Shown here: in pieces, positions 1-35,406 of the stretch
Numbering within the stretch: the first letter of the stretch is position 1
Layout of the letters: each line of letters opens with the position of its first letter
Origin: Alphaproteobacteria bacterium
Lineage (GTDB): Bacteria > Pseudomonadota > Alphaproteobacteria > Caulobacterales > Parvularculaceae
Length of the DNA stretch: 35,406 nucleotides
Assembly (NCBI GenBank): GCA_013151255.1
Contig: JAADIQ010000103.1
Coordinates: 1 to 35,406 of the forward strand
Reading direction: 5' to 3'
The notes under the pieces: generated by a model
The model's database searches: none
What the model was told of the DNA's origin: nothing
Seen by the model: the letters and a program-made list of their open reading frames with translations, nothing else
Program-made: the position numbers and the translations under genes

Positions 1-1632
1 GGCTGGCGTGGTCCGCTCGGGCTCATCGGCGCTGATGATGAGGCCGAGACTGTGGGCGATGCGGCGAGTGATGAGCCGGCCGATGATGCTGGCGCCGCTG
101 GCGACGTCGATGAAGACTGGACGACGGCGTTTGCAACAAAACTGAAAGCCCTCCGGCGCGTGCGCGCGGTGTCGGATGACTTGGCGCCGTGGCGTCCGGC
201 GCTGGTGCTGGGCGTTGAAACCGAAGGCGCAACCGTCGGATTTGAGGACGGCTCGGAGGGAACCATCCCGCTGGCGCAACTTAAATGGGCGCGTGAATAT
301 GTTTCCGCCAATGAGATGGGCGAGGAAGTCACCAGCGCCAAGGATGTTTTGAACGTCGGCGAGATTGTCTACGCCGTGCCAGTGGGCCTGGCTGTCGCCG
401 AGGCGCCTTCAGCAAAAGATGAGGACGCCGCAGATGAGACGCCGGCGCCAGCCGCGCCGAACGCCTATGCGTTGCGCCAGCCGCCGGGCGTCAATGGCGG
501 CCTTATCGCGATTGATCCGCATACGGGCCGTGTCCTGGCGATGGTTGGCGGGTTCTCGTTCCAGCTGTCAGAGTTTAACCGCGCCGTGCAGGCCGAACGC
601 CAACCCGGCTCGACTTTCAAGCCGTTTGTTTATTCAGTTGCGCTCGATAATGGCTATACGCCCTCCTCGATGGTCCTGGATGCGCCCTTCGTCGCACCGA
701 GCGTAGATAGCTGGTATAAACCAGGCAACTACGTTGAAGGGAAATACAGCGGGCCCTCGACACTTCGATACGGTATCGAAAAATCTAGAAACACCATGAC
801 GGCGCGGCTTGCCCAGGACCTCGGCATTGGCCGCATCATGGAATATATCCAACGATTTCAATTGTCTGATCGGCTGCCGCGCGAATTAGCGATTTCCCTT
901 GGTTCGGGCGAGACCACGCTGATGCGCATCACCGCCGCCTATTCGATCTTCGTCAATGGCGGCAAGCGGGTGGACCCGTTGCTGATCGACCGTATTCAGG
1001 ATCGCACCGGCAAGACCATCTATAAGCGTGATGCCCGCGCGTGCTTTACGTGTGATGCGCGCGTTTGGTCGGGCCAGGCCAAACCGCAGCTGAACGATGC
1101 GCGCACACAGGTTCTCGATCCGCGCACCGCCTTCCAGATTACCTCAATCCTCGAAGGCGTGGTTGTGCGCGGCACCGGCAGCGCCGTGCGCCGGGTGTCC
1201 AACCATCGCCCGCTCGCCGGCAAGACCGGCACCACCAATGATTACAAAGATGCCTGGTTTGTCGGCTTCTCGCCTGACCTTGCCGCCGGGGTCTATGTCG
1301 GGTTCGACATGCCCCAGACCCTCGGCCAGGGCGAGGCCGGCGGCAAAGTCGCAGCGCCGATATTTGCTGACTTTATGAACCAGGCGCTGAAAGACGAAGC
1401 CGCCATCCCGTTCCGGGTGCCGTCCGGCATCAGGCTGGTGCGCGTCAACGCCAAGACCGGGCGCCCGGCGACGTCAAGCGATAGAAATGTCATTCTCGAA
1501 GCCTTCAAGGCCGACGATATTATCGGCGGCGGCATTTCCAGCGAGGAAGAACTGCTCGACCCGTTAAGCGCCGCGCCGCGCCCGCCAACCGAGTACATCA
1601 CAGAACCCGAAAGCATCGACGGTCTTTACTAG
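1..1632 (+). CDS. mrcA: Penicillin-binding protein 1A, transpeptidase part (5' end outside window)
   Basis: The frame is open from base 1, so the gene begins upstream; 543 C-terminal residues are visible. Class A PBPs polymerise glycan strands and cross-link peptides in the periplasm, anchored in the inner membrane. The glycosyltransferase domain is outside the window. The visible part opens with an acidic, alanine-rich linker and OB-like region, then the penicillin-binding transpeptidase domain. All three active-site motifs are present: STFK (nucleophile Ser, bases 610-621), SRN (784-792) and KTGT (1222-1233). The GGLIAIDPHTGRVLAMVGG strand that opens the transpeptidase fold is near base 502. 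The protein ends 78 bases before prfB in the same direction, a common alphaproteobacterial order. The domain assignment is secure; the symbol (mrcA/ponA) follows from architecture. Confidence 0.93.
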   Translation, partial: GWRGPLGLIGADDEAETVGDAASDEPADDAGAAGDVDEDWTTAFATKLKALRRVRAVSDDLAPWRPALVLGVETEGATVGFEDGSEGTIPLAQLKWAREYVSANEMGEEVTSAKDVLNVGEIVYAVPVGLAVAEAPSAKDEDAADETPAPAAPNAYALRQPPGVNGGLIAIDPHTGRVLAMVGGFSFQLSEFNRAVQAERQPGSTFKPFVYSVALDNGYTPSSMVLDAPFVAPSVDSWYKPGNYVEGKYSGPSTLRYGIEKSRNTMTARLAQDLGIGRIMEYIQRFQLSDRLPRELAISLGSGETTLMRITAAYSIFVNGGKRVDPLLIDRIQDRTGKTIYKRDARACFTCDARVWSGQAKPQLNDARTQVLDPRTAFQITSILEGVVVRGTGSAVRRVSNHRPLAGKTGTTNDYKDAWFVGFSPDLAAGVYVGFDMPQTLGQGEAGGKVAAPIFADFMNQALKDEAAIPFRVPSGIRLVRVNAKTGRPATSSDRNVILEAFKADDIIGGGISSEEELLDPLSAAPRPPTEYITEPESIDGLY

Positions 1633-1709
1633 GCCCGCTTGCATCACCATAAAAAGGAAAAGGCGCCAGCGCATGTATGCGCGCGGCTGCGATTATTAGG
1701 ACAGGCACG

Positions 1710-2823
1710 ATGCGCGCGGAAATGGAAACCCTCATCAAGCAAACCAGGCAGTCATTGGAACTGCTGAGGAGGCGTCTTTGACTGGGACAAGGCAAAACGC
1801 GAACTCGATGAGCTAAACGCGCGCGCCGAAGACCCGTCGCTATGGGATAACCCGGAAGCGGCGCAAGCCTTGATGCAAAAGCGCAATACGCTCGAAGCGC
1901 AGATGAACGCCATCGGCGAGATTGAAACCGAAATTGAAGACCTGACGGGTCTTGCGGAACTGGCCGCCGAAGACAGCGACGAGGCCAGCCTCGATGAGGC
2001 GCAAGCGATGATGACGGCGCTGCGCGACCGCGCCGCCCAGGCGGAAATCGAGGCGCTGTTATCGGGCGAGGCGGACGGCAATAATTGTTTTGTGGAAATC
2101 CACCCCGGCGCCGGCGGCACGGAGTCTAACGACTGGGCGGCGATGTTGTTGCGGATGTATGTGCGCTGGGCGCAAAAGCGCGGCTACAAGGTTGACGTCA
2201 TCGAGCAGCAAGCAGGCGACGAGGCGGGGATTAAATCGGCGACCATTCATGTCAAAGGCCACAACGCCTATGGCTGGCTGAAAACTGAATCGGGCGTCCA
2301 CCGTCTGGTGCGGATTTCACCGTTTGATTCCAATGCGCGCCGCCACACGTCGTTTTCGTCGGCATGGGTCTATCCCGAAATCGACGACAAAATCGAAATC
2401 GATATTGATGAGAGCGAATGCCGCATCGATACGTACCGCGCATCAGGCGCCGGCGGCCAGCATGTCAACACCACTGACTCGGCCGTGCGCATCACCCACG
2501 AGCCCTCAGGGATAGTTGTTCAGTGTCAAAACGAACGCTCGCAACATAAAAACCGCGCCACCGCCTGGACCATGTTGCGCGCGCGGCTTTATGAGCGCGA
2601 GTTGCAAAAGCGCGAAGAAGAAGCCGCCGCCACGGCCGCCAGCAAAACTGATATCGGCTGGGGCCACCAGATCCGCTCTTATGTGTTGCAGCCCTATCAG
2701 ATGGTGAAAGATTTGCGCACTCAAGTGGAAAGCCCGAACCCCGACGCCGTCCTCGACGGCGATCTCGACCGCTTCATGTCCGCGGCGCTAGCCCAGAAGG
2801 TCGCCGGGGAAGACGGCGCATAA
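1710..2823 (+). CDS. prfB: Peptide chain release factor 2, programmed +1 frameshift
   Basis: RF2 recognises UAA and UGA stop codons and triggers peptidyl-tRNA hydrolysis. Translation starts at ATG 1710 behind an AGGACA-like site, reads 23 codons ([15 protein letters not shown]...) to CTT at 1776, and meets an in-frame TGA at 1779-1781. Skipping T1779 gives GAC (1780) and the long frame to 2823, for 370 residues in all, the usual RF2 size. The shift site is classical: a Shine-Dalgarno-like AGGAGG (1767-1772), three bases, then CTT TGA C. The stop-codon-reading SPF tripeptide is at residues 203-205 and the catalytic GGQ at 248-250. Low RF2 lets the ribosome shift, so RF2 controls its own synthesis. 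A start at ATG 1722 is possible. An annotation beginning downstream, near 1870, would miss the N-terminal domain. Confidence 0.96.
1767..1782 (+). promoter_or_regulatory. prfB autoregulatory +1 frameshift site
   Basis: AGGAGG (1767-1772) pairs with the 16S rRNA 3' end in the elongating ribosome. It is followed by CGT and the slippery CTT-TGA-C (1776-1782). The three-base spacing between the SD-like element and CTT is the same as in the well-studied E. coli prfB site. It couples RF2 production to the rate of UGA termination. Confidence 0.93.
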
Positions 2824-2855
2824 TAGGCCGATTGGTAATAATTCAATAAAATTAC

Positions 2856-2892
2856 TTGAAATTTCTTAGTTTACCCGGCATATATCCGGCCA
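2856..2892 (+). promoter_or_regulatory. Possible promoter giving a leaderless Lrp-family mRNA
   Basis: The AT-rich gap after prfB holds TTGAAA (2856-2861), 17 bases, then CATATA (2879-2884). A start site about 7 bases after the -10 would fall at or next to the ATG at 2892. No Shine-Dalgarno sequence precedes that ATG, which fits a leaderless transcript. The -10 hexamer is imperfect and this is inference from spacing only. Confidence 0.3.
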
Positions 2893-3353
2893 TGGACGAT
2901 ATAGACAGGAAAATATGCGGAATCATTCAGCGCGATGGGCGCAAATCCAGCGCTGAGATTGCCGAGGCGGTGGGGCTGTCGGTCTCGACCGCGAATGAGC
3001 GCGTGCGCCGTCTTGCGGCAAGCGGGACGATCGCCGCCTGGCGCGGGGTTCTGGACCCGGCGCATATGGGCATGGGGCTGTGCGGCTTTATCCTTATCGA
3101 CATGGCGTTTGAGGGCGAGGAAGCGGCCAAGGCGCTGTTGCGCGAGCAGCCTGAAATTCAGGAATTGCATCATATCAGCGGCGCCCATTCCTATCTCGCC
3201 AAAGTCAGGCTCGCCGACACCGCCGCGATGCAGGCGTTTTTACAAAATGTGGTCAAGCCGATTGCAGCAGTTCTCCGTACAGAGACGGTTTTCGTGCTTG
3301 AGACGGTCAAGGAAACCACCGAGATGGCGATCGCGCCGGCGCCGAAGGCCTGA
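2892..3353 (+). CDS. Lrp/AsnC-family transcriptional regulator
   Basis: 153 residues, the normal length for the Lrp/AsnC family. These regulators bind DNA as dimers or octamers and respond to small ligands, often amino acids. The N-terminus MDDIDRKICGIIQRDGRKS leads into the helix-turn-helix (about residues 19-45, SSAEIAEAVGLSVSTANERV), followed by the RAM/AsnC ligand-binding domain (about 65-145). The start at 2892 matches the family's usual first residues. An in-frame ATG at 2856 would add 12 residues unlike the family. It lies three bases upstream of the FAD/NAD(P)-binding protein gene, so the two are probably co-transcribed and may be functionally linked. The effector cannot be told from sequence. 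Confidence 0.9.
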   Translation: MDDIDRKICGIIQRDGRKSSAEIAEAVGLSVSTANERVRRLAASGTIAAWRGVLDPAHMGMGLCGFILIDMAFEGEEAAKALLREQPEIQELHHISGAHSYLAKVRLADTAAMQAFLQNVVKPIAAVLRTETVFVLETVKETTEMAIAPAPKA

Positions 3354-3356
3354 CCT

Positions 3357-4931
3357 ATGCATGGGCCCCGTCATATCGCGCTAATCGGCTGCGGCTTTAC
3401 CGGCACGAGCGCTTTTTATCAGCTTGTCGAGAACTATCCGGTCAAGGAGATTTCGATCTTCGAGGCCTCCGGCGTGTTCGGGCCGGGCTTTCCTTACCAG
3501 GAAGATGAGTGCCCGGATTATCTTATCAACAACACCACCGACACGATGTGCCTGGCGCCGTCTAACCGGCGGGCGTTTCTGAACTGGCTGGAACGCCACC
3601 GCGAATATGCACCTGACTTAGATGCGCAGGGCCATTTGCCGCGAAGCGTTTACGGCGCTTTCCTGAAAGATGTGTTCGCCTCGACGCTGACCTTGGCGGC
3701 GGTCAAAGGCGTTGCGGTTCGGCTGGTGGGCCATGAGGCGACGGTGATGCGCGAGGACGGCGACGGCGTGCATATTGGCTGGGAAGGCGGTGATATCACT
3801 GCTGATATGGCGATATTGACCACCGGCCGCTGCCCGGATGTTGGCGTCGAGATGGATAAAGCGCCGCGTGCGCGGGTGATCCAAAACCACATTATGTCGG
3901 ACGCGTTCGATGATATCGCGCTGGACGCAACCGTCCATGTGCTCGGCGCTTCGCTGAGCGCCTATGACGTCGTTAACAGATTGTTCTCGCCCCAAAGCGG
4001 TTGCCGGTTTGAGGCTTCGGACAATGGCGCGCTCAAATTTATGCCGGGCGCCAATAACCGTAGCGTGGTTTTGTGTTCGCGCAGCGGCCGCCTGAAAGCG
4101 GTGACCTCGCGCGCGCCGATGGCGATCACACGGAAGCATTTCACGATCGATGCGTTGCGCCAGGCGGCGCAAGAAAAGCCGCTGACGCTCGACGATGTGG
4201 CGCAAATGATAAGCCGTGATGCGAAGGACAATGGCGTCGAGCTCGACTGGCCGGCGATGGTGGAGCCTTACGCTGCTTGCCGGTCCGGCGAAGAGGTCAA
4301 CACTCGCGCCGGCATTTTGCTCGAAGCAGCGATACTGGCGGCGACGGCGCCCAAATCCAGCGCCGGAAACTTCCTGGTTGATTTCGCGCAGCATGCGCTA
4401 ATGGATATTTGGGATGCGTTTGCGGAAAACCTGTTGAGCGCCGAGGCGGAAAAACTCTATCGCGCGAAGGTTGAAACCGCGGCGCTGTGTTATGCGGCGG
4501 CCTGTCCGGCGTCGACAGCGCAAAAGCTATTGGCGCTGCACCGCGCCGGGCGCCTCCGCGTTGTCCGGGGGGTGAGCGACGTGCGCGTGGGGGAGGGCGG
4601 TGATTTCGCCATTCACCACGCGCATGGGGTCGAGCCGGCGAGCATCCTTGTGAACGCCACCGGCGGCGTTGACCGCAAGCTCGCCAGCAATGGCCAACCG
4701 GCGCTGATAAAAAGCCTCGTCGCGACAGGCTTGCTTGCGCCCTATGCGCGCGCCGGCGCAATTGCCCACGGCGCCGCGGTTGATATGAAAACTTTTCGAG
4801 CAATAGGCGCGAAAAACATTTACCTCGCGAACATGTTGCTGTGGGGGCCGGGGTTTTTCACCAGTTCGGCCTATTTAATGGCAAGCGTAGTGGAGCGTTT
4901 GCTTAAAGCGGCGTTTGAAAAACCATCTTAA
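3357..4931 (+). CDS. FAD/NAD(P)-binding protein, COG4529 (YdhS-like)
   Basis: 524 residues. The N-terminus MHGPRHIALIGCGFTGTSA is a Rossmann dinucleotide-binding motif (GxGxxG at residues 11-16), with the ribose-binding acidic residue at the end of strand 2 (ISIFEASG). FGPGFPYQ and NNTTDTMCLAPSNRRAF are typical of the NAD_binding_9/COG4529 group of soluble flavoproteins. A second dinucleotide region is near ATVHVLGASLSAYDVVNRL (about residues 190-208). The C-terminal part carries the expected ILVNATGG and NIYLANMLLWGPGFFTSSAY stretches. Substrate and pathway are unknown for the family. It lies three bases after the Lrp-family gene, suggesting a regulator-enzyme pair. The stop codon directly abuts repeat element R1a. 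Confidence 0.82.
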   Translation: MHGPRHIALIGCGFTGTSAFYQLVENYPVKEISIFEASGVFGPGFPYQEDECPDYLINNTTDTMCLAPSNRRAFLNWLERHREYAPDLDAQGHLPRSVYGAFLKDVFASTLTLAAVKGVAVRLVGHEATVMREDGDGVHIGWEGGDITADMAILTTGRCPDVGVEMDKAPRARVIQNHIMSDAFDDIALDATVHVLGASLSAYDVVNRLFSPQSGCRFEASDNGALKFMPGANNRSVVLCSRSGRLKAVTSRAPMAITRKHFTIDALRQAAQEKPLTLDDVAQMISRDAKDNGVELDWPAMVEPYAACRSGEEVNTRAGILLEAAILAATAPKSSAGNFLVDFAQHALMDIWDAFAENLLSAEAEKLYRAKVETAALCYAAACPASTAQKLLALHRAGRLRVVRGVSDVRVGEGGDFAIHHAHGVEPASILVNATGGVDRKLASNGQPALIKSLVATGLLAPYARAGAIAHGAAVDMKTFRAIGAKNIYLANMLLWGPGFFTSSAYLMASVVERLLKAAFEKPS

Positions 4932-5073
4932 TACCAACGGTCATAAAGAATGACCATTGGGCGTTCAAGCGCCACGCAGGCTATCGCGCCATAAGGCGCG
5001 GCGGCCAACCACAATGAACAATGGCGGCCTTGCCAAAGTACAAAATGAAAAGTTCATTTTGTACTTTGGTGTA
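4931..5073 (+). repeat. Structured repeat R1, copy a
   Basis: One of three copies (others at 13952-14080, inverted, and 28044-28175). Parts in order: hairpin 1, CCAACGGTCA / TGACCATTGG (4934-4960); a conserved core GCGTTCAAGCGCCACGCAGG and GCGCCATAAGGCGCGGCGGCC; a variable spacer; GGCCTTGCCAA; hairpin 3, AGTACAAAATGAA / TTCATTTTGTACT; then TTGGTGT. TGCCAA and TTGG flank hairpin 3 and extend its stem. This copy has a longer spacer (about 20 extra bases) between the two GGCC boxes than the other two. It begins at the last base of the preceding stop codon. Confidence 0.85.
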
Positions 5074-5189
5074 AACTCAAGCAGACTGACCTCACGCAAA
5101 CCAAACAGACGATAACTCCACGCCGGCAGCCATTTGTCTCGCACCCATAGCCGTTTGCGCTCCACACATTAACGCTTTGTTTACCTTCG

Positions 5190-5204
5190 TTAACAATGTA
5201 TTAA
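5190..5204. promoter_or_regulatory. CtrA binding box (TTAA-N7-TTAA)
   Basis: TTAACAATGTATTAA is a perfect match to the alphaproteobacterial CtrA full site. A near-match, TTAA-N7-TTTAC, sits just upstream (5169-5184), and a further TTAA half-site is at 5219-5222. The cluster lies in the AT-rich start of a gene-less segment that ends in a strong rightward terminator. The motif is seen directly; binding by CtrA is inferred. Confidence 0.55.
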
Positions 5205-5434
5205 ATCGTGAATATGGTTAATACGTTTTCGCATTGACCACGGCGTGAAGATAGCATTGGATACTCTTTGTAGATACTAAGTCCCCCTCCCGGTATCTGC
5301 ATCGATTTGGTAAACCGAACACGGAGCAAAATTTCGAAAGAAGCCAAGCTTAGACAGATCATGAATCCCCACCCGCGCGATAGAACATGATCAAATATAT
5401 GACCCGCTATTCGGCCGGACAGGGATAAATGATG
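5205..5434 (+). ncRNA. Candidate small RNA or micro-peptide transcript between CtrA box and terminator
   Basis: About 230 bases lie between the CtrA-type cluster and an ideal intrinsic terminator, and no recognised gene lies in between. Only very short plus-strand frames exist, for example 5387-5428 (MIKYMTRYSAGQG), which stops seven bases before the terminator stem and has no obvious ribosome-binding site. The simplest reading is a short regulated RNA terminated at 5475. This rests on context only, with no family match and no confirmed promoter hexamers. Confidence 0.35.
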
Positions 5435-5475
5435 CAAGCGCGGGCGGCGCAAAACCGCCCGCGCTTGTTTTTTTT
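5435..5475 (+). terminator. Strong intrinsic terminator
   Basis: A perfect 13-bp stem, CAAGCGCGGGCGG / CCGCCCGCGCTTG (5435-5447 and 5455-5467), with loop CGCAAAA, is followed by eight T residues. It has no annotated gene immediately upstream on the plus strand, so it must end some other transcript. Confidence 0.92.
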
Positions 5476-5529
5476 GGTCCGAATTTTCTACTTTAATTAT
5501 GGACGTTGTTTTCTCTGTCGCCCCCCCTT

Positions 5530-5625
5530 CGACCGCTTCGCGGCCACTTCCCCCACCCCGACCGCGAAGGCGGTCGAATTATAATTAGCGCGCCTTCGCG
5601 CGCGGGCTGGGGGAAGAAAAGTGGC
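5530..5625. repeat. Multi-branched inverted-repeat element (R4)
   Basis: An outer stem forms between GCCACTTCCCCCA (5543-5555) and TGGGGGAAGAAAAGTGGC (5608-5625). Inside it are two perfect 6-bp hairpins, GACCGC-GAAG-GCGGTC (5560-5575) and GCGCGC-CTTC-GCGCGC (5588-5603), separated by the self-complementary AATTATAATT. A further hairpin, CGACCGCTTCGCGGCC, overlaps the left arm. The layout resembles a three-way junction. No coding content. Confidence 0.6.
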
Positions 5626-5644
5626 GCGGCAAGTACAACTTAAT

Positions 5645-5691
5645 TCCTCCCCCGTTTACGGGGGAGGTCACGAAGTGACGGAGGGGGCTCT
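5645..5691. repeat. GGGGAGG-type palindromic repeat (R3), copy a
   Basis: CCTCCCCC-GTTTA-CGGGGGAGG is followed by the short hairpin GTCACGAAGTGAC and the G-rich tail GGAGGGGGC. The same plan, with a different middle hairpin, recurs at 17929-17981 and, inverted, at 18051-18100. Confidence 0.6.
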
Positions 5692-5829
5692 TTTCCCCCC
5701 AAAACCTCTCCCCAGCGCGGCAACAAGGCCCTTTCGTTTCGCGGCCAATCAAGTATGTGTGTTTCAGGAATTATCAGGCATCGGCGGGCCGGGCCCTTTG
5801 GACCGCGCCGCCGCGAGGAGATCAGCACT

Positions 5830-6510
5830 ATGGCGAGCCGCAAACCAGCTAAAGACCAGCCGGCGTCCTTCGATTGGAGCGCTGAAAACCAGAGCTGGTG
5901 CGACAGCCAAATCCAGAAATACCCCGATGGGCGCGAGAATTCCTGCGTCATTCCTTTCCTGTGGCGCGGCCAGAAGCAGGAGGGGTGGGTTTCCATCGCC
6001 ATGATGGAGGCGATCGCCCGCCAGCTCGCTATGCCTTATATCCGTGTTTACGAGGTTGCGACCTTCTATACGATGTTCAATCTCGCGCCGGTTGGCGCAT
6101 TCTACGTTCAGCTTTGCGGCACCACCCCGTGCATGCTGCGCGGCGCCCATGATTTGCGCGAGGTGGCGAAAAAAGTCATCGGGCCGGAAAACCATATCTC
6201 CGATGACGGCAAGCTGTCCTGGCTCGAGGTCGAATGTCTCGGCGCGTGTTGCAATGCGCCGATGGTGCAGATTTCAACCAATGACAGCGATCATTATTAC
6301 GAAGATTTGACGCCGGAGAAATTTGAAGACCTGCTCGGCAAATTGCGCCGCGGCGAAGAGGTAAAACCGGGCACGCAAAACGCCCAGCGCCACACTTCCG
6401 ACCCGGAAGGCGACAACACAACGCTCAATGATTCATCACTCTATGACGGCAGCCGCGCGCAGCCTTTGAAAGAAATTCCGAACGCCGCGCCGGCGACGCC
6501 GGCAGAGTGA
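5830..6510 (+). CDS. nuoE: NADH-quinone oxidoreductase subunit E (24-kDa [2Fe-2S] subunit)
   Basis: 226 residues. It is part of the NADH-dehydrogenase module of complex I on the cytoplasmic side, carrying cluster N1a. The four ligands are visible: Cys96 and Cys101 (CGTTPC) and Cys136 and Cys140 (CLGAC). The thioredoxin-like ferredoxin fold spans about residues 85-175, after the helical N-terminal part with YEVATFYTMF. A polar C-terminal extension of about 50 residues follows, as often seen in alphaproteobacteria. ATG 5830 is chosen because GAGGAGAT precedes it; an in-frame ATG at 5755 would add 25 residues unlike the family. nuoA-D do not precede it; a gene-less region and unrelated genes do. 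Confidence 0.96.
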   Translation: MASRKPAKDQPASFDWSAENQSWCDSQIQKYPDGRENSCVIPFLWRGQKQEGWVSIAMMEAIARQLAMPYIRVYEVATFYTMFNLAPVGAFYVQLCGTTPCMLRGAHDLREVAKKVIGPENHISDDGKLSWLEVECLGACCNAPMVQISTNDSDHYYEDLTPEKFEDLLGKLRRGEEVKPGTQNAQRHTSDPEGDNTTLNDSSLYDGSRAQPLKEIPNAAPATPAE

Positions 6511-6511
6511 A

Positions 6512-6754
6512 GTGAACGCGCTCGACCAACAAAAACGCAAAGCCGCGATCAAAGGTCTGATCAATATTGCAATTATTGAAGGTTTTGTGCTGCTGGCGGT
6601 GGTTGGCGTTTACCTCTATACCGGCAAGCTGATCCATCTTGTCGGCGGGGTCATTGGCTCAACCCTGATTTTCGCGCCGATGTTTCTGCGCTGGTCGAGG
6701 GCCCATGGCGCGGCGATGAAGGCGAGGCCCAATAGCGATGCCGCACGAAATTAA
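6512..6754 (+). CDS. Small two-helix membrane protein between nuoE and nuoF
   Basis: 80 residues, GTG start one base after the nuoE stop, with GGCAGAG as ribosome-binding site inside the nuoE end. A basic N-terminus (DQQKRKAAIKG) is followed by two hydrophobic segments, about residues 13-34 (INIAIIEGFVLLAVVGVYLY) and 40-60 (HLVGGVIGSTLIFAPMFL), and a basic tail. I do not recognise the family. Small reading frames of unknown role are known between complex I genes in Rhodobacter and Paracoccus. The tight spacing to nuoE (1 bp) and nuoF (9 bp) suggests co-translation and a possible accessory or assembly role, which is inference. Confidence 0.8.
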   Translation: MNALDQQKRKAAIKGLINIAIIEGFVLLAVVGVYLYTGKLIHLVGGVIGSTLIFAPMFLRWSRAHGAAMKARPNSDAARN

Positions 6755-6763
6755 CAGGTTCCA

Positions 6764-8074
<1,311 letters not shown>

Positions 8075-8386
8075 GCTTTAGAGCCTGTTCCAAAACGAAC
8101 GGAGTCATTTCAATCCGTTAGCGTCGGTAAAACCTCCCTCGTGTCATTGCCGGACTTGTTCCGGCAATCCGGGGCTGCAAATAGTGGAAAGTTTCTGGAT
8201 CACCGGGACAAGCCCGGTGATGACAACGCTGATAATGCGTACTTCTTTTTGATTCAGACACTTAGATTTGCACTTCGACGCGGAATCTGCTTTGTGCCAG
8301 AACGCAAAAGTGCTTGTGCCGCAGTGATTCTCGTGATTCTGTCGGCGCCTGGCGTTTATTGAGTCGAAATCAAAAAGGATCGAGTA
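8075..8386. other. Non-coding spacer between nuoF and the HU-like gene
   Basis: About 310 bp with no convincing gene. It contains the GTCAT-bounded repeat (8143-8224) and, near its end, AAAAAGGATCGAGTA as ribosome-binding region for the HU-like gene at 8387. A frame at 8141-8362 on the plus strand runs through the repeat and is not credible as a protein. Confidence 0.65.
8143..8224. repeat. GTCAT-bounded double-hairpin intergenic repeat (R2), copy a
   Basis: GTCAT (8143-8147) and ATGAC (8220-8224) are inverted ends. Inside are two hairpins, TTGCCGG-acttgtt-CCGGCAA (8147-8167) and ATCACCGGG-acaag-CCCGGTGAT (8199-8221). This is the common alphaproteobacterial repeat style reading GTCAT...CCGG...GGATCACCGGG. 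A divergent relative is at 17345-17474. Confidence 0.7.
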
Positions 8387-8803
8387 ATGGCCGTAAAACG
8401 TAAAACTGCTAAGAAGAAAGCCCCGGCGAAGAAAAAAGCGCCGGCCAAGAAGGCCGCCGCGAAACGCGCGCCTGCCAAAAAAGCGCCTGCGAAGCGCAAA
8501 GCTGTCGCCAAGAAAGCGCTGCCGGATACGCTGACGCTGAAACATTTGGCGGCCGAGCTTTCCGAAGCCCACGAAATGCCGAAGAAGCAAACTGAAGAAT
8601 TCCTCAGCGACTTCATCGACCGCATGGGCGGCCACCTCAAAAAAGGCAAAAAGCTGCGCATTCCCGGCCTTGGCATCATGCAGGTCAAAAAACGCGCCGC
8701 CCGTTGGGGCCGCAACCCGGCAACTGGTGAGCGCATCCGCATTAAAGCGGCGAAAAAAGTCGCTTTCCGCGTCGCAAAAGACCTGAAAGAACGCGTTCTT
8801 TAA
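8387..8803 (+). CDS. HU-family DNA-binding protein with histone H1-like Lys/Ala/Pro tail
   Basis: 138 residues. Residues 1-44 are a low-complexity tail of KKAPAKK-type repeats, like the tails of histone H1-like bacterial proteins. Residues 46-138 form an HU/IHF-type domain: a helical part with TLKHLAAELSEAHEMPKKQ, then the beta-arm region with GKKLRIPGLGIMQVKKRAAR and GRNPATGERI, the family's DNA-binding GRNPxTG motif. HU proteins bend and compact DNA in the nucleoid; the basic tail should add sequence-independent binding. AAGGA lies a few bases before the ATG. A strong terminator follows, so it is probably a single-gene unit placed between nuoF and nuoG. Confidence 0.88.
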   Translation: MAVKRKTAKKKAPAKKKAPAKKAAAKRAPAKKAPAKRKAVAKKALPDTLTLKHLAAELSEAHEMPKKQTEEFLSDFIDRMGGHLKKGKKLRIPGLGIMQVKKRAARWGRNPATGERIRIKAAKKVAFRVAKDLKERVL

Positions 8804-8831
8804 GCAGGCCTTGTTTCCAAAGTTTAATTCC

Positions 8832-8866
8832 CAACGCCCGGCGGCAATGACGCCGGGCGTTGTTTT
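8832..8866 (+). terminator. Intrinsic terminator after the HU-like gene
   Basis: A 12-bp perfect stem, CAACGCCCGGCG / CGCCGGGCGTTG (8832-8843 and 8851-8862), loop GCAATGA, followed by TTTT. It ends transcription inside the nuo cluster, between nuoF and nuoG. Confidence 0.92.
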
Positions 8867-8961
8867 ATATGCGGGTTCGCGCTTATCGTGGGGGTGGTGA
8901 ACAATACCCTTGTCGCCGTGCTATAAGTAACAGTGGCGTTGTTTGTTGGTAGGGGAAGTGT

Positions 8962-9522
8962 GTGACGATGAGGACGGCTAGCGAGACGATATCCATTGCC
9001 GAGGTGACTGACCCAGCGATGGCTGCAACGCTGGCCGAGTTTAGCGCTGCAACGTTTACGCAAACCTTCGGCCACCTTTATCAGGCCGAAGACATCCGAC
9101 TGTTTCTGACGGAAAAACACGCCGTTGAAATCTATCGCGATCTTATTACCGATAAGCAAAGCGCAGTGTGGCTCGCACGCGACGAGGCCGGGGCGGCGAT
9201 TGGTTACGCCGTCGCCGGTCCCTGTCGTTTGCCGGCGCCGGATATGCCGGACAATGCCGGAGAGCTATCGCGGCTTTATGTGAGCGAGGCCGCCCGCGGC
9301 GCCGGGCTCGGGCAACGGATGCTGGCTTATGTGTTTGCGTGGCTCGATGCGCGATATGACCCTGTTTACCTCAGCGTCTATTCACAAAACCATGGCGCGC
9401 AACGGCTCTATCAACGCTACGGTTTTGAAAAGGTGCATGATTACTTTTTTATGGTCGGCAACCATGCCGACGCCGAATTCATCATGAAGCGAAGTCGTCA
9501 AAGCGCGCGAGACTTCGCATGA
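8962..9522 (+). CDS. GNAT-family N-acetyltransferase
   Basis: 186 residues from GTG 8962; ATG 8968 would shorten it by two residues, and AGGGGAAG at 8951-8958 could serve either. The acetyl-CoA-binding motif A is clear: LSRLYVSEAARGAGLGQRML, with RGAGLG at residues 112-117. Motif B follows with LSVYSQNHGAQRLYQRYGFE (about 137-156). GNAT enzymes transfer acetyl from acetyl-CoA to amines such as protein N-termini, lysines or small molecules; the substrate cannot be read. The gene follows the HU terminator and precedes a small coiled-coil ORF by 54 bp. There is no evident link to complex I. Confidence 0.9.
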   Translation: MTMRTASETISIAEVTDPAMAATLAEFSAATFTQTFGHLYQAEDIRLFLTEKHAVEIYRDLITDKQSAVWLARDEAGAAIGYAVAGPCRLPAPDMPDNAGELSRLYVSEAARGAGLGQRMLAYVFAWLDARYDPVYLSVYSQNHGAQRLYQRYGFEKVHDYFFMVGNHADAEFIMKRSRQSARDFA

Positions 9523-9576
9523 GATGGACTGGATACAGGCAAAAATCATGACGGCAGTAACAGGGGTGAGTTTGGA

Positions 9577-9837
9577 ATGACCGATAAAACACCATCGCTA
9601 GAACGGCGGCTGGACCGGCTGGAGCAAGGCCAGGCGAAGATGCTTGCGTCACTGAGCGCGATTGAAAGCCGGATTGAAATCCTGCACCAGGAATTCCAGC
9701 GCACCGCAACCACGGTGTCGCGGTTTAGCCTGGCGCAGGAGAGTGCAAAGTTAGCCAGCCAAAGGCTGGAAAGCTTTGTCGGCGAGGTGCGCGGCCAATT
9801 GACCAAGGCCGAGGCGGCGCTGGACAAAAAACCATAA
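9577..9837 (+). CDS. Short coiled-coil protein of unknown function
   Basis: 86 residues, highly charged and without hydrophobic segments. Heptad-like spacing of Leu/Ile over about residues 8-45 (LERRLDRLEQGQAKMLASLS, IESRIEILHQEFQ) and again over about 58-82 predicts a helical coiled coil. It starts with ATG 9577 54 bp after the acetyltransferase, so the two are probably co-transcribed. An intrinsic terminator follows 14 bases after the stop. I do not recognise the family. Confidence 0.65.
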   Translation: MTDKTPSLERRLDRLEQGQAKMLASLSAIESRIEILHQEFQRTATTVSRFSLAQESAKLASQRLESFVGEVRGQLTKAEAALDKKP

Positions 9838-9851
9838 CGCAATACCAGCCA

Positions 9852-9897
9852 AGCGCGGCGGCGCTATAGCCCTGCTAGCGCGGCCTCGCTTTTTTTT
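9852..9897 (+). terminator. Intrinsic terminator after the coiled-coil ORF
   Basis: A 15-bp stem with two mismatches, AGCGCGGCGGCGCTA / TAGCGCGGCCTCGCT (9852-9866 and 9876-9890), followed directly by seven more T residues. It separates the acetyltransferase unit from the acyltransferase gene. Confidence 0.8.
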
Positions 9898-9942
9898 ATG
9901 TATGGCATTCCCTGTGCGTATCAACCCAGCTATTGGGAAAGC

Positions 9943-10998
9943 ATGACAACAGCGCCTCAACCTTTGCGACTTGACAATATTCAAGCTTTGCGTGGCGCAG
10001 CTGTGCTGGCGGTGGTGTTGTCGCATTTGATGACGATTGAGCGCAAATATGCGGGAGACCGGTTGCTCGGTGATTTTCTTAGCATCGGATTTTCCGGCGT
10101 CGATCTTTTTTTCGCCATTTCCGGTTTTGTTATGGTTTATGTCGCGTGGAACAAGCCAGGTGGTTTGCGCAGCGCTGCGTCTTTTCTCTTTGCGCGCGGC
10201 GCGCGTATTTATCCGCTTTACTGGCTCGTCAGTTTGGCGGTTCTTTCCGTATGGATGTTACGTCCGGAATTGGTTTTTGCCAGTAACGCCAATGTCTCCA
10301 TAATGCGTTCATTTGCCTTATGGCCGGCGCAATCGCTCCCTTTGCTTGCGGTGGGTTGGACGTTGATCCATGAAATGTATTTTTATCTTATTTTCACCGT
10401 GCTGGTGTTTTCGCCGCCGCGATTTCGCCTATGGGGATTGATGGCGTGGGGCGCGCTCGTGCTTGCGGCTTTTCTTGCCGGGGCTGGCGCGCATGGACCG
10501 GTGCTGCGGGTTCTGTCTCATCCGCTTAGTTTTGAGTTTTTGGGCGGCGCTTTGGCTGCGTTGGCCTTGCGTCGTTTTGCTGGCCAGTATTGGCGATGGT
10601 CGTTGTTGGCGGGTTTCGCGCTTTTTGTCGCAGCGTGTCTTGTCTCGTTGCGGACAGGGCTCGCATTTTGGGAAAGCTGGCCAAGGGCGGCAAGTTTTAC
10701 GCCTGCGGTATCGCTGATTGTCTATGGCGCGGCTGGCGCTGAACGAGCGGGCAAAATCTTCAGCCGGGTATTGGTTTGGGTGGGCGATCAATCCTATGCG
10801 CTCTATCTCACACATGTATTAAGCCTTAGCGTCGCGGGGAGGATTTGGGCGATGTTTGCGCAGGATGGTCCGCTGGATAATATCGTGATGTTGTCTCTTT
10901 TGCTGGCGATTGCTCTGCTTGCCGGCGAAGCGACCCACCGGCTCATTGAAACGCCTCTGCTGCATTCCACAAAGCATTTGCGTCGCCGGTTGTTCTGA
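9943..10998 (+). CDS. Acyltransferase 3 family membrane protein
   Basis: 351 residues with about ten membrane segments. The N-terminus LRLDNIQALRGAAVLAVVLSH with the conserved His, followed by FSGVDLFFAISGFVMVY, is the hallmark of acyltransferase-3 proteins (OafA/NodX type), which O-acylate polysaccharides or other glycans at the inner membrane. GWTLIHEMYFYL and the late ETPLL segment also fit. The family's usual core is about 330-380 residues, so this is a stand-alone membrane domain with no SGNH extension. ATG 9943 is chosen (GGGAAAGC just before); ATG 9898 lies at the end of the terminator T-run and is unlikely. Acceptor unknown. It sits alone between terminators and nuoG. Confidence 0.88.
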   Translation: MTTAPQPLRLDNIQALRGAAVLAVVLSHLMTIERKYAGDRLLGDFLSIGFSGVDLFFAISGFVMVYVAWNKPGGLRSAASFLFARGARIYPLYWLVSLAVLSVWMLRPELVFASNANVSIMRSFALWPAQSLPLLAVGWTLIHEMYFYLIFTVLVFSPPRFRLWGLMAWGALVLAAFLAGAGAHGPVLRVLSHPLSFEFLGGALAALALRRFAGQYWRWSLLAGFALFVAACLVSLRTGLAFWESWPRAASFTPAVSLIVYGAAGAERAGKIFSRVLVWVGDQSYALYLTHVLSLSVAGRIWAMFAQDGPLDNIVMLSLLLAIALLAGEATHRLIETPLLHSTKHLRRRLF

Positions 10999-11030
10999 CA
11001 AAATAGGGTTTTGTAGATATTGGGCCAAAA

Positions 11031-11048
11031 TGTATTTTCATGAATACA
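11031..11048. promoter_or_regulatory. Dyad upstream of nuoG
   Basis: TGTATT-TTCATG-AATACA is a perfect 6+6 inverted repeat about 190 bases before nuoG, in an otherwise featureless 239-bp spacer that must hold the promoter for nuoG if transcription does not continue from the acyltransferase gene. It could be an operator; it has no T-run and so is not a terminator. Weak evidence. Confidence 0.25.
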
Positions 11049-11237
11049 CGCTGGTCTGTCGGGGCTGAAGGGGCGCTATGGTCAAGGTTTTTAGCGTGCG
11101 CGGGGCAATTTAAAAAATCTCCGTCCCGCCCTGTGCAAGCTCTGGAAAGCGCCGGGAAATAGCGCTAAGGAAGCCGCTCGCGCTGGCGATGAACGCCCAC
11201 AATACCTACCGGCGAAACCCAGGAAAGAGCCGTGGCA

Positions 11238-13343
11238 ATGAGCGATAAACGCGTCATCAAGGTCAATGACCGGGAAATCGAAGTCCCCTCCAATTTGACG
11301 CTGTTGCAGGCATGCGAAGCGGCCGGCGAGGAGATCCCGCGATTTTGTTATCATGAGCGTCTGTCGGTGGCCGGCAATTGCCGTATGTGCCTGATCGAGG
11401 TGAAAGGCGGGCCGCCCAAACCGGTCGCGTCTTGCGCGCAAAATGTTCGCGATTTGCGGCCCGGCCCTGACGGCCAACCGCCGGAATTGTTCACCAACAC
11501 GCCGATGGTGAAAAAAGCCCGCGAAGGGGTGATGGAGTTTTTGCTGATCAACCATCCGCTCGATTGCCCGATTTGCGATCAGGGCGGCGAGTGTGATTTG
11601 CAGGACCAGGCGATGGCCTATGGCCGCGATGGCTCGCGCTACGAGGAAAACAAACGCGCGGTCGAAGAAAAGCATATGGGCCCGCTGATCAAAACCATCA
11701 TGACACGGTGTATTCAATGCACCCGCTGTGTCCGGTTCGCGACAGAAATTGCCGGGGTTGACGATTTGGGCCTGGTCAATCGCGGCGAGGATGCGGAAAT
11801 TACGACTTATCTTGAAAAAGCGGTGATGAGCGAGCTGACCGGCAATCTGATTGATGTGTGTCCGGTGGGTGCGCTGACCTCAAAGCCTTATGCGTTTAAT
11901 GCGCGGCCATGGGAGTTGCGCAAGACGCAATCGATTGATGTGATGGATGCGGTCGGATCGAACATCCGCGTCGATGCGCGCGGGCGCGAAGTGTTGCGTA
12001 TCCTTCCTGTGCTGCATGAAGAGATTAATGAGGAATGGATCGCCGACAAAACCCGCTTCGTGTGGGACGGGCTGAAGCGACAGCGCCTTGACCGCCCTTA
12101 TTTGCGCAAGGACGGCAAGTTGCAGCCGGTAAGCTGGCAGGAGGCGTTCGTCGCCGCGGCGGACAAGCTGAAAGCTGCGCGCGGCGACAAAATCGCCGCG
12201 CTGGTTGGCGACCTGGCGCCCACCGAAGCGGTCAAAGCGCTGAAGGATTTGATGGCCGCCATCGGCGCGCCGCATATGGATTGCCGTCAGGACGGCGCTA
12301 AAATCGGTGAGGGAGATCGCCGTTCTTACCTATTCAACACCGGCATCGCCAATCTTGAGCGCGCCGACGCCATCCTCCTGGTGGGGACCAATCCGCGCAA
12401 AGAAGCGCCGATGGTCAATGCCCGCATCCGCAAGGCCTGGCTTGCCAACCTTGATATCAAAATCGGCGTGATCGGCGAGCCGGCCGACCTTACCTATGAC
12501 TATGACGCTCTCGGCGCCGGGCCGGCGACGCTTGCGGCATTGGCGAAGGGCGAGGGTGAATTTTTCCAGACGTTGAAATCCGCCAAGCATCCGGTGATTA
12601 TTATCGGCGCCGGAGCGCTCGCGCGTGATGACGGCGCAGCGGTGTTGCGTGCGGCGGCGAAACTGGCGGATGCGGTTGGCGCGGTCAGTGCGGACTGGAA
12701 CGGGCTTAATGTTCTCCACACTGCCGCCTCGCGGGTCGGCGCGCTCGATTTGGGGTTCTTACCCGCTGAGGGCGGCAAGGATTTTGCCGGCATCATCGAG
12801 GCTTGCGGCGCGCGCGAAATTGACGTTGTCTATAATCTCGGCGCTGATGAGTTTGATACCAAGCAGCTCAACGGCGCGTTTGTTATCTATCAGGGCAGCC
12901 ATGGCGACGCCGGCGCGCGCCATGCGGATGTGGTTTTCCCGGGCGCTGCCTATACCGAGCAGAGCGCGATTTTCGTCAACACCGAAGGCCGCGCGCAAAT
13001 CGCCAATCGCGCCTCGTTTCCGCCGGGCCAGGCGCGCGAGGACTGGGCGATACTCCGCGCCCTGTCTGACCATGTTGGACATCGCCTGCCATATGACGAT
13101 TTGTTCGCGCTGCGCCGGGCGATGATCGCCGAGGCGCCCGCGCTCGGCTTCCTCGACCAGATCGGCGGCGAGGAGGGCGGTTTTGATCTCTCCTCTGTCG
13201 GGTCCGATGCGGCGATGAGCGAGGCTAAGTTTATCTCTCCGATTACGGATTATTACCTCACCAACCCAATAGCGCGCGCATCGCAGACGATGGCGGAGTG
13301 CTCGGCGATGTTTGCCGGCGTCAACAAGCTCGCGGCTGAATAG
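11238..13343 (+). CDS. nuoG: NADH-quinone oxidoreductase subunit G (75-kDa iron-sulfur subunit)
   Basis: 701 residues. It carries three iron-sulfur clusters of the peripheral arm. N1b ligands: Cys37, Cys48, Cys51, Cys66. N5: His106, Cys110, Cys113, Cys119 ([14 protein letters not shown]). N4: Cys158, Cys161, Cys164, Cys208 ([18 protein letters not shown]). The C-terminal two thirds form the inactive molybdopterin oxidoreductase-like domain. ATG 11238 is chosen because AGGAAAGAG ends eight bases before it; GTG 11232 would be too close. It is separated from nuoF by about 3.2 kb of unrelated genes and followed 14 bases later by a small membrane protein. Confidence 0.96.
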
Positions 13344-13357
13344 GGTCTTTTGGCTCT

Positions 13358-13864
13358 ATGGAAAAAGACCAAACGCAATTTGTTGAGGAAATTCGCGCCA
13401 ATGTTGCGTTTGAACATCTGGTGGCGGCGATTGTCAGCGGTGCGGCGCTGGCGGCGGCGATCTTTTTTGTGCTGGATTTTGCCGCGCTGGTGTTTGCTGG
13501 CGCGCTTTCCGCGCCAAACTTTCTGGCGTTGATTTTAAAATCATTCACCTTGTGCATCATGGTGTTTCTGATCGGGTTTCTGGCCGGCGCGCTGATCGTG
13601 ACGCGGATGTTCAAGGCGCTTGAAAAAGCCAAACGCCGCAGCGTCTGGCCGTATCTGGCCGCCTCTATCGGCGTTACCGGATTTTCGTTGATCATGCTGT
13701 TCAGCCTGCAAAATGCCGGCGCGCCGGAGATGGCGTTGATTATTGCGGTCATCGCGGCGGGGCTTTTTATCGCCTTCGATTTCGGCCGTCGGATGTCGCC
13801 CTTATGGCGGGCGGTGGAGCGCGCTGAAGAACAGGCGGTAGGGACTGTGCGCCGGCTTCACTGA
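13358..13864 (+). CDS. Four-helix membrane protein of unknown function after nuoG
   Basis: 168 residues starting 14 bases after the nuoG stop, so likely in the same transcript. A short acidic N-terminus (MEKDQTQFVEEIRAN) is followed by four hydrophobic segments, about residues 20-45, 52-82, 98-116 and 124-144, and a basic/acidic cytoplasmic tail (RRMSPLWRAVERAEEQAVG). I do not recognise a family. It could be a complex I accessory protein by position, but it may equally be an unrelated passenger. Repeat R1c follows its stop by about 90 bases. Confidence 0.75.
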   Translation: MEKDQTQFVEEIRANVAFEHLVAAIVSGAALAAAIFFVLDFAALVFAGALSAPNFLALILKSFTLCIMVFLIGFLAGALIVTRMFKALEKAKRRSVWPYLAASIGVTGFSLIMLFSLQNAGAPEMALIIAVIAAGLFIAFDFGRRMSPLWRAVERAEEQAVGTVRRLH

Positions 13865-13951
13865 CCTACAGCGTTTCGCAAAACGATAGGCCGCGACGCC
13901 TTTGCGATGAACCGACCTTATCAATCCGCCCACATAATGTTACACACGTCG

Positions 13952-14080
13952 CATTACACCAACATGCACATGAGTAACTCATGTGCATGTTGGCAAGGCC
14001 AACTGGCCGCCGCGCCTTATGGCGCGTAAGCCTGCGTGGCGCTTGAACGTCCAACGGTCAATCTTTTGACCGTTGGTATA
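13952..14080 (-). repeat. Structured repeat R1, copy c (inverted)
   Basis: Read on the minus strand it gives the same order as copies a and b: TATACCAACGGTCA / TGACCGTTGG hairpin, the GTTCAAGCGCCACGCAGG core, GCGCCATAAGGCGCGGCGGCC, GGCCTTGCCAA, then a terminal hairpin CATGCACATGAG / CTCATGTGCATG flanked by TTGG. The terminal hairpin is entirely different in sequence from copies a and b but pairs perfectly, which argues that pairing, not sequence, is preserved there. The element ends 17 bases before the start codon of the first DUF2807 gene. Confidence 0.85.
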
Positions 14081-14097
14081 AAATAATGGAGGCGGCT

Positions 14098-14775
14098 ATG
14101 AAAAAATTTGCAGCAACCAGATATGCGGTTATGGGCGCCGGCATTTTTGTGCTTGCCGTTGCTGGCGCAGCATTGGCGAAAGACGAGCAAGATATCGTCA
14201 CGAAAGAGTATGATTTCGTCGGCTTTGACCGGATTGATATTTCCGGCGTTTATGAGATCGAGGTTCGTGTCGGCAAAGGTTTTTACATTGAACTTTCCGG
14301 TCTTGCCGATGAGATGGCGCCCGTGAAGGCGACGGTTGAAAGCGGCGTCCTCCATCTTGAGCAACGCGAAACCAAACGCAAGAAGCACCGCAAGTACAAA
14401 AATCACCACGGCGTCAAGGCGAAGATTACCTTGCCGAGCCTTGTCGGGCTTGAGGTTTCAGGCGTTGTTGAGGGGACGGTCACAGACATTGATGCAGAAA
14501 AATTTGCGCTTGCAATTTCCGGCGTTGGCGATGTGGAATTGTCCGGCGAATGCGGCGCCTTTGACGCGAAAGTTTCCGGCGTTGGCGATCTTGATGCTAA
14601 GGCGCTGGAATGCCGGTCGGTCGAAATTGCGGTCTCGGGCGTTGGCGACGCTTCGGTGTTTGCGCGCGATGAGGTCGATGCGCGCGTTTCCGGCATGGGT
14701 GATATTGATGTTTATGGTTCGCCGAAAAGCGTGCAAAAATCCTCCAGCATGTTCGCCGATATTACCGTGCACTGA
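14098..14775 (+). CDS. DUF2807 (GIN-domain) secreted protein, first of a tandem pair
   Basis: 225 residues. A Sec signal peptide is visible (MKKFAATRYAVMGAGIFVLA, likely cleaved after ALA near residue 27), so the product is exported. The rest is a DUF2807/PF10988 beta-solenoid-like domain: FVGFDRIDISGVYEIEVRVG, then repeated SGVGD turns (AISGVGDVELSG, KVSGVGDLDAKAL, AVSGVGDASVF, RVSGMGDIDVYG). The family is called putative autotransporter adhesin head/GIN domain; its function is unknown. GGAGG at 14088-14092 fixes the start at 14098 rather than ATG 14086. A terminator follows at 14810. It is paralogous to the next gene, both ending in a YGSP...KSS pattern. Confidence 0.88.
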   Translation: MKKFAATRYAVMGAGIFVLAVAGAALAKDEQDIVTKEYDFVGFDRIDISGVYEIEVRVGKGFYIELSGLADEMAPVKATVESGVLHLEQRETKRKKHRKYKNHHGVKAKITLPSLVGLEVSGVVEGTVTDIDAEKFALAISGVGDVELSGECGAFDAKVSGVGDLDAKALECRSVEIAVSGVGDASVFARDEVDARVSGMGDIDVYGSPKSVQKSSSMFADITVH

Positions 14776-14809
14776 TGAGGCCGGGCGAACAAACAAGACC
14801 TTAATATGG

Positions 14810-14839
14810 GCGGCGCACGAAAATTTGTGCGCCGCTTTT
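14810..14839 (+). terminator. Intrinsic terminator after first DUF2807 gene
   Basis: A 9-bp stem, GCGGCGCAC / GTGCGCCGC (14810-14818 and 14827-14835), that can extend inward through AAA/TTT pairs and is followed by TTTTG. Confidence 0.8.
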
Positions 14840-14947
14840 GCATGGGCGCCCAAAAACACGACCGTCCGCCTCCACTTTGCGACCAGCAGCATTTGCGCCA
14901 CCCTGTCTATTTGCTAGGCTTTGCCTGGGATAAACGGGAGGCGAGAC

Positions 14948-15640
14948 ATGAAACTCTTCTTTGGTATTTTGATCGGGCTGGTGCTTGCGGTGGGGATTGC
15001 CGGCGGCGCGGCGTATATGGCGTTTGGCGATATCACCAATATTGGCGCGCGCGACAAGACGAACGACATCACCCGGAGCTACGACGTTGCGGGCTTCAAC
15101 GAAATCGACATTGGCGGGGTTTATGAAGTTGATATCCGCGTCGGTCCGGATTTTTCCGTGACGCTTTCGGGCGCTGAGGACGAAATGGCGCGGGCCGGTG
15201 TTGTGGTCGAGCGCGGGGTTTTGCATCTGACGCAGGAAGAGCCGCGGCGCGGCAAACGCCGTTGGCGCGATATGGGCCTGACCGCGCAAATCAGCCTGCC
15301 GGCGCTGAACGCGATTGAAATTGCCGGCGTTGCTGATGTTGATGTTGAGGGCATTGCGGCGGACGACTTCACCGTGCGTCTGGCCGGGGTCGGTGAAATC
15401 GAGGTCGCCGGGACCTGTAATGCACTCACCGCCAGCCTCTCCGGGGTTGGCGAGCTTGATGCGGCAGATCTTGAATGCGCCGATGTTGATGTCCGCGTTT
15501 CCGGCGTCGGCGAGGCGACGGTCTATGCCTCGCGCTCGGTTGACGCCAGGGTTGGCGGCATTGGCGCGATCACGGTTTATGGCTCGCCCGCGCGGGTCGA
15601 GAAAAGCAGCAACTTTCTGGCCGACATCAAGGTCAAATAA
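14948..15640 (+). CDS. DUF2807 (GIN-domain) secreted protein, second of a tandem pair
   Basis: 230 residues. The N-terminus MKLFFGILIGLVLAVGIAGG is a signal peptide or membrane anchor. The DUF2807 domain follows: DVAGFNEIDIGGVYEVDIRV, then repeated AGVGE/SGVGE turns (RLAGVGEIEVAG, SLSGVGELDAADL, RVSGVGEATVYA, RVGGIGAITVYG) ending YGSPARVEKSSNFLADI. The same order of blocks as the preceding protein shows a tandem duplication. GGGAGGCG at 14936-14943 supports the ATG at 14948 over an upstream ATG at 14921. It has its own terminator (15668). Role unknown; the pair separates nuoG from nuoH. Confidence 0.88.
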   Translation: MKLFFGILIGLVLAVGIAGGAAYMAFGDITNIGARDKTNDITRSYDVAGFNEIDIGGVYEVDIRVGPDFSVTLSGAEDEMARAGVVVERGVLHLTQEEPRRGKRRWRDMGLTAQISLPALNAIEIAGVADVDVEGIAADDFTVRLAGVGEIEVAGTCNALTASLSGVGELDAADLECADVDVRVSGVGEATVYASRSVDARVGGIGAITVYGSPARVEKSSNFLADIKVK

Positions 15641-15667
15641 GCGCATCCATCTTCGCTTCGGCCACGG

Positions 15668-15702
15668 CGGTCGCAATTCACACAGAAATTGCGACCGTTT
15701 TG
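15668..15702 (+). terminator. Intrinsic terminator between second DUF2807 gene and nuoH
   Basis: An 11-bp perfect stem, CGGTCGCAATT / AATTGCGACCG (15668-15678 and 15687-15697), followed by TTTTGT. A TATAAT hexamer (15703-15708) comes right after and could be the -10 of a nuoH promoter, but no -35 match sits at the right distance. Confidence 0.85.
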
Positions 15703-15739
15703 TATAATAACCCCCGTGACTAGCGCGGCGATCCCCGTT

Positions 15740-16822
15740 ATGACGCGGGACATGAGCGAAGTGTGGACCTATCTGTCGACCCGTCCGAGCGATGCCGGCT
15801 GGCTTGCCTGGCTGATCCCGACCGTGTTGCAGACCCTGGCGCTGGTGATTGTTTTGTTGCTGGCGCTGGCTTTTCTGCTGTTGTTTGACCGCAAGGTGTG
15901 GGCGGCGGTGCAGATGCGCAAAGGCCCGAATGTGGTCGGCGCTTTTGGCCTGCTGCAATCCTTCGCTGACTTCTTCAAATTCGTGTTCAAGGAAATTGTC
16001 ATCCCGGCCAGCGCCGACCGGACCATCTTCATCCTCGCGCCGATTATTTCCTTCGTCCTCGCTTTCATCGGCTGGGCGGTCATCCCCGTCGGGCCGGGGC
16101 TGGTGGTCTCCGATATCAATGTCGGGATTTTGTACCTGTTCGCGGTTTCCTCGCTCGGCGTTTACGGCATCATCATGGGCGGCTGGGCCTCGAACTCGAA
16201 ATATTCGTTTTTGGGCGCGTTGCGCTCGGCAGCGCAGATGGTCTCCTATGAAGTCTCAATTGGCTTTGTCATCATCACCGTCCTGCTGCTGGTCGGCTCG
16301 GCGAACCTCACCGACATCGTTATGAGCCAGTCTCGCGGCGCGGGGATTTTGAACTGGCATTTCATTCCGCTGTTCCCGATGTTCGTGGTGTTCTTCATCT
16401 CGGCGCTGGCGGAAACCAACCGGCCGCCGTTTGATTTGCCCGAGGCTGAGTCTGAACTGGTCGCCGGCTATCAGGTGGAATATTCTTCAACGCTCTATCT
16501 CCTGTTTATGATCGGCGAATATCTCAACATCGTTTTGATGTGCGCCATGTTGACCATCTTGTTCTTTGGCGGCTGGCATTCGCCGATCCCCTGGGCGCCG
16601 CTGGACAGCGTGCCGGTGTTCTGGTTTGGCGCCAAGATTGTGTTCTTCTTCTTCCTGTTCGCGATGGTGAAGGCGATTGTGCCGCGCTATCGCTATGACC
16701 AGCTGATGCGCATTGGCTGGAAGTTCTTTCTGCCGCTGTCGCTGTTCTGGGTGATGCTGGTGGCGGGCGTGTTGATTATGTTTCCAGGTGCGCAGGACTG
16801 GTTCCAGAGCTGGAGAGGTTAG
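15740..16822 (+). CDS. nuoH: NADH-quinone oxidoreductase subunit H
   Basis: 360 residues with about eight to nine membrane helices. NuoH joins the peripheral arm to the membrane arm and helps form the quinone site. Family signatures are clear: [20 protein letters not shown] after the first helix, and the acidic cytoplasmic loop [20 protein letters not shown]. Start is uncertain: ATG 15740 (MTRDMSEVW) or ATG 15752 (MSEVW), neither with a strong ribosome-binding site; GTG 15716 is also in frame. A terminator lies just upstream, so nuoH must have its own promoter. nuoI starts four bases after the stop. Confidence 0.96.
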
Positions 16823-16826
16823 AGCG

Positions 16827-17315
16827 ATGGCGCGCATAGCACAGGCGCTGAACGGCTTTATGCTAAAGGAATTCGTCGTCGCGTTTTTCCTGGCGCTGAA
16901 ATATTTCATTCGCCCGAAAGCGACCTTGAACTATCCGTTTGAGAAGGGGCCATTGTCGCCGCGCTTTCGCGGCGAACATGCGCTCCGTCGCTATCCCAAT
17001 GGCGAGGAGCGCTGCATCGCCTGCAAGCTTTGCGAAGCGATTTGCCCGGCGCAGGCGATCACCATTGAAGCCGAACCGCGCGACGACGGCTCGCGCCGCA
17101 CGACGCGCTACGACATTGATATGACGAAATGCATCTATTGCGGCTTCTGCCAGGAGGCCTGTCCGGTCGATGCAATTGTCGAAGGCCCGAACTTCGAATA
17201 TGCGACCGAGACCCGCGAAGAGCTGTTCTACAACAAGGACCGCCTGCTCGAAAACGGCGACCGCTGGGAGCGGGAAATCGCTAAGAACCTCGAGCTTGAT
17301 GCGCCTTATCGGTAG
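16827..17315 (+). CDS. nuoI: NADH-quinone oxidoreductase subunit I (two [4Fe-4S] clusters)
   Basis: 162 residues, standard for alphaproteobacterial NuoI. It carries clusters N6a and N6b at the base of the peripheral arm. The two ferredoxin motifs are [12 protein letters not shown] (Cys63, 66, 69, 73) and [12 protein letters not shown] (Cys102, 105, 108, 112). An amphipathic N-terminus ([20 protein letters not shown]) lies on the membrane. ATG 16827 is chosen, four bases after the nuoH stop, with GGAGAGG upstream; ATG 16788 inside nuoH is not credible. A 1.1-kb gap follows before nuoJ. Confidence 0.96.
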
Positions 17316-17344
17316 AGCGGTTTTAAGCCCAACCTCTCCTCGCC

Positions 17345-17474
17345 GTCATCCCGTGCGCAATGCGGCATGAAATGCCGCTTTGCAGACACGGGATCGCTAT
17401 CAGCGTGTTCAACCTGCTGTGGAGATCCCGGACCAGCGAAGCAACACTTCGTGTTGCATCGCATCCGGGATGAC
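17345..17474. repeat. GTCAT-bounded double-hairpin repeat (R2), divergent copy b
   Basis: Inverted ends GTCATCCCG (17345-17353) and CGGGATGAC (17466-17474). The left half folds as CCCGTG...CACGGG around GCGGCATGAAATGCCGC. The right half folds as GATCCCGGA...TCCGGGATGAC around GCGAAGCAACAC-ttcg-TGTTGCATCGC. Same plan as 8143-8224, with extra inner stems. Confidence 0.65.
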
Positions 17475-17510
17475 GAATAATTCCTTCTTCCATAACTCCC
17501 AACAGCGGCA

Positions 17511-17555
17511 AAACGCCGGCCCAAAAATTGGCCGCAGTTTTCGGGCCGGGCGTTT
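17511..17555 (-). terminator. Long hairpin, possible leftward terminator
   Basis: AAACGCCGGCCCAAAA and TTTTCGGGCCGGGCGTTT pair over about 15 bp with one or two bulged bases. On the minus strand the stem runs into GCGTTTTGCC, giving a short T-run; on the plus strand the tail is GCGTTTCAC. It could end a leftward transcript from the unassigned 17556-17900 stretch, or nuoI transcription on the plus strand. Confidence 0.4.
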
Positions 17556-17928
17556 CACTCTGTTGAGCGCCGGGGGCGAGAGGTTCGGCGCCGCGACAGC
17601 CAACTGAATGGGACCGACGGCGGCGCAAGGATTCACAATGTCAAACAGCCCACGCGAGCAAGCTTGATGCTTCCCGCGCATGAACGCCGTAAGGGCCTTG
17701 GGAGTGTTCGCGATGTCCCGTTGGGGAGCCAATCGCCTATGGGGTGGCCGCATCTCGACGTTGGAAGGAGTGTAAGGCCGCCCAAACCCGTGAGGATAAC
17801 TTTTCACCAAATATGGGTTTTATGGCCAACGACCCTCCTGGAGTTGTAAAATCGGAGAATCGATTCGTGTGGCGGTTGTGAGGAAATCGGTCGGTTTGAG
17901 CTTCCGCGAAGCCCGCGCCGCAGCATCC

Positions 17929-17981
17929 ACCTCCCCCTTGAGGGGAGGTCAAAAATGCACCGCATTTTTGGGTGGGGGTCA
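17929..17981. repeat. GGGGAGG-type palindromic repeat (R3), copy b
   Basis: CCTCCCC-CTTGA-GGGGAGG, then a middle hairpin AAAAATGC-ACC-GCATTTTT, then the G-rich tail GGGTGGGGG. Same plan as 5645-5691, with a different but still fully paired middle hairpin. Confidence 0.6.
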
Positions 17982-18050
17982 CGGCGATGCGTAACCGCCG
18001 GCGTTTGCAGAAAAGGCGACACCCATTCCCGGAATCCCGCTCTCCCGAAA

Positions 18051-18100
18051 TTCCCCCTCCCGAAATCAAAGATTTCGACCTCCCCTCAAGGGGGAGGTGA
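18051..18100. repeat. GGGGAGG-type palindromic repeat (R3), copy c (inverted)
   Basis: Reading leftward it repeats copy b: CCTCCCC...GGGGGAGG hairpin (18079-18097), middle hairpin GAAATC-AAA-GATTTC, and the G-rich strand opposite CCCCCTCCC. Copies b and c face each other about 70 bases apart, so the whole segment could fold into one large inverted repeat. Confidence 0.6.
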
Positions 18101-18377
18101 TTCCCTCTGCCTGACACTGAAGGGGCGATGGGGGCCTCGACGCCATCAAAAACCATCAACGCCAAGCGCCCGCCGCCGCCCTCAAGACCCCCGAAATATC
18201 CCTGAAATAACCCGTCTCAACCCTTTGCAATGCCTCGCCAAGGCGGTTAAAACGCAGCGGATTTCGTGCGTGCGTGTGAGTCGCATTGCAGGCCGTGCGA
18301 ATGCCCGTCATGCAATGTCATCCGGCATTGTCCCGCCTGTTTTTGTTTCCGCCTAATCCTGCTTGTTTCACCGAGTA

Positions 18378-18390
18378 TTGAAATTTTCAA
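18378..18390. promoter_or_regulatory. Palindrome upstream of nuoJ
   Basis: TTGAAATTTTCAA is a perfect 13-base palindrome centred 27 bases before the nuoJ ATG. It may be an operator or part of a promoter; no matched -10/-35 pair could be assigned. Confidence 0.3.
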
Positions 18391-18410
18391 AGGTCACGCG
18401 AAGCGTTCTT

Positions 18411-19049
18411 ATGTCGGTAGCCGTTATCGCCTTTTATGTCTTTTCTTTCGCCATCCTCGCGTCGGCGTTGATGGTGGTGGCGTCGAAGAACCCGGTGCAT
18501 TCGGTGCTGTTCCTGATATCGACGTTCATCGCTGCGGCCGGTCTGTTCGTGCTGATGGGGGCTGAATATCTGGCGATGGTGCTGGTGGTGGTTTATGTCG
18601 GCGCGGTTGCGGTTTTGTTTTTGTTCGTGGTGATGATGCTCGATGTCGATTTCGTCGAGCTGAAACAGGGCTTCTTACAATATCTGCCGTTTGGCGGCGC
18701 CATAGCAGTGCTGGTGGTTGTCGAGTTAATCATGGTGGTCTCGGTATGGGCGTTTCCGACCGACGCGGATCTGGCGCTCGCGCATCCTTCGCCGACCGCG
18801 GCGCAGACCGTCGCCGATCCCAACGGGCCGACCAATATCGAGGCTATCGGCCTCATTCTTTACACCGACTACGTGCATTATTTTCAGATCGCCGGGGTCA
18901 TCCTTCTGGTGGCGATGATCGGCGCGATTGTCCTGACTTTCCGGACCCGCGAAGGCATTAAAAAGCAGGATGCGGCGGCTCAAGTTGGGCGCAAGCGCGA
19001 AGACGGGGTTGAACTTGTCGACCTTCCAACCGGCCAGGGGCTTTCATGA
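18411..19049 (+). CDS. nuoJ: NADH-quinone oxidoreductase subunit J
   Basis: 212 residues with five membrane helices, part of the proton-pumping arm near NuoH and NuoK. Family features include FAILASALMVVASKNPVHSV and EYLAMVLVVVYVGAVAVLFL (the pi-bulge helix 3 region), and a last helix FQIAGVILLVAMIGAIVLT. A polar C-terminal tail of about 35 residues follows. ATG 18411 matches the family start; an upstream ATG at 18363 would add 16 unrelated residues. It opens a tightly spaced block nuoJ-K-L-M-N-birA-coaX-rnj-DUF1467. Confidence 0.95.
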   Translation: MSVAVIAFYVFSFAILASALMVVASKNPVHSVLFLISTFIAAAGLFVLMGAEYLAMVLVVVYVGAVAVLFLFVVMMLDVDFVELKQGFLQYLPFGGAIAVLVVVELIMVVSVWAFPTDADLALAHPSPTAAQTVADPNGPTNIEAIGLILYTDYVHYFQIAGVILLVAMIGAIVLTFRTREGIKKQDAAAQVGRKREDGVELVDLPTGQGLS

Positions 19050-19067
19050 AAATGGGACTTTCATAAG

Positions 19068-19379
19068 ATGCTGGATATCGGCCTTGGACATTACCTTTCT
19101 GTCGCGGCGGTCCTGTTTGCGATCGGCATGGCGGGGATTTTTCTCAACCGCAAAAATGTCATCGTCATTTTGATGTCTATTGAGTTGATGTTGTTGGCGG
19201 TGAACATCAATCTGGTTGCGTTCTCACAATTTCTTGGCGACCTCACCGGTCAGGTCTTCGCCTTTATGGTGTTGACGGTGGCGGCGGCGGAAGCTGCCGT
19301 CGGGCTTGCCATTCTTGTTGCGTTCTTCCGCACGCGCGGCGACATCGCCGTTGACGACGCCAGCTTGATGAAGAACTAG
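19068..19379 (+). CDS. nuoK: NADH-quinone oxidoreductase subunit K
   Basis: 103 residues with three membrane helices, related to MrpC. The two membrane-embedded glutamates needed for proton translocation are present, Glu39 ([18 protein letters not shown]) and Glu75 ([13 protein letters not shown]). It lies 18 bases after nuoJ and 12 before nuoL. Full length with no oddities. Confidence 0.97.
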
Positions 19380-19391
19380 GGCCCCGCATCA

Positions 19392-21521
19392 ATGGAATCA
19401 TTTGTCGTCTTACTGCCCCTGTTCGGCGCGCTGCTGGCGATGCCGGTCGGGCGCGCCTTTGGGCCGCGGGCGGCGGAGCTGTTGACGACGGGCTTGCTGT
19501 TGGCGGCGGCGGTGATTGCATGGTTTTTGTTGTTCGACGTCACCTCGCTGATGGGGAACGATGGCGGCGGCGTGCGGACCATAGAGCTGTTCACCTGGAT
19601 TTCGTCGGGTGGCTTTAAAGCGGTCTGGGCGGTGCGGCTTGATGCGTTGTCGGCGGTGATGCTGGTGGTGGTGAACTCGGTGTCGTTCCTCGTCCACTGG
19701 TATTCCATGGGTTACATGAAAGACTATGGCGAGCAGCCGCGGTTTTTCGCTTACCTGTCGCTGTTCACCTTCGCGATGTTGACGCTGGTGACGGCGGATA
19801 ATTTCCTGCAATTGTTTTTCGGCTGGGAGGGCGTCGGGCTTGCGTCTTATTTGCTGATCGGTTTCTGGTTCAAGAAGAAGTCGGCCAATGATGCGGCGAT
19901 CAAGGCGTTCATCGTCAACCGGGTCGGCGATTTCGGCTTTGCACTCGGCATTGTCGCGGTGTTTTATGTGTTCGGCTCGGTCGAGTTCGATACGGTGTTC
20001 AACGCGGTCGCCGCCAACGCAGACATTACCCCCTTCGGCCAGAATACCGGCGCGCCTATTCAGGAACTGACCATCAATTTCCTTGGCCAGAACTGGCATG
20101 CGCTGACGGTGATCGGCGTGTTGCTGTTCATCGGCGCGATGGGCAAGTCGGCGCAGTTCTTCCTCCACACCTGGCTGCCGGACGCCATGGAAGGCCCGAC
20201 GCCGGTGTCGGCGCTGATCCACGCCGCGACCATGGTGACCGCCGGCGTTTATCTGGTCTCGCGCTGCTCGGTGATTTACGAATACGCCCCCAATGCCGCC
20301 GCGATGGTGACACTAGTCGGTGCGGTGACGGCGTTTTTTGCAGCCACCGTGGCGCTGCTTCAGGACGACATCAAAAAAATCATCGCTTATTCCACCTGCT
20401 CACAGCTCGGCTACATGTTTTTCGCCGCCGGCGTCGGCGCCTATGACGCGGCGATGTTTCATCTGTTTACCCATGCGTTCTTTAAAGCGCTGTTGTTCTT
20501 AGGCTCCGGCGCGGTGATCATCGCCATGCATCACGAGCAGGACATCAAGAAAATGGGCGGGGTGCGCATCGCCCTGCCGTTCACGCATATTTTGATGGTG
20601 ATCGGCACGATTGCGATTACCGGCGTGGGCATTCCGGGGCTTTATCTTTTCGGCGCGCCGTTTGGCGCTGCCGGGTTTGTCTCCAAGGATATGATCCTTG
20701 AAGGCGCGTTTGCTGCTGGCGAGGTTGGGCGCGCATTCGGGTATTTCGCTTTCGTGCTCGGATTGCTGGCCGCGGTGATGACCGCGTTTTATTCCTGGCG
20801 GCTTATTTTCCTCACCTTCTGGGGGCCGAGCCGGGCGCCGGAGGCGGTCCGCAAACACCCCCATGCGGTGCCTGATGCGATGATGGCGCCATTAATCCCG
20901 CTGGCGATTGGCGCGCTGGTCGTTGGCATGGCGTTTTACGGCCAGTTTGTCGGCGACAACAAGCAAGAGTTCTGGGGCGACGCGCTCTATTTTAAAACCA
21001 CTGAGCATGTTGAAGGCGCGGCAAGCGTTGACCATGCGGTTACGGATGAAGCCGTGCACGCCGCGTCGGTTGAAGCATCGGCGCAAGAAGAAGACACCGC
21101 TGGCGAAGGCGAGGGCGGTGGCCATCATGTTCCGACCTGGGTTCTCTGGGCGCCATTCCTGGCGATGCTCTCCGGCGCACTTATCGCCGCCAATCATTAT
21201 CTGCGCGGCGATCCGTTGAAACCCGGCCTGTTGCGCGAGGGCGGGATGATTTACGGCTTTCTCAAGAACAAATGGTATTTCGACGAGATCTACGACTTCC
21301 TGCTGGTCAAGCCGGCGTTCCGGCTTGGCCGGTTGTTCTGGCTTGAGGGCGACGGCAAGACCATCGACGCGGTCGGCCCCGACGGCATCGCCGCCAGCGT
21401 TGCGGCGGGCGCGCGGCGCATCGTCAAAATTCAGAGCGGCTATCTCTATCACTACGCCTTCGCCATGCTGATCGGCATCGCGGTGTTTATCACCTTCGTC
21501 TTAATCCGGGCGGGGGGCTGA
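19392..21521 (+). CDS. nuoL: NADH-quinone oxidoreductase subunit L (antiporter-like)
   Basis: 709 residues, the distal proton-pumping subunit. The antiporter core (Proton_antipo_N and Proton_antipo_M) is intact: Glu146 in [19 protein letters not shown], and the lysine-bearing helix [21 protein letters not shown]. The C-terminal lateral amphipathic helix region and final anchor helix are present (last segment [20 protein letters not shown]). A hydrophilic insert rich in Ala, Glu and His (about residues 540-580, ending GEGEGGGHH) sits before the last helices. It lies 12 bases after nuoK and two before nuoM. Confidence 0.97.
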
Positions 21522-21523
21522 CA

Positions 21524-23104
21524 ATGATCGAGAGTTTTGCAGAACAACCCTGGCTTTCCCTATTAACATTTGCACCGATGATCGGCGCAATATTCATTGT
21601 CATCTCACGGATGATGGCGAAGAAAAACGATGACGGCATTATCGACGGTCCGGACCTTGAACAGGTCGAACGCAATGCGCGGATGATCGCGCTCGCCTTT
21701 ACCGTCGGCGCCTTCCTGATCTCGCTCGGCGTCTTTGCGCTCTATGACAGCTCGCTGGCCGGCTTCCAGCTGGTTGAGGAAACCGCCTGGCTCGGCGGCG
21801 GCATCTCCTACAAGCTCGGCGTTGACGGGATTTCCATCCTGTTCGTCTTGCTGACGACATTCATCATGCCGATCTGCATTCTCGCCTCGTGGGATTCCAT
21901 CAAGTCGCGCGTCGCCGATTACATGATTGCGTTTCTGGTTTTGGAAACCTTGATGATCGGCGTGTTCGTGTCGCTGGATCTGTTTTTGTTCTATGTCTTT
22001 TTCGAGGGCAGCCTGATCCCGATGTTTTTAATCATCGGCGTTTGGGGCTCAAAGGGCACAAAAGAATTCGCCGGGTTCACATTGCCAAGCCGGGTCTATG
22101 CGGCGCTGAAGTTTTTCCTCTACACGCTGATCGGTTCGCTGTTTCTGCTGGTGGCGATGGCGTGGATGTATGCGCAGGCCGGCACCACCGACATTGTCGC
22201 CTTGCAGCAAGTTGATTTCCCCGCCGGCGCGCAGAAATGGTTGTGGCTTGCGTTCTTTGCTTCCTTTGCGGTGAAGATGCCGATGTGGCCGTTCCATACC
22301 TGGCTGCCCGACGCCCATGTTCAGGCGCCGACCGCGGGGTCTATCGTGCTGGCGGCGATCCTGCTGAAGATGGGCGGCTACGGATTTTTGCGGTTCTCAC
22401 TGCCAATGTTCCCGCTCGCCAGCGCCGATTTTGCACCGTTCATTTACGCCCTGTCGATCATCGCGATCATTTACACGTCGCTGGTTGCGCTGGCGCAGGA
22501 AGATATGAAAAAGCTCATCGCCTATTCTTCGGTGGCGCATATGGGTTTTGCGACCATGGGGATTTTCACCGTCACCAAGCAGGGGATTGAGGGCGGTCTG
22601 TTCCAGATGCTGAGCCACGGTTTCATCTCCGGCGCGCTCTTCTTATGCGTCGGCATTGTCTATAAGCGCATGCACACGCGCGAAATTGCGGCCTATGGCG
22701 GGCTGGTGCATCGCATGCCGCTTTATGCATTTTTGTTTTTGTTCTTCACGCTCGCCAATGTCGGGCTGCCGGGCACCAGCGGTTTCATCGGCGAAATTCT
22801 CACCCTTATCGGCGCGTTCAAGGTCAATAGCTGGATTGCGTTTTTCGCAACCTTCGGCGTCATCCTCTCGGCGGCGTACGCGTTGCGGCTGTTCCGCGAG
22901 GTGATGTATGGCGAGTTGGTGAAGCCGGCCTTGATGTCGATTACCGATATCGACCGGCGCGAGCTTTTGTGCCTCGGCGCGTTGATGGCGTTTACGCTTT
23001 ATCTTGGTATTAATCCAAGCCCGGCGCTGGACGTGTTCTCGCCCTCGGTCGATTTGCTGATGGAAAATTATGATGCTGCGCTGGCGGCGGGAGCGTTGCG
23101 GTAA
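21524..23104 (+). CDS. nuoM: NADH-quinone oxidoreductase subunit M (antiporter-like)
   Basis: 526 residues with about 14 membrane helices. The key glutamate lies in [18 protein letters not shown] and the pumping-helix lysine in [41 protein letters not shown] is a family signature. A charged N-terminal cytoplasmic loop ([20 protein letters not shown]) lies after the first helix. The start is two bases after the nuoL stop, and its stop overlaps the nuoN ATG by one base (TAATG), indicating translational coupling. Confidence 0.97.
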
Positions 23105-24546
23105 TGGGCATATTCGAGACCCTTTCTTTCGCCGCGCCGGAGCTTGTGCTGGTGCTGGGCGCAATGGCGCTGTTGATTACCGGCGTGTTCATCGGCGATA
23201 AGTCGGCCAAGCAGATTGGCTATGCTTGCGTCGGGTTGTTGCTGGTCGCGGTCTTGCTGGTGTTGTTCTCGCCAACCGCGCCGACGGCATCGCTGTTTGA
23301 CGGCGCTTTCCGCATCGATGCGTTCTCGACTTTCTCCAAGGTGATTATATATCTCGCCGCCGCGGTGGCGATATTAATGTCCGACCAGTACTTCGCGGGC
23401 GAAAAACTACGCCGGTTTGAATATCCGGTGCTGATTGTGCTCGCCGTCTTCGGCATGTCGCTGATGGTGTCGGCGACCGATCTCATCTCGCTCTATATGG
23501 GCATCGAGACCCAGAGCTTAGCGCTTTATATTCTCGCCGCGTTTAAACGCGACAGCCGCCGCTCAACCGAGGCGGGGCTGAAATATTTCGTCCTTGGCGC
23601 CTTGTCGACCTGTCTCTTACTGTATGGCGCATCACTGATTTACGGCTTTACCGGCTCGACCTCGTTTGAGGAAATTGCCCGTATCGCGTCAATGGAAGGC
23701 GCTAATGTCGGGCTTATCTTTGGCCTGGTGTTTTTAATTTCCGGCCTCGCTTTTAAAGTCTCCGCCGCGCCGTTCCATATGTGGACGCCGGACGTTTATG
23801 AAGGCGCGCCGACGCCGGTGGCGGCGTTTTTCTCCGCCGCGCCCAAGCTTGCGGGCATGGCGTTGTTCGCGCGCGTGTTGGTGTCGTCTTTCCACGGCGC
23901 TCTGGGCGACTGGCAGCCGGTGCTTGCGATGATCGCCGTCGCCTCGATGGCGGTCGGCGCGTTCTCGGCGATCCCGCAATCCAATATCAAACGTCTGATG
24001 GCCTATTCCTCGATTGGCCATATGGGCTATGCGCTGATCGGCCTGTCGGCGGGCACGGCGCAGGGCGTCAAGTCCGTGCTCATCTATATGACGATTTATG
24101 TGGCGATGACGATCGGCGCCTTTGCCTGCATCTTGATGATGCGCCGGCGCGGCGGGATGACGGAAAATATCGCCGACCTTTCCGGGCTGACAAAAACCAA
24201 TATGCCGCTGGCGATCATTTTAACGGTGTTGCTGTTCTCGCTTGCGGGCGTGCCGCCAACCGCCGGGTTCTTCGGCAAATGGTATGTGTTTCTTGCCGCG
24301 GTTGAAGCCAAGCTGGTCTGGCTCGCCATTGTCGGCGTCTTCGCCAGCGCGGTGTCGGCCTATTATTATCTGCGCATTGTCTGGTTCATGTGGTTCGATG
24401 AAGCCGCCGAACCGTTTGAGCGCGACGCCGGGCCGGCTTTAAAACTTACCGCCTGGGGCTCGGCGCTGTTGATGTTCCCGGTGCTGACCATTTTCATGGG
24501 ACGGCTCACCGAGCTTGCCGGCCGCGCCGCGGCGGCGCTGTTTTAG
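23104..24546 (+). CDS. nuoN: NADH-quinone oxidoreductase subunit N (antiporter-like)
   Basis: 480 residues with about 14 membrane helices, the last complex I gene of the block. Family markers are YMGIETQSLALYILAAF (membrane glutamate), SGLAFKVSAAPFHMWTPDVY with the pumping-helix lysine, and EGAPTPVAAFFSAAPKLAG. It overlaps nuoM by one base, and birA starts three bases after its stop. Confidence 0.97.
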   Translation: MGIFETLSFAAPELVLVLGAMALLITGVFIGDKSAKQIGYACVGLLLVAVLLVLFSPTAPTASLFDGAFRIDAFSTFSKVIIYLAAAVAILMSDQYFAGEKLRRFEYPVLIVLAVFGMSLMVSATDLISLYMGIETQSLALYILAAFKRDSRRSTEAGLKYFVLGALSTCLLLYGASLIYGFTGSTSFEEIARIASMEGANVGLIFGLVFLISGLAFKVSAAPFHMWTPDVYEGAPTPVAAFFSAAPKLAGMALFARVLVSSFHGALGDWQPVLAMIAVASMAVGAFSAIPQSNIKRLMAYSSIGHMGYALIGLSAGTAQGVKSVLIYMTIYVAMTIGAFACILMMRRRGGMTENIADLSGLTKTNMPLAIILTVLLFSLAGVPPTAGFFGKWYVFLAAVEAKLVWLAIVGVFASAVSAYYYLRIVWFMWFDEAAEPFERDAGPALKLTAWGSALLMFPVLTIFMGRLTELAGRAAAALF

Positions 24547-24549
24547 CGC

Positions 24550-25281
24550 GTGGCGAGACTTCCCTCAGGCGCCTATCTCGATATTTTCGAAACGCTTGAT
24601 TCCACCAGCATGGAAGCGCGCCGGCGTGCGCCGCTTGGCGAGCCGGGACCGCGCTGGTTTATCGCCCTGCGCCAGATCGCGGGCTATGGCCGTCAGGGCC
24701 GCGCCTGGCGCCAGGCGACCGGTGATTTTGCCGGTACGCTGGCGTTCAAGCCGCAAGCCGCCGCCAGCGTGCTCGGGCAGATATCGTTCATCGCCGCGCT
24801 CGCCGTCGCCTCGGCGCTGGATGAATATGTCGAGCCTGAAAAGCTCGCCTTAAAATGGCCCAATGACATTCTCATCAATGGCGCCAAGGCGGCGGGCATC
24901 CTGCTGGAACATATCGATGGCGACGGCGGCGCTCTTCTGGCGGTGGGGATCGGCGTCAATATCGTCTCGGCGCCGAGCGATGTCGCCTATCCGACGGCGC
25001 GGCTTGTCGATCACACCGAGCGGCCGCCGTCGCCAGCCGACCTCGCTGCGCACATCGACCATCATTTCTGGGCCTATATGAAAGACTGGCGTGCAAACGG
25101 GTTTGCCAATATCCGCCAGCTCTGGCTAACGCGTGCAAGAGGGATCGGCGAGACCATCACCGTGCGCCTGCCTAACGAGGAGCTGTCGGGGGTGTTTGAA
25201 GGCATCGACGAAAGCGGCGCCTTGATATTGCAGTCTGGCGCGGAAAAGCGGATCATCAGCGCTGGCGATGTGTTTTTTTGA
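24550..25281 (+). CDS. birA: Biotin-[acetyl-CoA-carboxylase] ligase (short form)
   Basis: 243 residues from GTG 24550, three bases after the nuoN stop. It attaches biotin to the carboxyl carrier protein of biotin-dependent carboxylases through biotinyl-5'-AMP. Motifs seen: the adenylate-binding loop GYGRQGRAW (residues 45-53), KWPNDIL (102-108) and the GAKAAGILLE lysine (113). The C-terminal SH3-like domain (about 195-243) is present. It lacks the N-terminal helix-turn-helix of the E. coli enzyme, so it is not expected to repress biotin genes. The nuoN-birA-coaX-rnj order is common in alphaproteobacteria. Confidence 0.95.
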   Translation: MARLPSGAYLDIFETLDSTSMEARRRAPLGEPGPRWFIALRQIAGYGRQGRAWRQATGDFAGTLAFKPQAAASVLGQISFIAALAVASALDEYVEPEKLALKWPNDILINGAKAAGILLEHIDGDGGALLAVGIGVNIVSAPSDVAYPTARLVDHTERPPSPADLAAHIDHHFWAYMKDWRANGFANIRQLWLTRARGIGETITVRLPNEELSGVFEGIDESGALILQSGAEKRIISAGDVFF

Positions 25282-25308
25282 TCGCCCAACGCAACAAAGT
25301 GAGCGCCC

Positions 25309-26109
25309 ATGCTGTTAGCTATCGATGTCGGCAATACCAATTCGGTTATCGCGCTTTATAAAGGCGCCGATGCGGTGGCGGTGTGGCGCACCTCGACCTC
25401 GTCGACGCGCACGGCGGATGAATATGCGGTGTGGCTGTCGCAGCTGATGGCGATGGCGAATTATAAGCTCAGCGACATTAACGATTGCGTGATTTCCAAT
25501 GTGGTGCCGCAATCGATGTTCCATTTCCGCAATCTCTCGCGGCGGTATTTTGGCACCGAGCCTTTCGTGGTTGGCGCCGGCAATATTCCGGGCGTCGAGG
25601 TGCGCATCCCCAAACCATCCGAGGCCGGCGCTGACCGATTGGTCAATGCGGTTGGCGCGTTCACCGCCCATGGCGGTCCGCTGATTGTTGTCGATAGCGG
25701 CACGGCGACTAATTTTGACATTATCGGCCCCGATGGCGGCTTTGAGGGCGGGGTGATTGCGCCGGGCATCAACCTGTCGATGCAGGCGCTGCATGAGGCC
25801 GCCGCCCAGCTGCCGCGCGTGGCGATTGAACGGCCTGAAAAAATCATTGGTTCCGACACGGTAGGCGCGATGCAGTCCGGCGTTTTCTGGGGCTATGTCA
25901 GTTTGATTGACGGGCTGATCGCGCGCATCAAATCGGAATATCCCGCACCGATAAAAGTGGTGGCGACCGGCGGCATCGCCGCGCTGTTTGAAGGCGCTAC
26001 CAGCGCGGTCGATATTTTCGACCCCGACCTCACCATTCGCGGCCTGTATGAAATTTACCGTCGCCTCAAAGCTGCCGGGACCTCTGCCTCCAGCGGGGCC
26101 AATTCCTGA
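25309..26109 (+). CDS. coaX: Type III pantothenate kinase
   Basis: 266 residues. It phosphorylates pantothenate, the first step of coenzyme A synthesis; the type III enzyme belongs to the ASKHA fold and is not feedback-inhibited by CoA. Seen motifs: [17 protein letters not shown] (phosphate 1 loop, Asp6), GADR at residues 107-110 (pantothenate binding) and [11 protein letters not shown] (phosphate 2, catalytic Asp129). TGGIAALF near the C-terminus fits the adenosine site. Its stop overlaps the rnj ATG by one base (TGATG). Confidence 0.96.
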
Positions 26110-27758
26110 TGTCACATAACGAATTGGTGTTTTTGCCGCTTGGCGGGTCCGGCGAAATTGGCATGAATATGAACCTTTACGGGTTCGGCAGGCCGGCCAA
26201 CCGGCAATGGCTGATGATCGATTGCGGCGTGATGTTCGGCAATCTCTCCACCCCCGGCGTTGACATAATTTGTCCGGACCCGTCCTATATTCTCGAAGAA
26301 AAAGAAGCGCTGCACGCCCTGTTGCTCACCCATGGCCATGAAGACCATATTGGCGCCGTGGCGCTGTTGGCGCCCAAGCTCGGCTGTCCGGTCTATGCAA
26401 CGCCGTTCACCGCCGCGCTGGTCGCGCGCAAGCTCGCCGAGCAGGGCGGGCCGGGGATTGAGCTTAACATCATCGACATGAATGAGCGCTTCGAGATTGG
26501 CCCGTTCGACATTGAATATGTCACGCTCACCCACTCCATCCCGGAGCCGAGCGGCGTGATTTTGCGCACCGAACTTGGGACCGTTCTGCATACAGGCGAC
26601 TGGAAAATCGACCCGGCGCCGACGCTCGGGCCGCAGCTCGATAGCAGCACCATCGAAAAGCTTGGCGATGACGGGTTGCTGGCGATGGTTTGCGATTCCA
26701 CCAATGTGTTGTCGCCCGGCACATCCGGTTCTGAAGGCGCGGTCCGGAAATCTTTGATCACGCTGATCAAGAAACAAGAAGGCCGCGTGGCGGTGACGAC
26801 ATTCGCGTCCAACCTGTCGCGGGTGGTGTCGATCTGCGAGGCTGCAGCGGCGGCGGACCGCAGCGTCTGCCTGCTCGGCCGGTCAATGTTGCGCATTGTC
26901 GAGGCGGCGCGCGAGACCGGGTTGCTGCCCGAGCATATGTCGTTTGTCGAGCCCAAAGACGCCGGCCACTTGCCGCGCCAGCATGTGCTTTATCTGTGCA
27001 CTGGCAGCCAGGGCGAGCCGCGCGCGGCGCTGGCGCGCATTGCCAGAGGCGATCACCGCGATCTGGTGCTGGGCGACGGCGATACGGTGATTTTTTCGTC
27101 GAAGATTATTCCCGGCAATGAGCGCGAGATTTATACGCTGCAAAACGACCTGGTCGATCTCGGCGTGCATATCATTACCGAAAAAGACGAGTTCATCCAC
27201 GTCTCCGGCCATCCGTGTCGGGATGAACTAAAGGCGATGTATGGCTGGGCGCGGCCAAAAATTTCAATCCCGGTTCATGGCGAGGCGCGCCATCTCGAAG
27301 AACATGCGGACCTCGCTTACGAGCTTGGCGTTGAAGAGGCGCTGGCGCCGCGCAATGGCGATCTCATTCGCCTGGCGCCGGATGGCCCGGAGGTGATCGA
27401 CGAGGTGCCGGCCGGGCGCATCTATCTTGACGGCGATATTTTGATGGCGGAGGGCGCAGCGCCCATGCGGGAGCGCAAAAAACTCTCCCATGCCGGCGTG
27501 CTCGTGGTTTCTATCGCCCTCGACAAACGCCATGCGTTGGCTGGCAATGCGCAGCTGACAAGCGTTGGCGCCGCTGTTCTTGATGACGCCGCGCTGGCTG
27601 AAAAAATCGAAGACGCCATCCTCGCCATGCCCGAACAAAAGCGCCTCGACGATGAAGCCGTCGAGCTGACGGTCAAACGCGCCGCGCGCATCTATTTCGA
27701 TCGCAACTGGGGCAAACGCCCGATCATTCAAACGCAGATACACAGGATAGGCCGATGA
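26109..27758 (+). CDS. rnj: Ribonuclease J
   Basis: 549 residues. RNase J is a metallo-beta-lactamase/beta-CASP nuclease with endonuclease and 5'-3' exonuclease activity, important for mRNA decay and rRNA maturation. The metal-binding HGHEDH motif is at residues 75-80, followed by HTGDWKIDP and CDSTNVLSPGTSGSE, where the beta-CASP domain begins. The late motif SGHPCRDELKAMYGWARPK and PVHGEARHL complete the active site. A C-terminal domain of about 100 residues follows. It is translationally coupled to coaX, and its TGA overlaps the next gene by four bases (ATGA). Confidence 0.96.
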   Translation: MSHNELVFLPLGGSGEIGMNMNLYGFGRPANRQWLMIDCGVMFGNLSTPGVDIICPDPSYILEEKEALHALLLTHGHEDHIGAVALLAPKLGCPVYATPFTAALVARKLAEQGGPGIELNIIDMNERFEIGPFDIEYVTLTHSIPEPSGVILRTELGTVLHTGDWKIDPAPTLGPQLDSSTIEKLGDDGLLAMVCDSTNVLSPGTSGSEGAVRKSLITLIKKQEGRVAVTTFASNLSRVVSICEAAAAADRSVCLLGRSMLRIVEAARETGLLPEHMSFVEPKDAGHLPRQHVLYLCTGSQGEPRAALARIARGDHRDLVLGDGDTVIFSSKIIPGNEREIYTLQNDLVDLGVHIITEKDEFIHVSGHPCRDELKAMYGWARPKISIPVHGEARHLEEHADLAYELGVEEALAPRNGDLIRLAPDGPEVIDEVPAGRIYLDGDILMAEGAAPMRERKKLSHAGVLVVSIALDKRHALAGNAQLTSVGAAVLDDAALAEKIEDAILAMPEQKRLDDEAVELTVKRAARIYFDRNWGKRPIIQTQIHRIGR

Positions 27759-28000
27759 CTATAGCTGGCGGCGTTGTTATTTTTATCGTCTGGTGGTGGG
27801 TGGCGTTCCTGGCGGTGCTGCCGCGCGGCATTGAGAGCCGGTGGGAGGCCGAAGACGATGGCGTCAAAGGCGCCGATCCCGGCGCGCCGGTCAAACCGGA
27901 TTTGAAAAACAAGGCCTGGCTCGCCACCAAAATCACCGCCGTCCTGTGGGCGATTACGGTGGCGATCATTTTGAGCGGCGTTATCAATTTCCGCGATTAA
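27755..28000 (+). CDS. DUF1467 family small membrane protein
   Basis: 81 residues with two hydrophobic segments, about 4-22 (GGVVIFIVWWWVAFLAVLP) and 57-76 (ITAVLWAITVAIILSGVINF), and a hydrophilic loop between them (IESRWEAEDD...). The family is alphaproteobacterial and typically follows rnj. Function unknown. The ATG overlaps the rnj stop by four bases, so it is the last gene of the nuoJ-to-DUF1467 transcript. R1 copy b begins about 44 bases after the stop. Confidence 0.9.
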   Translation: MTIAGGVVIFIVWWWVAFLAVLPRGIESRWEAEDDGVKGADPGAPVKPDLKNKAWLATKITAVLWAITVAIILSGVINFRD

Positions 28001-28043
28001 TCATTTCTCCATGCTTGCATTGGCAAAAGGCCTGTCATAGCAG

Positions 28044-28175
28044 TACTGCCAACGGTCAAAAAGGATGACCGTTGGGCGTTCAAGCGCCACGCAGGCTTAT
28101 GCGCCATAAGGCGCGGCGGCCGGTCGGCCTTGCCAAAGCGCAAAATGAAAAGCTCATTTTGCACTTTGGTATTAC
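28044..28175 (+). repeat. Structured repeat R1, copy b
   Basis: TACTGCCAACGGTCA / TGACCGTTGG hairpin, GCGTTCAAGCGCCACGCAGG core, GCGCCATAAGGCGCGGCGGCC, GGTCGGCCTTGCCAA, then the terminal hairpin AGCGCAAAATGA / TCATTTTGCACT flanked by TTGG and TATTAC. Same orientation as copy a. It fills most of the gap between the DUF1467 gene and mgtE. Confidence 0.85.
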
Positions 28176-28218
28176 GCAATTCCTGAAGCGACGGACAGTT
28201 TGAGGCGAGAGGTGTTTT

Positions 28219-29691
28219 ATGAACGATACATCGCCCGCCAGCAAATCCGACCGTCCTGATGCGGATCGCCCGGCCGGCAACACGCCCGGCGATGGCGATG
28301 ATGCGCAGTTTGCCGAAGACCAGACGCTGTCGCCGGAATTTGTCCGCTCGATCTCCGATATTATCGACGACCGCGACACGCTTGGGTTTGAGTATCTCAC
28401 CAAAGACCTTCACCCCGCAGACATCGCCGATCTGATCGGGCTGTTGCGGCTGGAAGAGCGCGCAGTCCTGATTGAGATGCTGGGCGAGGCTCTGGCGCCG
28501 GATGTCCTGGCCGAGCTTGACGACGACTTGCGCAGAAGCGTGGTTGCGGCGATGGGTCCGCAGCGGGTCGCCAAAGCGGTCGCCGAACTGGACACCGACG
28601 ATGCGGCGTTCGTCCTGGAGGACCTCGACGAGGAACACCGCGCGAAGATTCTCGCCGAAGTGCCGCTCGAAGAGCGCCTGGTCCTGCGCGCTGCGCTCGA
28701 TTATGACGAAGACACCGCTGGCCGCCTGATGCAGCGCGAGTTCTTCGCAACGCCCGGCTACTGGACGGTTGGTCAAATTATAGACCGAATGCGCAGCGCC
28801 GAAGATTTGCCTGAGCGGTTCTATGAGGTTTTTGTCGTTGATCCATCGTTCAAACCGGTTGGCGCGGTGCCGTTGTCGACGCTGTTACATGCGTCGCGCG
28901 ATACGGTGATTGAAGACATCATGTCCGGCGGCGACTTGCGCAAAATCCCGGTGACCATGGACCAGGAGGAAGTCGCCTACCTGTTCGAGCAGTATAACCT
29001 CATTTCATCGCCGGTCATCGACGCGTCTGAGCGCCTGGTCGGGATGATCACGGTCGACGATGTGGTCGAGATGGTGCGCGAGGAAACCCAGGAAGACATG
29101 CTCGCGCTAGGCGGTGTTGAGGCTGATACCGGACTGTCCGACACCGTGATTGAAACCGTGCGCTCGCGCTTTTCATGGCTGGCGGTCAATCTCCTGACCG
29201 CGATTGTCGCCTCGCTGGTGATCGCGCTTTATGATGCGGCGCTGGAACAAATCGTTGCGCTGGCGATTTTGATGCCCATCGTCGCCTCCATGGGCGGCAA
29301 TGCCGGCACCCAGACGCTCACCGTCGTGGTGCGCTCGCTGGCGACGAAAGATTTGACCGCCTCCAATGCGGCGCGGATTATTACCCGCGAGGCGCTGGTC
29401 GGGTTCGCCAACGGAGTGATTTTCGCTGTCATCATGGGCGCGCTTGCGGGCGCGTGGTATTTCTTCTCCGGCTGGGGCGACCAACCAGACGCTATCCGCC
29501 TCGGGCTGGTCGTCGGCGTGGCGATGGTCGTCAATCTTTTCGCCGCCGGTCTCGCCGGCATTCTCGTGCCCATCGGCCTGCAACGCGCCGGCGCCGACCC
29601 GGCGGTTTCCTCCGCGGTGTTTGTAACGACGGTGACTGATATTGTCGGCTTCTTTGTGTTTCTTGGATTGGCCGCGGCGGTGCTTTTGTAG
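28219..29691 (+). CDS. mgtE: Magnesium transporter MgtE
   Basis: 490 residues, an Mg2+-gated inner-membrane channel. Domains in order: MgtE N-terminal helical repeat domain (about residues 62-165), two CBS domains (about 178-295) that sense cytosolic Mg2+, a linker helix, and five membrane helices (about 318-490). The pore signature [15 protein letters not shown] (about 353-367) and the last-helix [13 protein letters not shown] aspartate are present. An acidic, disordered N-terminus of about 40 residues precedes the first domain. GAGAGG precedes the ATG. No M-box riboswitch is visible; the upstream gap holds R1 copy b. It converges on the ABC exporter gene. Confidence 0.96.
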
Positions 29692-29725
29692 GGCGCCGAA
29701 ATTCAGAGCGGGTCGAACATCTCTC

Positions 29726-31618
29726 TTATTGCGCCGCTTGCGCTTCTGCGCCGAATTGCAACGCGGCGAGGCGGGCGTAAAGCCCGCCCCTTGCGAGCAG
29801 CTCATGATGTGTTCCCTGATCGATAACCCGTCCGCCTTCCATGACCGCGATGACATCGGCTTTCAGAACTGTCGCCAGCCGGTGGGCGATGACGAGCGTG
29901 GTGCGATTGGCGGAAATGGTTTCAAAGGCGTTCTGAATGGCGCGTTCGCTTTCAGAATCGAGTGCGCTGGTCGCCTCATCCAGCAGCAAGATAGGCGCAT
30001 CGCGCAAGATTGCGCGGGCAATCGCAATGCGCTGGCGCTGACCGCCGGAAAGCGTCGCTGCGCCCTCGCCAAGCTGGGTGTCATAGCCTTCCGGCAAGGC
30101 TGAAATAAAATCATCAGCATTGGCGGCAATCGCCGCGGCGCGAACTTCATCATCGCTCGCCGCCGGCCGGCCAAAACGAATATTGTCCACCGTAGAACCG
30201 CCGAATAAGGGTGCGTTTTGTTGAACCACCGAAAGCACGCTGCGCAAGGCATGGGGGTCGAGGTCTTTTATATCGACGCCGTCAATCTTGATGGCGCCGC
30301 CTTGTGGATCATAAAACCGCAACAGCAGTTGAAACATCGTGCTTTTTCCGGCCCCGGACGGCCCCACAAGGGCGACGGTCTGGCCGGGGGCGATGTTGAG
30401 AGAGACGTCGCTAATTGCAGCCGTATCCGGGCGCGCCGGATAGCTGAAATCGACATTTTCAAAGGCAATCTCTCCGCGTATCGGCTGGCTCAGCGTTTTG
30501 GGGTTGGCCGGCGCGATGATGTCGGACTTGGCGCCCAGCAATTCCATTAACCGCTCAGTGGCGCCCGCAGCGCGCATCATCTCCGCATAGGTTTCCGTCA
30601 GCATCCCGACGCCGCTCACCGCGACAAACGCATACATAACAAATTGCGTCATGGCGCCCGGCGTAATCGCGCCGTTTTGCACCTGCACGGCGCCATACCA
30701 CAAAACACTGATCAAGCTTGCAAGGATAAAAGAAAATATCACCCCCGACATCACCGCGCGCACGCGCACGCGTTTGATCGCGACGTCGAAAGTTTCCTCC
30801 ACGGCGTTGGCGAAATTTGCCTGTTCTTCTTTTTCACGGGTGAAGGCCTGGACGGTTTCAACCGCGCGCAGACTTTCGCTCGCCCGCGCCGATGCGTTGG
30901 CGAGGCTATCTTGCCCGCTGCGCGAAAGCCTTTGGACCCGCCGCCCAAACAGCATGATCGGCCCGAGGATGAGGGGGCCAACCGCCAGCACCATCAAGGC
31001 GAGCTTCCAGCTTACGACAACCATCAAGATAAGCGCGCCGGTCGTTGTCGCCATGGTTCGCAACGCCACAGAAATGGACGAGCCAACCACGGTTTGGATA
31101 AGGGTCGTATCCGTTGTCAGACGCGACAGGACTTCGCCGGTGCGGGTGTTGGCGTAAAAGCCGGGGCTAAGGGTCAAAAGATGGTCGTAAACCGCACGGC
31201 GCAGATCGGCGACGACGCGCTCGCCGAGACGGCTGATAAAATAATACCGCAGCGCGCCGGCAACGCCGAGCAAGAGCGCAACAACAATCCCCGCGCCAAA
31301 CACCCCCGCAAGCTGGTCGCCAAGCGTAAAGCGCGTGCAAATCTCGGACGTCGTTGCGCCGGAAAATCCGCAATCTACAACCAGCCGGAAGGCGGCGGGC
31401 AATAACAGGGTCAGCCCTGAGGCGAGCACCAGGAAAACTGCAAACGCACCCAACAGGCCCGGATACTTTAATATGAAGGGCGCCAGCCGTCGCAGTGGTT
31501 TAGCGCTGCGCGATTTTTCGCGATGGGCGCGGTCCTGCTCAAGCTCGGATGCGAATGTCGATCCGCGGTCAATATCTGCCTGTGCGTGGAGCGTACTTGT
31601 CGCCGGTTCCGCCGCCAT
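29726..31618 (-). CDS. ABC exporter, fused permease and ATPase (MsbA-like)
   Basis: 630 residues. An N-terminal six-helix transmembrane domain (about residues 50-345) is fused to an ATP-binding domain (about 383-625), the half-transporter layout that works as a homodimer and moves lipids or other hydrophobic substrates outward. Walker [10 protein letters not shown] is at 419-427, signature LSGGQ at 523-527, Walker B ILLLDE at 543-548 and the H-loop His at 579. A charged N-terminal extension of about 40 residues precedes the first helix. The sequence fits the MsbA-related group common in alphaproteobacteria; the substrate is not evident. GGAGAG lies five bases before the ATG on the minus strand. 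mgtE converges from the other side. Confidence 0.93.
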
Positions 31619-31756
31619 TGAAACTCTCCAAAGTCACGATGATGCGGGTGGGGACCGCGAAGAACGCACAATACCGCAAACCGGGCAATGCTGATTAGCC
31701 GTGGCCCCATAGATGGGCGGGCCTGCCTTTGGCTTCAAGAAAAATTTTATTCGGCA

Positions 31757-31771
31757 GTGAACCAATTTCAC
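31757..31771. promoter_or_regulatory. Dyad in the divergent promoter region
   Basis: GTGAA-CCAAT-TTCAC is a perfect 5+5 inverted repeat between the divergent ABC exporter and the 118-residue membrane protein genes. A CTATAT follows at 31783. It could be an operator for either gene; the evidence is weak. Confidence 0.25.
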
Positions 31772-31837
31772 AAAAATCCAGACTATATCTGCGAGCGGGA
31801 CAATTGAGGGCCCGAAAGGGCGTTCATGTAAAGACGC

Positions 31838-32194
31838 ATGAGAAAGAGAATGAAACGATTTCTGATTATTCTGGCGTGGTCGGGCTTACTGGGGGCCATC
31901 GCCGATGGAACAATTACCGCTTATGCGGCTTGGGAGGTTGCAACCACCAAAGGTATGGGGATCGACTTAACAGTCGATGAGCATCTCAGAACCCACTTAC
32001 ATTTTCTATACTGGCTCAAGGATGTCGCCTATTTCCTGGCGCCCGATCGCTTTGTCGATTGGTTATTCGGGCTGCCGGCACTGGCTTACTTTCCATTTCG
32101 GATATTGCTTAACCTTATTTTCGGTTGGTGGATGTTGCGATGGGCGCGGCGCCTTGAGAAACGATCAAAGGTTAATCAGCGTGGGAGTGCTTAA
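31838..32194 (+). CDS. Small membrane protein of unknown function
   Basis: 118 residues from ATG 31838; ATG 31850 (MKRFLIILAWSG), preceded by AGAAAGAG, is an equally good or better start. A first hydrophobic segment (about residues 8-30, LIILAWSGLLGAIADGTITAYA) may be a signal or anchor. Then come a soluble stretch with aromatic residues (HLHFLYWLKDVAYFLAPDRF) and a second membrane segment (LAYFPFRILLNLIFGWWML), with a basic tail. I recognise no family. It is transcribed away from the ABC exporter gene and toward the PEP-CTERM gene. Confidence 0.6.
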   Translation: MRKRMKRFLIILAWSGLLGAIADGTITAYAAWEVATTKGMGIDLTVDEHLRTHLHFLYWLKDVAYFLAPDRFVDWLFGLPALAYFPFRILLNLIFGWWMLRWARRLEKRSKVNQRGSA

Positions 32195-32209
32195 GGGCGA
32201 TTAACGCCA

Positions 32210-32814
32210 CTATTTCCGCACCCTGATCATTGCGGGCTGAGCTGCCCGGCGCTGGCCCAATAACCAATAGGCGCCGACCCCTGTGAGCAAGAGGATGAGT
32301 ATGCCCGGTTCGGGCACGTCGACTGGCGGCTCCGGTGGCATTGGGGCTTCGCAGTCGGGGTCGGTTTCGGGATCGCAAGGCGGCTCGCCCGGGGGAATGA
32401 TAATTGGCGGGATGAGGAAAGGCGGCGGGCCCAAAAATGGCGGCACGAAGGGAGGCCTCACCGGTGGTGCGACAGGCGTGCGCACGCCCGGCGCACCAGT
32501 GCTCACTGGGGCCTCCAGCGGTGTTGCCGGAACCCGCCCGACTTCGACCGGCGGCGCCGGGTTATAACCGGCGATGCGGATCGGAACCGGGCGGGCCGTC
32601 AAAAAGACTTGGAGGCGGCCCTCCTTGGGCCTTCGTCTCCGCAGCAGCCGCAATTGACGACGATATCGTTGCTGATATCGCCGACTGCGCGCGCCATCCA
32701 TGCATCATAATCGCCTTCCGCCGGCCCTGACCGGCCGCCAAACCCACCGCTCCAGACGATGGCGATAGCGACGATCAATGCGGCGACGATGTTGGCTAAG
32801 CCGTTGCCCATCAT
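32210..32814 (-). CDS. PEP-CTERM sorting-domain protein, apparently split by a frameshift
   Basis: The C-terminus reads VPEPGILILLLTGVGAYWLL followed by RR-rich residues, the PEP-CTERM signal (VPEP, helix, basic tail) used by exosortase for surface sorting in bacteria with exopolysaccharide. Before it lie proline-rich repeats (PPVRPPFVPPFLGPP). That frame has no signal peptide. The upstream frame starts at ATG 32814 or 32811 with MMGNGLANIVAALIVAIAIV, an export signal, and runs to TGA 32599-32601. The two frames overlap by about 100 bases; joining near the CCC run at about 32626-32631 would need a -1 shift or one extra base. The joined product would be about 200 residues. It may be a pseudogene, a sequencing error or a real recoding event. 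Confidence 0.6.
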
Positions 32815-33242
32815 AACAAAACCCTGACCTCTAGCGCTCCGATTTCCCCAAAACCCGCGAAAATTCGGCTTCCGGACGCATGGCCGTGGAGCGCGGGCGG
32901 GCCATGCGGGGTCAAACCTCCCAAGTCTTGTGCCAAGCTCGGGCGGGCGGGCGCGTTCGGGATTATCGCCCGTTGCCAACCGGTTGCAGGCTTTTCGTGG
33001 GTTTTGGGGCCGCGCCGGCCGGCGATTTTTGTCTCAAAATCTGGCCCGAATCAGCGCTGATATCTGCTATGTGCAGTTTTGACACAGCTTTGCCTGTGGT
33101 GGATTTCAGGCCCGCCCGGCGGCTACCCAACCGCGGCGTGGCGTGCTATTTATTGGTTAATGCGGGGCTGGGCGGATGCCAGATTGGGGCGCTGGCCCGC
33201 GCGGTGAATTTGGTATTCGGTTGGTGAGGTAAGAGGGGTTTT
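32815..33242. other. Gene-less spacer between PEP-CTERM and lysozyme-like genes
   Basis: About 430 bp with divergent genes on each side, so it should hold both promoters. A TTGACA hexamer is at 33079-33084, but no good -10 lies 16-18 bases downstream. AGAGGGG (33232-33238) is the ribosome-binding site of the lysozyme-like gene. I see no repeat of the families found elsewhere and no convincing protein. Confidence 0.5.
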
Positions 33243-34223
33243 GTGGGGACGATGCGGACGGGAGATACCGGTCTTAATCTGATCAAGGGCTATGAGGGCC
33301 TGCGCATGTCGGCGCATTATGCGCCGAGTGAGCAATGGACTGTCGGCTATGGTCATGTCTCCTCAGCCCGTCACGGCATGAGCGTCACCGAGGGTGACGC
33401 CGAACGTCTGTTGAAGGACGATGTCCAGCCGATTGAACAATTGCTCGGCGATACCGTCCGGGCGCCGCTTAATCAGAATGAACATGACGCGCTGGTGTCG
33501 CTGATTTTTAATATCGGTGAAGAAAACTGGAAGCGCTCAACGGTGCTGCGCAAGCTTAACGCTGGCGACAAAATTGGCGCCGCTAGCGCCTTTGAGATGT
33601 GGAACAAGGCCTTTGTCAGCAACGAGCTGGTGACGCTTGATGGTCTGGTGCGCCGGCGCGCGGCGGAAAAATCATTGTTCCTGATGCCGACGGACGCCTC
33701 GCTTGTGGTGCCGACATCGGATGTCTTTCCGGCGCGCGAATGCGAACCGGACTATATTTCCGACGCGGTGATGAACGCCAAGCCGCTGGTGAATTTCGAC
33801 GAGCTGCGGCAAGACCAGAAAAAGGCGCTGACGCCGGAAGAAAAAGCCGCGCGCACGCGCGCGCTGTTCGCCGCGACGCAAGCGCTGTCCGGCGATCCCT
33901 CGAAGATGATTATTTCCAAGACCGAAGAACACGCCGATATGGGCGTCACCATCGGGGTTGTGCTCGCCGGCATTTTGGCGCTCGGCCTGACGGCCATGGG
34001 CGTGATTTTGTTGCTCGGCCAGGAAGCGCCCGGCGTCGCGGAAGCCTTGGGGCTGAGCTATGACCGCTTTGCGGCGATCTTTGAAAACCTGCCCCTATGG
34101 CTCGCCGCTGTTGGCGCCGCGATGTGTTATTTCATCCTATATATTCTGGTGAAGCGCTCGGCCCGCCACGACCTCAAACGCCAGCGCGCGCGCGATCTCG
34201 CCCGGCTGCGGGTGGCTGAGTAG
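33243..34223 (+). CDS. Membrane-anchored GH24 lysozyme-like protein
   Basis: 326 residues. Residues 10-147 match the phage-type lysozyme fold (GH24): LIKGYEGLRMSAHYAP, QWTVGYGHVS, NQNEHDALVSLIFNIG and GLVRRRAAEKSLF. Catalytic Glu18 and Thr33 are at the same spacing as T4 lysozyme Glu11 and Thr26, but the position of Asp20 is Ala27. A linker of about 85 residues follows, then two membrane helices (about 233-259 and 284-303) and a basic tail. There is no N-terminal signal peptide, so the topology, with the enzyme domain in cytoplasm or periplasm, is unclear. The start is GTG 33243, with ATG 33252 as alternative. No phage genes are nearby, so this is a chromosomal cell-wall-type protein. Confidence 0.85.
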   Translation: MGTMRTGDTGLNLIKGYEGLRMSAHYAPSEQWTVGYGHVSSARHGMSVTEGDAERLLKDDVQPIEQLLGDTVRAPLNQNEHDALVSLIFNIGEENWKRSTVLRKLNAGDKIGAASAFEMWNKAFVSNELVTLDGLVRRRAAEKSLFLMPTDASLVVPTSDVFPARECEPDYISDAVMNAKPLVNFDELRQDQKKALTPEEKAARTRALFAATQALSGDPSKMIISKTEEHADMGVTIGVVLAGILALGLTAMGVILLLGQEAPGVAEALGLSYDRFAAIFENLPLWLAAVGAAMCYFILYILVKRSARHDLKRQRARDLARLRVAE

Positions 34224-34456
34224 TCGGCCCACTGCTTTCACCTTTGCCTGGCAAGACCCAGCTGATTCGCCTTCAGCGCAGAAGCCGGGTGGTTTGCGTC
34301 CGGCGTATGCGCGCGGGTTTGGCGGCGCAGCCTATATAACGCGGCGTAATGTCCATCCGATCACGTCCGCCTCGCAAAGCATTTGCCTCGGCGCAATTGC
34401 AGCCTATGATTGACGGGACGTGGGTGCGACGCCGGTTGTGGCGGCGCGCCATTCAA

Positions 34457-35233
34457 ATGGAGACGGCCTTGGCGCTACCGTATAAAGTGTTGCGTATCTC
34501 AGCTCTCATGCTGTTGCTGTCCGGCTGCTCGACCCTCACCGACCGCTGGGGAAGTGCGAATGGTGATGTTGACGGCATGGTTCAAGTAGCGGAACTGCGC
34601 ACGGCCGAGCTTGAGGTCGAGGTTGCGCAATTGAAATCCGATAAAGAGCTGCTCGCCAGCCAGCTGGAGGAATTGCAGCGTGAGAATGACAAGCTGGCCG
34701 CCGTCGATGAGGACACGTCTGCCGCTGATGAAGCGGCCAAGCTTGCCGAGGCGACCGCGCTGGCCAATAGCGAGTTGAAACTCCGCGACGGCGCCGTTGC
34801 CAGCAGCGCTATCGTTGAAGCCGCGGACGGCGCGGCGATCGCCAATGGTTCAGCCCCCGTCGCGCCGGCGCCGCGCCTGGTGCAGCCAACTTTTGCCTCA
34901 ACTGATGCGGTTTTTGAAAACGAGGCCGGCGGCGATATTGAAACCGCAAGCGTCCTGTTCGGGGTTCATCTTGCTTCCTATCGCAAGGTGAGGGAGGCGC
35001 GCGACGGCTGGAGCAAGTTGCAGCGGCAAAACCCCGACGAGCTTGGCCTGCTTGAGCCACGCATTGAACGGGTGCGGCTAAAGGGTAAGGGCGTTTTTCT
35101 ACGGCTGATCGGCGGTGGCTTCTCCTCACAGGAAAAAGCCGCGGCGCTGTGTGCGAGCCTTCAGCAAAAAGGCCTGTTTTGCTCCGTATCCGGATTTAAC
35201 GGAAAACGCCTGTCGCAGCTGGAAACCGGATAG
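34457..35233 (+). CDS. SPOR-domain lipoprotein
   Basis: 258 residues from ATG 34457; longer in-frame starts exist at 34349 and 34406, but they would place over 35 residues before the signal. METALALPYKVLRISALMLL runs into the lipobox LSGC (Cys24), so the mature protein is lipid-anchored in the envelope. A coiled coil (about residues 40-80, ELEVEVAQLKSDKELLASQL) and an Ala-rich linker follow. The C-terminus (about 165-245, FGVHLASYRKVREARDGWSK ... GVFLRLIGGGFSSQEKAAAL) is a SPOR domain, which binds denuded peptidoglycan glycans, often at the division site. A TATATA (34333-34338) could be the -10 of its promoter. Likely role: envelope or division-associated peptidoglycan binding. Confidence 0.82.
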   Translation: METALALPYKVLRISALMLLLSGCSTLTDRWGSANGDVDGMVQVAELRTAELEVEVAQLKSDKELLASQLEELQRENDKLAAVDEDTSAADEAAKLAEATALANSELKLRDGAVASSAIVEAADGAAIANGSAPVAPAPRLVQPTFASTDAVFENEAGGDIETASVLFGVHLASYRKVREARDGWSKLQRQNPDELGLLEPRIERVRLKGKGVFLRLIGGGFSSQEKAAALCASLQQKGLFCSVSGFNGKRLSQLETG

Positions 35234-35236
35234 GGT

Positions 35237-35406
35237 TTATTTCGGCGGCGCAATCGTGAATGTGCGCTCATCGAAGACGCGCCCGGCATATTCGCCGCCC
35301 CCCTCATAGCGCAGCGTTAATTCACCCGCGCCAAGGGAAAAGAACCCGAACGGGATTTCAACCAGACGGTGCGGCGCATCCGGATAGCCGGCGACATTGT
35401 CGCGAA
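35237..35406 (-). CDS. C-terminal end of an unidentified protein (5' end outside window)
   Basis: On the minus strand a frame is open from the window edge to TAA at 35237-35239, giving about 56 residues that end in FDERTFTIAPPK. The visible part, with HRLVEIPFGFFSLGAGELTL and RYEGGGEYAGRVFDERTF, looks like beta-strand-rich sequence and has codon use like its neighbours. The SPOR-domain gene ends only three bases away in the opposite direction, so the two genes converge. The family cannot be told from this fragment. Confidence 0.55.
   Translation of the reverse strand, partial: RDNVAGYPDAPHRLVEIPFGFFSLGAGELTLRYEGGGEYAGRVFDERTFTIAPPK

Follow-up and report, generated by a model that had tools for sequence, protein, structure and literature searches.

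The window analyzed here, a stretch of 35,406 nt, is contig C27 of a draft genome (G000; 3.12 Mb, 131 contigs, 92% complete). The genes in the window are ordinary and include those for an FAD-NAD(P)-binding protein, a thioredoxin-like ferredoxin, a DUF2807 protein, RNase J, and MgtE; the open reading frame (ORF) at 13358–13864 is without a Pfam family match at E ≤ 1e-5. The genus label used for the window and for its relatives G006, G010, G017, G020, and G022 is Marinicaulis, which NCBI lists under Hyphococcus, Parvularculales. Three copies of a hairpin-rich element (a, b, and c) are present in the window, with the following features:

4931–5073, plus strand: copy a of the element, long P4-loop form; site empty in G020, G007, and G010, occupied in G006
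4934–4960, plus strand: outer hairpin P1 of copy a, from the fold
4961–5034, plus strand: conserved core of copy a (P2, P3, P4, and TTGCC), with an 18-nt P4 loop
5033–5069, plus strand: outer hairpin P5 of copy a, from the fold
4929–4930, no strand: left TA of copy a, presumed target duplication, within the TAA stop of ORF 3357–4931; occupied and empty alleles aligned by eye
5072–5073, no strand: right TA of copy a, presumed target duplication, by eye
13954–14080, minus strand: copy c of the element, inverted; site empty in G006, G007, G010, and G020, no clean duplication readable
14051–14076, minus strand: outer hairpin P1 of copy c, from the fold
13992–14050, minus strand: conserved core of copy c, matched by the core model R2
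13959–13993, minus strand: outer hairpin P5 of copy c, with re-paired sequence, from the fold
28046–28172, plus strand: copy b of the element; site empty in G020 and G007, occupied in G006 and G010
28049–28075, plus strand: outer hairpin P1 of copy b, from the fold
28076–28134, plus strand: conserved core of copy b, matched by R2
28133–28169, plus strand: outer hairpin P5 of copy b, from the fold
28044–28045, no strand: left TA of copy b, presumed target duplication; GCAG-TA-[element]-TA-CGC when occupied versus GCAGTACGCC in G007, by eye
28173–28174, no strand: right TA of copy b, presumed target duplication, by eye

The original prediction had placed the three copies at these sites and had described a first hairpin, a core, and GGCCTTGCCAA as common to them; all were found so. 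Its observation that the last hairpin of copy c differs in sequence while remaining paired also holds. This hairpin is CATGCACATGAG/CTCATGTGCATG, unlike that of a and b, and pairing is retained in the fold of every copy. Copy a starts, as had been noted, on the final A of a TAA stop codon (4929–4931). Read from 5′ to 3′, the element consists of an ATACC foot, P1, P2 (GCGT-TCAnnCGCC-ACGC), and AGGCT on the left; P3 (CGCGCC-ATAA-GGCGCG), RCG, P4 (GGCC-AGTC-GGCC), and TTGCC in the middle; and P5, whose first CC is the end of TTGCC, followed by GGTAT on the right. It is ∼125–145 bp long with a core of ∼59 nt, and its inverted ends amount only to about TACC/GGTA. Folded as single-stranded DNA, the copies gave z scores of −8.2 (a), −5.8 (b), and −10.9 (c), and none of 200 dinucleotide shuffles of each folded as well. 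The element has no match over the gathering threshold of any Rfam family.

Other features of the window are recorded for completeness. The sole gathering-level Rfam match, to RF03135 (archaeal L4 ribosomal leader) at 1274–1354, lies inside ORF 52–1632, is barely over threshold, and is probably spurious. Segments 8078–8265, 17340–17475, 17504–17884, and 5523–5687 have strong folds and several to many matches in related genomes; these are further dispersed repeat families on the same contig. An inverted repeat of 27 bp, 96% complementary (CACCTCCCCCTTGAGGGG...), whose arms are separated by 118 nt, is present at 17928–18099.

An 18-base core pattern, allowing up to two mismatches, matched 11 places in the 3.12 Mb draft genome, and a reversed control pattern matched none. 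These 11 copies were used to build a covariance model (R1), which recovered the same 11 and a twelfth that is cut by the end of contig C101; its remaining matches re-read the same places, in part or in reverse. There are thus more copies than the three in the window, in the source genome and beyond it. The high genome-wide count that had been anticipated does not apply to the source genome, with 12 copies including the truncated one, but it does apply to some other genomes, such as that of bacterium MnTg02. With R1 at E ≤ 0.01, matches were obtained in 8 of 60 relatives, all in the window’s genus; within the genus, 8 of 28 genomes match, the source genome included and G009 only at E = 0.009.

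Beyond the genus, a scan for the core in one genome per species yielded 86 stretches. Among the 80 listed, elements were found in Marinicaulis MAGs, Caenispirillum salinarum, C. bisanense, bacterium MnTg02, and Rhodospirillaceae ARS1032. Both Caenispirillum species belong to another order, Rhodospirillales, and MnTg02 is unclassified. Eight listed loci, in Gemmatimonas, two Bradyrhizobium, Chromatiales, Aureimonas, Myxococcales, Rhodanobacteraceae, and Ruminococcus, were rejected as chance matches in which the rest of the element is missing; a ninth locus of this group, L203, was kept. A covariance model of the core (R2) matched 17 of 385 genomes and 16 of 277 genera in a sample of the class at E ≤ 1e-4, which may be a lower bound because 14 candidates per genome were scored. 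By eye, the left half of the core is kept in nine of these 17 genomes, and mainly P3, P4, and TTGCC in the other eight. In a sample of the phylum, R2 matched 5 of 398 genomes, all five in Alphaproteobacteria and the source genome among them. Weak matches at E ≤ 0.05, the best at 3e-4, were obtained in 8 of 32 genomes of the same family and order; those in G029, G030, and G031 resemble right halves, and the remainder are doubtful. Copies range from one to well over 100 per genome. At E ≤ 1e-3, R2 gave at least 150 matches in MnTg02 (150 of 150 candidates scored), 137 in G285, 60 in C. salinarum, 13 in C. bisanense, nine in G369, and three in ARS1032, and four copies in MnTg02 form a tandem array. 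No match to the core pattern was found in viral contigs, nor to copy b in phage records, nor to a MnTg02 copy in plasmids; a C. salinarum copy as query gave one 35-bp plasmid match, on a Bosea plasmid, which covers P3–P4 only.

Several variant forms were encountered. In G314, locus L235 (∼1260–1575) holds a tandem array of three divergent copies at a spacing of ∼117 nt, and the P1 and P5 arms differ from copy to copy; judged by their translations, the flanking genes are presumably kbl- and tdh-like. In distant genomes, loci L332, L335, L337, L341, L344, and L346 seemingly contain the right half only (P3, P4, TTGCC, and P5), joined to other left ends. Longer forms in G017 (L093, 4945–5152, and L096, 5001–5167) carry an extra palindromic module of the GCGAAAAAC...TTTTTCGC type between P1 and the core, which we take to resemble a palindrome common in Rhizobiales. 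In C. salinarum, positions 5077–5199 of L136, ∼200 bp from a copy of the element, weakly match microRNA precursor models; because they match both strands, this segment is probably a long palindrome.

Comparison of orthologous sites revealed that the element is mobile. An empty allele was retrieved from a close relative at 15 of 16 sites examined, that is, at all three window sites and, with joined flanks as the query against five close genomes, at 12 of 13 further sites, from which 20 alleles were fetched and aligned. Only retrieved empty alleles were counted because the genomes are drafts. The thirteenth further site, L080, showed a partial match over the join (G007 C45, query 1874–2085 of 1874–2146) with a repetitive right flank and was left out of the count. 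The presence/absence differences between relatives that the original prediction had proposed as a check are therefore observed, and the empty alleles require a step of insertion or precise loss. Upon alignment by eye, TA, TAA, or TTA was seen on both sides of the element in 8 of the 15 empty-site comparisons (a, b, L105, L065, L068, L071, L100, and L074), most clearly at site b and at L105, where the element has TTA on either side. At the other seven (c, L060, L104, L072, L101, L102, and L061) no clean duplication was readable by eye, and L101 resembles an insertion without duplication. The sites, occupied or empty, are A/T-rich.

Copies in place also appear to exchange parts. In 8 of 11 orthologous groups with copies in at least two genomes, defined by BLAST of the flanks, the module type differs between orthologs, either in the P4 loop (short versus 17–18 nt) or in P3 (short versus long). 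Among 38 copies, 23 have an ortholog; the nearest relative is the ortholog for nine of these, a non-orthologous copy from a different genome for 13, and a copy in the same genome for one. Orthologous elements are 92.0% alike with gaps left out, compared with 88.4%–88.7% for other pairs of elements and 88.0% for the flanks of orthologs. The simplest reading of the module discordance is gene conversion between copies, as if they were overwriting each other; repeated insertion at one site could also account for it.

The structure of the element is retained where its sequence changes. Over the 40 pairs in the source genome’s 11 copies, 97.0% of cells hold a standard pair, six pairs are changed on both sides, and two copies carry a compensatory change in P1 (CGGCCA/TGGCCG for CGGTCA/TGACCG). 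Across genera, 97.9% of core cells are paired in a set of 27 copies, and P4 occurs as GGCC/GGCC or GCGC/GCGC, with two of its pairs each changed on both sides in 11 copies. The covariation that had been sought in the hairpins is evident in the number of cells changed on both sides, 11 versus 2.9 in shuffles for the source genome and, across genera, 23 versus 8.7 for the core. The signal is less distinct in two weaker measures: in the source genome, additional pair types numbered 11 versus 9.7 (reached by 81 of 500 shuffles), and pairs with a both-sided change across genera numbered 3 versus 2.0 (reached by 19 of 500). In P5, six of eight predicted pairs are changed on both sides in 7–16 of 30 full copies.

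To what extent the arms have been re-paired depends on the lineages compared. Computed swaps of P1 arms between lineages gave −0.6 to −12.6 kcal/mol, compared with −9.9 to −15.8 kcal/mol for swaps within a lineage and native means of −13.3 to −16.3 kcal/mol; for P5, swaps between lineages gave −3.3 to −16.7 kcal/mol and native arms −18.0 to −28.5 kcal/mol. P1 arms are interchangeable to some degree among MnTg02, G285, and Marinicaulis (swaps of −7.6 to −12.6 kcal/mol), so the re-pairing is complete for some pairs of lineages and not for all. Judged by these computed energies, re-pairing is strong for C. salinarum, G368, and G369 versus most others and modest among MnTg02, G285, and Marinicaulis. 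The core is held by sequence, and the outer arms P1 and P5, together with P4, are held by pairing; the shape of the element seems to matter.

The genomic context was compared in two groups, with gaps and orientations counted from a crude ORF caller. In MnTg02, the 30 gaps with an element comprise 17 convergent, 12 tandem, and one divergent, and the copies themselves 25 convergent, eight tandem, and one divergent. Convergent gaps are enriched there (17/30 element gaps versus 9/76 other gaps; Fisher p = 5e-6) and divergent gaps are rare (1/30 versus 17/76; p = 0.02). In Marinicaulis, divergent gaps are likewise rare (4/33 versus 38/121; p = 0.03), but convergent gaps are not enriched (7/33 versus 22/121; p = 0.8), so that only the rarity in divergent gaps is common to both. 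Relative to tandem genes, Marinicaulis copies lie in the same orientation in 10 cases and in the opposite one in 11. C. salinarum, where 9 of 17 copies fall inside a called ORF, was left out of the gap control.

Selection on RNA or DNA structure, as in a small non-autonomous mobile element or a dispersed RNA motif, had been proposed at the outset, and the further copies, the empty sites, and the covarying hairpins support it. Between these two forms, we consider it probable that the element is a non-autonomous, MITE-like mobile element of ∼125–145 bp, spread over several lineages of Alphaproteobacteria, in which P1 and P5 enclose a hairpinned core. It is small, dispersed, and present or absent at orthologous sites, as is expected of a MITE. 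A functional RNA motif, for example a 3′ UTR terminator, an RNase site, or an mRNA stabilizer, whose structure the host keeps and whose mobility is secondary, is an unlikely explanation, although the stable multi-hairpin fold and the enrichment in convergent gaps of MnTg02 are what it would predict. Its sites differ between close species, the orientation and convergent gaps of Marinicaulis show no preference, and no Rfam family is matched over threshold. Selection on one transcript strand is expected to make G-U pairs outnumber A-C mismatches. In 163 copies, which are related by descent so that no p value is attached to the counts, G-U exceeds A-C in P5 (112:57) as the RNA motif would require, but not in P1 (20:34), which speaks against a pure RNA explanation for P1. 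An ordinary dispersed repeat, generated by recombination and drift and kept paired only through homogenization by gene conversion, is very unlikely. Modules common to non-orthologous copies would fit such a repeat; the empty alleles demand insertion or precise loss, and the compensatory changes between genera in P4 and P5 are not explained by homogenization alone.

The MITE-like reading calls for an enzyme from elsewhere, the element being too short for a transposase gene. Two transposase families were searched, DDE_3 (IS630-type) and Y1_Tnp (RAYT), and no mobilizing enzyme was picked out from them. DDE_3 was not found in the source genome, a draft that is 92% complete; G285, MnTg02, and C. 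salinarum each gave one or two matches. Locus L263 of G285 ends in an element-like core, ∼1.5 kb away from the DDE_3 gene, and the density of elements in this genome is about one per 17 kb. Exact inverted repeats of 14 bp separated by 600–2500 bp were looked for in L263–L265 and not found. An IS630-derived MITE, as in RUP, was rejected since neither DDE_3 in the draft source genome nor matching ends in L263–L265 were found. That the element is of the REP/REPIN type and is moved by a RAYT through single-stranded hairpins is extremely improbable. Hairpins at both ends would suit this mechanism, a single-strand transposase would impose pairing over sequence, and Y1_Tnp was found in three of eight bearers searched (G006, G010, and G285, the last with 137 R2 matches and both families). 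Against it, Y1_Tnp was not found in the drafts of the other five (G000, G020, MnTg02, C. salinarum, and C. bisanense), and a letter search of the loci around the three Y1 genes gave no full element among the matches listed. Longer copies that carry a gene were likewise absent among the matches listed for the MnTg02 and C. salinarum loci that were fetched. In these loci, 56 P1-like matches in MnTg02 and eight in C. salinarum lacked a core where one would be expected; among those listed (25 of 56 and 8 of 8), most represent a reverse reading of the palindrome, and a few are truncated copies or chance matches.

If the element is indeed MITE-like, an enzyme supplied in trans may read its folded form, as an extruded cruciform, a single strand, or a transcript, and not long terminal inverted repeats. 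The outer arms P1 and P5 would then be specific to each lineage, copies in place would swap internal modules by gene conversion, and the rarity in divergent (promoter) gaps may reflect selection against harmful insertions. A bolder extension, which we hold to be rather doubtful, is a transposition system found throughout the class Alphaproteobacteria, with a putative new enzyme whose substrate is a folded strand, either DNA or RNA, in which the core is conserved and the re-paired outer hairpins are specific to each lineage.

Among known repeats, the CIR elements (Caulobacter CcrM-associated intergenic repeats), reportedly described by Chen and Shapiro in 2003, would be the closest kind and the best match in architecture, as compared by description. 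In the excerpts of the source that were available, CIR elements are ∼110 bp long and intergenic, have two long inverted-repeat arms with a linker and TA termini, occur in several alphaproteobacteria including Caulobacter and Brucella, carry a GANTC methylation site at the terminal loop of one arm, and have a mobility that is unexplained (PMC2229807). By that partial description, the element shares with them two hairpin arms joined by a linker, the size class, 5′TA3′ ends, an intergenic position, and an alphaproteobacterial host (PMC2229807). GANTC is above chance in P5 of MnTg02 (39/74 copies versus 9.1 in shuffles) and was seen in P1 of 5/17 G285 copies versus 1.6 in shuffles, but it is at chance level in Marinicaulis (P5, 5/38 versus 4.5 in shuffles; P1, 0/37) and scarce in C. 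salinarum (P5, 1/21; P1, 1/26). The element was not filed as CIR because GANTC does not mark its arms in Marinicaulis and C. salinarum as it does in MnTg02. The weak R2 matches in the same family and order also count against membership, which may be held possible though somewhat improbable; it would be compatible with the MITE-like reading and concerns the name. A common origin with CIR is a live possibility.

Other systems are more distant. ERIC is a dispersed repeat of ∼127 bp with 5′TA3′ ends, a target duplication, and tens to hundreds of copies, and the element resembles it and other bacterial MITEs in small size, dispersal, 5′TA3′ ends, and copy number, as far as the available portions of the sources go (PMC2229807, PMC10969869). 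In contrast to the other repeat families outlined in the same excerpts, which form one stem-loop by pairing of the 5′ and 3′ ends, and to ERIC and other bacterial MITEs, the element has its own hairpin at each end around a conserved core (PMC2229807). BOX of Streptococcus pneumoniae, from what is given of it in the text available, is likewise a modular composite repeat with a predicted RNA structure and variable internal modules, but it belongs to a different phylum and varies in the number of boxB, whereas the element varies in P3 and in the P4 loop (PMC3049150). ERIC and BOX may be regarded as analogues of the element. RIME (Rhizobium-specific intergenic mosaic elements, Osteras 1995) are said to be palindrome-containing mosaic repeats of alphaproteobacteria. 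Br-REP1 and Br-REP2 of Bradyrhizobium are alphaproteobacterial intergenic palindromic repeats, Br-REP1 being the middle of three stem-loops, but the consensus sequences given in the part of the source at hand bear no resemblance by eye to the core of the element (PMC5082802). No title or abstract describing this core was found among the papers listed from one open-licence library, and absence from print is not claimed; three papers that matched the core string concern, judged by their titles, CTCFL, a rhinovirus assay, and Babesia.

Even if it proved a member of CIR, the element would add a core common to two orders, re-paired arms, empty sites, and module exchange. Bacterial MITE-like repeats are mostly defined by their terminal repeats within a genus or family. 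A core that persists between orders, with ends that are re-paired between lineages, provides a comparative handle on what the mobilizing machinery reads. The copies of MnTg02, at least ∼150 in number, together with the 38 full copies and numerous empty sites of five closely related Marinicaulis MAGs, make movement of the element directly testable.
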